The notes under the pieces: model-generated | The model's database searches: none | The model's input: the letters and a program-made list of their open reading frames with translations, nothing else | What the model was told of the DNA's origin: nothing | From: Lutibacter sp. | Lineage (GTDB): Bacteria; Bacteroidota; Bacteroidia; Flavobacteriales; Flavobacteriaceae | Assembly: GCA_030694935.1 (NCBI GenBank) | Contig: JAUYUA010000092.1 | Span: forward strand, 1 to 64,000 | Direction: 5' to 3' | Length of the DNA stretch: 64,000 nt | Part shown: positions 1-64,000 of the stretch, piece by piece | Layout: each line of letters starts with the position of its first letter | Numbering within the stretch: the first letter of the stretch is position 1 | Made by a program: the position numbers and the translations under genes

Positions 1-133
1 TTAGCGTTGAGCAACTAAAATATTAAAATTACAAAAATCCTTATTTTTAGGGGTAGCTTTTTATTGACTTAAAAATAAATAATAAAAATTAAAATACTGA
101 TAATCAGCACTTAAAATAATAAATCATAAACAG

Positions 134-964
134 ATGAAAAACATTATACCTATTTTTATTTTATTAATTGCATTTTCTTCCGTTGGGCAGTCCGTTCAAA
201 AAACGAGTGGAAAATCATTTGAATCCGTTTCAAAAACTAAAGATTCTCCGCAAGTTTTTGCCTTCCAAAAAGGAGAATGGCTAAAGTTTAAAATGAGCTA
301 CAGCAATTTTTTAAATGCAGGTTTTTCAACAATGGAAGTGAGAGAAACTACAAATAACCAAAAAGAAGCGTTTCATATCCTCGGGAAGGGAAAATCTACC
401 GGAATTGTGAGTTTGTTTTTTAATGTGACAGACGATTATCAAACTTTTATGTATAAAGAATCTTTATTGCCGTATCGTTTCATCAGAAAAATTGATGAAG
501 GCGGTTATACCAAAGACGAAGAAATCTTGTTCAATCACGACAAAAAAGAAGCCATTGTAAAAAACCACAAACGCAACACCGTAGACAAACACCCAATAGG
601 TGACGATATTCAGGACTTATTATCAACTTTATACTATCTGAGAAATCAAAATTTAACCAATTTGAAAGCTGGCGATGAAATTGAAATAAAAATGTTTCTT
701 GATAAAGAAACCACCAGTTTTAAATTTCATTTTTTGGGAAAAGAGGTGGTGAAAACCAAATTTGGCAAAGTTAAATCTTTGAAATTTAGACCGATGGTGC
801 AAACTGGCCGCGTTTTTAAAGAGCAAGAAAGCCTCACTATTTGGATAAGTGATGATGAAAACAAAATTCCGTTGCTTATTAAAGCTTCGCTTACCGTGGG
901 CTCTCTGCGAGCAGATTTAGACCAATATAAAGGTTTAGCACACCCTTTTAACATAATTTTTTGA
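134..964 (+). CDS. DUF3108 domain-containing protein (secreted)
   Basis: Signal peptide plus YRF...DEGGY / DLLSTLYYLRN / FLGKEVVKTKFGKVKSLKFRP pattern typical of DUF3108 proteins. Confidence 0.75.
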   Translation: MKNIIPIFILLIAFSSVGQSVQKTSGKSFESVSKTKDSPQVFAFQKGEWLKFKMSYSNFLNAGFSTMEVRETTNNQKEAFHILGKGKSTGIVSLFFNVTDDYQTFMYKESLLPYRFIRKIDEGGYTKDEEILFNHDKKEAIVKNHKRNTVDKHPIGDDIQDLLSTLYYLRNQNLTNLKAGDEIEIKMFLDKETTSFKFHFLGKEVVKTKFGKVKSLKFRPMVQTGRVFKEQESLTIWISDDENKIPLLIKASLTVGSLRADLDQYKGLAHPFNIIF

Positions 965-1026
965 AATAAAATTGTATTTTCGCAATTCATTTGTTGATTC
1001 AAATTTAATTGTTAAAATAGCATACC

Positions 1027-2259
1027 TTGAAAAAATTACTTGCCCTTTTATTCGTTGTTCTAAGTATTGCCTGTAAAAATGAAAAACCTGAAACCGTATT
1101 AATCCCTGAAAAAATTGTTTATGAATTTGGTTATAGATTAAATGATTATAAAGTTATTAATGACACCTTAAAATCAGGAGAAAACTTTGGGGAGATTTTA
1201 TCAAGAAATAACATTAGCAGCTCCAAAATACATGAAATTGTCACCAAGATAAGGGATTCTTTTAACATTAGAAGCCTTAAAGCGGGAGTGCCTTACACCA
1301 TACTGGCTAAAGAAGATTCAACCCAACAAGCACAAGTATTTATTTACAGGCAGTCAAAAATTCTTTACACCATTATAGATTTTAAGGATTCGACAATTTT
1401 TGTGGTTAACGGAAAAAGACCTATTAAAACTAAAATCACAACAGCATCTGGATTAATTACCACACATCTTTCGCACGCTATCAAAAGTCAAGGATTAAGT
1501 CCGGATTTAACCTACAAAATGGCCGATGAAGTTTTTGCCTGGGCCATCGATTTTTCCAAGCTTCAAAAAAATGATAAATTCAAATTGGTATACGAGCAAT
1601 TTTACATTGAAGACACCATTCCTGTTGGAATAGGAAAAATAAAAGCCGCCTATTTTGAGCATAACGACAAACCATTTTATGCCTTTAATTATAAAACCGA
1701 TTCTACCCATAAAGTTTCAGAGTACTACGATGAAAAAGCCAATATTTTACGTCGGCAATTTTTAAAAATGCCTGTAAAATTCAGTAGAATTTCTTCAAAA
1801 TACAATTTACAACGACGCATTGCCTATTACGGGAATAAAATTAAAGCGCACAAAGGGACAGATTATGCCGCTCCAATTGGGACACCAATTGAAGCTACCG
1901 CAAATGGCAAGGTAACAGAATCAAAGTATGCTGGCGGCAATGGAAATTATGTTAAAATTAAACATAACGGAACTTACAGCACACAATATTTGCATATGAG
2001 CAAACGAGCGGTTAAAGTTGGGGATTATGTAAAACAAGGGCAAACTATTGGCTATATTGGGATGACAGGGAATACGGCCGGGCCACATGTATGCTATCGT
2101 TTCTGGAAAAATGGGGAGCAAGTTGATCCGTTAAAACAAAAGTTTCCAAATTCAGAACCTATGAAAAAAGACAAAGTGCCTGCTTACAACAAATATATTG
2201 GGCCACTTAAAATTCAATTGGATTCCATAGAATATCCAGAAAATAATATTTTATTTTAA
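1027..2259 (+). CDS. M23 family metallopeptidase (peptidoglycan endopeptidase-like)
   Basis: C-terminal HKGTDYAAPIGTPIEATANGKV...GNYVKIKHNGTYSTQYLHMS...GYIGMTGNTAGPHVCYRFW LytM/M23 motifs. Confidence 0.9.
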   Translation: MKKLLALLFVVLSIACKNEKPETVLIPEKIVYEFGYRLNDYKVINDTLKSGENFGEILSRNNISSSKIHEIVTKIRDSFNIRSLKAGVPYTILAKEDSTQQAQVFIYRQSKILYTIIDFKDSTIFVVNGKRPIKTKITTASGLITTHLSHAIKSQGLSPDLTYKMADEVFAWAIDFSKLQKNDKFKLVYEQFYIEDTIPVGIGKIKAAYFEHNDKPFYAFNYKTDSTHKVSEYYDEKANILRRQFLKMPVKFSRISSKYNLQRRIAYYGNKIKAHKGTDYAAPIGTPIEATANGKVTESKYAGGNGNYVKIKHNGTYSTQYLHMSKRAVKVGDYVKQGQTIGYIGMTGNTAGPHVCYRFWKNGEQVDPLKQKFPNSEPMKKDKVPAYNKYIGPLKIQLDSIEYPENNILF

Positions 2260-2295
2260 TAGAAATAAACAGCAATTAATTCTCAGAGCAAGACC

Positions 2296-3858
2296 ATGAA
2301 GAACATCAACCCAACCGAAACAAAAGCTTGGCAAAAGCTAACATCACACTATAAAACCTTAGAGTCAGTTCATTTAAAATCAATGTTTAGCAATGACCTT
2401 GATCGAAAAAATAAATTCACCATCAATTTCAATGATTTTGAATTTGATTATTCAAAAAACAGAATTACTGAAGAAACACTGAAACATTTATTGGATTTGG
2501 CCCATGAAGTTGATTTGGAAAGTGCCATAGAAGCTTATTTTTCGGGTGAAAAAATTAATAAAACCGAAAACAGGGCGGTATTGCACACTGCTTTAAGAAA
2601 CCAATCAAATGAAGCCGTTTTATTTGAAGGAAATAATATTATGGTTGACGTAAAAGATGCCTTGAGTAAAATGGAGTCTTTTACCGATAAAATTGTTTCT
2701 GGAGATTGGAAAGGTTACACCAATAAATCGATTACCGATGTGGTAAATATTGGTATTGGCGGATCGGATTTGGGACCTGACATGGTGGTGGAATCTTTAA
2801 AATATTATAAAAACCATTTAAACGTTCATTTTGTGTCAAATGTTGACGGTGACCACGTTCAGGAAGTGATTAAAACCTTGAATCCGGAAACCACTTTGTT
2901 TGTCATTGTTTCAAAAACATTTACCACTCAAGAAACCCTTACCAACTCAACTACCATAAAAAAATGGTTTTTGAAAACTGCTTCAGAAAGCGATGTCACA
3001 AAACATTTTGTGGCAGTTTCCACCAATTTAAAAGCAGCGAATGGCTTTGGCATTGCCGCAGAAAATGTTTTTACTATGTGGGATTGGGTTGGCGGCCGAT
3101 TTTCATTGTGGAGCACCGTTGGCTTAACCATAAGTTTGGCTGTTGGCTTCAATAATTTCAAGGAATTGCTTATTGGCGCTTATGAAATGGATGAACATTT
3201 TAAAAATACGCCTTTTGAAAACAATGCGCCGGTAGTTTTAAGTTTGATAGGTGTTTGGTACACCAACTTTTTTAATGCGGAAACCGAAGTCATTTTACCT
3301 TACACGCAATATCTAAGTAAATTTGCGCCTTACCTGCAACAAGCCATTATGGAAAGCAATGGCAAAAGCGCCGACAGAAACGGAAAACGGGTAACCTACC
3401 AAACCGGAAATATTATTTGGGGAAGCACAGGCACAAACGCCCAACATGCTTTTATCCAATTATTGCATCAGGGAACCAAATTAATTCCGGCCGATTTTAT
3501 CGGATTTAAAGAATCACTTTACGGAAACACCGAACATCACACCAAATTAATGGCCAACTTTTTTGCGCAAACCCAAGCATTGGCCGAAGGAAAAACAAAA
3601 GAAGAAGCGCATTTGGATTTAAAAATGCAAGGTAAAATGGATGAAATAGAAACCTTGTTGCCTTACAAAGTTTTTGAAGGTAACAAACCAAGCACCTCTA
3701 TTTTAATCACAAAACTAACGCCTAAAACTTTGGGAAGTTTAATTGCCTTTTATGAACACAAAATATTTGTTCAGGGAATTATATGGAATATTTTCAGTTT
3801 TGACCAGTTCGGCGTTGAATTGGGGAAAGAATTGGCCAATAAATATCTACAAAAATAG
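2296..3858 (+). CDS. pgi: Glucose-6-phosphate isomerase
   Basis: Full-length PGI with [25 protein letters not shown] and [17 protein letters not shown] motifs. Confidence 0.97.
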
Positions 3859-3968
3859 TTATTTGCCTTTAGTCAATTATTGAAATTTTGGAGCAAATAA
3901 AACACTATAATGAAGTAATTCTCATTTTAAACTGAGACCTAAAATGCTTCTTAATAAACCTTCTCACA

Positions 3969-4006
3969 AAAACGGCTGATTTTTTATAAATGATGCCGTT
4001 TTTTTA
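3969..4006 (+). terminator. Candidate terminator downstream of pgi
   Basis: aaaacggc ... gccgtttttttatt inverted repeat followed by a T-tract. Confidence 0.55.
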
Positions 4007-4296
4007 TTAGAAATACGTTTTTATTATTTCCGCATAACTTACTGTTAATCAATCAACAAGTATTTATTCCGTTATTTGGCCACTTATTCTTTTTAGACTT
4101 TAAGCAACTTATACACAATATTTACATCTGTTAATAAACTGTTAATATATAAAATAAGGAAAGTCAGTTTTAAAGGTGTTTTTTACTACATTTATTTGTC
4201 TTAAATTTTTGTTAAAAACTTAACAATTTATTAAAGATTCATTTGGTAAAAATGACCAATTTTGCACAAACATTTAATTCAAATTTAATTTAAACA

Positions 4297-7059
4297 ATGA
4301 GAAAATTTAAAAATTTGTTAATGGTAGTACTATTAATTAGTTCTTCTGCCATTTTCGCTCAAACCAAACTTACAGGTAAGGTTGTTGATGAAACAAATCA
4401 ACCATTACCAGGCGCTTCTTTAGTTGTTAAAGGAACAAAAGCTGGAGCTTCTTCAGATTTTAACGGAAATTTTACCCTAGAAACTGCGGTTGCTAGCGGT
4501 ACTTTGCAAGTTTCATTTGTTGGTTATTTAACAACTTCTGTGTCATTTAACGGAAATGCCAATTTAGGTACAATTACGTTAAAACCTTCTGCTGAATCAT
4601 TGGAAGAAGTAGTAATTACAGGTGTTATAGATGTCGCTAAAGAGCGATACACTCCTGTTGCTGTTTCTACTATTAAAGCTTCAGAAATTCAAGAAAAATT
4701 AGGATCTCAGGAATTTCCAGAAATTTTAGCCAACACACCTTCTGTTTATGCAACAAAAGGCGGTGGAGGATTTGGAGATTCCAGAGTAAACATTCGTGGA
4801 TTCGACCAAAGAAATATTGCGGTAATGATTAATGGAGTTCCCGTTAATGATATGGAAAATAGCGCTGTATACTGGAGTAACTGGGCTGGTTTATCAGATG
4901 TTACCTCAGCAATGCAAGTACAACGTGGTTTAGGGTCTTCAAAATTGGCGATATCTTCTGTTGGAGGTACGATTAATGTGGTTACAAGAACTTCTAGCAT
5001 GAAAGAAGGCGGATCTCTTGGTTCTACTTTCGGCAATGATGCTTACATGAAATTTCAAGCTTCTTATTCCACAGGCAAAATGCAAAATGGCCTTTCGGCA
5101 TCTGTTTTATTAAGCTCTACCACTGGAGACGGTTATGTGGACGGAACTAAATTTGAAGGAAAAAATTATTTCATCGCTTTAGGGTATGAATTTAATGACA
5201 GACACGACATTCAATTTACTTTTACTGGTGCTCCTCAATGGCATAACCAAAGAAGTTTTGCCAATAGATTAGAAGATTACATTAAATATGGCGATCCAGT
5301 TGCTAACGAACCTGATATAAAATATAGTTCAGATTGGGGATATTTAAACGGTAAGGAATATGCATGGACAAGGAATTTTTATCATAAACCCGTAGCTTCC
5401 CTTAATTATGATTTCAAAATTTCTGAAAAAACCAAATTATCTTCAGTATTATACGGTTCTTGGGGTAGAGGTGGCGGAACAGGCAACATTGGAAAAAGCC
5501 CATTCGGTTTTAAAACCGTAGATGGATTGGTTCCTTTTGATGACTTTGTGGCATACAATACGGGCACCTATACTTTTCCAAGCGGAAATAGCACAACAAC
5601 TTTAGGCACACCTCTTGCGCCAAGTGCAGCAGTTGGCCATGTTGGGGAGTATGTAACAAACAGATCTACTGGTTTCACCCGAAGGGCATCTATCAACTCT
5701 CATGACTGGTACGGAGCGGTTATCAATTTAAATACAGAATTAACTGAAAATTTAAAACTTGATTTTGGTATTGATGCCAGAACTTACACTGGTTACCATT
5801 TCAGAAACATCAATGACCGTTTGGGTGCTGACGTGTATTATGACAATGTTAATGTAAATTACCAACCAACGGGCAGATATTTGTACGAAACTTATTCTGC
5901 TTCGCCAAGCCTTAATCCTTTTACTGATATTAAAGATCAAGAAAAAATTGAGTATAATAACAATGGATATGTAAGATGGTTAGGCGCGTTTACGCAATTG
6001 GAGTATGCCACTGAAAAACTTTCCGCTTTTATTCAAGGTGCTGTTTCTCAACAAGGATTTAAAAGAGAAGATACTTTCATTTATTTGGAGTCTAATCCAT
6101 TATACGAAACTGATTTCGAAAATATTTTAGGAGGAAACATTAAAGGTGGGGTGAATTACAACATCGATGAAAGTAATAACGTTTTTGTAAACTCAGGATT
6201 TTATTCAAAACAACCTAATTTTAGTTCAGTTTATCCAAACAACAAATCAATTCTCAATGAAAATTTAACGAATGAGAAAGTTTTAGGCATAGAAGCAGGA
6301 TATGGTTTCCGTTCAGCAATATTTAGTGCTAACCTAAACTTATATTATACTTCCTGGAAAGACAGATACCAAAGATCTACGGACTCTAGTGTGGACAATG
6401 TTGGCGGATACTTTGATTTTGCAGGTATTACAGAGATACACTCAGGTATTGAACTTGAAGTGAGTGCCAAGCCAATTCCACAGTTAAGTCTAAACGGAAT
6501 GGTTTCCATAGGTGATTGGAATTATGACGGAAATGTAACCAGTAATAGATATGATGCCAGCAACACACAAATTGGCACTGGTACCACTTTATACTTGGAC
6601 AAAGTAAAAGTTGGGGATGCTGCCCAAATTACAGCAAGTCTTGGTGCAAGATATGAAATCATCTCAGGCCTTAATGTAGATGCAAATTACAGAGTTGCAG
6701 ATAAATTATATGCTTCAATTGACCCAGCCAGATTTTCTTCTGAAGCAAACAAAGGCTCTTTAGAGTTGCCTTCTTATGGATTGATGGATGCAGGTATTTC
6801 TTATAAAATGATGCTTGGAGCTGATAAAAGCAAATCGCTTAACTTCAGATTGAATGTGAACAACGTTTTAGATGAGGTTTATATTTCTGAATCAAGAACT
6901 AATATTTTTGCAGATGATATCAAAACCGCTGCTACACCTACAACTCCTGCGATTACTTATGAACAGGCGGGTGCAATCTATGATGGTGTGGCTACTGCCA
7001 ATCAAGTTTTCTTCGGTTATGGAAGAACTTGGAATTTCTCTCTTAAATATAGCTTCTAG
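4297..7059 (+). CDS. TonB-dependent receptor with N-terminal carboxypeptidase-like regulatory domain
   Basis: GKVVDETNQPLPGASLVVKGTKAGASSDFNGNF, plug-domain NIRGFDQRNIAVMINGVPVNDMENSAVYWSNW, terminal aromatic residue (YSF). Confidence 0.95.
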   Translation: MRKFKNLLMVVLLISSSAIFAQTKLTGKVVDETNQPLPGASLVVKGTKAGASSDFNGNFTLETAVASGTLQVSFVGYLTTSVSFNGNANLGTITLKPSAESLEEVVITGVIDVAKERYTPVAVSTIKASEIQEKLGSQEFPEILANTPSVYATKGGGGFGDSRVNIRGFDQRNIAVMINGVPVNDMENSAVYWSNWAGLSDVTSAMQVQRGLGSSKLAISSVGGTINVVTRTSSMKEGGSLGSTFGNDAYMKFQASYSTGKMQNGLSASVLLSSTTGDGYVDGTKFEGKNYFIALGYEFNDRHDIQFTFTGAPQWHNQRSFANRLEDYIKYGDPVANEPDIKYSSDWGYLNGKEYAWTRNFYHKPVASLNYDFKISEKTKLSSVLYGSWGRGGGTGNIGKSPFGFKTVDGLVPFDDFVAYNTGTYTFPSGNSTTTLGTPLAPSAAVGHVGEYVTNRSTGFTRRASINSHDWYGAVINLNTELTENLKLDFGIDARTYTGYHFRNINDRLGADVYYDNVNVNYQPTGRYLYETYSASPSLNPFTDIKDQEKIEYNNNGYVRWLGAFTQLEYATEKLSAFIQGAVSQQGFKREDTFIYLESNPLYETDFENILGGNIKGGVNYNIDESNNVFVNSGFYSKQPNFSSVYPNNKSILNENLTNEKVLGIEAGYGFRSAIFSANLNLYYTSWKDRYQRSTDSSVDNVGGYFDFAGITEIHSGIELEVSAKPIPQLSLNGMVSIGDWNYDGNVTSNRYDASNTQIGTGTTLYLDKVKVGDAAQITASLGARYEIISGLNVDANYRVADKLYASIDPARFSSEANKGSLELPSYGLMDAGISYKMMLGADKSKSLNFRLNVNNVLDEVYISESRTNIFADDIKTAATPTTPAITYEQAGAIYDGVATANQVFFGYGRTWNFSLKYSF

Positions 7060-7079
7060 ATTTTTATAAAACACAAGCA

Positions 7080-7109
7080 TAAAAACCACCCAAATCGGGT
7101 GGTTTTTTT
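7080..7109 (+). terminator. Rho-independent terminator after the TonB-dependent receptor
   Basis: aaaaaccaccc aaat cgggtggttttttt. Confidence 0.85.
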
Positions 7110-7127
7110 GTTTAACCCACATTGCAG

Positions 7128-7663
7128 CTAAATAGGCGTTAAGTGCTGTAATAGTGTTGTTTTATTTTTTTTGAGTTCCGAGCTGTGTACTACGGATTTT
7201 CGTTTTACAAAAGGATAAAATTTGTATTTTAGAGCTGTATAAATATTTTGGATAGCTTCGTCTGGTTCGGAACATCTTCTGGTAGCAATTGTTTCATTTT
7301 CAAAGTTAATACCTGTTGTAGTTACGATTTTTTGAGTATTTCCAATGCGTACAATTTCTTGCCAATCATGGTAGATTTTTTTTGTTTTAGCTGATATCGA
7401 ATGCTGTTTACCAACCAATATGCCAACAATCCCAAGTGCAAATGCGCCATGGTTGATTCGTCATTTTTATAATAAATTGGGCGTAGATCTAAATCTGTTT
7501 TTAGCGTTCTAAAAGTGCTTTCTATCTCTCGAATGGTGTTGTAAATGCTCCAAAGCGTCTGCTCATCTTTTGGTTGGAGGTTAGTTCTGACGAAATAAAC
7601 ACCAAGATTTTCGTTGATTTGTTGATTTGTTTTTTCTTTTTTGACGCAAAGATCATCAATCAC
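7128..7663 (-). pseudogene. C-terminal remnant of an IS1634/IS4-like DDE transposase, frameshifted
   Basis: Two overlapping minus-strand frames: 7322..7663 (IREIESTFRTLKTDLDLRPIYYKND...AHLHLGLLAYWLVNSIRYQLKQK) continues as 7128..7418 (HDWQEIVRIGNTQKIVTTTGINFENE...RRCSEPDEAIQNIYTALKYK). The N-terminal catalytic part is absent. Confidence 0.8.
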
Positions 7664-7887
7664 AAACTTATTTGAAAGATGGGGTTAGTGGGATGGATAC
7701 GTTTCTCCCACTCTAATTGCATTGGAGTATAGCAATTATAAATTTGTTTACACTTAATAAATTGCAGTAGTAACAAGGATTAAAAATCCAAGTCTTCGAG
7801 ATTATTTAAGGTTTTACCAAAGTTTTAAACTTGTTTAGTAACTATAATATTCATTTGCACTAAATTTGTGGTTTAATTTTAAAAAAA

Positions 7888-8562
7888 ATGAATCTAAAAT
7901 TTTTCCAAAAATCTGTTCCAACACTTATTATTATGGCTGTTTTTTCAGTTGGGATGGTTTATGCCATATACTCGCTTTTAACGCCCGAAAAAAAATTGCC
8001 GATTTTCAATCCTGCCGACGTAAATCCTAAATTGGTTGATGAAAGCGTGGTTCATATCAGAAGAAACCATAAAGTTGCCGATTTTAATTTGATCAACCAA
8101 AATGGGGAAATTGTGACACATGAAGATTATAAAGACAAAATATATGTGGCTGACTTTTTCTTTACGCGTTGCATGACCATTTGCCCGGTGATGACCAATA
8201 ATATGGGAAAATTGCAGGAAGTTTTTAAAAATGATGATGACATTAAATTTTTGTCGCTTTCTGTAACGCCAGAAATGGACAGCATTCCTGTTTTAAAAGA
8301 ATACGCCGTTAATAAAGGAGTGATTGATGCCAAATGGAATATCACCACAGGCGACAAAAAACACATTTATGAGCTGGCGCGCAAAAGCTATTTTGCCGTT
8401 TTGGATGAAGGTGATGGCGGATTGCAGGATTTTATCCATACTGAAAATTTTATATTGGTCGATAAAAAACGTCAGATACGAGGTTTCTATGATGGTACAG
8501 ACAGTGAAGACATTGAACGATTAATTCTGGATATAAAAATATTGCAGAATGAATCTAAATAA
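7888..8562 (+). CDS. SCO family protein (SCO1/SenC copper chaperone-like)
   Basis: VADFFFTRCMTICPVMTNNM (CxxxC) and the DFIHTENFILVDKK His region. Confidence 0.9.
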   Translation: MNLKFFQKSVPTLIIMAVFSVGMVYAIYSLLTPEKKLPIFNPADVNPKLVDESVVHIRRNHKVADFNLINQNGEIVTHEDYKDKIYVADFFFTRCMTICPVMTNNMGKLQEVFKNDDDIKFLSLSVTPEMDSIPVLKEYAVNKGVIDAKWNITTGDKKHIYELARKSYFAVLDEGDGGLQDFIHTENFILVDKKRQIRGFYDGTDSEDIERLILDIKILQNESK

Positions 8563-8563
8563 G

Positions 8564-8607
8564 TGATAATTATCATTGTTTAGAATCATTCTAATTTAGT
8601 ATATTTG
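8564..8607 (+). promoter_or_regulatory. Candidate promoter/operator of the feo operon
   Basis: TGATAATTATCA palindrome (8564-8575), TTTAGAATCATTCTAAT dyad (8579-8595) and TATATTTG (8600-8607) matching the Bacteroidota -7 TANNTTTG. Confidence 0.55.
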
Positions 8608-8633
8608 CCTATTATTTATAATTATTCTTAATA

Positions 8634-8864
8634 ATGGGAGATACTATAGCAAATTTGAAGATTGGTGAAATAGGAATTATTCAAGATTTTTGCCTAGATG
8701 CTATTCCATTAAATCTTTTGGAAATGGGCTGCTTGCCTGGGAAAGAAGTTAGATTGTTACAAATTGCTCCTTTAAAAGATCCTTTATACATCAAAGTAAA
8801 CGGAAGCCATTTAGCCATAAGAATAGAAACGGCAAAACAAATTAACATTACCAAGTTGCGCTAA
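8634..8864 (+). CDS. feoA: Ferrous iron transport protein A
   Basis: Small SH3-like FeoA protein directly upstream of feoB. Confidence 0.9.
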   Translation: MGDTIANLKIGEIGIIQDFCLDAIPLNLLEMGCLPGKEVRLLQIAPLKDPLYIKVNGSHLAIRIETAKQINITKLR

Positions 8865-10975
8865 TGAAAAGCAATTCGCTTTTAAATATAGCCTTGGTTG
8901 GAAACCCCAATACAGGTAAAACTTCTTTATTCAACCAACTTACGGGTTTAAATCAGAAAGTTGGAAATTACCCTGGAATTACCGTTGATAAAAAGCAGGG
9001 AAGATGTAAAATTTCCGAGTATTTAACTGCTGAAATCACCGATTTACCTGGAACTTACAGCATAAATCCAACCACTTTAGATGAAACCATTGTGCTGGAA
9101 ACCTTGCTTAATGAAAGCAATAATTCATATCCCGATTTGGTTATTGTGGTTGCTGAAGTTGAAAACCTCAAACGAAACCTGTTTTTATTTTCTCAAATAA
9201 AAGATTTACAATTTCCTTCCATTTTGGTCATCAATATGTCGGATCAAATGATTAGAAAAGGAATCACTATTGATATTGAAGCCTTAAAGCGGGAATTAAA
9301 ATCGGAAATAATTTTAATCAGCGCCAGAAAAAATTTGGGGATTGATGACTTAAAAAGAGAAATTGAAAATTATGAAAACTGGAATACAGAGCCCATTGCC
9401 AATATTTCAGACAAAATTGACACTGTATTTTTTGAAACTATAAAAACTACTTTTCCCGAATTTTCTTTATATAAATCGTGGCTGTTGATTACCCAGCAAA
9501 AAAATTGCGCTTTTTTATCAAGCGAACTATATCAAAAAATTACGGCGTTTAATCCTGATAGTGAAAAAGTAAAAAAATATCAGCATAAAGAAACCATCTA
9601 CAGGTATCAGATCATCAATGAAATTCTAAAGAAAACTTATGCTGTTGATAAAAATGAAGCGACAGATTTGCGTTCCAGACTTGATAAAATTTTAACCCAT
9701 AAAATTTATGGGTATATCATATTTTTTGGGGTTTTGATGCTCATTTTTCAATCCATTTTTGAATGGGCCAGTTTGCCGATGGACTTAATTGACAGCTTAT
9801 TTGCCAATGTAAGCGAACTTGCCAAAACCAACTTGCCAAAAGGAACATTCACCAATTTAATTGCCGAAGGCGTCATTCCGGGCATCGGCGGCATCGTCAT
9901 TTTTATTCCGCAAATAGCCATTTTATTTTTGTTTATCGCAACCCTGGAAGAAACAGGTTATATGAGCAGGGTTGTGTTTTTGATGGATAAAATTATGCGA
10001 AAGTTTGGGATGAGCGGCAAAAGCATTATTCCGTTAATTTCGGGAACAGCCTGTGCCATTCCGGCAATTATGGCTTCAAGAAACATCAGCGACTGGAAAG
10101 AAAGATTAATCACCATATTGGTGATTCCTTTTACAACTTGTTCGGCACGTTTGCCGGTTTACGCCATTTTAATTGCTTTAATAATTCCCGATGAGCGTAT
10201 TTTTGGCATTTTCAATTTACAGGGATTAACCTTAATGGGATTGTATCTTTTGGGTTTCGCAGCGGCAATTTCCTCTGCTATTTTACTGCACAATGTGTTA
10301 AAAATTAAAACGCAAAGTTTGTTTGTCATAGAAATGCCAAACTATAAATTGCCTTCTTTTAAAAATGTTTTTTATGAAGTTGTTGAAAAAACAAAGGCCT
10401 TTATTTTTGGTGCCGGTAAAATAATTTTGGCCTTGTCCATTATTTTGTGGTTTTTAGCCTCAAACGGGTCTGAAAAATTCAAAAATGCAGCTGAATATGT
10501 GACAACACAGGAATCTGCCAAACATTTAAATGATGATGTTCTTAACAAAAAAATAGCTTCTTACAGATTGGAACACTCCTATATTGGAACTATGGGAAAA
10601 GTAATTGAACCCGTCATTAAACCAATGGGTTACGATTGGAAAATAGGAATTGCTTTAATAAGTTCGTTTGCGGCACGTGAGGTTTTTATTGGCGCTTTGG
10701 CCACTATTTACAATGTAGGCAGCGATGGTGTAGGTTCGGGAACAATAAAAGAACGAATGGCGGCGGAAGTTGATTCGGTAACCGGCGAAAAAAGATTTAA
10801 TTTTGCCACAGGAATGTCTTTGCTGTTATTCTATGCCTTTGCAATGCAATGTATTGGCACGCTTGCGATTGTAAAGCGTGAAACCAAAAGCTGGAAATGG
10901 CCAATTTTACAACTTACGGGAATGGGCGCTTTGGCTTATATCGTTTCAGTAATCACCTATACTATTCTAAGCTGA
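8864..10975 (+). CDS. feoB: Ferrous iron transport protein B
   Basis: N-terminal G domain GNPNTGKTSLFNQLTG, DLPGTYS, NMSD, plus Gate/FeoB membrane core with GTACAIPAIMASR and FTTCSARLPVYA. Confidence 0.97.
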   Translation: MKSNSLLNIALVGNPNTGKTSLFNQLTGLNQKVGNYPGITVDKKQGRCKISEYLTAEITDLPGTYSINPTTLDETIVLETLLNESNNSYPDLVIVVAEVENLKRNLFLFSQIKDLQFPSILVINMSDQMIRKGITIDIEALKRELKSEIILISARKNLGIDDLKREIENYENWNTEPIANISDKIDTVFFETIKTTFPEFSLYKSWLLITQQKNCAFLSSELYQKITAFNPDSEKVKKYQHKETIYRYQIINEILKKTYAVDKNEATDLRSRLDKILTHKIYGYIIFFGVLMLIFQSIFEWASLPMDLIDSLFANVSELAKTNLPKGTFTNLIAEGVIPGIGGIVIFIPQIAILFLFIATLEETGYMSRVVFLMDKIMRKFGMSGKSIIPLISGTACAIPAIMASRNISDWKERLITILVIPFTTCSARLPVYAILIALIIPDERIFGIFNLQGLTLMGLYLLGFAAAISSAILLHNVLKIKTQSLFVIEMPNYKLPSFKNVFYEVVEKTKAFIFGAGKIILALSIILWFLASNGSEKFKNAAEYVTTQESAKHLNDDVLNKKIASYRLEHSYIGTMGKVIEPVIKPMGYDWKIGIALISSFAAREVFIGALATIYNVGSDGVGSGTIKERMAAEVDSVTGEKRFNFATGMSLLLFYAFAMQCIGTLAIVKRETKSWKWPILQLTGMGALAYIVSVITYTILS

Positions 10976-11094
10976 TGCAGGATTATTTGGTATATATCGC
11001 TTTAGGACTCGCCATCACATTTTTGATAAAAAAGTATTTTTTTAAGTCGAAAAAGAAAGGCAATTGCGATACAGATTGCGACGGTTGCCATTAA
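10975..11094 (+). CDS. FeoB-associated Cys-rich small membrane protein
   Basis: ATG at 10975 overlaps the feoB TGA; MQDYLVYIALGLAITFLIKKYFFKSKKKGNCDTDCDGCH. Confidence 0.8.
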   Translation: MQDYLVYIALGLAITFLIKKYFFKSKKKGNCDTDCDGCH

Positions 11095-11139
11095 GGTTGT
11101 TGAATCGTTTAGGTGTTTAACTGTTTATTTGTGGATTTT

Positions 11140-11253
11140 AACTGCCTACTGAAACTGCTCACTGCATACTAAATCGTTTAATTGTTTAACTGTGGATTTG
11201 TTTAACTGCCTACTGAAACTGCTCACTGCATACTAAATCGTTTAATTGTTTAA
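11140..11253. repeat. Tandem duplication, 64-bp period
   Basis: aactgcctactgaaactgctcactgcatactaaatcgtttaattgtttaa occurs at 11140 and 11204. Confidence 0.9.
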
Positions 11254-11450
11254 TTTTTTCTACGCTTTATTATTTTAGGCTTTTCCAACTTCCGACTTCC
11301 GTCTTCCGTCTTCGGACTTTTTAACTGTTCAGGCGTTTAACTGTTTATTTGTAGTTTAATTCCTAATGTTTAGTCTAAATTCTCTCTTATTTCTAATTGG
11401 CAAATTTTTCATTCCAATTATTAATTCCCCCTTTGGGGGTTAGGGGGCCT

Positions 11451-12272
11451 TTAACTCAATCCCACATCCAAAGTCATCATAATTATAAATCCGGCTATAA
11501 ATCCTAAGGTTGCGATATCGGTATATTTGTCTCTTTGCGTTTCTGGAATTACTTCTTCAACCACCACAAATATCATGGCACCGGCGGCAAAAGCCAAGGC
11601 GTAAGGTAAAATTGGCTGAAAAGTCATTACGGCCCAAGCACCGATTACTGCCGCAATAGGTTCAACCATTGCGGATGATTGTCCGTACATAAAACTTTTC
11701 GTTTTACTAAAGCCTTGTCTCCTTAATGGCATAGAAACCGCAAATCCTTCCGGGAAGTTTTGCAATCCAATTCCAATAGCGAGTGCAACAGCCCCGCCAA
11801 TGGTTGCGCCATCAAAACCGGCCGCAACGCCGCCAAATAATACGCCTATTGCCAATCCTTCAGGAATATTGTGCAAGGTGATGGCAAGTACCAATAAAGT
11901 GGTTTTGTGCAAAGGTGTTTTTACGCCTTCCTTTTCTGTTTCTTTAAAGTTGATGTGTAAATGGGGCAAAACTTTGTCCAATCCAAACAAAAACAAAGCG
12001 CCCAATCCAAAGCCCACAACTGCCGGAATCACTTTTACAAATCCTTCGCCCGGACTCATTTCTATGCCCGGCGCCAACAAGCTCCAAAAGCTGGCAGCAA
12101 CCATAACGCCTCCTGTAAATCCCAGCATTCCGTCAAATAGGGCACGGTTCATTCCTTTGAATAAAAAAACCAACGATGCGCCTAAGGCCGTTAATGCCCA
12201 TGTGAATAATGTGGCATAAAATGCAGCTAAAATAGGATCGATACTTTTAAAATAGTCAATAATTTGTACCAT
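11451..12272 (-). CDS. ZIP family metal transporter
   Basis: Multi-TM protein with HNIPEGLAIGVLFG and LQNFPEGFAVSMPLRRQG ZIP signatures. Confidence 0.93.
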   Translation of the reverse strand: MVQIIDYFKSIDPILAAFYATLFTWALTALGASLVFLFKGMNRALFDGMLGFTGGVMVAASFWSLLAPGIEMSPGEGFVKVIPAVVGFGLGALFLFGLDKVLPHLHINFKETEKEGVKTPLHKTTLLVLAITLHNIPEGLAIGVLFGGVAAGFDGATIGGAVALAIGIGLQNFPEGFAVSMPLRRQGFSKTKSFMYGQSSAMVEPIAAVIGAWAVMTFQPILPYALAFAAGAMIFVVVEEVIPETQRDKYTDIATLGFIAGFIIMMTLDVGLS

Positions 12273-12275
12273 ATT

Positions 12276-12935
12276 TTATAAATTTTTTACGAATATATTT
12301 TTTGAAATTTGATTTGATATTGAAATTGAACCGATTGTTGTTTCTACAAGCATCGAATTGTCAAACGGTTCTTTTGAAATTACTTTTAAGGTGTTTCCCA
12401 ATTGAATTTGCAGCTTGTCCAAAAATTTTAAAAAGGGATCCGAAGAATCTTTAATGCCAATAACAACGCAAGACTTTCCTGTTTCTACGGATGATAGCAT
12501 CGTGTCATTATGATGCTTAATGTTACCTTCCTTATCTGGAACTGGGTCTCCGTGCGGATCGTGCGTGGGGAATTCCAAAAATATTTCTAATTTGTCAATT
12601 AAAGTTTCAGACTTAATATGCTCCAATTGTTCGGCCAATTCATGAACTTCATCCCAATTATAATGAAGTTTATTCAGTAAAAAAACTTCCCACAATCGGT
12701 GTTTTCTAACAATTTCCACGGCAATTTTCTGGCCAATTTCTGTTAAGGAAACACCTTGATATTTTTTATAATGAACCAGGTCTTTTTCAGCCAATTTTTG
12801 AATCATATCCGTAACGGAAGACGCTTTTGTTTTTACGGCTTCTGAAATGAGCGTTGTGCTTACATTGTTGGAATTGGTGTATGTCAAGCTGTAAATGGCT
12901 TTTAAGTAATTTTCTTCTGTTTGGGATAACATCAT
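12276..12935 (-). CDS. DtxR/MntR family metal-dependent transcriptional regulator
   Basis: MMLSQTEENYLKAIYSLTY...VSTTLISEAVKTKASSVTDMIQKLAEKDLVHYKKYQGVSLTEIGQKIAVEIVRKHRLWEVFL. The longer ORF to 12977 overlaps a likely operator, so the internal Met is preferred as start. Confidence 0.92.
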   Translation of the reverse strand: MMLSQTEENYLKAIYSLTYTNSNNVSTTLISEAVKTKASSVTDMIQKLAEKDLVHYKKYQGVSLTEIGQKIAVEIVRKHRLWEVFLLNKLHYNWDEVHELAEQLEHIKSETLIDKLEIFLEFPTHDPHGDPVPDKEGNIKHHNDTMLSSVETGKSCVVIGIKDSSDPFLKFLDKLQIQLGNTLKVISKEPFDNSMLVETTIGSISISNQISKNIFVKNL

Positions 12936-12968
12936 CAAATTTATATTTAGACAAATATAATAAAATAA

Positions 12969-12984
12969 TTTAGACAAGCCTAAA
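12969..12984. promoter_or_regulatory. Candidate DtxR/MntR-family box upstream of the regulator-ZIP operon
   Basis: TTTAGACAAGCCTAAA near-perfect dyad. Confidence 0.5.
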
Positions 12985-13090
12985 AATATAAATAGATTTA
13001 CAAAAAAGTAAAAAATTAATGATTAAAAACTGTGGAGTCAAAGGCTTTTTTTAAAAAAGGCTATATACTGAAATTAACAGCAAACCATTG

Positions 13091-13225
13091 GTTCAATTGC
13101 CTTTGGTTTTAACCAAAGGTATGAGAAAGATAGGTTTTATTGGCTTTAGTCAAAACAAGAAATATTGGGCTAAAGCCATTTTTTATTCCATTTTAACCCG
13201 TTGACTAAAGTCAACGGCAATTAAT
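13091..13225. repeat. Cluster of GGCTTTAGTC/GACTAAAGTCAACGGCAATT-type palindromic repeats
   Basis: CAATTGCCTTTGGTTTTAACCAAAGG, GGCTTTAG...GGGCTAAAGCC, CCGTTGACTAAAGTCAACGG in an intergenic gap; similar words recur at 28501-28680. Confidence 0.75.
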
Positions 13226-13503
13226 AAAATTTTGCGAAAACCATAAATTATAGAATTTAGCCATATTGGTCAATGTTTTCCTTTCAAAAACATATTAAAA
13301 ATGCTGTGTATTTTAGAATTAAGCATTAGAAATAAAGCAACAACCTTATTTTAGGAGTTGAGACCAAATCACTTTTCATTTTTGTTATTGCGGAGCCGTC
13401 TTTTTTATTATTGCCGGAAACGAAATGTTTATGTAAATATAATTTTCGGTTTCACTTTAAAATAAATTTTAAACCTTTATTTTTGATTTTAAATATTGAA
13501 TTT

Positions 13504-14454
13504 ATGCATATTGTAATTTATGGAACGGGCGGTGTTGGCGGTTATTTCGGTGCGCGATTGGCTCAGGCCGGAAACAAGGTCACTTTTATTGCCCGCGGAA
13601 AACATTTGGAAGCCATTCAAAAAAACGGATTGAAGCTTAAAAGTCCAAAGGGAGATTATTTGGTTTTTCCCGCAAATGCAACAGCAAATATTGCTGAAAT
13701 TACCGATATCGATCTCATTTTAGTTTGTGTAAAAACGTGGCAACTGGAAGCGGCAGCCAAAGAAATTAATCAGGTTTTGAATAAAAGAACGACGGTTATT
13801 TCATTGTTGAACGGCGTAAATAATGCTGAAGTTTTAGCTGCGATTATTGATAAAAAACATGTTTTGGGCGGATTGTGTAAAGTGGTTAGTAAAATTGAAG
13901 ATTTTGGTATTATCAAACATATTTCTTTTGAACCCACCATTGTTTTTGGGGAACTGGACAATACAAAAACCGATCGCGCTATATTGCTGGAAAAAGTATT
14001 TTTAAATGCCGGCTTCACAACCAAATTGGCAGATGATATTCAAACAGAAATATGGTCCAAGTTTTTATTTATTTCAACTATTAGCGGTATCGGCGCTTTA
14101 ACCAGATCCCCTGTTGGAGAAATAATTGCATCGCCGCAACTCAAAAAAATGATGAGCCAAACTGCCGAAGAAATAGTGGCGGTGGCCAAAGCAAAAGGTG
14201 TTCATTTATCTAATAACCTTGTTGAACAGCAATTTAAAATTATAGAATCCCAACCGTACAACACAACTTCTTCACTTCAACGTGATATGATGGAAGGAAA
14301 ACCATCGGAATTGGAAGCGCAAACCGGCACCATTGTAAAAATGGGTACTGAATTGGGAATTCCGACTCCGGTTAATGCGTTTATTTATCATTGTTTGCTG
14401 CCGCAGGAGAAAAAGTCCCAAGTCCGAAGTCAGAAGACTGAAGACCGAAGTTGA
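13504..14454 (+). CDS. panE: 2-dehydropantoate 2-reductase
   Basis: MHIVIYGTGGVGGYFGARLAQAGNKVTFIARG Rossmann start and LNGVNNAEVL; the C-terminus runs into an intergenic-type repeat. Confidence 0.88.
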   Translation: MHIVIYGTGGVGGYFGARLAQAGNKVTFIARGKHLEAIQKNGLKLKSPKGDYLVFPANATANIAEITDIDLILVCVKTWQLEAAAKEINQVLNKRTTVISLLNGVNNAEVLAAIIDKKHVLGGLCKVVSKIEDFGIIKHISFEPTIVFGELDNTKTDRAILLEKVFLNAGFTTKLADDIQTEIWSKFLFISTISGIGALTRSPVGEIIASPQLKKMMSQTAEEIVAVAKAKGVHLSNNLVEQQFKIIESQPYNTTSSLQRDMMEGKPSELEAQTGTIVKMGTELGIPTPVNAFIYHCLLPQEKKSQVRSQKTEDRS

Positions 14455-14506
14455 AAAGACCAATATTTGAAGTTCCAGCCAAATAAAAATCAATATTATT
14501 TATTGA

Positions 14507-14526
14507 CAAGGGGTTTAAACCCCTTG
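14507..14526. repeat. 20-bp perfect palindrome
   Basis: CAAGGGGTTTAAACCCCTTG. Confidence 0.85.
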
Positions 14527-14571
14527 GAACGTTTCTCAATATACTTCCAATTATTTATTTTAATTCAATGC

Positions 14572-14706
14572 GTGTTAAGGATTGCAGCCCTTCGGCTCCG
14601 CTCAGGGTAAACTTATCCTTTTTTGTAATGAAATGGGAAAAAAGATTTAGTGAAAAGCCTGACCTGCCTGCCGGCAGGCAGGCCTGCCAGCTGGCGGGGA
14701 ACGCCC
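14572..14706. repeat. Composite intergenic repeat GCGTGTTAAGGATTGCAGC...GGGGAACGCCC, holding CTTCGGCTCCGCTCAGG and CCTGCCTGCCGGCAGGCAGG palindromic units
   Basis: Ends match the copy at 28724-28822; internal palindromes CCTGCCTGCCGGCAGGCAGG and CCAGCTGG. Confidence 0.7.
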
Positions 14707-14716
14707 AAAAAAACTA

Positions 14717-15631
14717 TTAAATTAAAGGTATTTTAGATTTCTTGCTGATCAAATAAACGCCCGCAACCACCAGCAAACAACTGAATATTTTGACAAAACC
14801 GATGTCTTGGGCATATTCGTCGAAATTTAAGACAAAAGCGTAAATGGCAACCATGATAAAACTGACCACGGGCTGCAAATAAATATAACTTCCGGTGACG
14901 GATGGCGCCACTTTGCTGAGTGCATAAATGTTAAACAGGTAGGTTAAAAAAGTGGTACCAAGCACCACAAATGCTATTGTTAGGTAAGTATGCGATGTAA
15001 ATGCGGCAAAATTGGTGCTTAACAAATCGCTAATGCCAATGGGAAACATAAACAGAAATCCGAATAAAAACGCCCAGCTCACAATGGTAATTGGGTTGTA
15101 TTTTTTCATCAATGGTTTTACCAAAACCAAATAAAATGCATAAGAACATGCGTTGATAAAAACAAATACATTTCCTAAAACCGAACTGGTTCCACCGGCT
15201 TTTTTTCCGTATAAAATTAAAATAACAGCGCCAATGGCACCAAGCGTAATGCCAATAAGTTTAATCAGCGTTATTCTTTCTTTCAGCATAAAAGCGCTAA
15301 AAACCAACACCAATACCGGAACTGCCGTGATTATAATGGACGCATCAATGGGTGATGTTAAACTTAAGCCGTTAAAGAAAAATAACTGATTGGAGGCAAC
15401 TCCCATCAATCCGCAGAGAATCAGCAAAGGAAAATCTTTTTTGTCGATTTTTTCTTTGATAAACGATTTGATCATCCAAAACAGCAATCCGGCGCCCAAA
15501 ATTCTTAAAAAAACAAATGCTGACGGCCCAATTTTATCGGGCATCACACCTTTGGCCACAATGTGGTTTATCCCATAAATAATGTTGGCGCCAAGCAAGG
15601 CTAAATGTGCTTTGTAATTGAATTTGTTCAA
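14717..15631 (-). CDS. EamA/DMT family transporter
   Basis: 10-TM protein with duplicated EamA domains (LLFWMIKSF..., APSVTGSYIYLQPVVSFIMVAIY). Confidence 0.9.
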   Translation of the reverse strand: MNKFNYKAHLALLGANIIYGINHIVAKGVMPDKIGPSAFVFLRILGAGLLFWMIKSFIKEKIDKKDFPLLILCGLMGVASNQLFFFNGLSLTSPIDASIIITAVPVLVLVFSAFMLKERITLIKLIGITLGAIGAVILILYGKKAGGTSSVLGNVFVFINACSYAFYLVLVKPLMKKYNPITIVSWAFLFGFLFMFPIGISDLLSTNFAAFTSHTYLTIAFVVLGTTFLTYLFNIYALSKVAPSVTGSYIYLQPVVSFIMVAIYAFVLNFDEYAQDIGFVKIFSCLLVVAGVYLISKKSKIPLI

Positions 15632-15799
15632 GATGTTTTTATTGAGTGAAAGTCGAAATTTACATATTTTGCAGAATATAAACTGATACTATTTAATCAT
15701 TTAATCCTATTTAAAATCCGAGGCGATTTATTCAAAACAAACATTTTACAGTTTTCTATATAAAACGTAACTTCGCATCTTTAGAAATGGAATCGCAGC

Positions 15800-18700
15800 A
15801 TGGAATATAATTTTAGAAAGATAGAAGCCGACTGGCAAAAGTATTGGGCGGAAAACCAAACGTTTAAATCCGAAAACAATTCAACCAAACCAAAATATTA
15901 CGTATTGGATATGTTTCCGTATCCGTCGGGTGCCGGTTTGCACGTGGGCCATCCGCTTGGTTACATCGCTTCCGATATTTATGCACGCTACAAACGCCAT
16001 AAAGGATTTAACGTTTTGCATCCGCAGGGTTATGATTCTTTCGGATTGCCGGCCGAGCAATATGCGATTCAAACGGGTCAGCATCCTGCAATTACCACCG
16101 AAGAAAATATCAAAACATACAGAAAACAATTGGATCAAATCGGATTTTCATTCGATTGGTCGCGTGAAGTGCGAACTTCCGATCCCAATTATTACAAATG
16201 GACCCAGTGGATTTTCATTCAATTGTTCAATTCCTGGTACCATAAAACAACTGATAAAGCGGAGGATATTTCAACATTAATTGCCATATTTTCTTCTGAA
16301 GGAAACAGCAAGGTAAAAGCCGCTTGCGATGATAATATTGAAGCATTTTCTGCGGATGAATGGAAAAATTTTTCCGAAGAAAAACAACAAAAAATATTAT
16401 TGCAATACCGATTGACTTTCTTGTCGGAAACCGAGGTAAACTGGTGTCCGGGATTGGGAACGGTTTTGGCAAACGATGAAATTGTGAACGGCGTTTCCGA
16501 ACGCGGCGGCCATCAGGTTATTCGTAAAAAAATGATGCAGTGGAGTATGCGAATCACCGCATACGCACAACGTTTGTTGGACGGAATGGCAAAAATAGAC
16601 TGGCCACAACCGCTAAAAGATATACAAACTTATTGGATTGGCAGAAGTGAAGGTGCGATGGTTTCTTTCAAAGTCCTATCCCCAGCCCCTACCGTGGCAG
16701 GTAAACTTTCCCAAGGAAAGGGAGTTAGAGATTCGGGTTACTTAACAGGAAATCAAGATATAGCACATTTATTGTTGGAGAAAGCAAAAGAAATGCGAGC
16801 AAATCCAACACCAGCTGAATCATTTCTTTGGGAACAACTGAAAAGCAAAAAATTAGACATAAAATTTAGGCAGCAGCATTTAATAGATGATTTTATTGTT
16901 GATTTTGTGTGTTTAACTAAACTGTTAATTATTGAGGTTGATGGAAAAATTCATGAATCTCAGATTGAAAAAGATCTTGAAAGAACTAAAATCCTTGAAA
17001 ATAAGGGATACAAAGTAATTCGATTTACAAATGAGGAAGTCATTGGGAATATTGATGGAGTTGTTTCAAAAATTATTGTAGAACTTGAAAAACGCCCAGC
17101 ACCTACCACGGCAGGTAAACTTTCCGAAGGAAAGCGAGCCAGCGAGAACAATGAAGTCCTTCCCTTGGGGAAGGATTTAGGATGGGACATTCCTGTTTTC
17201 ACCACACGTCCCGACACAATTTTCGGTGTAAGTTTTATGACTTTGGCACCTGAACATGATTTGGTGCCGATGATCACAACGCCTGAACAAAAAGTAGTAG
17301 TTGAAGCTTATATAAAATCCACCGCAAAACGCAGTGAATTGGAACGAATGGCCGATGTGAAAACCATTTCCGGCGTATTTACCGGCGCGTATGCCTTGCA
17401 TCCGTTTTCGGGAAAAAAGATTCCAATTTGGATTGGCGATTATGTGTTGGCTGGCTACGGAACTGGCGCTGTGATGGCAGTTCCTTGCGGCGACCAGCGC
17501 GATTATGATTTTGCAAAACATTTCAATCTTGAAATTCCGAATATTTTTGAAGGTGTCGATATTTCTGAAGGCGCTTATACCGACAAGGAAAATTCGGTAA
17601 TTGCAAATTCCGATTTTTTGAACGGATTGCCTTACAAAAAAGCATTGAAACGCATTATTGACGAAACTGAACAACTTGGTTTTGGTTACGGAAAAGTGAA
17701 TTTCCGCTTGCGCGATGCTGTTTTTAGCCGCCAGCGTTATTGGGGAGAACCATTTCCGGTGTATTACAAAAACGGTTTGCCGCAAATGATTGACGCAAAA
17801 TATTTGCCGATTGTGTTGCCCGAAGTTGAAAAATATTTGCCAACAGAAGACGGAAAACCGCCTTTGGGAAACGCCACAGTTTGGGCTTGGGACACAAAAA
17901 AGTCGGCAGTTGTCAGTAATCAGTTGATTGATCATAAAATGGTGTTTCCATTAGAATTAAACACAATGCCGGGTTGGGCTGGAAGTTCTTCTTATTTTAA
18001 CCGGTATATGGATCCGCACAATACAGAAGAATTTGTGAGCAGGGAAGCGGTTGAATATTGGCAGGATGTTGATTTGTATATCGGTGGCAGCGAACACGCA
18101 ACCGGACATTTATTGTACTCCCGTTTTTGGCAAAAATTCTTATTCGACAAAGGCATTGTTCCTGTTGATGAATATGCGAAAAAGCTAATTAACCAAGGTA
18201 TGATTACTGGGACGAGCGCTTTTGTTTACAGGTGGGAATTTGGCAAAGGAAACGGTTCGGATATGGCGAAGAAAACTATTTTTGTCAGTAAACCTATAAT
18301 GGAGAGAATTATTGCAGAAAGAAGCACTATTAAACATTCCAATAAGAGGTTAATAAAAGAGCAAGTTGATTTGTTGGGTGCTTGTGAGGTAAAGGATTCT
18401 TCAGCAAATGAATGGTCAAACTTTACGCCAATTCACGCTGATGTATCTTTGGTAAACGCTGCCGACGAATTGGATATTGAAGCTTTTAAAAATTGGCGGC
18501 CAGAAAATAAAGATGCTGAATTTATTTTAGAAGAGGGGAAATATATTGTGGGTCGCGAAGTCGAAAAAATGTCGAAATCCAAATACAATGTGGTAAATCC
18601 GGACCAGATTTGTGAGGAATACGGCGCCGACAGTTTGCGTATGTTCGAAATGTTTTTAGGTCCGCTGGAACAGTCGAAACCCTGGAAAACATCAGGAATT

Positions 18701-19246
18701 TCAGGCGTGCTTAGTTTTTTAAAGAAACTTTGGAAATTGTATATTGTTGATAATAAATTTTCTGTTTCAGAAGAAAATCCATCAAAAGAGGAGTTTAAAA
18801 TTTTGCATAAAACCATTAAAAAAGTGGAAGAAGACATTGATAATTTTTCTTTCAACACTTCGGTTTCCACCTTTATGATTGCGGTAAACGAATTAACCGC
18901 CTTAAAATGCAACAAACGGGCAATTTTAGAGCCGATGGCGATTTTAATGGAACCTTATGCGCCGCATATTGCAGAAGAATTGTGGAAAAACTTGGGTCAT
19001 GCAACTTCAGTTTCATCAGTTGATTTTCCGATTTTTGAACCAAAATATTTGGTTGAAAGCAGCAAGGAATATCCGGTTTCATTCAATGGCAAAATGCGTT
19101 TTAAAATTGAATTGCCCTTGGATTTAAGCGTAAAAGAAATAGAAGATGCGGTGATGGCCCACGAAAAAACTCAGGAACAATTGCAGGGGCGTGTGCCTAA
19201 TAAAGTGATTATTGTTCCGGGAAAAATTATAAATATTGTAGGGTAA
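15800..19246 (+). CDS. leuS: Leucine--tRNA ligase with an in-frame DUF559-containing insertion in the CP1 editing domain
   Basis: Full LeuRS: MFPYPSGAGLHVGHPLGYIASD, editing-domain TTRPDTIFG, DQRDYDFAKHF, KMSKSKYNVVNPDQI. 172 codons of insertion (16673-17188) between AMVSFK and IPVFTTRPDT. Confidence 0.97.
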   Translation: MEYNFRKIEADWQKYWAENQTFKSENNSTKPKYYVLDMFPYPSGAGLHVGHPLGYIASDIYARYKRHKGFNVLHPQGYDSFGLPAEQYAIQTGQHPAITTEENIKTYRKQLDQIGFSFDWSREVRTSDPNYYKWTQWIFIQLFNSWYHKTTDKAEDISTLIAIFSSEGNSKVKAACDDNIEAFSADEWKNFSEEKQQKILLQYRLTFLSETEVNWCPGLGTVLANDEIVNGVSERGGHQVIRKKMMQWSMRITAYAQRLLDGMAKIDWPQPLKDIQTYWIGRSEGAMVSFKVLSPAPTVAGKLSQGKGVRDSGYLTGNQDIAHLLLEKAKEMRANPTPAESFLWEQLKSKKLDIKFRQQHLIDDFIVDFVCLTKLLIIEVDGKIHESQIEKDLERTKILENKGYKVIRFTNEEVIGNIDGVVSKIIVELEKRPAPTTAGKLSEGKRASENNEVLPLGKDLGWDIPVFTTRPDTIFGVSFMTLAPEHDLVPMITTPEQKVVVEAYIKSTAKRSELERMADVKTISGVFTGAYALHPFSGKKIPIWIGDYVLAGYGTGAVMAVPCGDQRDYDFAKHFNLEIPNIFEGVDISEGAYTDKENSVIANSDFLNGLPYKKALKRIIDETEQLGFGYGKVNFRLRDAVFSRQRYWGEPFPVYYKNGLPQMIDAKYLPIVLPEVEKYLPTEDGKPPLGNATVWAWDTKKSAVVSNQLIDHKMVFPLELNTMPGWAGSSSYFNRYMDPHNTEEFVSREAVEYWQDVDLYIGGSEHATGHLLYSRFWQKFLFDKGIVPVDEYAKKLINQGMITGTSAFVYRWEFGKGNGSDMAKKTIFVSKPIMERIIAERSTIKHSNKRLIKEQVDLLGACEVKDSSANEWSNFTPIHADVSLVNAADELDIEAFKNWRPENKDAEFILEEGKYIVGREVEKMSKSKYNVVNPDQICEEYGADSLRMFEMFLGPLEQSKPWKTSGISGVLSFLKKLWKLYIVDNKFSVSEENPSKEEFKILHKTIKKVEEDIDNFSFNTSVSTFMIAVNELTALKCNKRAILEPMAILMEPYAPHIAEELWKNLGHATSVSSVDFPIFEPKYLVESSKEYPVSFNGKMRFKIELPLDLSVKEIEDAVMAHEKTQEQLQGRVPNKVIIVPGKIINIVG
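16673..17188 (+). mobile_element. Composite repeat element carrying a DUF559/Vsr-like endonuclease domain, inserted in leuS
   Basis: Starts GTCCTATCCCCAGCCC, ends GGATTTAGGATGGGAC (complementary ends). Encodes NPTPAESFLWEQLKSKKLDIKFRQQHLIDDFIVDFVCLTKLLIIEVDGKIH...GYKVIRFTNEEV. Flanked by direct repeats CCTACCRYGGCAGGTAAACTTTCCNAAGGAAAG. Confidence 0.85.
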
Positions 19247-19252
19247 AAATAA

Positions 19253-19510
19253 ATGATAGACAGCAACGAAATAATTGGGTTAATTGCCGGCGTTTTAACA
19301 ACGGCGGCTTTTGTGCCCCAGGTTTATAAAACCTGGAAATCTAAATCGGCCGAAAGTTTGTCGTTAACCATGTATTTGGTGTTTTTTGTCGGCATTATTT
19401 TATGGTTAATCTACGGAATCTCCATAAACAGTCTGGCGATGATTTTTGCAAATGCGGTCACGGGATTTTTGGCATTGTTACTCATTTTTTTCAAACTGCG
19501 ATATAAATAA
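19253..19510 (+). CDS. SemiSWEET family sugar transporter
   Basis: GLIAGVLTTAAFVPQVYKTWKSKSAESLSLTMYLVFFVGIILWLIYG, single PQ-loop/MtN3 repeat. Confidence 0.9.
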   Translation: MIDSNEIIGLIAGVLTTAAFVPQVYKTWKSKSAESLSLTMYLVFFVGIILWLIYGISINSLAMIFANAVTGFLALLLIFFKLRYK

Positions 19511-19512
19511 GA

Positions 19513-20274
19513 ATGAAATTCAAGAAAAATATCAATTATAATGCGCGTAAAATTCACCGCTATTTGGGTGTTTTTATGGGTGTGCAATTCTTTTTTTGGG
19601 CATTGGGCGGATTGTATTTCAGCTGGAACAATATGGATGATGTTCATGGGGAAACATTGTTGAAACAAGAAAAAAAGTACGTTGAGTTGGTTGATTTTTC
19701 TCAAATTCAAAAAGGAATAGACTCCTTAAAAACTTTCACAATAATTGATTCTGTTCACTCCGTTAAGTTGGTTGAAACATTAAAAAAATCATTCGCACAA
19801 TTCAGGTTTTTTGAAAACGGACAGTTAAAATCGCAATTAATTTCAACGGAAACAGGAAGTTTGCGACCAGAATTTACCGGACAGGAATGTTTGGAAATCG
19901 CAGAACAACAATTATTAGTGCCCATTCCAATTGGAAAAGCAAAATTTCTTCCAAAACATTCAACAGGAATGCATCATGAATATAGGGAAAAACCGCTTCC
20001 GGCGTTTGCTTTTACTTTGAACCATCCATCAAAAACAACCATCTATGTTTCTACGGAATCGGGTGAAATTACAAGTGTGAGAAACAACAATTGGCGGCGA
20101 TTCGATTTTTTATGGATGCTTCACACGATGGATTATCAATCCAGAGACCATATTACCAATTGGGTGCTTCGTATTTTTTCGGCACTGGGGATTGTCACTA
20201 TTTTATCAGGATTTTTTCTGTTTTACCTTACTTCATCATCAATAAAAAAAATCAGAAAGAGAAAAAAGCAATAA
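19513..20274 (+). CDS. PepSY-associated TM domain protein
   Basis: ARKIHRYLGVFMGVQFFFWALGGLYFSW and LWMLHTMDYQSRDHITNWVLRIFSALGIVTILSGFFLFY. Confidence 0.8.
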   Translation: MKFKKNINYNARKIHRYLGVFMGVQFFFWALGGLYFSWNNMDDVHGETLLKQEKKYVELVDFSQIQKGIDSLKTFTIIDSVHSVKLVETLKKSFAQFRFFENGQLKSQLISTETGSLRPEFTGQECLEIAEQQLLVPIPIGKAKFLPKHSTGMHHEYREKPLPAFAFTLNHPSKTTIYVSTESGEITSVRNNNWRRFDFLWMLHTMDYQSRDHITNWVLRIFSALGIVTILSGFFLFYLTSSSIKKIRKRKKQ

Positions 20275-20360
20275 ATTCCTTTGAACCAGAAAACTTTACG
20301 GTATGTTTATTGTTGTTATCCAACAAATTAATTAGGTATATTTACTTCAAATTTTGGCCT

Positions 20361-20574
20361 GAAACGAGCTTAACAAATTTTGAGACACAGTTGAATGATG
20401 AATAGCGAACCAGCCAGCCGGCAGGCAGGCAGCATCTGTACCAATAAAAAATAAAAGATAAACAGATGAAACGAGCCTAACAAATTTAGATACACAGTTG
20501 AATGATGATTAGCGAACCAGCCAGCCGGCAGGCAGGCAGCATCTGTACCAATAAAAAATAAAAGATAAACAGAT
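20361..20574 (+). repeat. 107-bp tandem duplication directly upstream of, and including, the histidine kinase start region
   Basis: gaaacgagcytaacaaattt...ccagccagccggcaggcaggcagcatctgtaccaataaaaaataaaagataaacagat at 20361 and 20468; each unit contains CCAGCCGGCAGGCAGGCAG. Confidence 0.92.
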
Positions 20575-22027
20575 GATAATTAAACGGCTTTCTTTACGAA
20601 TCAGAATATTTCTGGCAATGATATTGTTAATATTGCTGGCATCAATTTTAATTGCCACAGTTACCATTTATCAGTATAAAGAACAAACAGATGAATACAA
20701 TAGATCGAGGCTGGAAAGAAAAGAACAATCCATTAATGCCGCAATATATTATTGGCTGAGCAGCGGCAACACTTTTCCGTTAGAAACCAAAAACTTGCCT
20801 TATATTTTTAAAGATAAAATTTACGAAATTTCCAATATTGAGAAAGCAGAACTTAATATTTATGATTTGGAAGGGAATTTGGTTAAAAGTTCGCATTCGG
20901 GCTTTGTAAAAAGCGATGCGCCCGAATTACTGTCCGATACTGTTTTAGAAGCCATAGCCAACAACTTTCAACATCTTTATGTGAACGAAAAAGTGATAAA
21001 TGACAACAGTTATCAATCGTCCTTTTCCTATATTACCGACAATAAATTCAAGCCGTTCGGGATTTTAAATTTACGCTATGTACAAGATAATACTGAGCAG
21101 AATAAGGATCTTAAAGAATTTTTATATCGCTTAACTATGGTGTATGCATTGATGTTTGTTTTGGCAATTTTATTGGCTTATTTTATATCCAGCTATATTA
21201 CGCGATCCTTGAAAGCCATTACCGAAAAAATTAGCCAAACACGTTTAAGCAACCTTAACGAAAAAATTATTCTGAGAGATTCAAGCACAGAAATTGCAAC
21301 TTTGATAAATGCCTACAATGAAATGATTGATAAATTGGAGGAAAGCGCCGTGAAATTGGCAAAAGGCGAACGAGAGCAGGCTTGGCGGGAAATGGCAAAA
21401 CAAGTGGCTCATGAAATTAAAAATCCGCTCACGCCCATGCGTCTGACCGTGCAAAGTTTTCAGCGAAAATTCGATCCCGATGATCCAAATATTAAAGATA
21501 AAATAAATGAATTCAGCAATATGTTAATTCAGCAAATTGACACTTTGAGCACTATTGCATCCGCATTTTCTAATTTTGCAAATATGCCTGCCCAAAATAG
21601 AGAGGAAATAGATGTTGTGGAAGTTGTGAAGCAAGCCTTGGATATTTTTACGGAAGATTACATCTCCTTTTTCCCAAAACAAAAGTCGATAATTGCCAAA
21701 TTGGACAAAACCCAGGTCATAAGAATTGTAACAAATTTGGTAAAAAATGCCACGCAGTCTTTAGAGGATGTTGAAAATAAAAAACTGGAAGTTTCTGTTG
21801 ACGAAGACAATGGGGATATTTGTATCACAATTGCCGACAATGGCAAAGGAATTTCGGAAGCAGACGGAGAGCGGGTTTTTGAACCAAAATTTACCACCAA
21901 AACAAGCGGAATGGGGTTGGGACTGGCGATGGTAAAAAATATTATTGACGCGTATGACGGTAACGTCGCGTTCACTTCACAAGTAAATATAGGAACCGTA
22001 TTTAAAGTAAAATTACCTAAAAATTAA
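20573..22027 (+). CDS. Sensor histidine kinase
   Basis: Two TM segments, HAMP, QVAHEIKNPLTPMRLTVQSF H-box, NLVKNATQSL, DNGKGIS, KTSGMGLGLAMVKNI. Confidence 0.95.
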   Translation: MIIKRLSLRIRIFLAMILLILLASILIATVTIYQYKEQTDEYNRSRLERKEQSINAAIYYWLSSGNTFPLETKNLPYIFKDKIYEISNIEKAELNIYDLEGNLVKSSHSGFVKSDAPELLSDTVLEAIANNFQHLYVNEKVINDNSYQSSFSYITDNKFKPFGILNLRYVQDNTEQNKDLKEFLYRLTMVYALMFVLAILLAYFISSYITRSLKAITEKISQTRLSNLNEKIILRDSSTEIATLINAYNEMIDKLEESAVKLAKGEREQAWREMAKQVAHEIKNPLTPMRLTVQSFQRKFDPDDPNIKDKINEFSNMLIQQIDTLSTIASAFSNFANMPAQNREEIDVVEVVKQALDIFTEDYISFFPKQKSIIAKLDKTQVIRIVTNLVKNATQSLEDVENKKLEVSVDEDNGDICITIADNGKGISEADGERVFEPKFTTKTSGMGLGLAMVKNIIDAYDGNVAFTSQVNIGTVFKVKLPKN

Positions 22028-22031
22028 TATT

Positions 22032-22808
22032 ATGCATTTTGAGAACATCATTGTAACACAGTTTGAAAACACCGCGTTAATTACCATTAACAGGCCAACA
22101 AAATTAAATGCGCTTAACATAAAAACCATTGAAGAACTGCATTCGGCTTTTCAAGCTTTGGAAGCCAATCAATTTGTAAAGGCAATTATTATAACCGGAA
22201 GCGGCGAAAAGGCTTTTGTTGCCGGTGCCGATATTTCTGAGTTTGCAGATTTCAATATTGAAGAAGGCACAGAATTGGCTCGAAATGGCCAAAAAATCTT
22301 ATTCGATTTTGTCCAAAATCTAAGCAAGCCGGTAATTGCGGCAGTGAACGGATTTGCCTTGGGAGGCGGTTTGGAATTGGCGATGGCTGCACATTTTAGG
22401 GTTGCAAGCACCAACGCAAAAATGGGTTTGCCTGAAGTTTCTTTGGGTGTAATTCCAGGTTATGGCGGTACACAACGATTGCCGCAATTGGTTGGAAAAG
22501 GAAAAGCCATGGAAATGATTATGACTGCCAATATGATTTCCGCAGCCGAAGCCAAAGATTGGGGCTTGATAAATTATGTGGTGGAACAAGAAGAACTATT
22601 GCCTTTATGTGAAAAATTGGCCAACAGAATGGCTCAAAATTCTTCCGTTGCCATCGCTGCAGCAATCAAAGCCATCAATGCTAATTATGCAAATCTGGTA
22701 AATGGATTTGGGGTTGAAATAGAACAATTCGGATTGATTTTTGGCACTGATGATTTTAAGGAAGGCACCACCGCATTTTTAGAAAAACGCAAACCTGATT
22801 TTGATTAA
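22032..22808 (+). CDS. Enoyl-CoA hydratase/isomerase family protein
   Basis: NRPTKLNALN, EKAFVAGADISEF, GFALGGGLELAMAAHFRVAS, GLPEVSLGVIPGYGGTQRL. Confidence 0.95.
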   Translation: MHFENIIVTQFENTALITINRPTKLNALNIKTIEELHSAFQALEANQFVKAIIITGSGEKAFVAGADISEFADFNIEEGTELARNGQKILFDFVQNLSKPVIAAVNGFALGGGLELAMAAHFRVASTNAKMGLPEVSLGVIPGYGGTQRLPQLVGKGKAMEMIMTANMISAAEAKDWGLINYVVEQEELLPLCEKLANRMAQNSSVAIAAAIKAINANYANLVNGFGVEIEQFGLIFGTDDFKEGTTAFLEKRKPDFD

Positions 22809-22857
22809 AAAAAGAGAATGGTTTAAAGAATAAAAAGAAAGGACTTAAAGCTGAAAA

Positions 22858-23763
22858 CTAGTCTTTTTCCGTTTTTAAGCCTAAAACCCTGTTTATTTGC
22901 TTAAATCTTTTTGAATAATATGCTTCCTTGATAGAGGAAACAATAACACCCAATGATGTGGATGAGTGAATAAATTTTATTTCGTCTCCAATAATTTCCG
23001 TAATCATCCCAACGTGGTTGATGGATCGACTGCCATTGGTGGCAAAAAATATCAAATCACCTTTTTGTGCTTGCGATTTTTGAATTTTAGTACCTATTTT
23101 AGCTTGTTGATTGGATGATCTTGGCAAGGTAAAGTCTATTTCTTTAAAGGTGTTGAACATCAATCCCGAACAATCAAAACCGCTAAAAGTGGTTCCGCCG
23201 CTTCTGTATCTGGTTCCTAAATTTTTTGAAGCGGTTTCAATTAAAAATTGAATTGTGGCAGGTTCTTCTGTTGCAAGTTCCGGAGTGTTTTCAACGATGG
23301 CATTTACACCGAATTCTTTTGTAATTGCTTCAATTGTTGGCGGTTCTTCTCTGATAATTAAGGAATAACCAATTGGAAGTTTTTTAGGAATAGCTGGGTT
23401 TAAACGTTCCAATTCTATTATGGAAGTTCCGTATTTTTTTGAAATTTTAGATAAAGTTTCACCTGATGCAATAATATGGTTTTGTGCCTGTGATAAGTCT
23501 GTTTTTGAAGTGTTTACGGCTATTTGATCCGCAGTAAATTTATTGTTAGGGATTAGTAAAACAGCATTCAATTTTAATAATTTCCCTTTGATATCAGGAT
23601 TTAATTCATAAATAGCGGCCTCTTTTACATCGTATTTTTTAGCGATTGCATAAATACTTTCACCTTTTGTGATTTTATGTTTGATATTGGTTTGGGAATA
23701 TATCAGCGAACTGGTCAGTAAAAGCAGGAATGTAAGGAATGTAAAAAGTTTGTAGGTATTCAT
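22858..23763 (-). CDS. LysM-repeat C40 (NlpC/P60) peptidase
   Basis: Two LysM repeats (HKITKGESIYAIAKKYDV, HIIASGETLSKISKKYGTS) and FSGFDCSGLMFNTF...SRSINHVGMIT catalytic motifs. Confidence 0.93.
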   Translation of the reverse strand: MNTYKLFTFLTFLLLLTSSLIYSQTNIKHKITKGESIYAIAKKYDVKEAAIYELNPDIKGKLLKLNAVLLIPNNKFTADQIAVNTSKTDLSQAQNHIIASGETLSKISKKYGTSIIELERLNPAIPKKLPIGYSLIIREEPPTIEAITKEFGVNAIVENTPELATEEPATIQFLIETASKNLGTRYRSGGTTFSGFDCSGLMFNTFKEIDFTLPRSSNQQAKIGTKIQKSQAQKGDLIFFATNGSRSINHVGMITEIIGDEIKFIHSSTSLGVIVSSIKEAYYSKRFKQINRVLGLKTEKD

Positions 23764-23980
23764 TTAATCTTATATTTTCTATAATTAATGTAATTGAATT
23801 TATAAAAGTGAGTAAAGATATAAAAACTATCAATGGATATGAAATTTTAACATAACTTTATAACCTTACGGCCACTTATTTTTTGATTTTCAAAACACTT
23901 TTTGAGGCGTAGCGATGAAATATAAACGCAATTAAACCTTTTTTAGTATATCGATTGAAGTAAGTTATTTCCCTTATAAA

Positions 23981-24634
23981 TTATAATTTCCCATTCCATT
24001 CATCATAAAATTGTGCTAAAAAATGTTCCATATATTGATGTCTGTTTGCAGCGATTTCCCTGCCTGTAGCCGTATTCATTCTGTCTTTTAGCAACAGCAA
24101 TTTTTCATAAAAATGATTGATTGTTGGTGCTTCTGAATTTTTATAGGCTTCTTTAGATTGATTTAAATTGGGCGTAATTTCGGGATTGTAAAGCGGTCTG
24201 TTTTTAAATCCGCCGTAATTAAATGTTCTGGCGATTCCAACCGCGCCAATGGCATCCAGCCTGTCGGCATCTTGGATAACTTCCAATTCAGGCGAATTAA
24301 ATTTCTGCTCAAAATTGCCTCCCTTAAAAGAAATATTGCTGATGATGTTTTCAATATGGACAATAATTGATTCATCAACCCGCTGGCTTTCCAAAAATTC
24401 ACGGGCTATTTTGGGTCCAATTGTTTCGTCGCCATTGTAAAATTTTGAATCGGCAATATCGTGTAATAATGCGCCCAATTCTACCACAAATCCGTCAACA
24501 TTTTCATTTTTTGAAATGAGTTTTGCATTGTTCCAAACGCGCAAAATATGAAACCAATCGTGGCCGCCTTCTGCATCTTTTAAGGCATTTTTTACAAATG
24601 CTTCGGTATTTTTAATGATTTGCTGGGTATTCAT
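23981..24634 (-). CDS. HD domain-containing phosphohydrolase
   Basis: GGHDWFHILRVWNNA...LGALLHDIAD...VIQDADRLDAIGAVGIARTFNYGG. Confidence 0.92.
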   Translation of the reverse strand: MNTQQIIKNTEAFVKNALKDAEGGHDWFHILRVWNNAKLISKNENVDGFVVELGALLHDIADSKFYNGDETIGPKIAREFLESQRVDESIIVHIENIISNISFKGGNFEQKFNSPELEVIQDADRLDAIGAVGIARTFNYGGFKNRPLYNPEITPNLNQSKEAYKNSEAPTINHFYEKLLLLKDRMNTATGREIAANRHQYMEHFLAQFYDEWNGKL

Positions 24635-24688
24635 AAGTTGAAATAATTATGTTTAAAAATCATTGTTGCCCGATTAAATTTTTAATAC

Positions 24689-24842
24689 AGACAGGTCGCC
24701 CCGATGGGGCTTTAATAACTGAATATTTATATTATTCTACAAACATTTCGCTCCTACGGAGCTATTTTAGTCCCAGCGGGACGACCTGTTTGTAGTAGAT
24801 AATAGATTTTCCGCGAAAACAAGCCCCTTCGGGGCGACCTTT
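24689..24842. repeat. Cluster of four GC-rich hairpin units (GGTCGCCCCGATGGGGC, GCTCCTACGGAGC, GTCCCAGCGGGAC, GCCCCTTCGGGGCGACC)
   Basis: Four short stem-loops in an AT-rich intergenic gap, bounded by (A)CAGGTCGCC and CGACCTGT words. Confidence 0.8.
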
Positions 24843-24966
24843 TATCAAGCCCTATTTAGATTGAGATTATTTAATTGCAATGAATTTTTACCGGACAACA
24901 ATGCTTAAAAATATATAAACTACCGAGAATATCAGTAGTTTTTAAATCATTTTTTTGAAATAATTA

Positions 24967-25356
24967 TTAGTAAACAGCGCTACATTTTCCGGCTATGCAA
25001 GTAACATTCTCTGGTGGTGTTGGTACTGAGCAATCTGAAATAATTCCCCACTTTTTGTTAAAGGAATTTTCAAGCGCGTTGTAAGTTTCCACTTTTCGCT
25101 GAAGCAATTCTACATTAATGGAAGTGCTAAAAACGAGATATGTTTTTGGTCCGCCGCAAGCTTTGCTTCCGAAGGCAATATAATCGCAACCCGAATTTTC
25201 TGAACAAACGCCTGAATCAACCAGCAGCTCAATTTCTTCCCGAAAAGCAGTTAATTCGGCCAAATCTTCTTCTTTAGTGAATTCTGTATTGTTTGTACAA
25301 CCAAAAACGATTGCCAATAAGACAATCGTTTTCGAGATATTTTTAATGAGTTTCAT
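24967..25356 (-). CDS. Hypothetical lipoprotein
   Basis: Lipobox-like VLLAIVFGC; Cys-rich C-terminal domain, no confident family. Confidence 0.6.
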   Translation of the reverse strand: MKLIKNISKTIVLLAIVFGCTNNTEFTKEEDLAELTAFREEIELLVDSGVCSENSGCDYIAFGSKACGGPKTYLVFSTSINVELLQRKVETYNALENSFNKKWGIISDCSVPTPPENVTCIAGKCSAVY

Positions 25357-25372
25357 TTTGAAGGAAATTATT

Positions 25373-25783
25373 TTAACAATACTCCTCGTAAGCTCCGGCT
25401 AAATTTGAAGCAATCACTTCTGCTGGTCGGCCTTCAATGTGATGACGCTCTAACATATGAACCAAAACACCATCTTTAAATAAGGCAATTGCCGGTGATG
25501 ATGGAGGAAATGGAATCATGTTTTCACGTGCTTTTGCGGTTGCTTCACTGTCAACGCCTGCAAAAACAGTCACTAAATTAGTTGGCACTTTGTCGTATTG
25601 CAAAGAAACAACAGCTCCAGGACGCGCTGTGCCGGCGGCACAACCACAAACTGAATTAACGACAACTAAGGTGGTTCCTTCTTTTTTCAATGCCGCTTCA
25701 ACTTCTTGGGCGGTATGTAATGACGTAAAACCTGCATTCTCTAATTCAGCTTGCATCGGTTTTACCAATTCTGGTGGATACAT
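25373..25783 (-). CDS. BrxA/BrxB family bacilliredoxin
   Basis: MYPPELVKPMQAELENAGF, VNSVCGCAAGTARPG (CGC active site), AIALFKDGVLVHMLERHHIEGR. Confidence 0.94.
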   Translation of the reverse strand: MYPPELVKPMQAELENAGFTSLHTAQEVEAALKKEGTTLVVVNSVCGCAAGTARPGAVVSLQYDKVPTNLVTVFAGVDSEATAKARENMIPFPPSSPAIALFKDGVLVHMLERHHIEGRPAEVIASNLAGAYEEYC

Positions 25784-25969
25784 ATTTTTATATTTTTTTA
25801 GTTAAACGTAATTTAGGTACAAATATAAGCGTTTAAATATGAAATGGCTAAACACAAATTTTAATTATCTCTTCAATAAAAAAAGTTTATAACTATTTTA
25901 ACAATTGTGATATAACTAACTTTTTGGATACTGACAATTCAATGTATCTTTGCGCTCTAAATAAAAATT

Positions 25970-26710
25970 ATGGCGAATTTTGTTAAATGGTTAGGTGCAG
26001 GATTGGGTTTTACGCTTGGCGGTCCAATTGGAAGTATTTTGGGTTTTGCGGTTGGCAGTTTTATTGATGGATTCTCAAAAGAAGATCTTGAGTTGGCTAA
26101 AACTTATGGAAGAACAAGTGCAAATGTGCAATCGGGGGATTTTGAAGTAAGTTTATTGTTATTGTCATCGGTGGTTATTAAAGCCGACGGAAATGTAAAC
26201 GAACGGGAATTGTTATTTGTTAGAGAACATTTTAAGCGAATGTACGGCGAAGAACGCGCCAACAATGCATTTAAGTTGTTTAAAGTATTTATGAAAAACA
26301 ACCAAATCTCAACGCCACAAATTTGTACCCAGATTCGTCAAAATTTAACGCATGCTTCACGTTTGCAGCTCATTCATTTTTTGTTTGGCATTGCAAATGC
26401 TGATGGCGCCGTACTTGAAGTTGAGGTAAATGCCATAAAAACCATTGCAGGTTATTTGTATGTAAATCCGCACGATTTTGAATCGATAAAAGCGATGTTT
26501 TATAACAGCACCGACAGTGCTTACCGAATTTTGGAAATCGATAAATCAGCCGATAATAACGAAGTAAAATTGGCGTACCGAAAAATGGCCAAAAAATACC
26601 ATCCCGATAAATTGCAACATCTTGGCGACGAACATATAAAAGGCGCTGAAGAAAAATTTAAGCAAGTGAGCATTGCTTATGAAAAAATTCAGAAAGAAAG
26701 AGGGATTTAA
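25970..26710 (+). CDS. TerB + DnaJ domain protein (DjlA-like)
   Basis: Glycine-rich TM N-terminus, TerB-like middle, C-terminal J domain [35 protein letters not shown]. Confidence 0.9.
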
Positions 26711-26860
26711 TATTAAAAGCCTGCCTGCCGGCAGCAGGTTAAAAGTTAAAAGTTAAAAGTTAAAAGTTTTCCATTTTATTCGTCGGCTTTTTTAACGTTC
26801 AATACGCTTGTTAGCAACTATATGGAATATTCGAAGCTTAAATTTTTTTGTAAATGATGT

Positions 26861-26888
26861 ATTTTTGGTGTAAATTTACATCAAAAAT
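26861..26888. promoter_or_regulatory. Candidate autoregulatory operator of the parDE-like module
   Basis: ATTTTTGGTGTAAATTTACATCAAAAAT, 28-bp palindrome with one mismatched pair, 8 bp before the antitoxin ATG. Confidence 0.6.
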
Positions 26889-26896
26889 CAGAAATT

Positions 26897-27142
26897 ATGG
26901 GAAGACAAAGCATTTCATTCACAGATCCGAATGATGAATGGTTAAAAGAGCAAGTTGAAAATAAAGAATACGCCAGTAAAAGTGAACTTGTTAATGATTT
27001 AATTAGACAAGCCAGAAAACAGCATATTCAGATTGACTGGATTAAAACTAAAATAGAGCAAGCTGAAAATAGTGGATTTACGAATGACAGTAAAGAGCAA
27101 ATATTAAAACAATCAAAGGCTTTACTTAATGTCAAAATATAA
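26897..27142 (+). CDS. Type II toxin-antitoxin system ParD-family antitoxin
   Basis: RQSISFTDPNDEWLKEQVENKEYASKSELVNDLIRQARK ribbon-helix-helix; overlaps the toxin gene by 14 bp. Confidence 0.88.
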   Translation: MGRQSISFTDPNDEWLKEQVENKEYASKSELVNDLIRQARKQHIQIDWIKTKIEQAENSGFTNDSKEQILKQSKALLNVKI

Positions 27143-27416
27143 GTTAAGCAATGCTGCTAAAGAAGATTTAATACGGATTCATCATTACGGTGTAAAAAAA
27201 TTCGGAATTGTACAAGCCGACAAATACTATGATTCATTTTTTGAATACTTTGAGATTATAGCTCAACGACCTTTATCATTCGAATCGGTTGATTTTATAA
27301 TAAAAGGATATAGACGTTGTGTGTGTGGATCTGACAGTATTTATTACAAAATAAATAATGACATTGTTGAAATAATGACCATAATTGGAAGGCAAGATTT
27401 AAACAATATATTTTAA
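27129..27416 (+). CDS. Type II toxin-antitoxin system RelE/ParE family toxin
   Basis: YKLSNAAKEDLIRIHHYGVKKFG...GYRRCVCGSDSIYYKINNDIVEIMTIIGRQD. Confidence 0.9.
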   Translation: MSKYKLSNAAKEDLIRIHHYGVKKFGIVQADKYYDSFFEYFEIIAQRPLSFESVDFIIKGYRRCVCGSDSIYYKINNDIVEIMTIIGRQDLNNIF

Positions 27417-27940
27417 CCTTCTGAATTTAAAAGTACAGTTGCCAACATTACATAAAAAATTGCTCAATGGACTTAAATAGGAAGTTTTAAAATTTAATTT
27501 TTTAGGTTAAAAAGTTAGAGATCGAAAAATCATTTTTTAAACCCAATTTGTTTTCTTTCATCTTGCGAAATTTGTTGCTCGTCCTTGTTCAATAAATAAT
27601 GCAAAGCCTGGTTAATATCTTTAAAATTAAGATTCATTTGGTTTTCAAGTTTCGCGATATTTTCTTTGAGGAACTGTAATGAAATAAAGTGTGCAGAATT
27701 GGCGACGTAATTTTGTTCTTTTTTAAGGCGTAAACGATGCGAATAGCCTATGATATTTAAAGAGTTTACAACGAATAAAAAGGGCAAAAGAACAAGCCAA
27801 AATGTATAATTTATTTCATTACAGTTCCTTATGTCTTTGTAATCAGCTAAATGTTGTCGCAATACCACAAATGCCCTTATTACTGCAATATTTACTTGTA
27901 TGGCTTTTTTGCTGTTTAAGACACTTGAAAGCATGGCGAC

Positions 27941-27968
27941 ACTCCTTCGGCTCCGCTCAGGACAGGCT
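27941..27968. repeat. Dispersed repeat unit CTTCGGCTCCGCTCAGGACAGGCT inside the ORF6N gene
   Basis: Similar to 14588-14608 and 54974-55003; minus strand encodes KACPERSRRS. Confidence 0.85.
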
Positions 27969-28016
27969 TTGTTCCGTAAAGGCAAAAGGTTTTGCGCCGC
28001 CAAGTTTACTTTTAGA

Positions 28017-28039
28017 TGGTATCACAGATTGTGATACCA
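28017..28039. repeat. Intragenic palindrome in the ORF6N gene
   Basis: TGGTATCACA-GAT-TGTGATACCA, perfect 10-bp arms with 3-nt spacer. Confidence 0.9.
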
Positions 28040-28500
28040 AGTTTTCGATTTCTTTTTCATTTAATTCGAACATAAAATCATTAGGAAAGCGATCAATATT
28101 TCGTTTAATTGCCTGTTTTAATGCACGAGTTTCCACGTCATACATCTCAGCAAGATCGAAATCGAGCATAACGCGTTGTCCGCGTATTTCATAAATTTTG
28201 TTTTGAATACGTTGTAATTCCATAGCGATTTTTTGATAATTTGATGATTGTCTTTTCCGTCTTTAAAGATATGATTTTCAATTTAATACTGCTGAATAAT
28301 TTTCATTTTAACTGTATTTTGATTATTTATTCAACTTGTAGGAAAAGATCATAAAACAAATTCTAAAATTGGCTATTGAGCATTGCTCTGTATAACTCTC
28401 TTTTATCTCAGCGTAAATGGTGAAATAATTATTGCACCGAGATTCACAGAGAAAAATATGGTTAAAAATATTTTTTAATTATTGAAGAATGAATAACAAC

Positions 28501-28680
28501 TACAATTGCCATATAATATTTGGCTAAAGCCAATTTGAAATTCAACATTTGCCCGCCAGCTAAAGCAGGCGGCAATTAAAAAACATTATAAATTAGGAAA
28601 AAGAATTGAATTGCCAGAGGCTTCAGCCTATGGAAATATAAACAGATCAGATACATCAAATTGGCTTTAGCCAAACTTAA
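28501..28680. repeat. Cluster of TTGGCTAAAGCCAA / GCCCGCCAGCTAAAGCAGGCGGC / TTGGCTTTAGCCAA palindromic repeats
   Basis: Several short dyads in an intergenic gap; same word family as 13091-13225. Confidence 0.75.
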
Positions 28681-28723
28681 TCTGTTAGCTTTTTTTATCA
28701 ATATTTCATTATTTATTCAATTT

Positions 28724-28822
28724 GCGTTAGTGATTGAAGCGGAAATCCTTTTTTGAGGCTTTTTTTTGCCGAAAAAAAGATTGCAGCGGAAAGCACGCCC
28801 CGCCAGCTGGCGGGGAACGCCC
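28724..28822. repeat. Composite intergenic repeat GCGTTAGTGATTGAAGCGGAAATCC...GGGGAACGCCC
   Basis: Shares both ends with 14572-14706; ends CCGCCAGCTGGCGGGGAACGCCC. Confidence 0.7.
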
Positions 28823-28965
28823 ACCAAAATGGCTGAAAAACCAAAATTTTACCAAAAATCACTCGAATTTCAGCTTAAAATTAGTCGATATTTTTTTACA
28901 ATTATTGAAATGATATTTTCAATAAAATCCGTAATTTCGCACACTAATTGATTTAAGGGCATAAA

Positions 28966-31900
28966 ATGAGCAAAAAATTTAGAGAATATAAAGGATTGGA
29001 CCTCACCAAAGTAGCGGAAGAGACTTTAGCGTTTTGGGACGCGGAACATATTTTCGAAAAAAGCATTAGCACACGAGACGAGAATAAATCTTTTGTATTT
29101 TATGAAGGACCACCATCGGCAAACGGATTGCCGGGAATTCACCATGTGATGGCCCGTGCGATAAAAGATATTTTTTGCCGTTACAAAACACAGCAGGGAT
29201 TTCAGGTAAAACGAAAAGCTGGCTGGGATACGCACGGTTTGCCAATTGAATTGGGTGTAGAAAAAGAATTGGGAATTACCAAAGAAGATATCGGCACAAA
29301 AATTTCGGTTGAAGCATATAACGAAGCTTGTAAAAATGCCGTAATGCGCTATACCGATGTTTGGAACGATTTAACCAAACGCATTGGTTATTGGGTGGAT
29401 ATGGAAGATCCGTATGTGACTTACAAGCCAAAATATATGGAAACGGTTTGGTGGTTGTTGGCGCAATTGTATAAAAAAGGATTGATTTATAAAGGATATA
29501 CCATTCAGCCTTATTCGCCAAAAGCGGGAACAGGGTTGAGTTCACACGAATTAAACCAACCAGGAACGTATCAGGATATTACAGATACCACGGTTATTGC
29601 GCAATTTAAAGTCCTATCCCCAGCCCTTTCCCAAGGAAAGGGAGTTTTAAAAGTCCTTCCCTTTGGGAAGGATTTAGGATGGGACAATACTTATTTGTTA
29701 GCCTGGACAACAACGCCTTGGACATTGCCATCGAACACCGCGCTTACGGTTGGGAAAAAGATTGATTATGTTTTGGTGAAATCTTTCAACCAATATACGT
29801 TTGAACCGATCAGCGTAATTTTGGCAAAAGCTTTGGTTGGGAAACAATTTTCAGGCAAATTTTTTGCGGTTGAAAATGAATCTCAGCTGTCGGAATACAA
29901 CGAAAACGAGAACCTGCCTGCCGGCAAGGCGGGAAAGATTCCTTATTTTATTGCTGGAGAATGCAAAGGAGCCGATTTGGTTGGTTTAAGATATGAGCAA
30001 TTGATGCCTTATGCGCTTCCGTATAAAAATGCGGAAAATGCTTTTAGGGTTATTGCAGGTGATTTTGTGACTACAGAAGACGGTACAGGAATTGTGCACA
30101 CAGCGCCAACTTTTGGGTCCGATGATGCAATGGTTGCAAAACAAGCAGTGCCGGAAGTGCCGCCAATGTTGGTGTTGGATGACAATGGGAATCCGGTTCC
30201 GCTGGTAGATTTACAGGGAAGATTCACCAAACATATGGGCGAATATGCCGGAAAATATGTAAAAAACGAATATTATGAGGATGGCGAAGCGCCAGAGCGC
30301 TCGTTAGATGTTGAAATTGCCATTCAATTAAAAGAAGAAAACAAAGCGTTTAACGTTGAAAAATACAAACACAGTTATCCGCATTGCTGGAGAACCGACA
30401 AACCGGTTTTATACTATCCGTTAGATTCCTGGTTTATAAAAGTGACCGACAAACGTGATCGTATGTTCGATTTGAACAATACCATTAACTGGAAACCAAA
30501 ATCGACCGGCGAAGGCCGTTTTGGAAACTGGCTGAAAAACGCCAACGACTGGAACTTGTCGCGTTCCCGTTATTGGGGAATTCCATTGCCAATTTGGAGA
30601 ACGGAAGACGGAACTGAAGAAATTTTTATCGGTTCGGTGGAAGAATTGATGGCCGAAATGAAAAAATCGGTAGCAGCTGGACAAATGAAAGCTGCTATTT
30701 TTGCCGATTTTGAAGTGGGGAATATGAGCGAAGAAAACTATGATAAAATCGACTTGCATAAAAATGTGGTTGATGAAATTGTCTTGGTTTCGGCCTCAGG
30801 AAAACCAATGAAACGCGAAGCGGATTTGATTGATGTTTGGTTCGATTCTGGTTCGATGCCTTATGCACAATGGCATTATCCGTTCGAAAATAAAGAGTTG
30901 ATAGACAATAATAAATTCTTTCCTGCCGATTTTATTGCGGAAGGTGTTGACCAAACAAGAGGTTGGTTTTATACGCTTCACGCCATATCAACGATGGTTT
31001 TTGATTCCGTTGCCTACAAAAATGTGGTATCAAACGGATTGGTTTTGGATAAAGACGGCAAAAAAATGTCGAAACGATTGGGAAATGCTGTTGATCCTTT
31101 TGAAACGATGGACAAATACGGAGCCGATGCCACACGTTGGTACATGATTGTAAATGCGAATCCGTGGGACAATTTAAAATTTGATTTGGAAGGCATTGAT
31201 GAGGTTCGAAGAAAATTCTTCGGAACCATTTACAATACGTATTCCTTCTTTGCTTTGTATGCAAATCTGGATAATTTTTCCTATTCCGAAGAAGAAATCG
31301 CATTGGATGAAAGACCTGAAATTGACCGTTGGATTTTATCTGAACTGAATACCTTGGTAAAAAACACAGAAAGTTTTTACGAAGATTACGAGCCAACAAA
31401 AGCGGCTCGTGCCATTCAGGATTTTGTTTCAGAAAATTTAAGCAACTGGTTTGTACGCTTAAGCAGAAGACGTTTTTGGAAAGGCGATTACGAAAAAGAC
31501 AAAGTTTCGGGCTATCAAACACTTTATACCTGTCTTTTAACAGTAGCAAAATTGGGCGCTCCAATTGCACCTTTTTTTATGGACAATCTTTACAAAGATT
31601 TAACAAATGTTTCTGAAAAAGAAAAATTTGAATCCGTACATTTGGCAACTTTTCCAGCGTATGATAAAAGTTTAGTTGACAATAAGTTAGAGCACAAAAT
31701 GCAACAGGCTCAAAAAATATCCTCTATGGTTTTATCATTGCGTAAAAAAGAAATGATAAAAGTGCGCCAGCCATTGCAAAGAATTATGATTCCGGTTTTA
31801 AACGATGAAGAACGGGAAGAAATTTTAGCGGTGGCAGATTTGATAAAATCGGAAGTGAACGTGAAAGAAATTGAATTGATTGATGATGCCTCCGGAATCG

Positions 31901-32424
31901 TGGTAAAAAGCATAAAACCTAATTTTAAGGTGTTGGGGCCAAGGTTTGGAAAAGATATGAAAATGATCTCTGAAGCCATTCAAAATTTAACACAAAATGA
32001 TATAGCGATTGTTGAAAAACAGCAAGAAATATCGTTGGTAATAAATGAGAAAGTCGTAACTTTAAAACTTGACGAAGTAGAAATTATTTCGCAGGATATT
32101 GAAGGCTGGTTAGTGGCAAACCAAGGAGGTTTAACAGTGGCATTAGACATCACTATTACCGATGATTTACGAATGGAAGGCAACGCCAGGGAGTTGGTGA
32201 ACAGGGTGCAGAATTTGCGTAAAGATTCGGGATTGGAAGTTACTGACAAAATAATATTAGTTATTGAAAAAAATGATATATTAGGGCGTTCAATTGCAGC
32301 AAATGAACATTATATTAAAACCGAGACATTAACAAAAGAACTCGTTTTTGTGGATGAATTAGAAAACGGCACAGAGATTGCCTTTGACGATGTGCAAACA
32401 AAAATATTAATAAAGAAAAATTAA
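28966..32424 (+). CDS. ileS: Isoleucine--tRNA ligase (two repeat-derived in-frame insertions)
   Basis: YEGPPSANGLPGIHHVMARAIKD, WTTTPWTLPSNTAL, DGKKMSKRLGNAVDP, WFDSGSMPYAQWHYP. Confidence 0.97.
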   Translation: MSKKFREYKGLDLTKVAEETLAFWDAEHIFEKSISTRDENKSFVFYEGPPSANGLPGIHHVMARAIKDIFCRYKTQQGFQVKRKAGWDTHGLPIELGVEKELGITKEDIGTKISVEAYNEACKNAVMRYTDVWNDLTKRIGYWVDMEDPYVTYKPKYMETVWWLLAQLYKKGLIYKGYTIQPYSPKAGTGLSSHELNQPGTYQDITDTTVIAQFKVLSPALSQGKGVLKVLPFGKDLGWDNTYLLAWTTTPWTLPSNTALTVGKKIDYVLVKSFNQYTFEPISVILAKALVGKQFSGKFFAVENESQLSEYNENENLPAGKAGKIPYFIAGECKGADLVGLRYEQLMPYALPYKNAENAFRVIAGDFVTTEDGTGIVHTAPTFGSDDAMVAKQAVPEVPPMLVLDDNGNPVPLVDLQGRFTKHMGEYAGKYVKNEYYEDGEAPERSLDVEIAIQLKEENKAFNVEKYKHSYPHCWRTDKPVLYYPLDSWFIKVTDKRDRMFDLNNTINWKPKSTGEGRFGNWLKNANDWNLSRSRYWGIPLPIWRTEDGTEEIFIGSVEELMAEMKKSVAAGQMKAAIFADFEVGNMSEENYDKIDLHKNVVDEIVLVSASGKPMKREADLIDVWFDSGSMPYAQWHYPFENKELIDNNKFFPADFIAEGVDQTRGWFYTLHAISTMVFDSVAYKNVVSNGLVLDKDGKKMSKRLGNAVDPFETMDKYGADATRWYMIVNANPWDNLKFDLEGIDEVRRKFFGTIYNTYSFFALYANLDNFSYSEEEIALDERPEIDRWILSELNTLVKNTESFYEDYEPTKAARAIQDFVSENLSNWFVRLSRRRFWKGDYEKDKVSGYQTLYTCLLTVAKLGAPIAPFFMDNLYKDLTNVSEKEKFESVHLATFPAYDKSLVDNKLEHKMQQAQKISSMVLSLRKKEMIKVRQPLQRIMIPVLNDEEREEILAVADLIKSEVNVKEIELIDDASGIVVKSIKPNFKVLGPRFGKDMKMISEAIQNLTQNDIAIVEKQQEISLVINEKVVTLKLDEVEIISQDIEGWLVANQGGLTVALDITITDDLRMEGNARELVNRVQNLRKDSGLEVTDKIILVIEKNDILGRSIAANEHYIKTETLTKELVFVDELENGTEIAFDDVQTKILIKKN
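29611..29685 (+). mobile_element. Minimal (75-bp) copy of the leuS-type composite repeat inside ileS
   Basis: GTCCTATCCCCAGCCCTTTCCCAAGGAAAGGGAGTTTTAAAAGTCCTTCCCTTTGGGAAGGATTTAGGATGGGAC; two perfect hairpins enclosed by a complementary outer stem; encodes VLSPALSQGKGVLKVLPFGKDLGWD. Confidence 0.88.
29911..29934 (+). repeat. CCTGCCTGCCGGCAAGGCGGG repeat unit inside ileS
   Basis: In-frame NLPAGKAG; matches the CCTGCCTGCCGGCAGGCAGG family (14663, 26720, 49966 and others). Confidence 0.8.
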
Positions 32425-32427
32425 GTT

Positions 32428-32805
32428 ATGGACGAAAATAACAGATATTCAGATAAAGATTTGGCTGAATTTAAAGAATTAATTTTGCTAAAAAAAGCAC
32501 GTGCCGAAGAAGATTTGGCTCTTTTAAAGAGCATTTTTAAAAACGACAGCGATAACGGAACCGATGATACTTCTCCTACATTTAAAGCTTTTGAAGAAGG
32601 TTCAGAAACTATGTCAAAAGAGGCAAATGTACAATTGGCCATTCGTCAGGAAAAGTTTATTCGCGATTTAAAAAATGCCTTGCAGCGCATTGAAAACAAA
32701 ACCTACGGAATTTGCCGCGTAACCGGTAAATTAATCCAAAAGGAACGTTTAAAATTAGTGCCGCATGCAACATTGAGCATTGAAGCCAAAAATATGCAAC
32801 AATAA
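32428..32805 (+). CDS. TraR/DksA family zinc finger-like protein
   Basis: DLAEFKELILLKKARAEEDLALLKS...ALQRIENKTYGICRVTGKLIQKERLKLVPHATLSIEAK. Confidence 0.88.
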   Translation: MDENNRYSDKDLAEFKELILLKKARAEEDLALLKSIFKNDSDNGTDDTSPTFKAFEEGSETMSKEANVQLAIRQEKFIRDLKNALQRIENKTYGICRVTGKLIQKERLKLVPHATLSIEAKNMQQ

Positions 32806-32817
32806 TAAAAAGTATAT

Positions 32818-32857
32818 ACTATTGCGAAGCTTCATTTCGTTGAAGCTTCGTCTTTTT
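32818..32857 (+). terminator. Terminator-like hairpin between the dksA-like gene and lspA
   Basis: CGAAGCTTCA-TTTCGT-TGAAGCTTCGtcttttt. Confidence 0.75.
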
Positions 32858-32884
32858 ACTACGCTTAAATAAAATCCACTACCG

Positions 32885-33493
32885 TTGAAAAAACCCATCA
32901 TCATCATCATTTTAATATTGTTAATTGATCAAATTAGCAAAATATATATAAAAACCAATTTTTTGTATGGTGAAGAAGTGGTTGTATTCGATTGGTTTCG
33001 CATTCATTTTATTGAGAATAACGGGATGGCCTGGGGCGCTGAATTTGGCGGCAGAACCGGTAAATTGTTTTTAACGATATTTAGGTTATTTGCCATTGTT
33101 GGTATAGGATACTGGCTTTATAGCGCTGTTAAAAAAAATGCGCCATCTATTTTAATTGTGGCTATTTCTTTAATTTTTGCAGGAGCAATGGGAAATATTA
33201 TTGATTCTGTTTTTTACGGCGTTATTTTCGATACGCCAAGAAACGCTGTAGCCACAATGTTTGCTGAAAAACCCTACGGGACCTTATTTCACGGGAAAGT
33301 GGTGGATATGTTTTATTTTCCTATCTGGAGCGGTGATTTGCCAAGTTGGCTGCCTTTTTGGGGCGGAAAACCCTTCACTTTTTTCAACGCAATTTTTAAC
33401 GTTGCCGACGCCTCCATTTCCACGGCGGTCGGTATTTTGATTTTCTTCAACAAAAAAGCGTTTCCTAACGAAAATATTGAAGAAGCTGCATAA
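32885..33493 (+). CDS. lspA: Lipoprotein signal peptidase (signal peptidase II)
   Basis: IIILILLIDQISKIYIK, IENNGMAWG, GAMGNIIDSVFYG, VVDMFYF, NVADASIS. Confidence 0.93.
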   Translation: MKKPIIIIILILLIDQISKIYIKTNFLYGEEVVVFDWFRIHFIENNGMAWGAEFGGRTGKLFLTIFRLFAIVGIGYWLYSAVKKNAPSILIVAISLIFAGAMGNIIDSVFYGVIFDTPRNAVATMFAEKPYGTLFHGKVVDMFYFPIWSGDLPSWLPFWGGKPFTFFNAIFNVADASISTAVGILIFFNKKAFPNENIEEAA

Positions 33494-33666
33494 AATTTTA
33501 TGGATTTTTATTGATTATCTTTAATCGATAATCGTTTTTATGATGAATAAATGACCTTGAATGATTGTTTATTTCGTCTTAAAAATCGATAAAATTTAAC
33601 ATCATAAAAGAAAATTACAAATTCAATAAAAATCTGTAATTTTATTTTTTAAAATCACAGCACTTT

Positions 33667-35457
33667 TTGGAACTAGAAATTCAAATAAAAACATTGCCGT
33701 CGCTTCCCGGTGTTTATCAGTATTATGATAAAAACGGGACTATTTTATATGTAGGAAAAGCCAAGAATCTTAAGAAAAGAGTTTCATCGTACTTCAATAA
33801 AACCCACGAAAACGGAAAAACCAATGTATTGGTCAAGAAAATTGTGACCATTGAACACATTGTCGTAGATACGGAAACCGACGCTTTGTTGCTGGAAAAC
33901 AATTTGATAAAAAAATACCAGCCGCGCTACAATGTGATGCTGAAAGATGACAAAACCTATCCGTGGATTTGCATTAAAAAGGAACGCTTTCCGCGTATTT
34001 TTTTAACAAGAAATGTAATAAAAGACGGATCTGAATATTACGGACCTTATCCTTCTGTAAAAATGGCCAAAGCCTTGCTTGATTTAATCAAGGAATTGTA
34101 TCAATTGCGTTCATGCAGCTACGATTTAAGCGTAAAAAATATTGAAACCAAAAAATATTCCGTTTGTCTCGATTTTCATATCGGCAATTGCAAAGGTCCT
34201 TGCGAAGATCTTCAAACTGAAGAAAATTACAATACCGACATCAATGCCATAAGAAATATTGTAAAAGGAAATTTTAAAGAATCAATTCAGCAGTTTTATG
34301 ACATGATGATGTATTATTCAAACGAAATGGAGTTTGAAGAAGCACAAAAAATTAAGGAAAAAATTGATGTACTGGCCAATTATCAGGCAAAATCTACCGT
34401 AGTAAATCCGTCAATTACCAATGTCGATGTTTTTTCCATTATTTCTGATGAAAGCTATAGTTATGTCAACTTTTTCAAAATAATTAACGGCGCCATCATT
34501 CAATCTCACACCGTTGAAATTAAAAAGAAATTGGACGAAACCGACAAAGAACTGTTGGAACTTGCAATTATTGAAATCAGGCAGCGTTTTAATTCGCAAT
34601 CTACTGAAGTTTATGTGCCTTTTGAAGTGGATTTGGGAGAAAACATAAAGGTAACGGTTCCTAAACTTGGGGATAAGAAACGTATTGTAGATTTGAGCTT
34701 GCGAAACGCCAAGTATTACCGGCAAGAGCAGTTTAAACAATTAAAAATTGTGGATCCCGACAGGCATGTGAACCGAATTATGGCGCAAATGAAGAAAGAT
34801 TTGAGATTAAGTGCCGAACCAAGATACATTGAATGTTTTGACAATTCAAATATACAGGGAACAAATCCGGTGGCAGCCTGTGTGGTATTCAAAAATGGAA
34901 AAGCCAGTAAAAAGGATTACAGGCATTTTAATATTAAAACGGTTGAAGGGCCAGATGATTTTGCTTCTATGGAAGAAGTTGTTTTCAGAAGGTATAAAAG
35001 ATTGCAGGAGGAAGGACAAGAATTACCGCAGTTAATTGTTGTCGATGGCGGTAAAGGGCAACTGTCATCTGCCGTAAAAAGCTTGGATATTTTGGGACTT
35101 CGGCATAAAATAGCTATTATTGGCATTGCCAAGCGCCTGGAAGAGATTTATTACCCGAATGATTCAGTGCCATTATATTTAAATAAAACTTCGGAAACTT
35201 TAAAAATTATACAGCAATTGCGTGATGAAGCGCACCGATTTGGAATCACACATCATCGAAACAAAAGAAGTAAAAGTTTGTTGGTGAATGAACTGGAACA
35301 AATTTCTGGGATTGGTAAACAAACTATTGTATCTTTATTAAAACATTTTAAATCGTTAAAAAGAGCTGAATCGGCAACATTAGATGCTTTAGAACAGGCT
35401 TTGGGAAAATCTAAAGCCGATATTATATATATTTATTTTCAAAAAAATAAAAGTTGA
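33667..35457 (+). CDS. uvrC: Excinuclease ABC subunit C
   Basis: GIY-YIG N-terminus LPSLPGVYQYYDKNGTILYVGKAKNLKKRVSSYF, UVR motif, RNase H-like ECFDNSNIQGTNPVAACVVF, C-terminal HhH. Confidence 0.97.
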   Translation: MELEIQIKTLPSLPGVYQYYDKNGTILYVGKAKNLKKRVSSYFNKTHENGKTNVLVKKIVTIEHIVVDTETDALLLENNLIKKYQPRYNVMLKDDKTYPWICIKKERFPRIFLTRNVIKDGSEYYGPYPSVKMAKALLDLIKELYQLRSCSYDLSVKNIETKKYSVCLDFHIGNCKGPCEDLQTEENYNTDINAIRNIVKGNFKESIQQFYDMMMYYSNEMEFEEAQKIKEKIDVLANYQAKSTVVNPSITNVDVFSIISDESYSYVNFFKIINGAIIQSHTVEIKKKLDETDKELLELAIIEIRQRFNSQSTEVYVPFEVDLGENIKVTVPKLGDKKRIVDLSLRNAKYYRQEQFKQLKIVDPDRHVNRIMAQMKKDLRLSAEPRYIECFDNSNIQGTNPVAACVVFKNGKASKKDYRHFNIKTVEGPDDFASMEEVVFRRYKRLQEEGQELPQLIVVDGGKGQLSSAVKSLDILGLRHKIAIIGIAKRLEEIYYPNDSVPLYLNKTSETLKIIQQLRDEAHRFGITHHRNKRSKSLLVNELEQISGIGKQTIVSLLKHFKSLKRAESATLDALEQALGKSKADIIYIYFQKNKS

Positions 35458-37670
35458 TGAAGAGATTTTTTTTACTTGCTTTTATATTTTCAATAACACT
35501 ATCCTTTTCACAGGAAGTTGTTGAAAGGGAAAACATAAAAGTTGGTTTGGTGCTTAGCGGCGGCGGGGCAAAGGGATTTGCTCATGTGGCAGTTTTAAAA
35601 GTTTTGGAAGAAGCCGGCGTGCGCATAGATTATATTGGAGGAACAAGTATGGGCGCCATTATTGGCGGACTGTATGCTTCGGGCTATAGCGCAAACCAGC
35701 TTGATTCCATTATAAAAACAACAGATTTTACTAAAATCTTGATCGATAATTTGCCACGGAAATCAAAGCCATTTTATGATAAAGAGCATGGTGAAAAATA
35801 CATACTTAACGTACCCATAAAAAACGGAAAAGTTGGCATGCCAACTGCCTTGTCAAATGGGCAAAATGTGCTTAATTTATTAACCAGTTTAACGCAGCAT
35901 GTGAATAGCATTAATGATTTTAGCAAGTTGCCAATACCATTTGTTTGCATTGCCACCAATTTGGAAACCGGTAAAGAAGAGGTTTTAAATAAAGGGTTTT
36001 TACCTGAAGCCATTTTGGCAAGTGGCGCATTTCCAACTTTATTGGCTCCGGTTGAGATTGACGGAAAATTGATGACAGATGGGGGAGTTACCAATAATTT
36101 TCCGGTTGAACAAGTGAAAGCCATGGGAGCCGACGTTATTATTGGTGTTGACATACAAAGCGGATTGGAAAATAAGGAACAATTAAATTCAGCCGTAAAA
36201 ATATTGAATCAAATTGTTGGTTTTCAAATGTATCAATCAATGGAGCACAAATATGACAGTTTGGATTTGGTGATAAAACCCAATATGAAAACGTATAATG
36301 TGATTTCTTTTGATAAAGCCAAAGAAATTATGCTTGAAGGTGATTTAGCCGCACGTGAACAGTTTAGCGAATTAAAAGCTATTGCAGCAAGGCAGGTTCA
36401 TCATGAAAATCAAAAAATTGATTTGGATCAAATTAAGGAATTTAGCATAAAGAAAATTAATATTGAGGGGAAAAACCACTATACACGCGCCTATATTGTT
36501 GGAAAACTTAATATAAAATACGATGAAATAATAGATTATGGAAAAGTGGTTTCGGGCATAAACAATTTATCGGCCACCAGCAATTTTGAATATGTGCAAT
36601 ATCAAATTATTCATGAAAGTGATGGGTGTGTTTTAAACCTCAAAGTGAAAGAGAAAAACGTGTCAAATTTTTTAAAACTGGGCGGGCATTATGATGATTT
36701 ATATAAAACTTCAATTTTGCTGAATCTCACTTCAAAACACATTTTAGCCAATAATGATATGGTTTCAGCTGATATAATATTGGGAGACAATTTACGGTAT
36801 AATTTTGATTATTTTATTGACAATGGATTTTATTGGAGTTTTGGAATAAAATCGAGGTATAATAATTTTAATGCAAACATTAAATTTGATGAGGCCAACA
36901 TCAATAAACTAAATTTAAATTATCAGGATTTTACCAATCAAATTTATCTGCAAACGGTGTTTGAAAGAAAATTCGCTATTGGTGCTGGCGGCGAATTCAA
37001 AAGAATTAAAGTATTTTCCGAAACCATTTCTTCTTTAGAAAACGAGATCCAGGCTGATACAGGAAAGCTCACTTTTGACAAGTCAAACTATTTAAATTTA
37101 ATAGCGTATTTAAAAATTGACACCTATGATAAAAAATATTTTCAAAAAGAAGGCGCTTATTTAGATGTTGATTTTAGATGGTATTTGGCATCTTCCGACT
37201 ATAACAAAAATTTTGTGTCCTTTTCTCACTTAAAAGGAAAAATAGGTTTTGCACATACTTTTTTTGACAAGTTAACGACACACCTCGTTTCTGAGGCAGG
37301 AATTACTATTGGTGAAAATGTAAACAGGGTTTTAGATTATAATGTTGGAGGCTATGGAGAAAACTTTATAAATACTTTTATTCCATTTAATGGTTACGAT
37401 TATGCCTCGCTAAATGGAGATTCTTTTTTGCGGTCTGCTATTACTTTTAGGTATGAGTTTTTGCCAAAAAATTATTTTCAGGCAACAGCAAATTATGCGA
37501 GGGTAGGAAGCGATTTGTTTAATGAAGGTAAGATTTTTGAAAACACGAAGTCAGGTTATATGTTCGGCTATGGATTGGATACCTTTTTGGGGCCCATTGA
37601 ATTTAATTATACCTGGTCGCCAGATCACAGCGAGAATTATTGGTATTTTAACGTTGGGTATTGGTTTTAA
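35454..37670 (+). CDS. Patatin-like phospholipase with C-terminal BamA/POTRA-like outer-membrane domain
   Basis: VGLVLSGGGAKGFAHVAVLKVLEEAGVRIDYIGGTSMGAIIGGLYASGY (GxSxG), DGGVTNNFPVEQ, C-terminal beta-barrel ending in aromatic F. Confidence 0.93.
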   Translation: MMKRFFLLAFIFSITLSFSQEVVERENIKVGLVLSGGGAKGFAHVAVLKVLEEAGVRIDYIGGTSMGAIIGGLYASGYSANQLDSIIKTTDFTKILIDNLPRKSKPFYDKEHGEKYILNVPIKNGKVGMPTALSNGQNVLNLLTSLTQHVNSINDFSKLPIPFVCIATNLETGKEEVLNKGFLPEAILASGAFPTLLAPVEIDGKLMTDGGVTNNFPVEQVKAMGADVIIGVDIQSGLENKEQLNSAVKILNQIVGFQMYQSMEHKYDSLDLVIKPNMKTYNVISFDKAKEIMLEGDLAAREQFSELKAIAARQVHHENQKIDLDQIKEFSIKKINIEGKNHYTRAYIVGKLNIKYDEIIDYGKVVSGINNLSATSNFEYVQYQIIHESDGCVLNLKVKEKNVSNFLKLGGHYDDLYKTSILLNLTSKHILANNDMVSADIILGDNLRYNFDYFIDNGFYWSFGIKSRYNNFNANIKFDEANINKLNLNYQDFTNQIYLQTVFERKFAIGAGGEFKRIKVFSETISSLENEIQADTGKLTFDKSNYLNLIAYLKIDTYDKKYFQKEGAYLDVDFRWYLASSDYNKNFVSFSHLKGKIGFAHTFFDKLTTHLVSEAGITIGENVNRVLDYNVGGYGENFINTFIPFNGYDYASLNGDSFLRSAITFRYEFLPKNYFQATANYARVGSDLFNEGKIFENTKSGYMFGYGLDTFLGPIEFNYTWSPDHSENYWYFNVGYWF

Positions 37671-37671
37671 A

Positions 37672-37702
37672 AAAAAGTCCTGCAAAATTTTGCAGGACTT
37701 TT
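37672..37702. terminator. Bidirectional terminator between convergent genes
   Basis: AAAAAAGTCCTGCAAAATTTTGCAGGACTTTTT. Confidence 0.88.
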
Positions 37703-37720
37703 TAGATATTGATGCCTTAT

Positions 37721-39292
37721 TTAGTCAATTATTTTACCTTCATTGTCGGTAAAATCAAATCTTAAATATTGGTAGGTAATTCTAGGTAAAATTTTAATCC
37801 ACTTTTTATATTTTAAATACCATCGCATTTGAATAGATGGAAATCCTTTTTTTAAATAAGCCACAATAAAAGGATGTGTGTTTAAAGTAATATTTACGTG
37901 TGTTTTTGAGCTGACAAGTCTTTCAAGTTCTGATTCAATTTTATCCAATAAAATAATTGGAGACTCAACTTCGCCAACACCGCTAGGGTTAGGCTCTTGC
38001 GTTTTTATAACCATTTCTGGCCTTACGCGTTGTCTTGTAATTTGAATCAATCCAAATTTACTTGGAGGCAATATTTTATGTTTTGTTTTGTCAAACTCCA
38101 TTTCGGCCTTCAAATGGTCAAATAATTTTTGTCTGTGCTCAGGGGTGTTCATGTCAATAAAATCAACAACAATAATGCCTCCCATATCTCTCAATTGTAA
38201 TTGTCTTGCAATCTCTGAAGCTGCAATTAAATTTACCTCAAGTGCGGTGTCGGCTTGTGTGTTGGCTTTGTTTGAACGATTGCCGCTGTTTACGTCGATT
38301 ACATGAAGTGCTTCGGTATGTTCAATAACCAAATAGGCTCCTTTGCTCATAGAAACTGTTCGTCCGAATGATGTTTTTATTTGGCGTTCAATTCCATGTT
38401 TTTCAAAAATAGGAACTTGTGACTTGTATAATTGCACGATAGACTCTTTTTTAGGCGCTATTTCTTGTAAATACTCTTTAATTTCTAAATACAGAATTTC
38501 GTCATTAGTTACAATACTTGTAAACGAATCATTAAACAAATCTCTTAAAATTGACGAAGCTCTGTTTAATTCACTTAAAACTTTAACGGGTGCTTGTTGT
38601 GATTTTACGGTAACAATTTGTTTGCACATGGCAACCCATCGTTCTAAAGAATTTTGAAGATCTTTATCCAATTCTGCAACTTTTTTATTTTCGGCTACAG
38701 TTCTGATAATAACGCCAAAACCTTTAGGTTTAATGCTTTTGATCAGTCTTTTTAATCGTTCTTTTTCTTCGGGATCATTTATTTTTTGAGAAACTGAAAC
38801 CCTGTCAGAAAAAGGAACCAATACCAAATATCTACCCGCAATGGATATCTCTGAACTCATCCGCGGACCTTTGGTAGATATGGGCTCTTTTACAATTTGT
38901 ACTAATAAATTTTGACCTGTTTTTAGAACATCAACGATACTTCCGTTTTTGTCGATATCCTTTTCTAGTTGAAAATTCTTTAAAGTGAAATCTTTAATTT
39001 TACCTGTGGTGATACCTTTTATAAATTTATTTAAGGAAAGCATTTGAGCTCCTAAATCGTGATAATGCAAAAATCCGTCTTTTTCATAACCTACATCAAC
39101 AAATGATGCATTTAAACCAGATAGAACTTTGCCAATTCTAGCTAAAAAAACATCTCCTACGGAGAATTTATTGCTGTTGGATTCGTTGTTTAGTGCTGTT
39201 AATCTGCCGTCTTTCAATAAGGCAAAATCAATATCAGAGAAGTTTGATCTAATTATTAATTCTGTTTTCACTCTGAATTGTTTTGTGTTCAA
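37721..39292 (-). CDS. rng: Rne/Rng family ribonuclease G
   Basis: S1-like VGDVFLARIGKVLSGLNASFVDVGYEKDGFLHYHDLG, GGIIVVDFIDM, TRQRVRPEM. Confidence 0.93.
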   Translation of the reverse strand: MNTKQFRVKTELIIRSNFSDIDFALLKDGRLTALNNESNSNKFSVGDVFLARIGKVLSGLNASFVDVGYEKDGFLHYHDLGAQMLSLNKFIKGITTGKIKDFTLKNFQLEKDIDKNGSIVDVLKTGQNLLVQIVKEPISTKGPRMSSEISIAGRYLVLVPFSDRVSVSQKINDPEEKERLKRLIKSIKPKGFGVIIRTVAENKKVAELDKDLQNSLERWVAMCKQIVTVKSQQAPVKVLSELNRASSILRDLFNDSFTSIVTNDEILYLEIKEYLQEIAPKKESIVQLYKSQVPIFEKHGIERQIKTSFGRTVSMSKGAYLVIEHTEALHVIDVNSGNRSNKANTQADTALEVNLIAASEIARQLQLRDMGGIIVVDFIDMNTPEHRQKLFDHLKAEMEFDKTKHKILPPSKFGLIQITRQRVRPEMVIKTQEPNPSGVGEVESPIILLDKIESELERLVSSKTHVNITLNTHPFIVAYLKKGFPSIQMRWYLKYKKWIKILPRITYQYLRFDFTDNEGKIID

Positions 39293-39416
39293 ATAAATAA
39301 TTATGAGAACGATTTATACTAAGTTTTACAGGGTATATACCCAACAATATTTGCATTAACTGCAAATATTTATTTCAATGAACTTTTAAAATTGAAAAGA
39401 AAAAAGTAAGCCAAGC

Positions 39417-39509
39417 TTACTTTTTCTTTTTATGTCTGTTTGCTCTTGCTCTTTTTTTACGTTTATGGGTCGATATTTTCGCCCTCTTTCTTTTTTTACC
39501 ACTTGGCAT
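39417..39509 (-). CDS. Very basic 30-aa protein, candidate small ribosomal or nucleic-acid-binding protein
   Basis: Not in the supplied ORF track (too short). Minus strand: MPSGKKRKRAKISTHKRKKRARANRHKKKK*, between rng and HU. Confidence 0.65.
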   Translation of the reverse strand: MPSGKKRKRAKISTHKRKKRARANRHKKKK

Positions 39510-39563
39510 AATTAAAAGTTGTTTTTTAAATTAATAAATATTTTTAACCTACTTCAATGTAGA

Positions 39564-39851
39564 TTATACTGCTACCTTACTTTTAACTCCTTCTACAAAT
39601 ACTTTTGCTGGCTTAAATGAGGGGATGTTGTGAGCCGGAATTTTAATGGTGGTGTTTTTTGAAATGTTTCTTCCAGTTTTTTCAGCTCTTGTTTTAATAA
39701 TAAAACTGCCAAAACCTCTTAAATAAACATTATCTCCTTTTTCTAAGGAGTTTTTTACCTCTTCCATGAACGCTTCAACAGTTGCTAAAACATCTGCTTT
39801 TTCTATTCCAGATTTGTCTGCAATATTTGATACGATTTCTGCTTTCGTCAT
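39564..39851 (-). CDS. HU family DNA-binding protein
   Basis: MTKAEIVSNIADKSGIEKADVLATVEAFMEEVKNSLEKGDNVYLRGFGSFIIKTRAEKTGRNISKNTTIKIPAHNIPSFKPAK. Confidence 0.96.
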   Translation of the reverse strand: MTKAEIVSNIADKSGIEKADVLATVEAFMEEVKNSLEKGDNVYLRGFGSFIIKTRAEKTGRNISKNTTIKIPAHNIPSFKPAKVFVEGVKSKVAV

Positions 39852-39960
39852 TTTAATATGGGTTATATGTTAATATAAAATTAAGACGGCAAATATATGA
39901 TATAATAATGAAATTCAAAAAGTTAATTCACTAAAATTTAATTAATTAAAAGATGTATCA

Positions 39961-41031
39961 TTGTATTTTATAAAAAACCCAATGATTTTCTCTAAACAAT
40001 TAACATACTGGTATTTACATAATAAAAGAAATCTGCCTTGGCGAGCCACAACCAATCCATACACCATTTGGCTGTCTGAAATTATTTTGCAGCAAACGCG
40101 CGTCGACCAGGGAATGTCGTATTATTTTAAGTTTATTGAAAATTTTCCGACAGTATTCGACTTGGCTGAAGCATCAGAAGAGCAGGTGTTAAAACTTTGG
40201 CAGGGTTTGGGCTATTATTCCAGGGCAAGAAATTTGCACTTTTCCGCAAAATATATTGTGGATGAATTGCATGGCGAATTTCCTGCAACCTATAAAGAAC
40301 TCATAAAGCTTAAAGGCGTTGGCGATTATACCGCTTCCGCTATTGCATCAATCTGTTTTAATGAACCAACGGCGGTTGTTGACGGAAATGTTTATCGGGT
40401 TTTGGCGCGGTATTTTGGAATTGAAACCACCACAAATTCTTCCGATGGAATTAAAATATTTAAACAATTGGCGCAAGAACTTATTGATGAAAAAAACCCT
40501 GGCACGCACAACCAGGCCATCATGGAATTTGGTGCTTTAATGTGTAAACCCAGCAATCCGGATTGCGAAATTTGTTCGTTAAACAGCAGTTGTTTTGCCT
40601 TGTCAAAAAACAAGGTTAAAGAACTTCCCGTTAAAGAAAAAAAAGCCAAAATTAAAACGAGGCATTTTAATTATTTGGTGATTCAATCAAGCGACCAAAA
40701 AACCAAAATTGTAAAGCGAGAAACAGGAATTTGGAGAAATCTTTATGAGTTTCCGCTGATAGAAACAAGCGATATTATTGATGAAAAACAACTTATTGAA
40801 CATAAAATATACAAAGAGTTGTTTTATGATTCAGCCGCAAAGGTAACGCTTTTTGATGATGAAGTGCTTGTGCACAAATTAACGCATCAACATATTCACA
40901 CTAAATTTTGGGTGGTAAACACAGCTGCTTCAGAACATTTTTCAATTCCTTGGAAAGCGATAAAAAAATACCCTGTGCCAGCGTTGATTGATAATTTTTT
41001 GAATCGGTATAAATCCGACTTATTTTTTTAG
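39961..41031 (+). CDS. mutY: A/G-specific adenine glycosylase (start may be 39982)
   Basis: LPWRATTNPYTIWLSEIILQQTRVDQGMSYY, LKGVGDYTASAIASICF, Fe-S cluster Cys pattern C..SNPDCEICSLNSSC. Confidence 0.95.
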   Translation: MYFIKNPMIFSKQLTYWYLHNKRNLPWRATTNPYTIWLSEIILQQTRVDQGMSYYFKFIENFPTVFDLAEASEEQVLKLWQGLGYYSRARNLHFSAKYIVDELHGEFPATYKELIKLKGVGDYTASAIASICFNEPTAVVDGNVYRVLARYFGIETTTNSSDGIKIFKQLAQELIDEKNPGTHNQAIMEFGALMCKPSNPDCEICSLNSSCFALSKNKVKELPVKEKKAKIKTRHFNYLVIQSSDQKTKIVKRETGIWRNLYEFPLIETSDIIDEKQLIEHKIYKELFYDSAAKVTLFDDEVLVHKLTHQHIHTKFWVVNTAASEHFSIPWKAIKKYPVPALIDNFLNRYKSDLFF

Positions 41032-41062
41032 TACTTTTGTTACTTAATTGATACTTAAAAAA

Positions 41063-41509
41063 ATGGCTGGGACAATAAACAAGGTGATACTGATAGGACA
41101 TTTAGGTGATGAAGTGAAAATGCATTATTTTGAGGGCGGAAACGCAATTGGGCGGTTTCCAATTGCCACAAATGAAACCTATACAAATAAGCAAACCGGC
41201 GAAAAAGTCACCACAACGGAATGGCATAATATTGTGGTGAGAAATAAATTGGCCGAAATTTGCGAAAAATATTTATCTAAAGGCGATAAAGTGTATGTTG
41301 AAGGCCGCATAAAAACAAGACAATGGGAAGGTGAAGACGGAGCTAAAAGATATACCACTGAAATTCATGTGGCGGATATGACTTTTTTAACAACCAAAAA
41401 GGAATTGAATGCGCCACAGCAAAAGGAAAGCATAAATCCAAATCCTTTAACGCCATCAAACCAAGAAATTGTAAAGCAAGAACAAGAAGAGGATGATTTG
41501 CCATTCTAA
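41063..41509 (+). CDS. ssb: Single-stranded DNA-binding protein
   Basis: MAGTINKVILIGHLGDEVKMHYFEGGNAIGRFPIATNETY...WHNIVV...YVEGRIKTRQWE, acidic DDLPF tail. Confidence 0.95.
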   Translation: MAGTINKVILIGHLGDEVKMHYFEGGNAIGRFPIATNETYTNKQTGEKVTTTEWHNIVVRNKLAEICEKYLSKGDKVYVEGRIKTRQWEGEDGAKRYTTEIHVADMTFLTTKKELNAPQQKESINPNPLTPSNQEIVKQEQEEDDLPF

Positions 41510-41531
41510 AGTTTAATTAAATTTATGTAAG

Positions 41532-42854
41532 TTGGATCCTGAACCCACGATTTTATCAATTTTTTTAGCAGCGGATATTTTATCAAAAGTCCTAAGTATT
41601 GTTACCCTTTTTTTATTGCTCATTCTTTCCGCGCTAATTTCTGGTGCCGAAGTTGCCTTTTTCTCACTTTCGCAAACAGATCTTAGCAGGGCCTCTGAAT
41701 CAAAATCAAACAAAGAAAAAGCTGTGGTAACATTACTTGAAAGGCCAAAAAAACTATTGGCCACAATCCTGGTTTCAAATAATTTCATCAATATATTAAT
41801 TGTGTTGCTTTTTGCTTATATAGGCAATTTTTTGTTTGCTGAAATTGCGTCGGGCCTATTGAAATTTGTGATAGAAGTTATTTTAGTTACTTTTTTAATT
41901 TTGCTGTTTGGGGAAGTATTGCCAAAATTGTACGCCTCAAGAAATTCATTAAAGTTTGCGGCATTTATGGCATATCCTTTTAAAATGCTGGTGTCGCTGC
42001 TTTCATTTATTAGTTTTCCTTTATTAAGTTTGACCAATATTATTGAAAATAATTTAGGCAAACAGAAATCTAGCTTGTCGGTTGAAAAATTATCACAGGC
42101 ATTAGGGCTTACTTCTAATGAGTCTGCAGATAAAGACGACCAAAAAATATTGCGAGGAATCGTAAGTTTCGGAAATACGGAAACAGGCCAAATCATGACG
42201 CCCCGTATCGATATTTTTGCACTTTCAAAAGATGAAACCTATGAAAATGTGGTGGCTAAAATTGTGAATGAGGGTTTTTCAAGAAATCCTGTATATGATG
42301 AAACTATCGATGAAATTATAGGCGTTTTATATGCCAAGGATTTATTGCCTTATATAGATGTTAAAGATTTTGAGTGGCAAAAATTAATAAGAGAACCTTA
42401 TTTTGTTCCGGAAAATAAAAAACTGGATGATTTGCTGAAAGAATTTCAGGAAAAGAAAAATCATTTAGCGGTTGTTGTTGATGAGTATGGCGGTACAAGC
42501 GGCATTGTTACGCTGGAAGATGTGATTGAAGAAATTGTTGGCGATATTAGTGATGAATATGACCAGGATGATGCGCCTTATTCCATGATTGATGAAAATA
42601 ATTTTTTGTTTGACGGAAAAATCAATTTGAAAGATTTTTATAAAATTTTAGATATAGAAGACTCCTATTTATTTGAGGAGAATAGAGGAGAGTCTGAAAC
42701 ATTGGCCGGTTTTATTTTAGAAATTCACGGAAGATTTCCAAGAAAGCAAGAAATAATTATTTTTTTCAATTTTGCATTTAAAGTTGAAATTATGGATAAA
42801 AAAAGAATTAAGCAGATAAAAGTGACCATAGACCGAGCGCTTGTAAAGGAATAA
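41532..42854 (+). CDS. gldE: Gliding motility-associated protein GldE (CNNM/CorC-like hemolysin family)
   Basis: N-terminal DUF21/CNNM TM domain, CBS pair, CorC_HlyC C-terminus; located between ssb and gldD. Confidence 0.9.
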   Translation: MDPEPTILSIFLAADILSKVLSIVTLFLLLILSALISGAEVAFFSLSQTDLSRASESKSNKEKAVVTLLERPKKLLATILVSNNFINILIVLLFAYIGNFLFAEIASGLLKFVIEVILVTFLILLFGEVLPKLYASRNSLKFAAFMAYPFKMLVSLLSFISFPLLSLTNIIENNLGKQKSSLSVEKLSQALGLTSNESADKDDQKILRGIVSFGNTETGQIMTPRIDIFALSKDETYENVVAKIVNEGFSRNPVYDETIDEIIGVLYAKDLLPYIDVKDFEWQKLIREPYFVPENKKLDDLLKEFQEKKNHLAVVVDEYGGTSGIVTLEDVIEEIVGDISDEYDQDDAPYSMIDENNFLFDGKINLKDFYKILDIEDSYLFEENRGESETLAGFILEIHGRFPRKQEIIIFFNFAFKVEIMDKKRIKQIKVTIDRALVKE

Positions 42855-42855
42855 C

Positions 42856-43416
42856 ATGAGATATTTTTCTTCAATCATTTTTTTGGCATTTATGATAGTT
42901 TCCTGTGGAAAAGAAACCTTGCCAAAACCTGTGCCTTATCTAAAACTCCAGTATCCTGAAGCGATTTATAAAAAAATTGAATCTAATGGACCTTTCACTT
43001 TTGAAATTTCAGATCAGGCCAAAATCAACTTCAAAAATAAGAATTGGGCAAGTATTGAATATCCGCAGTTAAAAGCCACTGTTCATTTAACATATCGTCC
43101 CATAAATAACGATTTAGACGAAATTTTGAAGGAAGTTGAAAAATTAACTTTTGAACATACCATAAAAGCCGACGCCATTAATGCAGTTCCTTATGAAAAC
43201 TCAGAAAAAAGGGTTTTCGCAAAATTGTATAATATTGAAGGAAGTGTTGCCACAAATATTCAGTTTAGAGCAACCGACAGCCTGAAACATGTGCTTTCCG
43301 GAGCTTTGTATTTTTATACGCGGCCAAACTATGACTCCATTGTGCCTGCCATAAAATATGTTGAAAAAGACATCATTCATTTAATTGAAACACTGGAATG
43401 GAAAAATCAACAGTAA
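42856..43416 (+). CDS. gldD: Gliding motility lipoprotein GldD
   Basis: Lipobox IVSCG, PKPVPYLKLQYPEAIYKKI...FTFEISDQAKI, adjacent to gldE. Confidence 0.9.
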   Translation: MRYFSSIIFLAFMIVSCGKETLPKPVPYLKLQYPEAIYKKIESNGPFTFEISDQAKINFKNKNWASIEYPQLKATVHLTYRPINNDLDEILKEVEKLTFEHTIKADAINAVPYENSEKRVFAKLYNIEGSVATNIQFRATDSLKHVLSGALYFYTRPNYDSIVPAIKYVEKDIIHLIETLEWKNQQ

Positions 43417-44462
43417 ATAATTTTAAATACACAAAAATCATAAGAATTTGGTTAATCATTGGGTTGATTATGTTAATTGGCCAAGTTGTAATAGGAGGCA
43501 TTACGCGTTTAACGGGATCGGGATTGTCTATCACTAAATGGGATATTATTACCGGCGTTATTCCGCCTTTAAATGATACAGATTGGGTAAATGAATTTGA
43601 GCTTTATAAAGAAACTCCGCAATTCCATAAAATTAATTCAACATTTACCATTCAGGAGTTTAAATTTATTTATTTCTGGGAATATTTTCACCGGCTTTGG
43701 GTGCGTTCGCTAGGATTTGTGTTTTTAATTCCTTTTATCATTTTTGCGGTTAAAAAGCAGCTCGATTTTTACCTGGTTAAGCGGCTGGCCATTGTTATTT
43801 TGTTAACCATATTAACCGCTTCAGCAGGTTGGATTATGGTGCAAAGCGGCTTGGTAAACAGGCCTTGGGTAAACGCGTATAAACTCACCATTCATTTCAC
43901 CTTGGCGGTGTTGGTGGTATGGGCGATGGTTAAAACGGTGTCGGATGTTTATTTACTGGGAAGCAAATCCCAAATTCCTTCAAAAAGAATTGTTTCTTAT
44001 GTTATTGGCATCGCATTTTTGCAAATGATAGTTGCCGGGATTATGGCTGGAATGCGCGCCGGATTGTATTATCCAACTTGGCCCGATATGAATGGGGAAT
44101 TTGTTCCCGGCATATTGCGAAATTCAACAAATTGGGATTGGCATAATATGATTAATTACGATTCTTATTTATTTGCGCCCGCACTAATACAATTTACGCA
44201 CAGAATGTTGGCTTATATATTGGCTGCTGCTACAATTTATCTATTTTTTAAATTAAGGAAAAGGGCTGAAAAAGCTTCTAAAAAATGGCTAAACAGCGCT
44301 ATGATTTTAGTTTGGGTTCAAATTGCATTGGGAATTTTGACCGTTTTAAATGTTGAAGGTAAAATTCCGTTGTTTTTTGGCGTAAGCCACCAGTTGATGG
44401 GCTTCCTGTATTTTATGGGTTTGTTATTTTTATATGACTCCTTAAGAAAACATAAGGCATAA
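43398..44462 (+). CDS. COX15/CtaA family heme A synthase
   Basis: VVIGGITRLTGSGLSITKWDIITGVIPPLN, FIYFWEYFHRLWVRSLG, MAGMRAGLYYPTWPDMNGEFVP. Confidence 0.95.
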   Translation: MEKSTVNNFKYTKIIRIWLIIGLIMLIGQVVIGGITRLTGSGLSITKWDIITGVIPPLNDTDWVNEFELYKETPQFHKINSTFTIQEFKFIYFWEYFHRLWVRSLGFVFLIPFIIFAVKKQLDFYLVKRLAIVILLTILTASAGWIMVQSGLVNRPWVNAYKLTIHFTLAVLVVWAMVKTVSDVYLLGSKSQIPSKRIVSYVIGIAFLQMIVAGIMAGMRAGLYYPTWPDMNGEFVPGILRNSTNWDWHNMINYDSYLFAPALIQFTHRMLAYILAAATIYLFFKLRKRAEKASKKWLNSAMILVWVQIALGILTVLNVEGKIPLFFGVSHQLMGFLYFMGLLFLYDSLRKHKA

Positions 44463-44492
44463 AAAAAGCTTCAGAAGTCTGAAGCTTTTAGT
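44463..44492. terminator. Bidirectional terminator
   Basis: AAAAAGCTTCAGAAGTCTGAAGCTTTTA. Confidence 0.85.
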
Positions 44493-44511
44493 TTCTTAAA
44501 AGAAAAAAGTG

Positions 44512-44700
44512 TTACTCAGCAGCTGGAGTTTCTTCAACTGTAACAGCTACAGTATCAACAGCTACTTCAACTTCTACAGCTGGAGCCTCTTCTACAGTTA
44601 CTTCAACTGCAGGTACTTCTTCTTTAGGTGTTTCTTTACAAGAAACAGCAAATACACTTACAAAAAGTGCGATTGCTATAAAAAATTTAAATTGTTTCAT
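44512..44700 (-). CDS. Small acidic low-complexity lipoprotein
   Basis: Lipobox FAVSC followed by VEV/EEAPAVEVEV acidic repeats; opposite-strand ORF 44509..44706 is only its mirror. Confidence 0.7.
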   Translation of the reverse strand: MKQFKFFIAIALFVSVFAVSCKETPKEEVPAVEVTVEEAPAVEVEVAVDTVAVTVEETPAAE

Positions 44701-44764
44701 TTTTGATATGATTTTTATTGTTGGTGCAAATTAACAACAAATTTATTAATAATAAAAAAAAATA

Positions 44765-45148
44765 TTATTTATTTTTATCTATTACCTTAATTTCTTCAAT
44801 TTCAGTAATTTTAGTGGCTTTATATAAAGCGCCTCCGCCAATTCCTGCAATCTTATTTGCAATATCTTCCTGACTTATTTTATTTTCATCAAAAGTGAAT
44901 TGCCCTATTTTGGCTTCAAAGTTAACTTTGGAGTAAGTAACACCTTTGGTTTTTGATAATTTCGACTCAATTGTTTTTGCGCAGCCTATTTCACAAGTCA
45001 TTCCTTCTATTTCAACTTCAATGGTTTTGTAATTGGCGGCCACTTCTTGTTTTTCAATTCCCAATTTTTCATTGGAAACCTCTTTTTTGGCTTCATTGCA
45101 GGATAATAAAATAAAGGCGATTGTTAAAATTGAAATTGAAGTTTTCAT
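44765..45148 (-). CDS. Heavy-metal-associated (HMA) domain lipoprotein
   Basis: IEVEIEGMTCEIGCAKTIESKLSKTKGVTYSKVNFEAKIGQFTFDENK. Confidence 0.85.
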   Translation of the reverse strand: MKTSISILTIAFILLSCNEAKKEVSNEKLGIEKQEVAANYKTIEVEIEGMTCEIGCAKTIESKLSKTKGVTYSKVNFEAKIGQFTFDENKISQEDIANKIAGIGGGALYKATKITEIEEIKVIDKNK

Positions 45149-45236
45149 AACTGGTTTCTTTTAATTGGTTGTTCAAATTTAAAACTTTTAAATTTAATTC
45201 CGAATATTTATGCGATTTTTGTAATTATTTTTTTGA

Positions 45237-46109
45237 ATGGAAAACAAAAAATTACGCTGGATTTATTTAATTGCGCTTTCTTTAATTTGGGGAAGTTCTT
45301 TTATTTTAATGAAAAAAGCTTTAATAGGCCTAACGCCAATCCAGGTTGGCGCATTAAGAATTATAATCACCGCAGTTTTTTTGTTGCTTATTGGGTTTAA
45401 CCGATTGCTTAAAATTGAAAAGAGACATTGGAAATACTTAATCTTAAATGCATTATTGGGTTCTTTTTTTCCGGTTTTCTTATTTGCTTTTGCCCTTCAA
45501 AATATCGATAGCTCCATTGCTTCAATTTTAAATGCTTTAACGCCGTTAAACACCTTGCTTTTTGGCGCGACGGTATTTGGATTTGCTTTTAAAAGAAGAC
45601 AGCTTATAGGCGTTTTAATTGGGTTTGCCGGAACAGCAATGCTCATTTTGGAAGGCGCACAAATTCATCCTGAAAATGAATATTTGTATATGGGATTTGT
45701 GATTATAGCCTCTGTTGGCTATGCATTTAATGTAAATCTCATCAAAAAATATTTGCACGATTTAGACGCTTTGAGCATCACAGTAGGGATTTTTGCAATA
45801 TTAATTGTTCCTGCACTGATGGTTTTGTGGTTTTCTGGCTTTTTTCAGTCTGTTGAAATAAATTCCGTTACTACAACTTCATTGGTTTATGTTTCAATAT
45901 TGGCGGTAGTTGGCACCGGAATCGCAACCATTATGTTCAACCGTTTAATTCAGTTGTCAACGCCGGTATTTTCATCTTCCGTAACTTATTTAATTCCTGT
46001 TGTTGCCATCACTTGGGGAATTTTAGATGGAGAGAAAATTTCATTTCTGCAATTCTTTTCGGGTTTGGTAATTTTGGTTGGCGTGTATCTTGCCAATAAA
46101 GCCAAATAA
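45237..46109 (+). CDS. EamA/DMT family transporter
   Basis: Two EamA domains: YLIALSLIWGSSFILMKKAL..., VFSSSVTYLIPVVAITWGILDGEK. Confidence 0.92.
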   Translation: MENKKLRWIYLIALSLIWGSSFILMKKALIGLTPIQVGALRIIITAVFLLLIGFNRLLKIEKRHWKYLILNALLGSFFPVFLFAFALQNIDSSIASILNALTPLNTLLFGATVFGFAFKRRQLIGVLIGFAGTAMLILEGAQIHPENEYLYMGFVIIASVGYAFNVNLIKKYLHDLDALSITVGIFAILIVPALMVLWFSGFFQSVEINSVTTTSLVYVSILAVVGTGIATIMFNRLIQLSTPVFSSSVTYLIPVVAITWGILDGEKISFLQFFSGLVILVGVYLANKAK

Positions 46110-46139
46110 AAAACGGCCCAATTTCTTGAGCCGTTTAAA
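46108..46139. terminator. Terminator-like hairpin
   Basis: AAACGGCccaatttcttgaGCCGTTT between convergent genes. Confidence 0.65.
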
Positions 46140-46165
46140 GTAATTGTAATTAAATTTTGATTTAT

Positions 46166-48247
46166 TTATAGAAAATCAGCTTCCGTAACGCCTTCATTTA
46201 CTTTTGCGCCTATTAATTTAAATTCAACTGTTTGCGGACCTAAACTTCCAGTTTTTGTTCCAGGGAATTTTATTCCGTTAAATTCTTGGTAATTGCCAAA
46301 AGTCGCTTCCTGATTTTGGGTTTGGCCTTGCATCGTAATCACTTGCAATTCCTTCACTTTTAATCCGCTGGCAACATCAAAATAAACCGATGATGAAACA
46401 ATTTCGCCTTTGGTTGAAATTACATAAGCGTCTTTGCCGTCAACAATTTCGATACCTTTAAGTTTAGAATTTTCGTTGTTTAACAATCCCATTTCTAAAA
46501 ATGTTCCGATGGTGTAAGTCATTTCACCGGCCATTGGCGCTGGCAACGGTTGTTTGTTCATAAACACGCCATCTTTAGTCATCACAATTTTAGCCACTAC
46601 ATTTCCACCCATACTGGTTTCATTGGCATATTTTGTTGAAGTTCTTTTTTCGGTGGATACAATAACGCTTCCCATAGCATTGGCTTCATAAGTCGCCAAA
46701 GTGCTTTTTAACGCTTTCACTTTAGCTACACCGCCGATTGCATTAAAGAAATTGTCTAAAACTGTTAATTTGGTTACTCCGGCAGGAATTGGTTTTGACA
46801 TTTCCGGTTTTGAAGCAGCGTTTGATTCTTTGTCAAAATAATTGATGGCGTAAGACAATTTTTCAAGGTTTGGCAAAGCGTCTAACGCTTTTCCAACAAT
46901 AACGATTCTTGCATTGTCTTCACTAAAATATTTTTGGGCAACGCGTTGCACATCTTCAGCCGTTACTGCATTTATTTTTTGCAGATAGGTTTCGTAGAAA
47001 TCTTGAGGCAATTTTTTAGTGACAATGTTTAAAGCGTAACTGGCTACTGTTGAAGGATTTTCAAGTGCCATCACAAAACTTCCGATATACGCAGCTTTAG
47101 CATTTTTTAATTCTTCGGCTGTTACTTTGGTGTCTCGAAAAGTTTTGATTTCTTTCATAAATTCAACCACAGAACTGTCTGTAACCACATTTCTTACTGA
47201 AGCTGCCGATTTAAAAGTCGCTGAAGTTCTTTCGTCATTTCCAATTCTTGAGTAAGCGCCGTAAGTATAACCTTTGTCTTCTCTTAAATTTAAGAATAAA
47301 CGACCTTCACCGCCACCGCCAAAAATTTTATTGGCCAATAAAGCAGCAAAATAATCGGGATTGCTCATTTTTAAATTTACCGTGTTAATCACTGCAATAT
47401 CCGATTGTACCGCATTTGGCATATCAATAAAATTAATTTCAGTCTTGGCAACATCAGCAACTTTAGGGATTTCATAAGCCGGCATCGTTCCTTTTTTCCA
47501 ATTGTTGAAATGTTTGGTTACCTGGGCCTTCACATCTTTAAAAGCGACATCGCCAACAATCACCAAATAGGCATTGTTGGGTTTGAAATAAGTGGCATAA
47601 AAATTTTGAACATCAGCCAATGTTACATTTTTGGCGGTAGTTTCAGTTTCAAATTCTCCGTAAGGATGGTTTTTTCCATAAACCAAAGCGTTTTGGGCTT
47701 TTGCGGCAATGGCAGCAACACTGTTTTCTCCCGATTTAATTCCTTCAAGCAATTGTGCTTGTTGTTTTTCGAATTCTTCTTTTGTAAACAGCGGATTTTG
47801 AACAGCATCGGCCGTTAATTCCAAAATTCTAGGAAAAAATTTAGACAGGGTATTGAAACTTGCACTTTGGCTTCCAATATTAAAGTTGGCGCCTAATAAA
47901 TCAATTTCTTCAACAAAAGCGTCTTTTGAAATTGTTTTAGTTCCATTTCCCATCATTCCTCCGGCTATCGTTGTTAATCCGGCTTTTTCTCCTTCAAAAA
48001 TAGGTCCGTTGTCTAAAATTAACGTGGCTGAAACTTTTGGTAATTTATGATTTTCAACAACCAGTACTTTTAACCCGTTTTTAAGTTCAAAAGTTTGTGG
48101 TTTGCCTAAATTAATAACAGGTGCAGGCCCGGCTTTAGGTTGTTGTGATCTGTCTATTTGTGCAGTTACTCCTAATGAAATAAGGAATAAGGCAATTAAG
48201 GTGGTTATTTTGGTTCTCATATTATTTTTCATCTGTGTATTATTCAA
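46166..48247 (-). CDS. M16 family peptidase (inactive-type/subunit B-like)
   Basis: FELKNGLKVLVVENHKLPKVSATLILDNG...GLTTIAGGMMGNGTKT. No HxxEH seen at the canonical position, consistent with the non-catalytic partner. Confidence 0.9.
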   Translation of the reverse strand: MNNTQMKNNMRTKITTLIALFLISLGVTAQIDRSQQPKAGPAPVINLGKPQTFELKNGLKVLVVENHKLPKVSATLILDNGPIFEGEKAGLTTIAGGMMGNGTKTISKDAFVEEIDLLGANFNIGSQSASFNTLSKFFPRILELTADAVQNPLFTKEEFEKQQAQLLEGIKSGENSVAAIAAKAQNALVYGKNHPYGEFETETTAKNVTLADVQNFYATYFKPNNAYLVIVGDVAFKDVKAQVTKHFNNWKKGTMPAYEIPKVADVAKTEINFIDMPNAVQSDIAVINTVNLKMSNPDYFAALLANKIFGGGGEGRLFLNLREDKGYTYGAYSRIGNDERTSATFKSAASVRNVVTDSSVVEFMKEIKTFRDTKVTAEELKNAKAAYIGSFVMALENPSTVASYALNIVTKKLPQDFYETYLQKINAVTAEDVQRVAQKYFSEDNARIVIVGKALDALPNLEKLSYAINYFDKESNAASKPEMSKPIPAGVTKLTVLDNFFNAIGGVAKVKALKSTLATYEANAMGSVIVSTEKRTSTKYANETSMGGNVVAKIVMTKDGVFMNKQPLPAPMAGEMTYTIGTFLEMGLLNNENSKLKGIEIVDGKDAYVISTKGEIVSSSVYFDVASGLKVKELQVITMQGQTQNQEATFGNYQEFNGIKFPGTKTGSLGPQTVEFKLIGAKVNEGVTEADFL

Positions 48248-49604
48248 TTTCCTTTTTTAGATAATCCATTTCAACGCGGCTGTTTTTGTTCAAATATTCA
48301 TTTGCAACGCGTTTAATGTCTTCTCTGGTTATGGAGCGGTAAATGTTAATTTCATCATTAATTAAATTTGTATTGCCTTTTAAAGTATAGTTTGCAGCTA
48401 AAGTGTTGGCAATATTTTGAACTCCGGAATTTGAATTCACAAAATTGTTTTCAAATTTATTTTGTAATTTTTGAAATTCTTTTTCTGAAATTAATTCAGT
48501 TTGAAGTTTGGAAATTTCGGCATCCATTTCAACGCCTAAATCATCTAAAGTAGTTGCGCCCATTGGCAATGCGCCCATAATATAAACGCCGTAATCTTCT
48601 TGAGAATCATTAAATGCCAACACCTGTAACGCTTTTTTCTCTTCAACCAATTTTTTGTACAAACGGGCACTTTTTCCGCTTGTTAAAATGGAAGAAACCA
48701 TATCCAAGGTATAAGAATCTTTGTCTTTATTTGATGGTGTTCTGTAAATAAAAAGTTTAACGGGAATTTGAATGTTCGAATCGTATTCGGTAACCTTTAT
48801 GCTTTCAGTGATTGAAGCTTCTTTCGCAGTTACTCTTTCAACTTTTTCTCCTTTAGGAATATCGCCAAAATAATTTTCAATCATTTTTTTGGTGGCTTCA
48901 GTTTCAAAATCGCCGGCAACCACTAAAACAGCATTGTTAGGTGCATAGAATTTTTTATGAAAATCTAAAAACTCTTGCAATTTTGCCGCATCTAAATCTT
49001 CCATGCTTCCGATGACCGAATTTTTATAAGGATGATTTTTAAAAACATGCTGATTAATACCAGTGCGATAGCTAATTTTTCCATAAGGCGCATTGTCGAT
49101 TCTGGCGCGTTTTTCTTCTTTGATTACTTCGTTTTGCGTGTCAACGCCAACTTGGTTAATCACAGGGTGCAACATACGTTCCGACTCTAACCACAAACCA
49201 AGTTCCAAATTGTTGGAAGGAAAAGTTTCATAATAAAAAGTTCGGTCTTGCGTGGTATTTGCATTGTTTGTTCCGCCATTGGCAGACACAATTTTAAAAA
49301 ACTCGCCTTTAGGAATATTTTTGGTTCCTTCAAACAATAAATGTTCGAAAAAGTGTGCGAATCCAGTACGTCCGTCCACTTCATCTTTGGCGCCAACATG
49401 ATACATTACAGAGGTGCTGATAATGGGTGCGGAATTGTCTTTGTGTAAAATAACGTGCAGGCCGTTACTTAAATCGTACTCTTCAAATGTTACTTTTTGG
49501 GCAAACATGTTAACGCTTAAAAATAGCGCCAAAGAGCTTAAATAGATCATTTTTCTCATAGGTAATACTAGTTTAATTAAATTAATATGGCGTATAGGAC
49601 GCAT
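48240..49604 (-). CDS. M16 family zinc metallopeptidase (catalytic)
   Basis: YDLSNGLHVILHKDNSAPIISTSVMYHVGAKDE...GFAHFFEHLLFEGTKN (HxxEH). Confidence 0.95.
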   Translation of the reverse strand: MRPIRHINLIKLVLPMRKMIYLSSLALFLSVNMFAQKVTFEEYDLSNGLHVILHKDNSAPIISTSVMYHVGAKDEVDGRTGFAHFFEHLLFEGTKNIPKGEFFKIVSANGGTNNANTTQDRTFYYETFPSNNLELGLWLESERMLHPVINQVGVDTQNEVIKEEKRARIDNAPYGKISYRTGINQHVFKNHPYKNSVIGSMEDLDAAKLQEFLDFHKKFYAPNNAVLVVAGDFETEATKKMIENYFGDIPKGEKVERVTAKEASITESIKVTEYDSNIQIPVKLFIYRTPSNKDKDSYTLDMVSSILTSGKSARLYKKLVEEKKALQVLAFNDSQEDYGVYIMGALPMGATTLDDLGVEMDAEISKLQTELISEKEFQKLQNKFENNFVNSNSGVQNIANTLAANYTLKGNTNLINDEINIYRSITREDIKRVANEYLNKNSRVEMDYLKKEIE

Positions 49605-50029
49605 TTGTTGATTGGTTGTTACAATTTTGAAGCGGAAATAGCGAATTCATTTTGAGGTTATTTCATAGCAAAAGTGAATTCAAAGCTACTTATTTTTTTT
49701 GGAAAGTCGGCATAGTTTCAAAAATTAATCGAATCTTAATAAATATTATGACTTTTAGCCACAAGTGACACGTAAATTTACAACAAATTCATAATTGAGA
49801 ATTTTTTTACATTATTTATTGAACAACGATTCTATAATAAAAAACAAGTGAAAAATCATAAAAATCAATTCAATTCAAATTTAACGGCAAGAAACGCAAA
49901 GAAAAAACGCAAAGTGCGCAATTTTGTTTTGGTAAACATTTGATTAAGCCATAAAAACCGTAAACTGCCTGCCGGCAGGCCCAAAATATTGTTTTTATTG
50001 CGTTAAGTCCAAATTAGGCAAGTAAATAT

Positions 50030-50362
50030 TTAATCAATTTGGCTTTTAATTTTGATGAGTTCTTGTTTGATGGCTTCGAGTCGCGTGATGATTTCCTGGT
50101 TGTTTTTTACCGCTTTGGGCTGCTCCTTCATTTTGTTTTTTGCGCCTTCTAAAGTAAACCCTTTTTCTTTGACCAAATGGTAAATTAGCTTTAGATTTTT
50201 GATGTCCTCTTGGGTAAAAAGCCTATTTCCCTTTTTATTTTTTTTTGGCTTTAAAATGTCAAATTCATTCTCCCAAAATCGAATATGTGACGTGTTAACG
50301 CCAAATGCGCTGGCTACTTCGCCAATTTTGTAATAACGTTTTTCAGGTAAATCTATATGCAT
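50030..50362 (-). CDS. MerR family transcriptional regulator
   Basis: KRYYKIGEVASAFGVNTSHIRFWENEFDILKPKKNKKGNRLFTQEDIKNLKLIYHLV. Confidence 0.93.
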   Translation of the reverse strand: MHIDLPEKRYYKIGEVASAFGVNTSHIRFWENEFDILKPKKNKKGNRLFTQEDIKNLKLIYHLVKEKGFTLEGAKNKMKEQPKAVKNNQEIITRLEAIKQELIKIKSQID

Positions 50363-51333
50363 TAGTCAAGAGATTGTCCTTCAATTTGCGCTGCTTTTTG
50401 CATAGCTTCAAATTCTTCCGGCGACAAGTTTCCGTAGTAAAAGTTAATAGGATTTATCGCTGTTCGGTTTTTATAAATTTCGTAATGTAAATGCGGACCT
50501 TGAGAACGCCCGGTATTTCCAACAAAGCCAATTAAATCGCCTCTTCTTATTTTTTGCCCTTTTCTAACGTTATAATTGCTTAAGTGCGCATATAGTGAAA
50601 CGTATCCAAAGCCGTGCTCTATTCTGATATGTTTCCCGTAGCCTGGGGAATTTTGGTCGGCCCGTTCCACATAACCATCACCCGAAGCATAAACCGGGGT
50701 TCCAACAGGCGCAGAAAAATCCATTCCCAAATGTTTTTTTCTTGCTTTGGTAAAAGGATCAGATCGCCATCCGTAGCCTGAAGCCATACGGGTTAAATCT
50801 TTATTTTCAACAGGTTGAATGGCCGGGATTGCCGCCAATAATTTTTCCTTGTTCGCCGCCAATTTTACAATTTCATCTAACGATTTTGACTGCACATACA
50901 GTTGTTTTGCCAAAATATCCATATTTTTGGTCACGTCAATTATCATATCCGAATTGTCGAAACCTTCCAGCGCTTTATAACGGTTTACGCCGCCAAAACC
51001 AGCCTTTCGCTGTTCGTCGGGAATTGGGTTTACTTCAAAATACAATCGGTAAATGTTGTTGTCTCTTTCTTGAATATCCGTTAAAACTTCTGATAATTGT
51101 ATGATTTTTTTGGCGTGTAATTCTTCATTTAATTTTACAAACTCTAACTGGCGTTTTAATTCTTTTTCTTTAGGAGATTCAAAAATATTGGCAAAAACAA
51201 CAAAACCCAATATCATAAAAACAGTGGCGCTTGCCAACGTTAACATCAATTTTTTTAAATTTTCCCCTTTTTTTGGACGTATCTTTTGATAGGATAATGA
51301 TTCTGGATCGTAATAATATTTTACCTTCGCCAT
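50362..51333 (-). CDS. M23 family metallopeptidase
   Basis: RKKHLGMDFSAPVGTPVYASGDGYVERADQNSPGYGKHIRIEHGFGYVSLYAHLS...GPHLHYEIYKN. Confidence 0.94.
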   Translation of the reverse strand: MAKVKYYYDPESLSYQKIRPKKGENLKKLMLTLASATVFMILGFVVFANIFESPKEKELKRQLEFVKLNEELHAKKIIQLSEVLTDIQERDNNIYRLYFEVNPIPDEQRKAGFGGVNRYKALEGFDNSDMIIDVTKNMDILAKQLYVQSKSLDEIVKLAANKEKLLAAIPAIQPVENKDLTRMASGYGWRSDPFTKARKKHLGMDFSAPVGTPVYASGDGYVERADQNSPGYGKHIRIEHGFGYVSLYAHLSNYNVRKGQKIRRGDLIGFVGNTGRSQGPHLHYEIYKNRTAINPINFYYGNLSPEEFEAMQKAAQIEGQSLD

Positions 51334-51565
51334 TGTATAAAAATTATATTATTTTTGCGTCAAGTATTGGCTCATATTTTGAAGCAATAACGACAAATTT
51401 ACAAAATGTTTTATACAATCGGCAAACCCGATAATTTTTAGCATATAATTAACAGAGGATTTGTCATTTAAAAATTTTAAAAACATCAATAATAAAGCAG
51501 TCTGCAGCAATTAAGACTACTTAAAATAAGATTACGGACTTAATAAAAGAACATTAAAAAAATAT

Positions 51566-54178
51566 ATGAAATCACAACTTGTACGTCAACAATTTTTAGA
51601 TTTTTTTGCTTCAAAACAACATGCAATCGTACCGTCATCTCCAATGGTGTTGAAAAATGATCCTACGCTTATGTTTACCAATGCGGGAATGGTGCCTTTT
51701 AAAGAGTATTTTTTGGGACAAAAAACTGCGGTGGATAAACGTGTTGCCGATACGCAAAAATGTTTACGGGTTTCAGGAAAACACAACGATTTGGAAGAAG
51801 TGGGAAAAGACACTTACCACCACACAATGTTTGAAATGTTGGGAAATTGGAGTTTTGGAGACTATTTTAAAAAAGAAGCCATTGACTGGGCTTGGGAATT
51901 GCTGGTTGAGGTCTATAAAATAGACAAAGATTGTTTGTATGTCACTGTTTTTGAAGGTGCGGAAGACGATGGACTGGGATACGACCAGGAAGCTTACGAT
52001 TTGTGGAAAAAATATGTTCCAGAAGACCGAATAATCAACGGAAACAAAAAAGACAATTTTTGGGAAATGGGTGCTCAGGGTCCGTGCGGACCTTGTTCTG
52101 AAATTCACGTGGATATTCGTTCTGCGGATGAAAAAGCAAAAGTTTCCGGCCGAAGTTTGGTGAACAATGACCATCCGCAAGTGGTGGAAATTTGGAATCT
52201 GGTTTTTATGGAATTTAACCGAAAAGCCGATGGTTCTTTGGAAAAATTGCCTGCAAAACACGTAGATACCGGAATGGGTTTTGAACGTTTGTGTATGGTG
52301 CTTCAAAATAAACAATCCAATTACGATACCGATGTTTTTACGCCGTTAATCAGAGAAATTGAAGCAATTACCAACAGCGAATATGGCAATAATGAAGAAA
52401 TAGACATCGCCATTCGCGTAATTGCCGACCACGTTCGTGCAGTTGCTTTTGCGATTGCCGACGGACAATTGCCTTCTAACACTGGCGCCGGTTATGTAAT
52501 TCGACGAATATTGCGACGTGCCATTCGTTACGGATTTACTTTTTTAAACACCAAAGAACCTTTTATTTACAAATTGGCAACAACTTTAAGTCAGCAAATG
52601 GGCGACTATTTCCCTGAACTTAAAGTCCAAAAACAATTGGTGACCAACGTTATTAAGGAAGAAGAAAATTCGTTCTTAAGAACTTTAGATCAAGGATTGG
52701 TTTTATTGGACGGCATTATTAAAAACACCGAAGGAACGGAAGTTTCGGGTAAAAAAGCCTTTGAATTGTTTGATACCTTTGGTTTTCCTATCGATTTAAC
52801 CGCTTTAATTCTTTCTGAAAAAGGAATGACCTTAGATGAAGATGAATTTAAAAAAGAATTGGAAAAACAAAAAACACGTTCAAGAGCCGCTGCAGTTGTG
52901 GAAACGGATGATTGGGTAATTTTACAAGATGATGGTGAAAAAGAATTTATAGGATATGATACATTAGAAGCCAATGTTAATATAACCCAATACAGAAAAA
53001 TATCCTCCAAAAAAGAAGGTGATTTATACCAATTGGTTTTTAATATGACGCCTTTTTATCCGGAAGGCGGTGGACAAGTGGGCGATAAAGGCTATCTAAA
53101 AGAAGATGATGGAAATGTCATTTATATTGTTGACACCAAAAAAGAAAACAATTTAATTATTCATTTCGCCAAAAGTTTGCCTAAAAACCCAACCCAAACT
53201 TTTAAAGTGGTGGTCGATGAAAAAGAACGATTCAGAACTGCCTGCAACCATTCGGCAACTCATTTACTTCATCAGGCTTTGCGGGAAATTTTAGGAACGC
53301 ACGTGGAACAAAAAGGATCGGCGGTGCATTCAAAATATTTGCGTTTCGATTTTTCACACTTCGCAAAATTAACGGTTGATGAATTGCGTGCCGTGGAAGA
53401 TTTTGTGAATGCGCGTATTGCTTCGAAAATTGTGCTGGAAGAATTTAGGAATATCCCCATAAAAACAGCTTTAGATAAAGGCGCGATGGCTTTGTTCGGT
53501 GAAAAATACGGTGATACGGTACGCGCCATTCAATTTGGAAAATCTGTAGAGCTTTGTGGAGGAATTCACGTACAAAACACCGGCGATATCTGGCATTTTA
53601 AAATTGTGTCGGAAGGAGCCATTGCAGCTGGCGTTAGACGCATTGAAGCCATTACCAATGATGCCACAAAAGATTTCTTTCTTGAAAATACCCATGTTTT
53701 TTCTGAAGTGATAGAAGTGTTGAAAAACACCAAAAATCCGGTGAAAGCCATTATCGATTTACAGGAAGAAAACGCCTCGTTAAAAAAACAGGTTGAAGCT
53801 TTGCAAAAAGACAAGGCCAAAAATTTGACAGGCGATTTAATAAATCAAGTTGAAACAATTAACGGCATTCACTATTTGGCCGTAAAACTTGATTTGGACC
53901 AAAACAGCATAAAAGATTTGGCCTTTGATTTGGGAAATAAAATTGAAAATCTGTTTTTATTGGTTGGAACTGAAACCGACGGAAAGGCTTTTTTAACCTG
54001 TTTTATCGCCAAAAATTTGGTGGAAGCAAAACAATTGGATGCGGGAAAAGTGGTTCGTGAACTGGGAAAATTAATTGAAGGCGGCGGCGGCGGACAAGCT
54101 TATTTTGCAACTGCCGGCGGTAAAAAACCGGAAGGAATTGAGGAGGCGCTCGTTAAAGGAAAAGAATATTTAAAATAA
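51566..54178 (+). CDS. alaS: Alanine--tRNA ligase
   Basis: [24 protein letters not shown]...[15 protein letters not shown]; editing domain [13 protein letters not shown]-terminal [15 protein letters not shown]. Confidence 0.97.
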
Positions 54179-54242
54179 GTTAAAAGTCAAATATTAAATA
54201 TTAAAAGTTTTTTGTTGCAAACACTATTCAAATTTCATATCA

Positions 54243-54277
54243 AACTCCCTTTCCTTGGGAAAGGGCTGGGGATAGGA
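54243..54277 (-). repeat. Half-copy of the leuS/ileS composite repeat, downstream of alaS
   Basis: Reverse complement reads TCCTATCCCCAGCCCTTTCCCAAGGAAAGGGAGTT, identical to the ileS arm. Confidence 0.88.
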
Positions 54278-54305
54278 AAAAGCCGAATATCATAAATCAA
54301 AAAAA

Positions 54306-55298
54306 GTGAATTTCAGAACCAACATACAACTTCAAAAAGGAGAAAATCAAATGGATTATACTTCTAAATTGCTGTTGATTGGTTCGTGTTTTTCGGAAAA
54401 TATCAGCAAAAAACTGACTTATTATAAATTTGATGTGGCCAGCAATCCGTTTGGTATTTTGTTTAATCCAAAGGCCATTGAAACTTTAATTTTGAATTCA
54501 TTAAATGAAAAAATGTACACTGAAAAGGATGTTTTTTTGTTAAATGAACGCTGGCATTGTTTCAATGCACATTCCGATTTAAGTTCGACTGATAAAAATG
54601 AATTGCTTGAAAATTTGAATAATGCCATCAAATCAACCAATAAACGATTACACGAATCAACTCACATCATCATTACTTTAGGTACTTCCTGGATTTATAA
54701 ATTTATTGAAACTGATGCCGTTGTTGGAAATTGCCATAAAGTTTCCCAAAAAAAGTTTTCAAAAGAATTGCTGTCGGTTGATGAAATTGTGGTAACCTTA
54801 AAAAATATTTGCCTTCAAATTTCAGAAATAAATCCGAAGGCAACCATTATTTTTACGGTTTCGCCAGTGCGCCATATCAAAGATGGTTTTGATGAAAATT
54901 CGGTGAGCAAAGCGCATTTAATAGCCGCTATTCATAACCTAATTGGTTCGAGGAAAGAAAAAATAAGTCCACTGAGTCTTTCGACTCCGCTCAAGACAGG
55001 CTTAGGCGAAGTGTATTTTCCTTCTTATGAAATAATGATGGATGATTTGCGCGATTACCGATTTTACAACAGCGATATGATTCATCCCAATGAAACTGCC
55101 ATTGATTATATTTGGGAACAATTTAAACACGTATGGATTGATGAAAATACTTTTTCTGTGATGAAAGATGTTAAAACTGTCCAAAAAGGATTGGCGCACA
55201 AACCTTTCAATCCGGATTCGGAACAACATCAGAAGTTTTTGGCCGACTTGCAACAAAAAATACAATCATTAGAAAACAAACAGAGGATTAAATTCTAA
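54306..55298 (+). CDS. GSCFA domain-containing protein, with repeat-derived insertion
   Basis: LLIGSCFSENISKKL (GSCFxxNI), SPVRHIKDGF, YFPSYEIMMDDLRDYRFYNSDMIHP. Confidence 0.93.
   Translation: MNFRTNIQLQKGENQMDYTSKLLLIGSCFSENISKKLTYYKFDVASNPFGILFNPKAIETLILNSLNEKMYTEKDVFLLNERWHCFNAHSDLSSTDKNELLENLNNAIKSTNKRLHESTHIIITLGTSWIYKFIETDAVVGNCHKVSQKKFSKELLSVDEIVVTLKNICLQISEINPKATIIFTVSPVRHIKDGFDENSVSKAHLIAAIHNLIGSRKEKISPLSLSTPLKTGLGEVYFPSYEIMMDDLRDYRFYNSDMIHPNETAIDYIWEQFKHVWIDENTFSVMKDVKTVQKGLAHKPFNPDSEQHQKFLADLQQKIQSLENKQRIKF
54974..55003. repeat. Dispersed repeat unit GAGTCTTTCGACTCCGCTCAAGACAGGCTT inside the GSCFA gene
   Basis: Similar to 27941-27968 and 14588-14608; encodes in-frame LSLSTPLKTGL. 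Confidence 0.8.
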
Positions 55299-55299
55299 C

Positions 55300-55333
55300 A
55301 AAAAATAGAGGCAATTTCCTCTATTTTTTATCT
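55300..55333. terminator. Bidirectional terminator
   Basis: AAAAAATAGAGGcaatttCCTCTATTTTTT. Confidence 0.85.
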
Positions 55334-55348
55334 ATGTTTTTTGCTTTT

Positions 55349-55660
55349 TTATTGCACAAATTTCGCAACATTTTGCCAAGGGCCGCCGTTAATAGCGTCA
55401 ATTCCCTGTTGTTTTAAAAAGGAAGTTGCTTGTCCGCTTCTTGCACCGCTTCTGCAAACCGCAATCACTTTTTTATTCATTTTTTTGATCTCTGCAACTT
55501 TCGTTGGAATGGCGTTCAACACCATATTTTTTGAGCCTTTTACGTGCCCTTCTTTAAACTCTTCAACTGTTCTTACATCAATAACAACAGCGCCTTCTTT
55601 TAAATATTCTTCAATTGAAGCTCCTGCATTTCCACCACCAAATAATCCGAAAAAACCCAT
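55349..55660 (-). CDS. Rhodanese-like domain protein
   Basis: GAVVIDVRTVEEFKEGHVKGSKNMVLNAIP...VIAVCRSGARSGQATSFLKQQG. Confidence 0.93.
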   Translation of the reverse strand: MGFFGLFGGGNAGASIEEYLKEGAVVIDVRTVEEFKEGHVKGSKNMVLNAIPTKVAEIKKMNKKVIAVCRSGARSGQATSFLKQQGIDAINGGPWQNVAKFVQ

Positions 55661-55727
55661 TCTTTTTAATTTTAAAATTTTGGCAAAGATAATTCAATAA
55701 AATGGTACTTAGGTAACTATAGTTACG

Positions 55728-57473
55728 CTATTTTGCAATAAGACGAATTCCATTGACAATCAACTGTTCGTGTTTTTTATTTTTTTGAAGCTGCGTTAAA
55801 TAGGCCAAAATTTCGGTTTCCGGTGTTTTATTTGATTGATAAACAAGTTCATATATTTCCAAAGGCAATAACCAATCTGTTGGAAAATTTGCTTTTAATT
55901 TTTCAAAAACAGCTATCAATTTCTGAAAATCTACTTTCCCTGTCTTTCTCATTTCAGCAATTTCCAGATACATTTTATGCAACTTGATATCTTCTTCTGA
56001 ATAAGAGATTTTGTGCGTTTTGGTCTTAGAAACTTCTCCCAGATTCTTAAAAGAATTCACCGAAGCCGGTCCGGCATGTGCAGAAATGATGTCTTTTCCC
56101 ACCGCCATATCGTAAATTCCCCATGCTGGCTGAAACAAAATTGTATCGTTATGTGTTACCGTGCAATTTTTAAAAGAAATGAGTAAAATCTTCCCTTTTA
56201 AGTCACGTTTTCCGGTAATCACTTCGCCTTCAACTTTAACATTTCCTTCAAAAATCAAAGTGGTTTTTTTGCCTTCATAAATTCCGTAAACCTCCAAATC
56301 TTTCGGAAACATATCTTCAATGGCCAAATTGATGCCTTTTAATTTCCCTAGCGGACTTCCAAAACCTTCCAAATGATAATCGGTTCCGTGCCCAATCAAT
56401 TCCTTGTCTCTGCTAGCCAAAGCTGTTGGCCCTGTTGTTTGGAGATACACCGGTTTGTTGTTGTCATCCACAATCACATTGGAAAACACCCCCGATATTT
56501 GCAGGCCTGTGCTTAATTCAACCGTGCCAATATTTTTAGATTTTATCAATTTTTTAACCCCGCTCAATCCGCCGGTTCTCAACGCCATTTTATTGGCAAA
56601 TTCTTCCAGAACAAAACTTAAATGCGCAAAATCGGGCGTCACAAAAAGTTGCGGTTGCGGTTTGGTGATGTCGAAATTTTGCGTTGCGGCTTTTATGGAA
56701 TAAGGTAATTTTTCAACATCAGCAGTCAAACATTTTTTGCTTTCACCAATGGAAGAAAGCAATCCTGCGCCATATATTTTCGGATTATCCAAGCTTCCGA
56801 TTAAACCGTATTCTACCGTCCACCAATGTAAATTCCGTATTTCCGCCATTTCAGAAAGATCGCCCATCATATTTTGCAATGTTTCCACTTTTTGCTGCGC
56901 ATTTTCGATTAATTCTTCTGAAGAATTTGGATCTTCCTTTAAAATAGAAAGCAGCCTGATGGCTTCATACATCTCATAGTCTTCCGAAGAAGAAATTGCT
57001 TTGCAGCCAATTTCCCCAAAACGGCGCAAGTATTCGGCATATTCCGGATTTGCAATAATTGGTGCGTGGCCTGCCGCCTCGTGGATAATATCGGGAGCGG
57101 GCGTATATTCAAGATGGTCAATCGTTCTGATATCCGAAGCAATCACCAGCACATTATAAGCCTGAAATTCCATAAAAGCATTGGGCGGAATAAATCCGTC
57201 CACAGAAACTGCCGCCCATCCAATGTCTTTTAAAATACGGTTCATGCCTTCCATTTTCGGAATTTCCTCTTCAGAAATCCCTGTTTTTTTCAAGCCTTCC
57301 AAATATGATTCGTGTGCCACTTTACTTAAAAAATCAATGTTCATACGCATCACATAACGCCAAACCGCCTGATTTTGGGCTGTATATTCCTCATAAGGTT
57401 GCTTCACAATAAACTGATGCAAGTGTTTTGGCAAACGTTCAGTCACTTTATTGAATTTTATGGTGTTTTTCAT
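55728..57473 (-). CDS. Aromatic amino acid hydroxylase (biopterin-dependent, phenylalanine 4-monooxygenase-like)
   Basis: TPAPDIIHEAAGHAPIIANPEYAEYLRRFGEIG (metal-binding HE..GH), LHWWTVEYGLIG. Confidence 0.92.
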   Translation of the reverse strand: MKNTIKFNKVTERLPKHLHQFIVKQPYEEYTAQNQAVWRYVMRMNIDFLSKVAHESYLEGLKKTGISEEEIPKMEGMNRILKDIGWAAVSVDGFIPPNAFMEFQAYNVLVIASDIRTIDHLEYTPAPDIIHEAAGHAPIIANPEYAEYLRRFGEIGCKAISSSEDYEMYEAIRLLSILKEDPNSSEELIENAQQKVETLQNMMGDLSEMAEIRNLHWWTVEYGLIGSLDNPKIYGAGLLSSIGESKKCLTADVEKLPYSIKAATQNFDITKPQPQLFVTPDFAHLSFVLEEFANKMALRTGGLSGVKKLIKSKNIGTVELSTGLQISGVFSNVIVDDNNKPVYLQTTGPTALASRDKELIGHGTDYHLEGFGSPLGKLKGINLAIEDMFPKDLEVYGIYEGKKTTLIFEGNVKVEGEVITGKRDLKGKILLISFKNCTVTHNDTILFQPAWGIYDMAVGKDIISAHAGPASVNSFKNLGEVSKTKTHKISYSEEDIKLHKMYLEIAEMRKTGKVDFQKLIAVFEKLKANFPTDWLLPLEIYELVYQSNKTPETEILAYLTQLQKNKKHEQLIVNGIRLIAK

Positions 57474-57574
57474 TGGATACTATTTACGCTGTGAATTTAC
57501 AATTTTTAAAAATTCTGTCATTTGATTTCTAAAAAATAACGTGAGTTGCTTATATTTAGCCAAAATATAAAAAA

Positions 57575-58345
57575 ATGTTTAAAGGGAACTCAAAAGTTAA
57601 ATTATTGCTTGGCGTTGGTATTGTTTTGTTTACCTTGTTTCAATACTATTCAAGAAGTGAGGTTAACGAATTTACGGGCAAAAAACAACATATTTCGCTG
57701 AGCACCGATGAGGAAATTGCCATCGGATTGCAAAGTGCGCCGGAAATGGCAAAACAACATGGTGGCTTGCATCCCAATCAAAAATCCCAGGATTTGGTGG
57801 ATGAAGTTGGCCAAAAATTGGTTCACAGCAGCGTTGCAAAAGAAACGGTTTATGCCTACGATTTTCATTTATTGGCAGATTCACAAACGATGAATGCTTT
57901 TGCGCTTCCGGGCGGACAGGTTTTTATCACTTATGCTTTGTTTTCGAAATTGAAAAATGAAGACCAGTTGGCCGGTGTTTTGGGTCACGAAATTGGTCAC
58001 GTTGTTGGTCGACATTCTGCAGAACGTTTGGCAAAACAAGGATTGACAGAAGGAATTTTAAGCGGGGTTGCCGTTGGTATTGACCCAAATACCGCTCAAG
58101 GTGCCGCAGCCATTGCCAATGTGATCAATTTAAGCTATGGCCGAGATGACGAATTGGAAAGTGATGAATTGGGCGTAAAATTTATGATTGATGCCGGCTA
58201 TAATCCGATTGAACTGATTGGCGTGATGCAAATTTTAAAAGATGCCGCAGGTCCAAATCAGACTTCAGAAAGAATGAGCACACATCCCGATCCCGAAAAC
58301 AGGATTGAAAAAATTAAAGCAGCCATTGAAAAGTATAAGAAATAA
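57575..58345 (+). CDS. M48 family metalloprotease
   Basis: LAGVLGHEIGHVVGRHSAERLAK (HExxH) and RDDELESDELGVKFMIDAGY. Confidence 0.94.
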   Translation: MFKGNSKVKLLLGVGIVLFTLFQYYSRSEVNEFTGKKQHISLSTDEEIAIGLQSAPEMAKQHGGLHPNQKSQDLVDEVGQKLVHSSVAKETVYAYDFHLLADSQTMNAFALPGGQVFITYALFSKLKNEDQLAGVLGHEIGHVVGRHSAERLAKQGLTEGILSGVAVGIDPNTAQGAAAIANVINLSYGRDDELESDELGVKFMIDAGYNPIELIGVMQILKDAAGPNQTSERMSTHPDPENRIEKIKAAIEKYKK

Positions 58346-58376
58346 ACTTTTTGTCAAATCCTTCTAACATTTGAAC

Positions 58377-58396
58377 GGACAGGTCGCGACCTGTCC
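58377..58396. repeat. 20-bp perfect palindrome
   Basis: GGACAGGTCGCGACCTGTCC, shares the ACAGGTCG word with the 24689-24842 cluster. Confidence 0.85.
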
Positions 58397-58510
58397 CTAC
58401 ATAATATCGCAATCGTTTTAGTAAATTTCACAAGAATTTATGAGCCATTCAAAAGCGCTTCAAATGAATACTTCGTATCTTTGTGTTTTTCAAAATAACA
58501 CCTATTTCTT

Positions 58511-60028
58511 ATGAACAAGAAAGTGATTTTAATGATTTTAGATGGCTGGGGAATTACCCAAGACCCGAAAGTTTCTGCAATTTATAATGCAAAAACCTCT
58601 TATATAGACAGTTTGTACCACAAATATGCGAATGCCAGTTTGCGCACTGATGGCGAATATGTGGGTTTGCCGGAAGGTCAAATGGGAAACAGTGAAGTTG
58701 GGCATATGAATTTAGGTGCCGGAAGAATTGTGTACCAAAACTTGGTTCGGGTGAATTTGGCGGTTAAAAACAAAACGCTTGGGAAAGAAAAGGAATTGCT
58801 TGACGCGATTTCTTACGCAAAAGAAAACAATAAAAATATTCACCTGCTGGGATTGGTTTCCGACGGAGGGATTCATTCACATATTGACCATTTAAAAGGT
58901 TTGCTGGATGTTGCTGCCGAGCACAACCTTAAAAATGTGTTTTTACATGCATTTACCGACGGAAGGGATTGTGATCCTAAATCGGGCATAAACTTTACTG
59001 AAACCATTCAAAATTATATGAAAGAAACCACTGGCGAATTGGCAACAATTACCGGACGTTATTTTGCAATGGACCGTGACAAACGCTGGGAACGCATAAA
59101 ATTGGCTTATGATGCTGTTGTAAAATCCGAAGGAGAAAAATCGACAAATGCATTAAAAAGTATTGAACAAAGTTATGCCAGTGATGTTACTGATGAGTTT
59201 ATAAAACCCATCATTATGACCGATGAAAACGGCCAGCCAAAAACACAAATCAAGGCCGATGATGTGGTGATTTTCTTCAACTACAGAACCGATAGAGGGC
59301 GTGAACTTACTGAGGTTCTTACCCAAAAAGATTATCCTGATTTTGGCATGAAAACAATGCCGTTATATTATGTAACCTTAACCAGTTACGACGATACTTT
59401 CAAAAATGTACACATCATTTACGAAACGGACAATCTGGAAAATACTTTGGGCGAAGTGTTGGAAAAAGCAGGGAAAAAACAAATCAGAATTGCGGAATCA
59501 GAAAAATATCCGCACGTTACTTTTTTCTTTTCCGGCGGAAGAGAAAAAACATTCGAAAATGAAACCCGGATTTTATGTCCGTCCCCAAAAGTTGCCACTT
59601 ACGATTTAAAACCCGAAATGAGCGCTTTTGACATTCGTGATGCCATTATCCCCGAATTGGATAAAAAAGAAGTCGATTTTGTATGTTTAAACTTTGCCAA
59701 CGGCGATATGGTTGGACATACAGGCGTGATGGAAGCGGCGATAAAAGCTTGCGAAGCCGTTGATAAATGCGTGGAAGATGTGGTGGCTTCCGCCTTAAAA
59801 AACAATTATACCACCATTATCATTGCCGACCACGGGAATTGCGAAACCATGATAAATCCTGATGGTTCGCCGAACACATCACATACAACCAATCCGGTTC
59901 CGGTAATTTTGGTGGATAAAGATTTGAAACAAATTGAAGACGGCGTTTTAGGCGATATTGCACCAACCATTCTAGAACTTATGGGAATTGAAAAACCGGC
60001 AGTGATGACACGCCATTCTTTAATTTAA
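58511..60028 (+). CDS. gpmI: 2,3-bisphosphoglycerate-independent phosphoglycerate mutase
   Basis: VILMILDGWGI, EGQMGNSEVGHMNLGAGRIVYQ, NFANGDMVGHTG, IIADHGNCE. Confidence 0.97.
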   Translation: MNKKVILMILDGWGITQDPKVSAIYNAKTSYIDSLYHKYANASLRTDGEYVGLPEGQMGNSEVGHMNLGAGRIVYQNLVRVNLAVKNKTLGKEKELLDAISYAKENNKNIHLLGLVSDGGIHSHIDHLKGLLDVAAEHNLKNVFLHAFTDGRDCDPKSGINFTETIQNYMKETTGELATITGRYFAMDRDKRWERIKLAYDAVVKSEGEKSTNALKSIEQSYASDVTDEFIKPIIMTDENGQPKTQIKADDVVIFFNYRTDRGRELTEVLTQKDYPDFGMKTMPLYYVTLTSYDDTFKNVHIIYETDNLENTLGEVLEKAGKKQIRIAESEKYPHVTFFFSGGREKTFENETRILCPSPKVATYDLKPEMSAFDIRDAIIPELDKKEVDFVCLNFANGDMVGHTGVMEAAIKACEAVDKCVEDVVASALKNNYTTIIIADHGNCETMINPDGSPNTSHTTNPVPVILVDKDLKQIEDGVLGDIAPTILELMGIEKPAVMTRHSLI

Positions 60029-60062
60029 TTTTGTAGTTTTACGGCACATTAATTTTTTAAAA

Positions 60063-60587
60063 ATGAAAAACCTAATTTTCACTGTCTTTATATTAAGCAT
60101 TATGAGTTGTTCAGCTCAAAAAAACATAGCAACCGCCATAAAAGATCCCTCGGGAAATTTAATTGGTGTTGCCAATAAAGAAAGTTTTCTGGAGGAACCA
60201 TTCAATGCTTGGTTCACACCAAATTACGATGCTTATGAAACGGACAAAAAAGCTATTGAAAAGCTGAAACCACTTTTAAAAGAAGTAACCATAAAAGCAT
60301 TTATGGGAACTTGGTGCGGAGACAGTAAAGAGCAAACGCCAATTTTATATAAAATTTTGGATGAAGCCGGTTTCAACTATAACCAGTTAGAAATGATTAC
60401 GGTAAACAGAAGCAAAGTAACGCCCGATAATCTACAGGAAGGTTTAAACATTGAAAGAGTCCCTACCTTTATCGTTTACAAAAACAACAAAGAAATTGGC
60501 CGTTTTGTTGAATATCCAAGAGAATCTGTGGAAGCTGATTTGTTGAAAATTGTTAGCGGACAAGGATACAAACATTCTTACGAATAA
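60063..60587 (+). CDS. Thioredoxin family protein
   Basis: Lipobox IMSCS, KAFMGTWCGDSKEQTPILYKILDEA, IERVPTFIVYKNNKEIGRF. Confidence 0.85.
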   Translation: MKNLIFTVFILSIMSCSAQKNIATAIKDPSGNLIGVANKESFLEEPFNAWFTPNYDAYETDKKAIEKLKPLLKEVTIKAFMGTWCGDSKEQTPILYKILDEAGFNYNQLEMITVNRSKVTPDNLQEGLNIERVPTFIVYKNNKEIGRFVEYPRESVEADLLKIVSGQGYKHSYE

Positions 60588-60619
60588 AGCCCACTAACTC
60601 CAGAAGGGGGAACAACAAA

Positions 60620-61135
60620 TCATTCTTTCTTGTATCCTATTTTAGTTCTCGGTTCTTCTTTGGGTTTTTCCAGTAATTGCTGAAGCACTTCGTAAATCTC
60701 ACTAAACTGCTCATTGTTTTGTGATTCCATCTGATTTATTTTTTTCATTATTTCTTCATAGTTGTTGGCCAATTTTCGAAGTTGGATAAAGGTCTCAATA
60801 ATTTGCACACTCATTTTTATAGCCAATTCACTATTCAAAACACTTGAGAGCATCAATATTCCGTGCTCTGTAAATACAAAAGGAGGGTATTTTGAATGTC
60901 GCCCTCTCTTTAAGGTCGCATTTTGCGACCTTAAAGCAGCATATTCTTCAGTTGTCAGTTCAAACATAAAAAATGCCGGAAAACGATCTATATTTCTTCT
61001 GACCTGTTCTTTTAATCTTTTAGTTTCAACATTATAAAGTTCTGCTAAATCTTTGTCCAGCATTACTTTCTGATTTCTGATTAAATAAATTTTACTCGTT
61101 ATTATTTCGTCTGGAACAGCAATTTTTTCACTCAT
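60620..61135 (-). CDS. ORF6N domain-containing protein (start assigned to MSEKIAV; longer ORF to 61201)
   Basis: IYLIRNQKVMLDKDLAELYNVETKRLKEQVRRNIDRFPAFFMFELTTEEYAALRSQNATLKRGRHSKYPPFVFTEHGILMLSSVLNSELAIKMSVQII. Confidence 0.92.
   Translation of the reverse strand: MSEKIAVPDEIITSKIYLIRNQKVMLDKDLAELYNVETKRLKEQVRRNIDRFPAFFMFELTTEEYAALRSQNATLKRGRHSKYPPFVFTEHGILMLSSVLNSELAIKMSVQIIETFIQLRKLANNYEEIMKKINQMESQNNEQFSEIYEVLQQLLEKPKEEPRTKIGYKKE
60908..60936. repeat. Intragenic palindrome in the ORF6N gene
   Basis: CTTTAAGGTCGCA-TTT-TGCGACCTTAAAG, perfect 13-bp arms with 3-nt spacer. Confidence 0.92.
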
Positions 61136-61175
61136 TTTTTCAAGGTTTTTTATTCCCCCTTTGTAGGCTATGGAC

Positions 61176-61421
61176 TTACTCCAAATCCTGAAGTTCCCCA
61201 AGTTGTTTTAGGATGTCAAAAGTTTTTTTTGCCTCTTCTTCATTAATGGTAGAAATGGCGGCACCAACGTGAACCAACACATAATCGCCAACATTCGCTT
61301 CAGGAACCAAAGTGAGGCTCACTTCTTTTATGATTCCGTCAAAAGACACTTTCCCCATTCTGAAAGTTTCATCCAACTGAGAAGTAATTGCTATTAATTT
61401 TCCGGGAATTGATAAACACAT
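61176..61421 (-). CDS. hypC: HypC/HybG/HupF family hydrogenase maturation chaperone
   Basis: MCLSIPGKLIAI...GKVSFDGIIKEVSLTLVPEANVGDYVLVHVGAAISTINEEEA. Confidence 0.95.
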   Translation of the reverse strand: MCLSIPGKLIAITSQLDETFRMGKVSFDGIIKEVSLTLVPEANVGDYVLVHVGAAISTINEEEAKKTFDILKQLGELQDLE

Positions 61422-61517
61422 GGTGATTTACGATTTACGATTTATGATTTACGATTTTTCAACTGGCGACTCCGCTCTGTGACCTTTTTAAAACTTTTAA
61501 CTTTTAATATCTAATAT

Positions 61518-62345
61518 TTAACTTTTTCCCATTTCGTGTGTTAACGAGCCTTTCAACCATTGATACCAATCTTCCATTCCTTCACCCGTAGTTGCCGAAA
61601 CTTCAAAAAACAGCAATTTCGGATTTACCTGCAGCGCATATTTTTTAATATTGTCAACATTTATATTTACATAAGGCAGCAAATCTATTTTATTGATGAT
61701 ACAAACATCCGAAGTATAAAACATATCGGGATATTTGATGGGTTTGTCTTCACCTTCGGTGGTACTTATGATAACTACGCGTTTATTTTCTCCCAAATCG
61801 AACATGGACGGACAAACCAAATTGCCCACATTTTCAATCATTAAAATGGAATTGTCTTCAATTTTTAACTTTTTAACGGCATCATAAACCATATCGCTTT
61901 CCAAATGGCAACCTTTTCCTGTGTTTATTTGAACAACAGGAACATCGTGCGCGGCAATTCTGTTGGCATCATTTAAAGTTTGCTGATCGCCTTCAATCAC
62001 ATAAAATGAAATTTCATTTTTTAAATCGGCCAAAGTGCGTTCCAGAAGCGCTGTTTTTCCAGAGCCCGGAGAACTCACCAGATTAAGTGCGAAAATGTTT
62101 TTTGCTTCAAAATAACCCCTATTTCTTGCGGCTAAAAGCTGGTTGTTTTGAAGAATGTCTCGCTCAATTTCCAAAACTTTGTGTTGATGGTCGTGTTCAT
62201 GAGAATGACCATCATGATGATGATCATCGTGCGAATGAGAATGTCCGTCGTGATGATGATGATTCCCTTGAGAATGATGTTCTTCTCCAGGTTTTAAAAT
62301 AACGGGACCGTTATTTTCGGTGCCGCAACCACAAGTTCCACACAT
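61518..62345 (-). CDS. hypB: Hydrogenase nickel incorporation GTPase HypB
   Basis: N-terminal MCGTCGCG, His-rich stretch, NLVSSPGSGKTALLERTL P-loop, INKIDLLPYV. Confidence 0.97.
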   Translation of the reverse strand: MCGTCGCGTENNGPVILKPGEEHHSQGNHHHHDGHSHSHDDHHHDGHSHEHDHQHKVLEIERDILQNNQLLAARNRGYFEAKNIFALNLVSSPGSGKTALLERTLADLKNEISFYVIEGDQQTLNDANRIAAHDVPVVQINTGKGCHLESDMVYDAVKKLKIEDNSILMIENVGNLVCPSMFDLGENKRVVIISTTEGEDKPIKYPDMFYTSDVCIINKIDLLPYVNINVDNIKKYALQVNPKLLFFEVSATTGEGMEDWYQWLKGSLTHEMGKS

Positions 62346-62358
62346 ATTTAAATTTGTT

Positions 62359-62700
62359 TTAAATGACTTCCAATGCTTTTACCCTCAATTCTTTTCCCTG
62401 CAAAATACTTTTAAAATAACTTTGGCAATAGGGGCAAGGATCATATAAATTTTCCATTTCAAATTCCGTATCGCAATCAACGCACTTTCCTTTTCCTTTA
62501 ATCACAATAATTTCTTTTTCGGCAAATTCAAGGACAGTATCCTTTATGGCCGATTCCCATATAAAGTTTAAAGAATCAAGTTCAATACCCGACAAAACAC
62601 CTATTTCAAGCTCAATTTTTGTAACGCTGTTTGCCTTTGCTTTCGCTGTTTCATCTTCGGCAATCTTAACAATTCCCAATGCTATGGATAGTTCGTGCAT
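62359..62700 (-). CDS. hypA: Hydrogenase maturation nickel metallochaperone HypA
   Basis: MHELSIALGIVKIAEDE and zinc-binding CVDCDTEFEMENLYDPCPYC. Confidence 0.95.
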   Translation of the reverse strand: MHELSIALGIVKIAEDETAKAKANSVTKIELEIGVLSGIELDSLNFIWESAIKDTVLEFAEKEIIVIKGKGKCVDCDTEFEMENLYDPCPYCQSYFKSILQGKELRVKALEVI

Positions 62701-62948
62701 AATTAAAAAATGCGTTTAAAATCAAATTTACAAATTATCTTCAAATAAATAGGTGAATCTATTTTTTCTCCCACTATTTTTATTTGGTTTAAATAAGGAT
62801 TAAAGCTTTATTTACCTTATTTTAAATCGTTCTAAATTAGAGGGTTAACATAAATTTATTCAAAAAAATTTGTACTTTCGATTTGTGCTTTTTTCAATCG
62901 GAAAGCACACGAGTAAAAAGTCTTTGTCATTACTTAAAAACTTTACTT

Positions 62949-64000
62949 ATGCCTACCGAAAACGAACAACGGGACACCTACTACAAAAGCATCATAAAAC
63001 AAGGTTACAGCCGTAGGGATTTTCTTAAATTTTCTACCTATATGGCTGCTTTTATGGGCTTAGAATCTTCTATGGTTGGACAAATAGCCGAATCTTTGGA
63101 AAAAACGCCAAGAATACCGATTATTTGGGAGCACTACCAAGAATGCACTTGCTGCAGTGAATCTTTTATCAGGTCGAACCACCCTATTGTGGCTGATATT
63201 ATTTTGGACAAAATTTCCCTGGATTATACCTTAACCTTAATGGCAGCTTCCGGACATCAGGCCGAAGCGGCAAAAAAAGCGGTTATGGATAAATATAAAG
63301 GAGAGTACATTCTTTGCGTTGAGGGTTCCATTCCATTAGGTGACGACGGAAATTATTGTTGTATCGCAGGAAAATCGGCAAAAGAAACATTTTTGGAAGC
63401 TGCAGAAGGCGCCAAAGCAATCATTGCTTGGGGAAGCTGTGCTTCTAATGGATGCGTGCAGGCCGCAAAACCAAATCCAACAGGCGCAACGCCTATCCAT
63501 AAAATAGTAAAAAACAAACCTATTATTAGAGTGCCTGGCTGTCCGCCAATTGGCGAAGTGATGGCAGGCGTTATTATGCATGTGGTTGCTTTTGGAAGAT
63601 ATCCGGAATTGGACAGATTGGGAAGGCCAAAAGCATTTTACGGAAAACGGGTTCACGACACCTGTTACCGACGACCTTATTATGATGCTGGCTTATTTGC
63701 CGAAACATTTGACGACCAAAATTCCAAAAATGGTTTTTGCCTATATAAAGTAGGATGCAAAGGACCTATGACATACAACTCTTGCGGAAACATAAAATGG
63801 AACAATGGCATTAGTTTTCCAATACAGTCCGGTCACGGTTGCATAGGATGCAGCGAAGAAAATTTCTGGGACAATGGCCCATTCTATGAAAGAACTACAA
63901 AAATACCTGGATTTGCGGTTGAAAGCAATGCCGATACCGTTGGGAAAGTAGCAGGTGCCGTCCTAGTGGGCGGCGTCGCCTTACACGCCGTTGCCGCAAA
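62949..64000 (+). CDS. [NiFe]-hydrogenase small subunit (partial, runs off the window)
   Basis: Read directly from + strand; absent from the ORF track because truncated. Tat motif SRRDFLKF, IIWEHYQECTCCSESFIRS, AIIAWGSCASNGCVQAAKPNPTGATPI, VPGCPPIGEVM, YKVGCKGPMTYNSCGNIKWN, SGHGCIGCSEENFWD. Confidence 0.96.
   Translation, partial: MPTENEQRDTYYKSIIKQGYSRRDFLKFSTYMAAFMGLESSMVGQIAESLEKTPRIPIIWEHYQECTCCSESFIRSNHPIVADIILDKISLDYTLTLMAASGHQAEAAKKAVMDKYKGEYILCVEGSIPLGDDGNYCCIAGKSAKETFLEAAEGAKAIIAWGSCASNGCVQAAKPNPTGATPIHKIVKNKPIIRVPGCPPIGEVMAGVIMHVVAFGRYPELDRLGRPKAFYGKRVHDTCYRRPYYDAGLFAETFDDQNSKNGFCLYKVGCKGPMTYNSCGNIKWNNGISFPIQSGHGCIGCSEENFWDNGPFYERTTKIPGFAVESNADTVGKVAGAVLVGGVALHAVAA

Follow-up and report, generated by a model that had tools for sequence, protein, structure and literature searches.

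Two Flavo-1 elements in the window

The window analysed here, a stretch of 64,000 nucleotides from a Lutibacter sp. contig (GenBank JAUYUA010000092.1), contains two copies of a composite repeat, whose component features are listed in Table 1. Direct reading agrees with the original prediction, made from the sequence alone, on the positions and ends of both copies, on their shared middle (TCCTTTTTT...AAAAAAGATT), GYGRAAAGC block and GCTGGCGGGGAACGCCC end, and on the variable units lying between the conserved ends: CTTCGGCTCCGCTCAGG (at 14590-14606) together with CCTGCCTGCCGGCAGGCAGG in the first copy, and CCGCCAGCTGGCGGGG in the second. Such GC-rich units occur 3-6 times per window, against 0-0.04 expected from shuffled sequence.

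Searching the Rfam models identified 28711-28804 as Flavo-1 (RF01705), with a score of 61 bits (E 7.4e-11), where the curated cut-off is 42 bits. At 20.6 bits the composite copy (14572-14706) falls below this cut-off, because a palindromic unit interrupts arm 1 of its fold; its assignment to Flavo-1 rests on the intact frame and on orthologs that lack the interruption. Both window copies are Flavo-1 elements. The original prediction had missed that the frame belongs to an established Rfam family and that it pairs in its own right, forming a closing stem and arm 1. The boundaries within the first copy could also be refined, the closing stem starting with the GTGTTA at 14572 and the inserted unit occupying 14589-14613.

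Table 1. Features of the two Flavo-1 elements in the window
Feature	Position	Strand	Context or evidence
Composite Flavo-1 element	14572..14706	+	Between panE-like (ApbA) and EamA genes; below cut-off, arm 1 interrupted
Closing stem P1, 5' strand GTGTTA	14572..14577	+	Partner 14700-14704; covariation across copies; in predicted fold
Palindromic unit CCTTCGGCTCCGCTCAGGG + TAAACT, inserted in arm-1 5' strand	14589..14613	+	Ortholog comparison
Arm 1 (P2), 3' strand, intact	14644..14664	+	Direct reading
Arm 2 (P3), nested GC-rich palindromes	14663..14699	+	Fold and arm-2 statistics
P1 3' strand AACGC and conserved CC	14700..14706	+	Covariation
Complete Flavo-1 (closing stem, arm 1, arm 2), upstream of ileS	28724..28822	+	RF01705, 61 bits
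P1 5' strand GCGTTA	28724..28729	+	Partner AACGC at 28816-28820; covariation and fold
Arm 1 (P2), Rfam-modelled part, conserved G-A mismatches	28730..28796	+	Alignment counts
Arm 2 (P3), CCCCGCCAGCTGGCGGGG	28798..28815	+	Other hairpins at same site in other species

Repeat units are also found within coding sequences of the window. In leuS (15800-19246), the leucyl-tRNA synthetase gene, the editing domain is preceded by an inserted DUF559 endonuclease-like domain (PF04480, 113.6 bits, residues 327-429), with similar repeat-coded peptides on either side of the insert (SPAPTVAGKLSQGKGVR / RPAPTTAGKLSEGKR). The ileS gene (28966-32424) carries at about 29917 an in-frame CCTGCCGGCAAG palindromic unit, read as the peptide NLPAGKAGK. 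A further CTTCGGCTCCGCTCAGG unit, at 27945-27961, gives the peptide CPERSRR in a minus-strand ORF (27530-28003) adjoining an ORF6N gene; here the repeat seems to have split or extended a gene.

Additional copies, on which the original prediction depended, are numerous both in this genome (G000; 3.22 Mb in 107 contigs) and in its relatives, the Lutibacter and Flavobacteriaceae genomes in public records. In the genome itself 48 copies exceed the Rfam cut-off, out of 71 matches in total, and a same-genome BLAST search with a 161-bp query gave 92 matches at E <= 10, the best non-self match having E 9.5e-32. Flavo-1 was found in 27 of 40 relatives, at 0-81 copies each, and this entire range, from 0 to 81, is seen within one genus.

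The complete element is a three-way junction

Copies from this genome and its relatives share a conserved frame that runs from GCGTTA to (T/G)AACGCCC. In this lineage the complete element is a three-way junction formed by one strand and made up of a closing stem (P1), arm 1 (P2) and arm 2 (P3). RF01705 models arm 1 only, and the closing stem and arm 2 are absent from the model. The original prediction had named covariation in the paired regions as a test, and all three stems covary. The closing stem (GCGTT/AACGC) occurs in the coordinated variants GCGTTA/TAACGC, GCATTA/TAATGC, GTGTTA/TAACAC, GCGCTA/TAGCGC and GCGTGA/TCACGC. Whole-element MAFFT alignment misaligns the 3' stem owing to the variable arms, and pairs were therefore counted on ungapped blocks. 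Among 92 distinct rows, standard pairs fill 97% of the arm-1 cells, where the shuffle maximum is 90%; double changes occupy 77 cells, in 8 of the 11 pairs (shuffle maximum 23); and sliding the columns by 1-2 positions leaves pairing at only 36-56%. Arm 1 has the conserved internal mismatches by which Flavo-1 is recognised: at five flanking positions G-A or A-G is kept in 92-99% of the 92 rows, and at one mismatch position AG is swapped to GA in five rows.

Arm 2 is a hairpin whose sequence is free to change as long as pairing is kept. For 72 distinct tips the mean stem is 6.2 pairs, compared with 3.6 when halves are swapped between tips, and the 37 tips without GC units give 4.4 compared with 2.4. 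Arm 2 is not universal, since copies from two other families of the order (G028 and G036) end without it; in a third family (G025) both P1 and arm 2 are present.

The Flavo-1 fold is strand-specific. Energy folding of the copy at 28724 predicts the three-way junction on the plus strand, with a z of -2.8, and the minus strand folds otherwise. The conserved G-A mismatches would read C-U on the opposite strand, and the paired columns hold 24 G-U cells against 9 A-C cells, a weak signal given that the copies are related.

Some copies are cargo of IS1595-type MITEs

Thirteen Flavo-1 copies in this genome lie inside TIR-bounded elements, mostly of 168-215 bp, with 24-bp TIRs (GGCTAAGTTCTATTTATAACAGCA...TGCTGTTCTTATTAGAATTAAGCC or degenerate versions) and 8-bp target duplications. 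Twelve were scored by script, of which 9 have an exact duplication and 3 a single mismatch; the thirteenth (C76:21024) has an exact one by eye, giving 10 exact and 3 one-mismatch duplications overall. Duplication lengths of 4-7 and 9-12 fit worse than 8. When the left flank of one copy was compared with the right flank of another, 0 or 1 mismatch was seen in 7 of 380 pairs, eight copies being counted on both strands. When joined, the flanks match uninterrupted empty sites in relatives; for the C34 and C4 copies, 120 of 120 bases are identical in G004 and G009, with a single copy of the 8-mer. These 13 copies are thus short, non-coding, TIR-bounded and accompanied by a duplication of fixed length, as MITEs are. 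The window copies have no recognisable TIRs and no target duplication; the target-site duplication that the original prediction proposed looking for is present on TIR-bearing sister copies and absent on both window copies.

Joining the flanks for the empty-site test also brought to light a short ORF at C4:1047 (L042) that is interrupted by a TIR-bounded Flavo-1 and has an uninterrupted copy in a relative; by eye its product looks similar to the RelE/HigB-type toxins of toxin-antitoxin pairs. Separately, the left flank of C107:8421 (query bases 1650-1790) contains a further repeat family, ..ACGAGCCATAACAAATTTTGATACACACAGAAATGATTAATGGCGAAC.., with dozens of occurrences across related genomes.

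A TIR pattern scan of public genomes yielded two potential partners. One, from a Flavobacteriales genome (L405), is an element of 1,074 bp with TIR GGCTAAGTTCTAATTAGTACAGCA and the duplication AGGAAAAC on both sides; the other, from Melioribacteraceae (L344), is 1,103 bp long and has the same TIRs without a visible duplication. Each codes for a transposase of the IS1595 family, with matches to NF033547 at 158 bits (L405) and 156 bits (L344) against an NCBIfam cut-off of 75; the L405 enzyme also matches PF12762 (44.7 bits), and with its transposase and 8-bp duplication L405 belongs to the IS1595 family. Since the same TIRs bound an IS1595-family insertion sequence, the Flavo-1 TIR elements are IS1595-type MITEs. 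In this clade, then, a set of Flavo-1 copies is carried as cargo of such MITEs, and it is this carriage that accounts for their spread.

Partners with these TIRs were found in other taxa only. No match to the L405 transposase was obtained in the genome itself, and among 37 other members of the genus there was no close relative of it except one degenerate copy. A search of four genomes for an autonomous copy, using short exact TIR sequences, returned only MITEs and fragments. An ISL3 transposase was considered as partner and is absent from the genome, and the resident IS1595 element (C10) was rejected because its TIRs differ. The transposase behind the movement would have come from an L405-like IS1595 element that is now missing or unassembled here.

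Core and vehicle do not always occur together. Elements from several phyla (L374, L376, L345, L379, L386, L394) have the same TIRs and exact 8-bp duplications around different interiors. Elements in three relatives (G050 L254, G002 L239 and L249, G009 L235) have the same left TIR with an interior starting (TTT)GCGTATTCTATGATAAAAACCAA, and some of them have accumulated ACCGCAAAG repeats; they are possibly a longer ancestor. Flavo-1 in G019, G028 and G036 is essentially without TIR, apart from one chance-level right-end match in G028. Given TIR elements lacking the core and Flavo-1 copies lacking TIRs, the two are separable. In G036 most copies share some 60-130 bases of upstream sequence (L155-L160, L180), so a longer unit was amplified there.

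Arm exchange at old sites

Older copies, the window pair included, no longer show a recognisable TIR and keep a constant site across related species, where their arms have been invaded or replaced by palindromic repeats. The site upstream of ileS is occupied in ten relatives (G001, G002, G004, G005, G009, G021, G023, G041, G044, G050), and its arm 2 is CCCCGCCAGCTGGCGGGG here, CCGCCTTTTCGGCGG in G002, CCCCCCGCCTTTTCGGCGGGGGG in G023 and CCCGCATTTTCGCGGG in G044. The panE-eamA site is occupied in seven (G004, G005, G009, G021, G023, G041, G044), and the element is uninterrupted in G004, G021, G041, G044 and G023. Arm 1 reads GCAGC-GA-TATCC there in G004 and G021, and GCAGC-[25 nt]-TATCC in the window copy: a CCTTCGRCTCCGCTCAGGG unit replaces GA both in this genome and in G009 (L443). 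In G005 a TTTGCAAG repeat lies within the arm-1 tip at this site. The leader of an RND-type pump gene provides another example, with Flavo-1 about 15 bases before the start codon in five species (L171, L176, L415, L420, L429), bearing five different arm-2 hairpins, and absent in four others. The comparative data, orthologous sites included, thus bear out the original view of a structured frame with a variable arm in which palindromic units nest. Elsewhere, an attempt to set Flavo-1 boundaries in G019 by joining flanks failed because the neighbours were too diverged, the RND-pump site excepted.

The CCTTCGRCTCCGCTCAGGG unit sits at the identical position in 19 distinct copies (the window copy, L443 of G009 and 17 others). 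Two copies bearing it (C23:700 and C82:12643) lie inside TIR elements with different exact duplications, and the composite therefore moves as one. A second unit, of 47 bp, occupies the same arm-1 loop in C87:22875 and is absent from the G004 and G009 ortholog, and CCTGCCTGCCGGCAGGCAGG is nested at the centre of CCGCCAG/CTGGCGG in arm 2 (C16:7939 compared with L182). The added units are located at hairpin tips or in this loop, and may have arrived by insertion or by gene conversion.

At old orthologous sites without TIRs, whose flanks have diverged beyond alignment, both arms still pair. At some conserved sites arm 1 is wrecked, as upstream of ileS in G050 and G004, and the function of the site, if any, is therefore dispensable.

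Possible roles of the element

The account that best joins these results, in which a junction fold is carried by IS1595-type MITEs, exchanges its arms at old sites and is selected there on one strand, is as a whole probably correct. On it, the one-strand fold would be under selection at its site, and Flavo-1 would most likely serve in cis as a hairpin platform, of RNA or of single-stranded DNA, in which extra hairpins are tolerated only at the tips. Apparent selection at a fixed site could also result from gene conversion between copies.

The alternative with the best prospects, tenable if unlikely, is that Flavo-1 is a regulatory RNA, either an sRNA gene or a cis element, with its copies as paralogous regulators. 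The family was described as likely RNA without cis-regulatory signs (PMC2864571), and the strand-specific fold, with its G-A mismatches and its excess of G-U over A-C, fits such a reading, as does persistence at orthologous sites such as the RND-pump leader in five species. The consistent orientation and placement expected of a cis-regulatory RNA are nevertheless missing: between co-directional genes 13 copies are sense and 11 antisense, which is near random, and all four arrangements of neighbouring genes are seen. The F. psychrophilum transcriptome gives a similar picture, Flavo-1 occurring sense or antisense indistinctly and many matches lying outside transcripts (PMC9723704). The swing in copy number within the genus and the presence of some copies in mobile elements also argue against regulators. 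Translation was considered as well; a small-protein frame crosses some copies in G036 by eye, and other copies of the set do not keep it.

That Flavo-1 is a purely selfish MITE, its fold a remnant or an aid to transposition without any role at the site, is doubtful. The TIRs, 8-bp duplications and empty sites, the variable copy number and the destruction of arm 1 at some occupied sites would all be expected of it. MITEs with the same TIRs, exact duplications and other interiors, however, make the core unnecessary for movement, both arms are still paired at old TIR-less orthologous sites, and TIR-less Flavo-1 is common in other taxa.

Less probable again is an ssDNA hairpin element, REP/Y1 (HUH)-like or attC-like, with nested units entering through hairpin loops. 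It would suit a fold selected on one strand, inserted units placed at hairpin tips or in the loop of a small hairpin (GGATT/AATCC) within the 5' strand of arm 1, and the CTTCGRCTCCGCTCAGG unit, which is a dispersed palindrome. Against it, the TIR copies are shown to move in the double-strand DDE manner, leaving 8-bp duplications, and there is no clear replication-strand bias: by GC skew the genome's own copies divide 22 to 12 (p 0.12) and those of G028 9 to 6, and the division of 25 to 9 obtained from local gene direction (p 0.009, uncorrected) was not repeated in G028. An attC-like site shows some likeness, but the order of the core differs.

An intrinsic transcription terminator is very improbable, since the minus-strand hairpin with a T-rich tail at 28784-28805 that suggests it is confined to that strand, has no counterpart in the composite copy, and copies oriented that way are not enriched at gene ends.

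Returning to the selected, MITE-carried junction, a bolder form of the proposal would make Flavo-1 not an sRNA family at all but a nest and a vector at once: a strand-specific folded platform, dispersed by IS1595-type MITEs and selected at its sites, which palindromic mobile units would enter preferentially at the hairpin tips. This stronger version is speculative, and on balance unlikely to hold in full.

Relation to known systems and implications

Short folding intergenic repeats that affect transcripts include the Correia elements (NEMIS) and ERIC, and NEMIS are themselves MITEs. They belong to other hosts, with other sequences and no three-way junction, and the target duplication of NEMIS is TA, where that found here is 8 bp. 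Flavo-1 and IS1595 are both already known. The present TIR elements share with IS1595-family insertion sequences and MITEs the same kind of TIRs, the 8-bp duplication, and autonomous copies with an IS1595-family transposase, but their interior is a conserved structured element that is also found outside the MITE. The inserted GC-rich units can be likened to REP palindromes with GTAG or CGTC tags (PMC3733652) only as short dispersed palindromes. With Flavo-1 as published (RF01705; PMC2864571) the elements share arm 1, the internal mismatch motifs, the spread in Bacteroidetes, the many copies per genome and the unknown function; they differ in that a closing stem and a variable second arm belong to the element and that copies travel in MITEs. 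In the open-paper literature searched, no link between Flavo-1 and IS1595 was found, and no report of the closing stem and second arm, of MITE carriage, or of arm exchange at orthologous sites.

As an RNA family, Flavo-1 has stood as an orphan since 2010, and it appears among the most abundant bacterial sRNAs in a table of a 2022 review (PMC9029176). Should it prove to be a mobile structured repeat, such published counts mean something else. The Rfam model would then need the two missing stems, and recent insertions would become separable from old fixed copies. The two window sites are natural experiments, in which the same site bears different arms in up to 11 genomes, so that the roles of arm 1 and arm 2 are testable by exchange at a single locus, and for this orphan 'small RNA' family the idea of a mobile structured repeat is now open to test.
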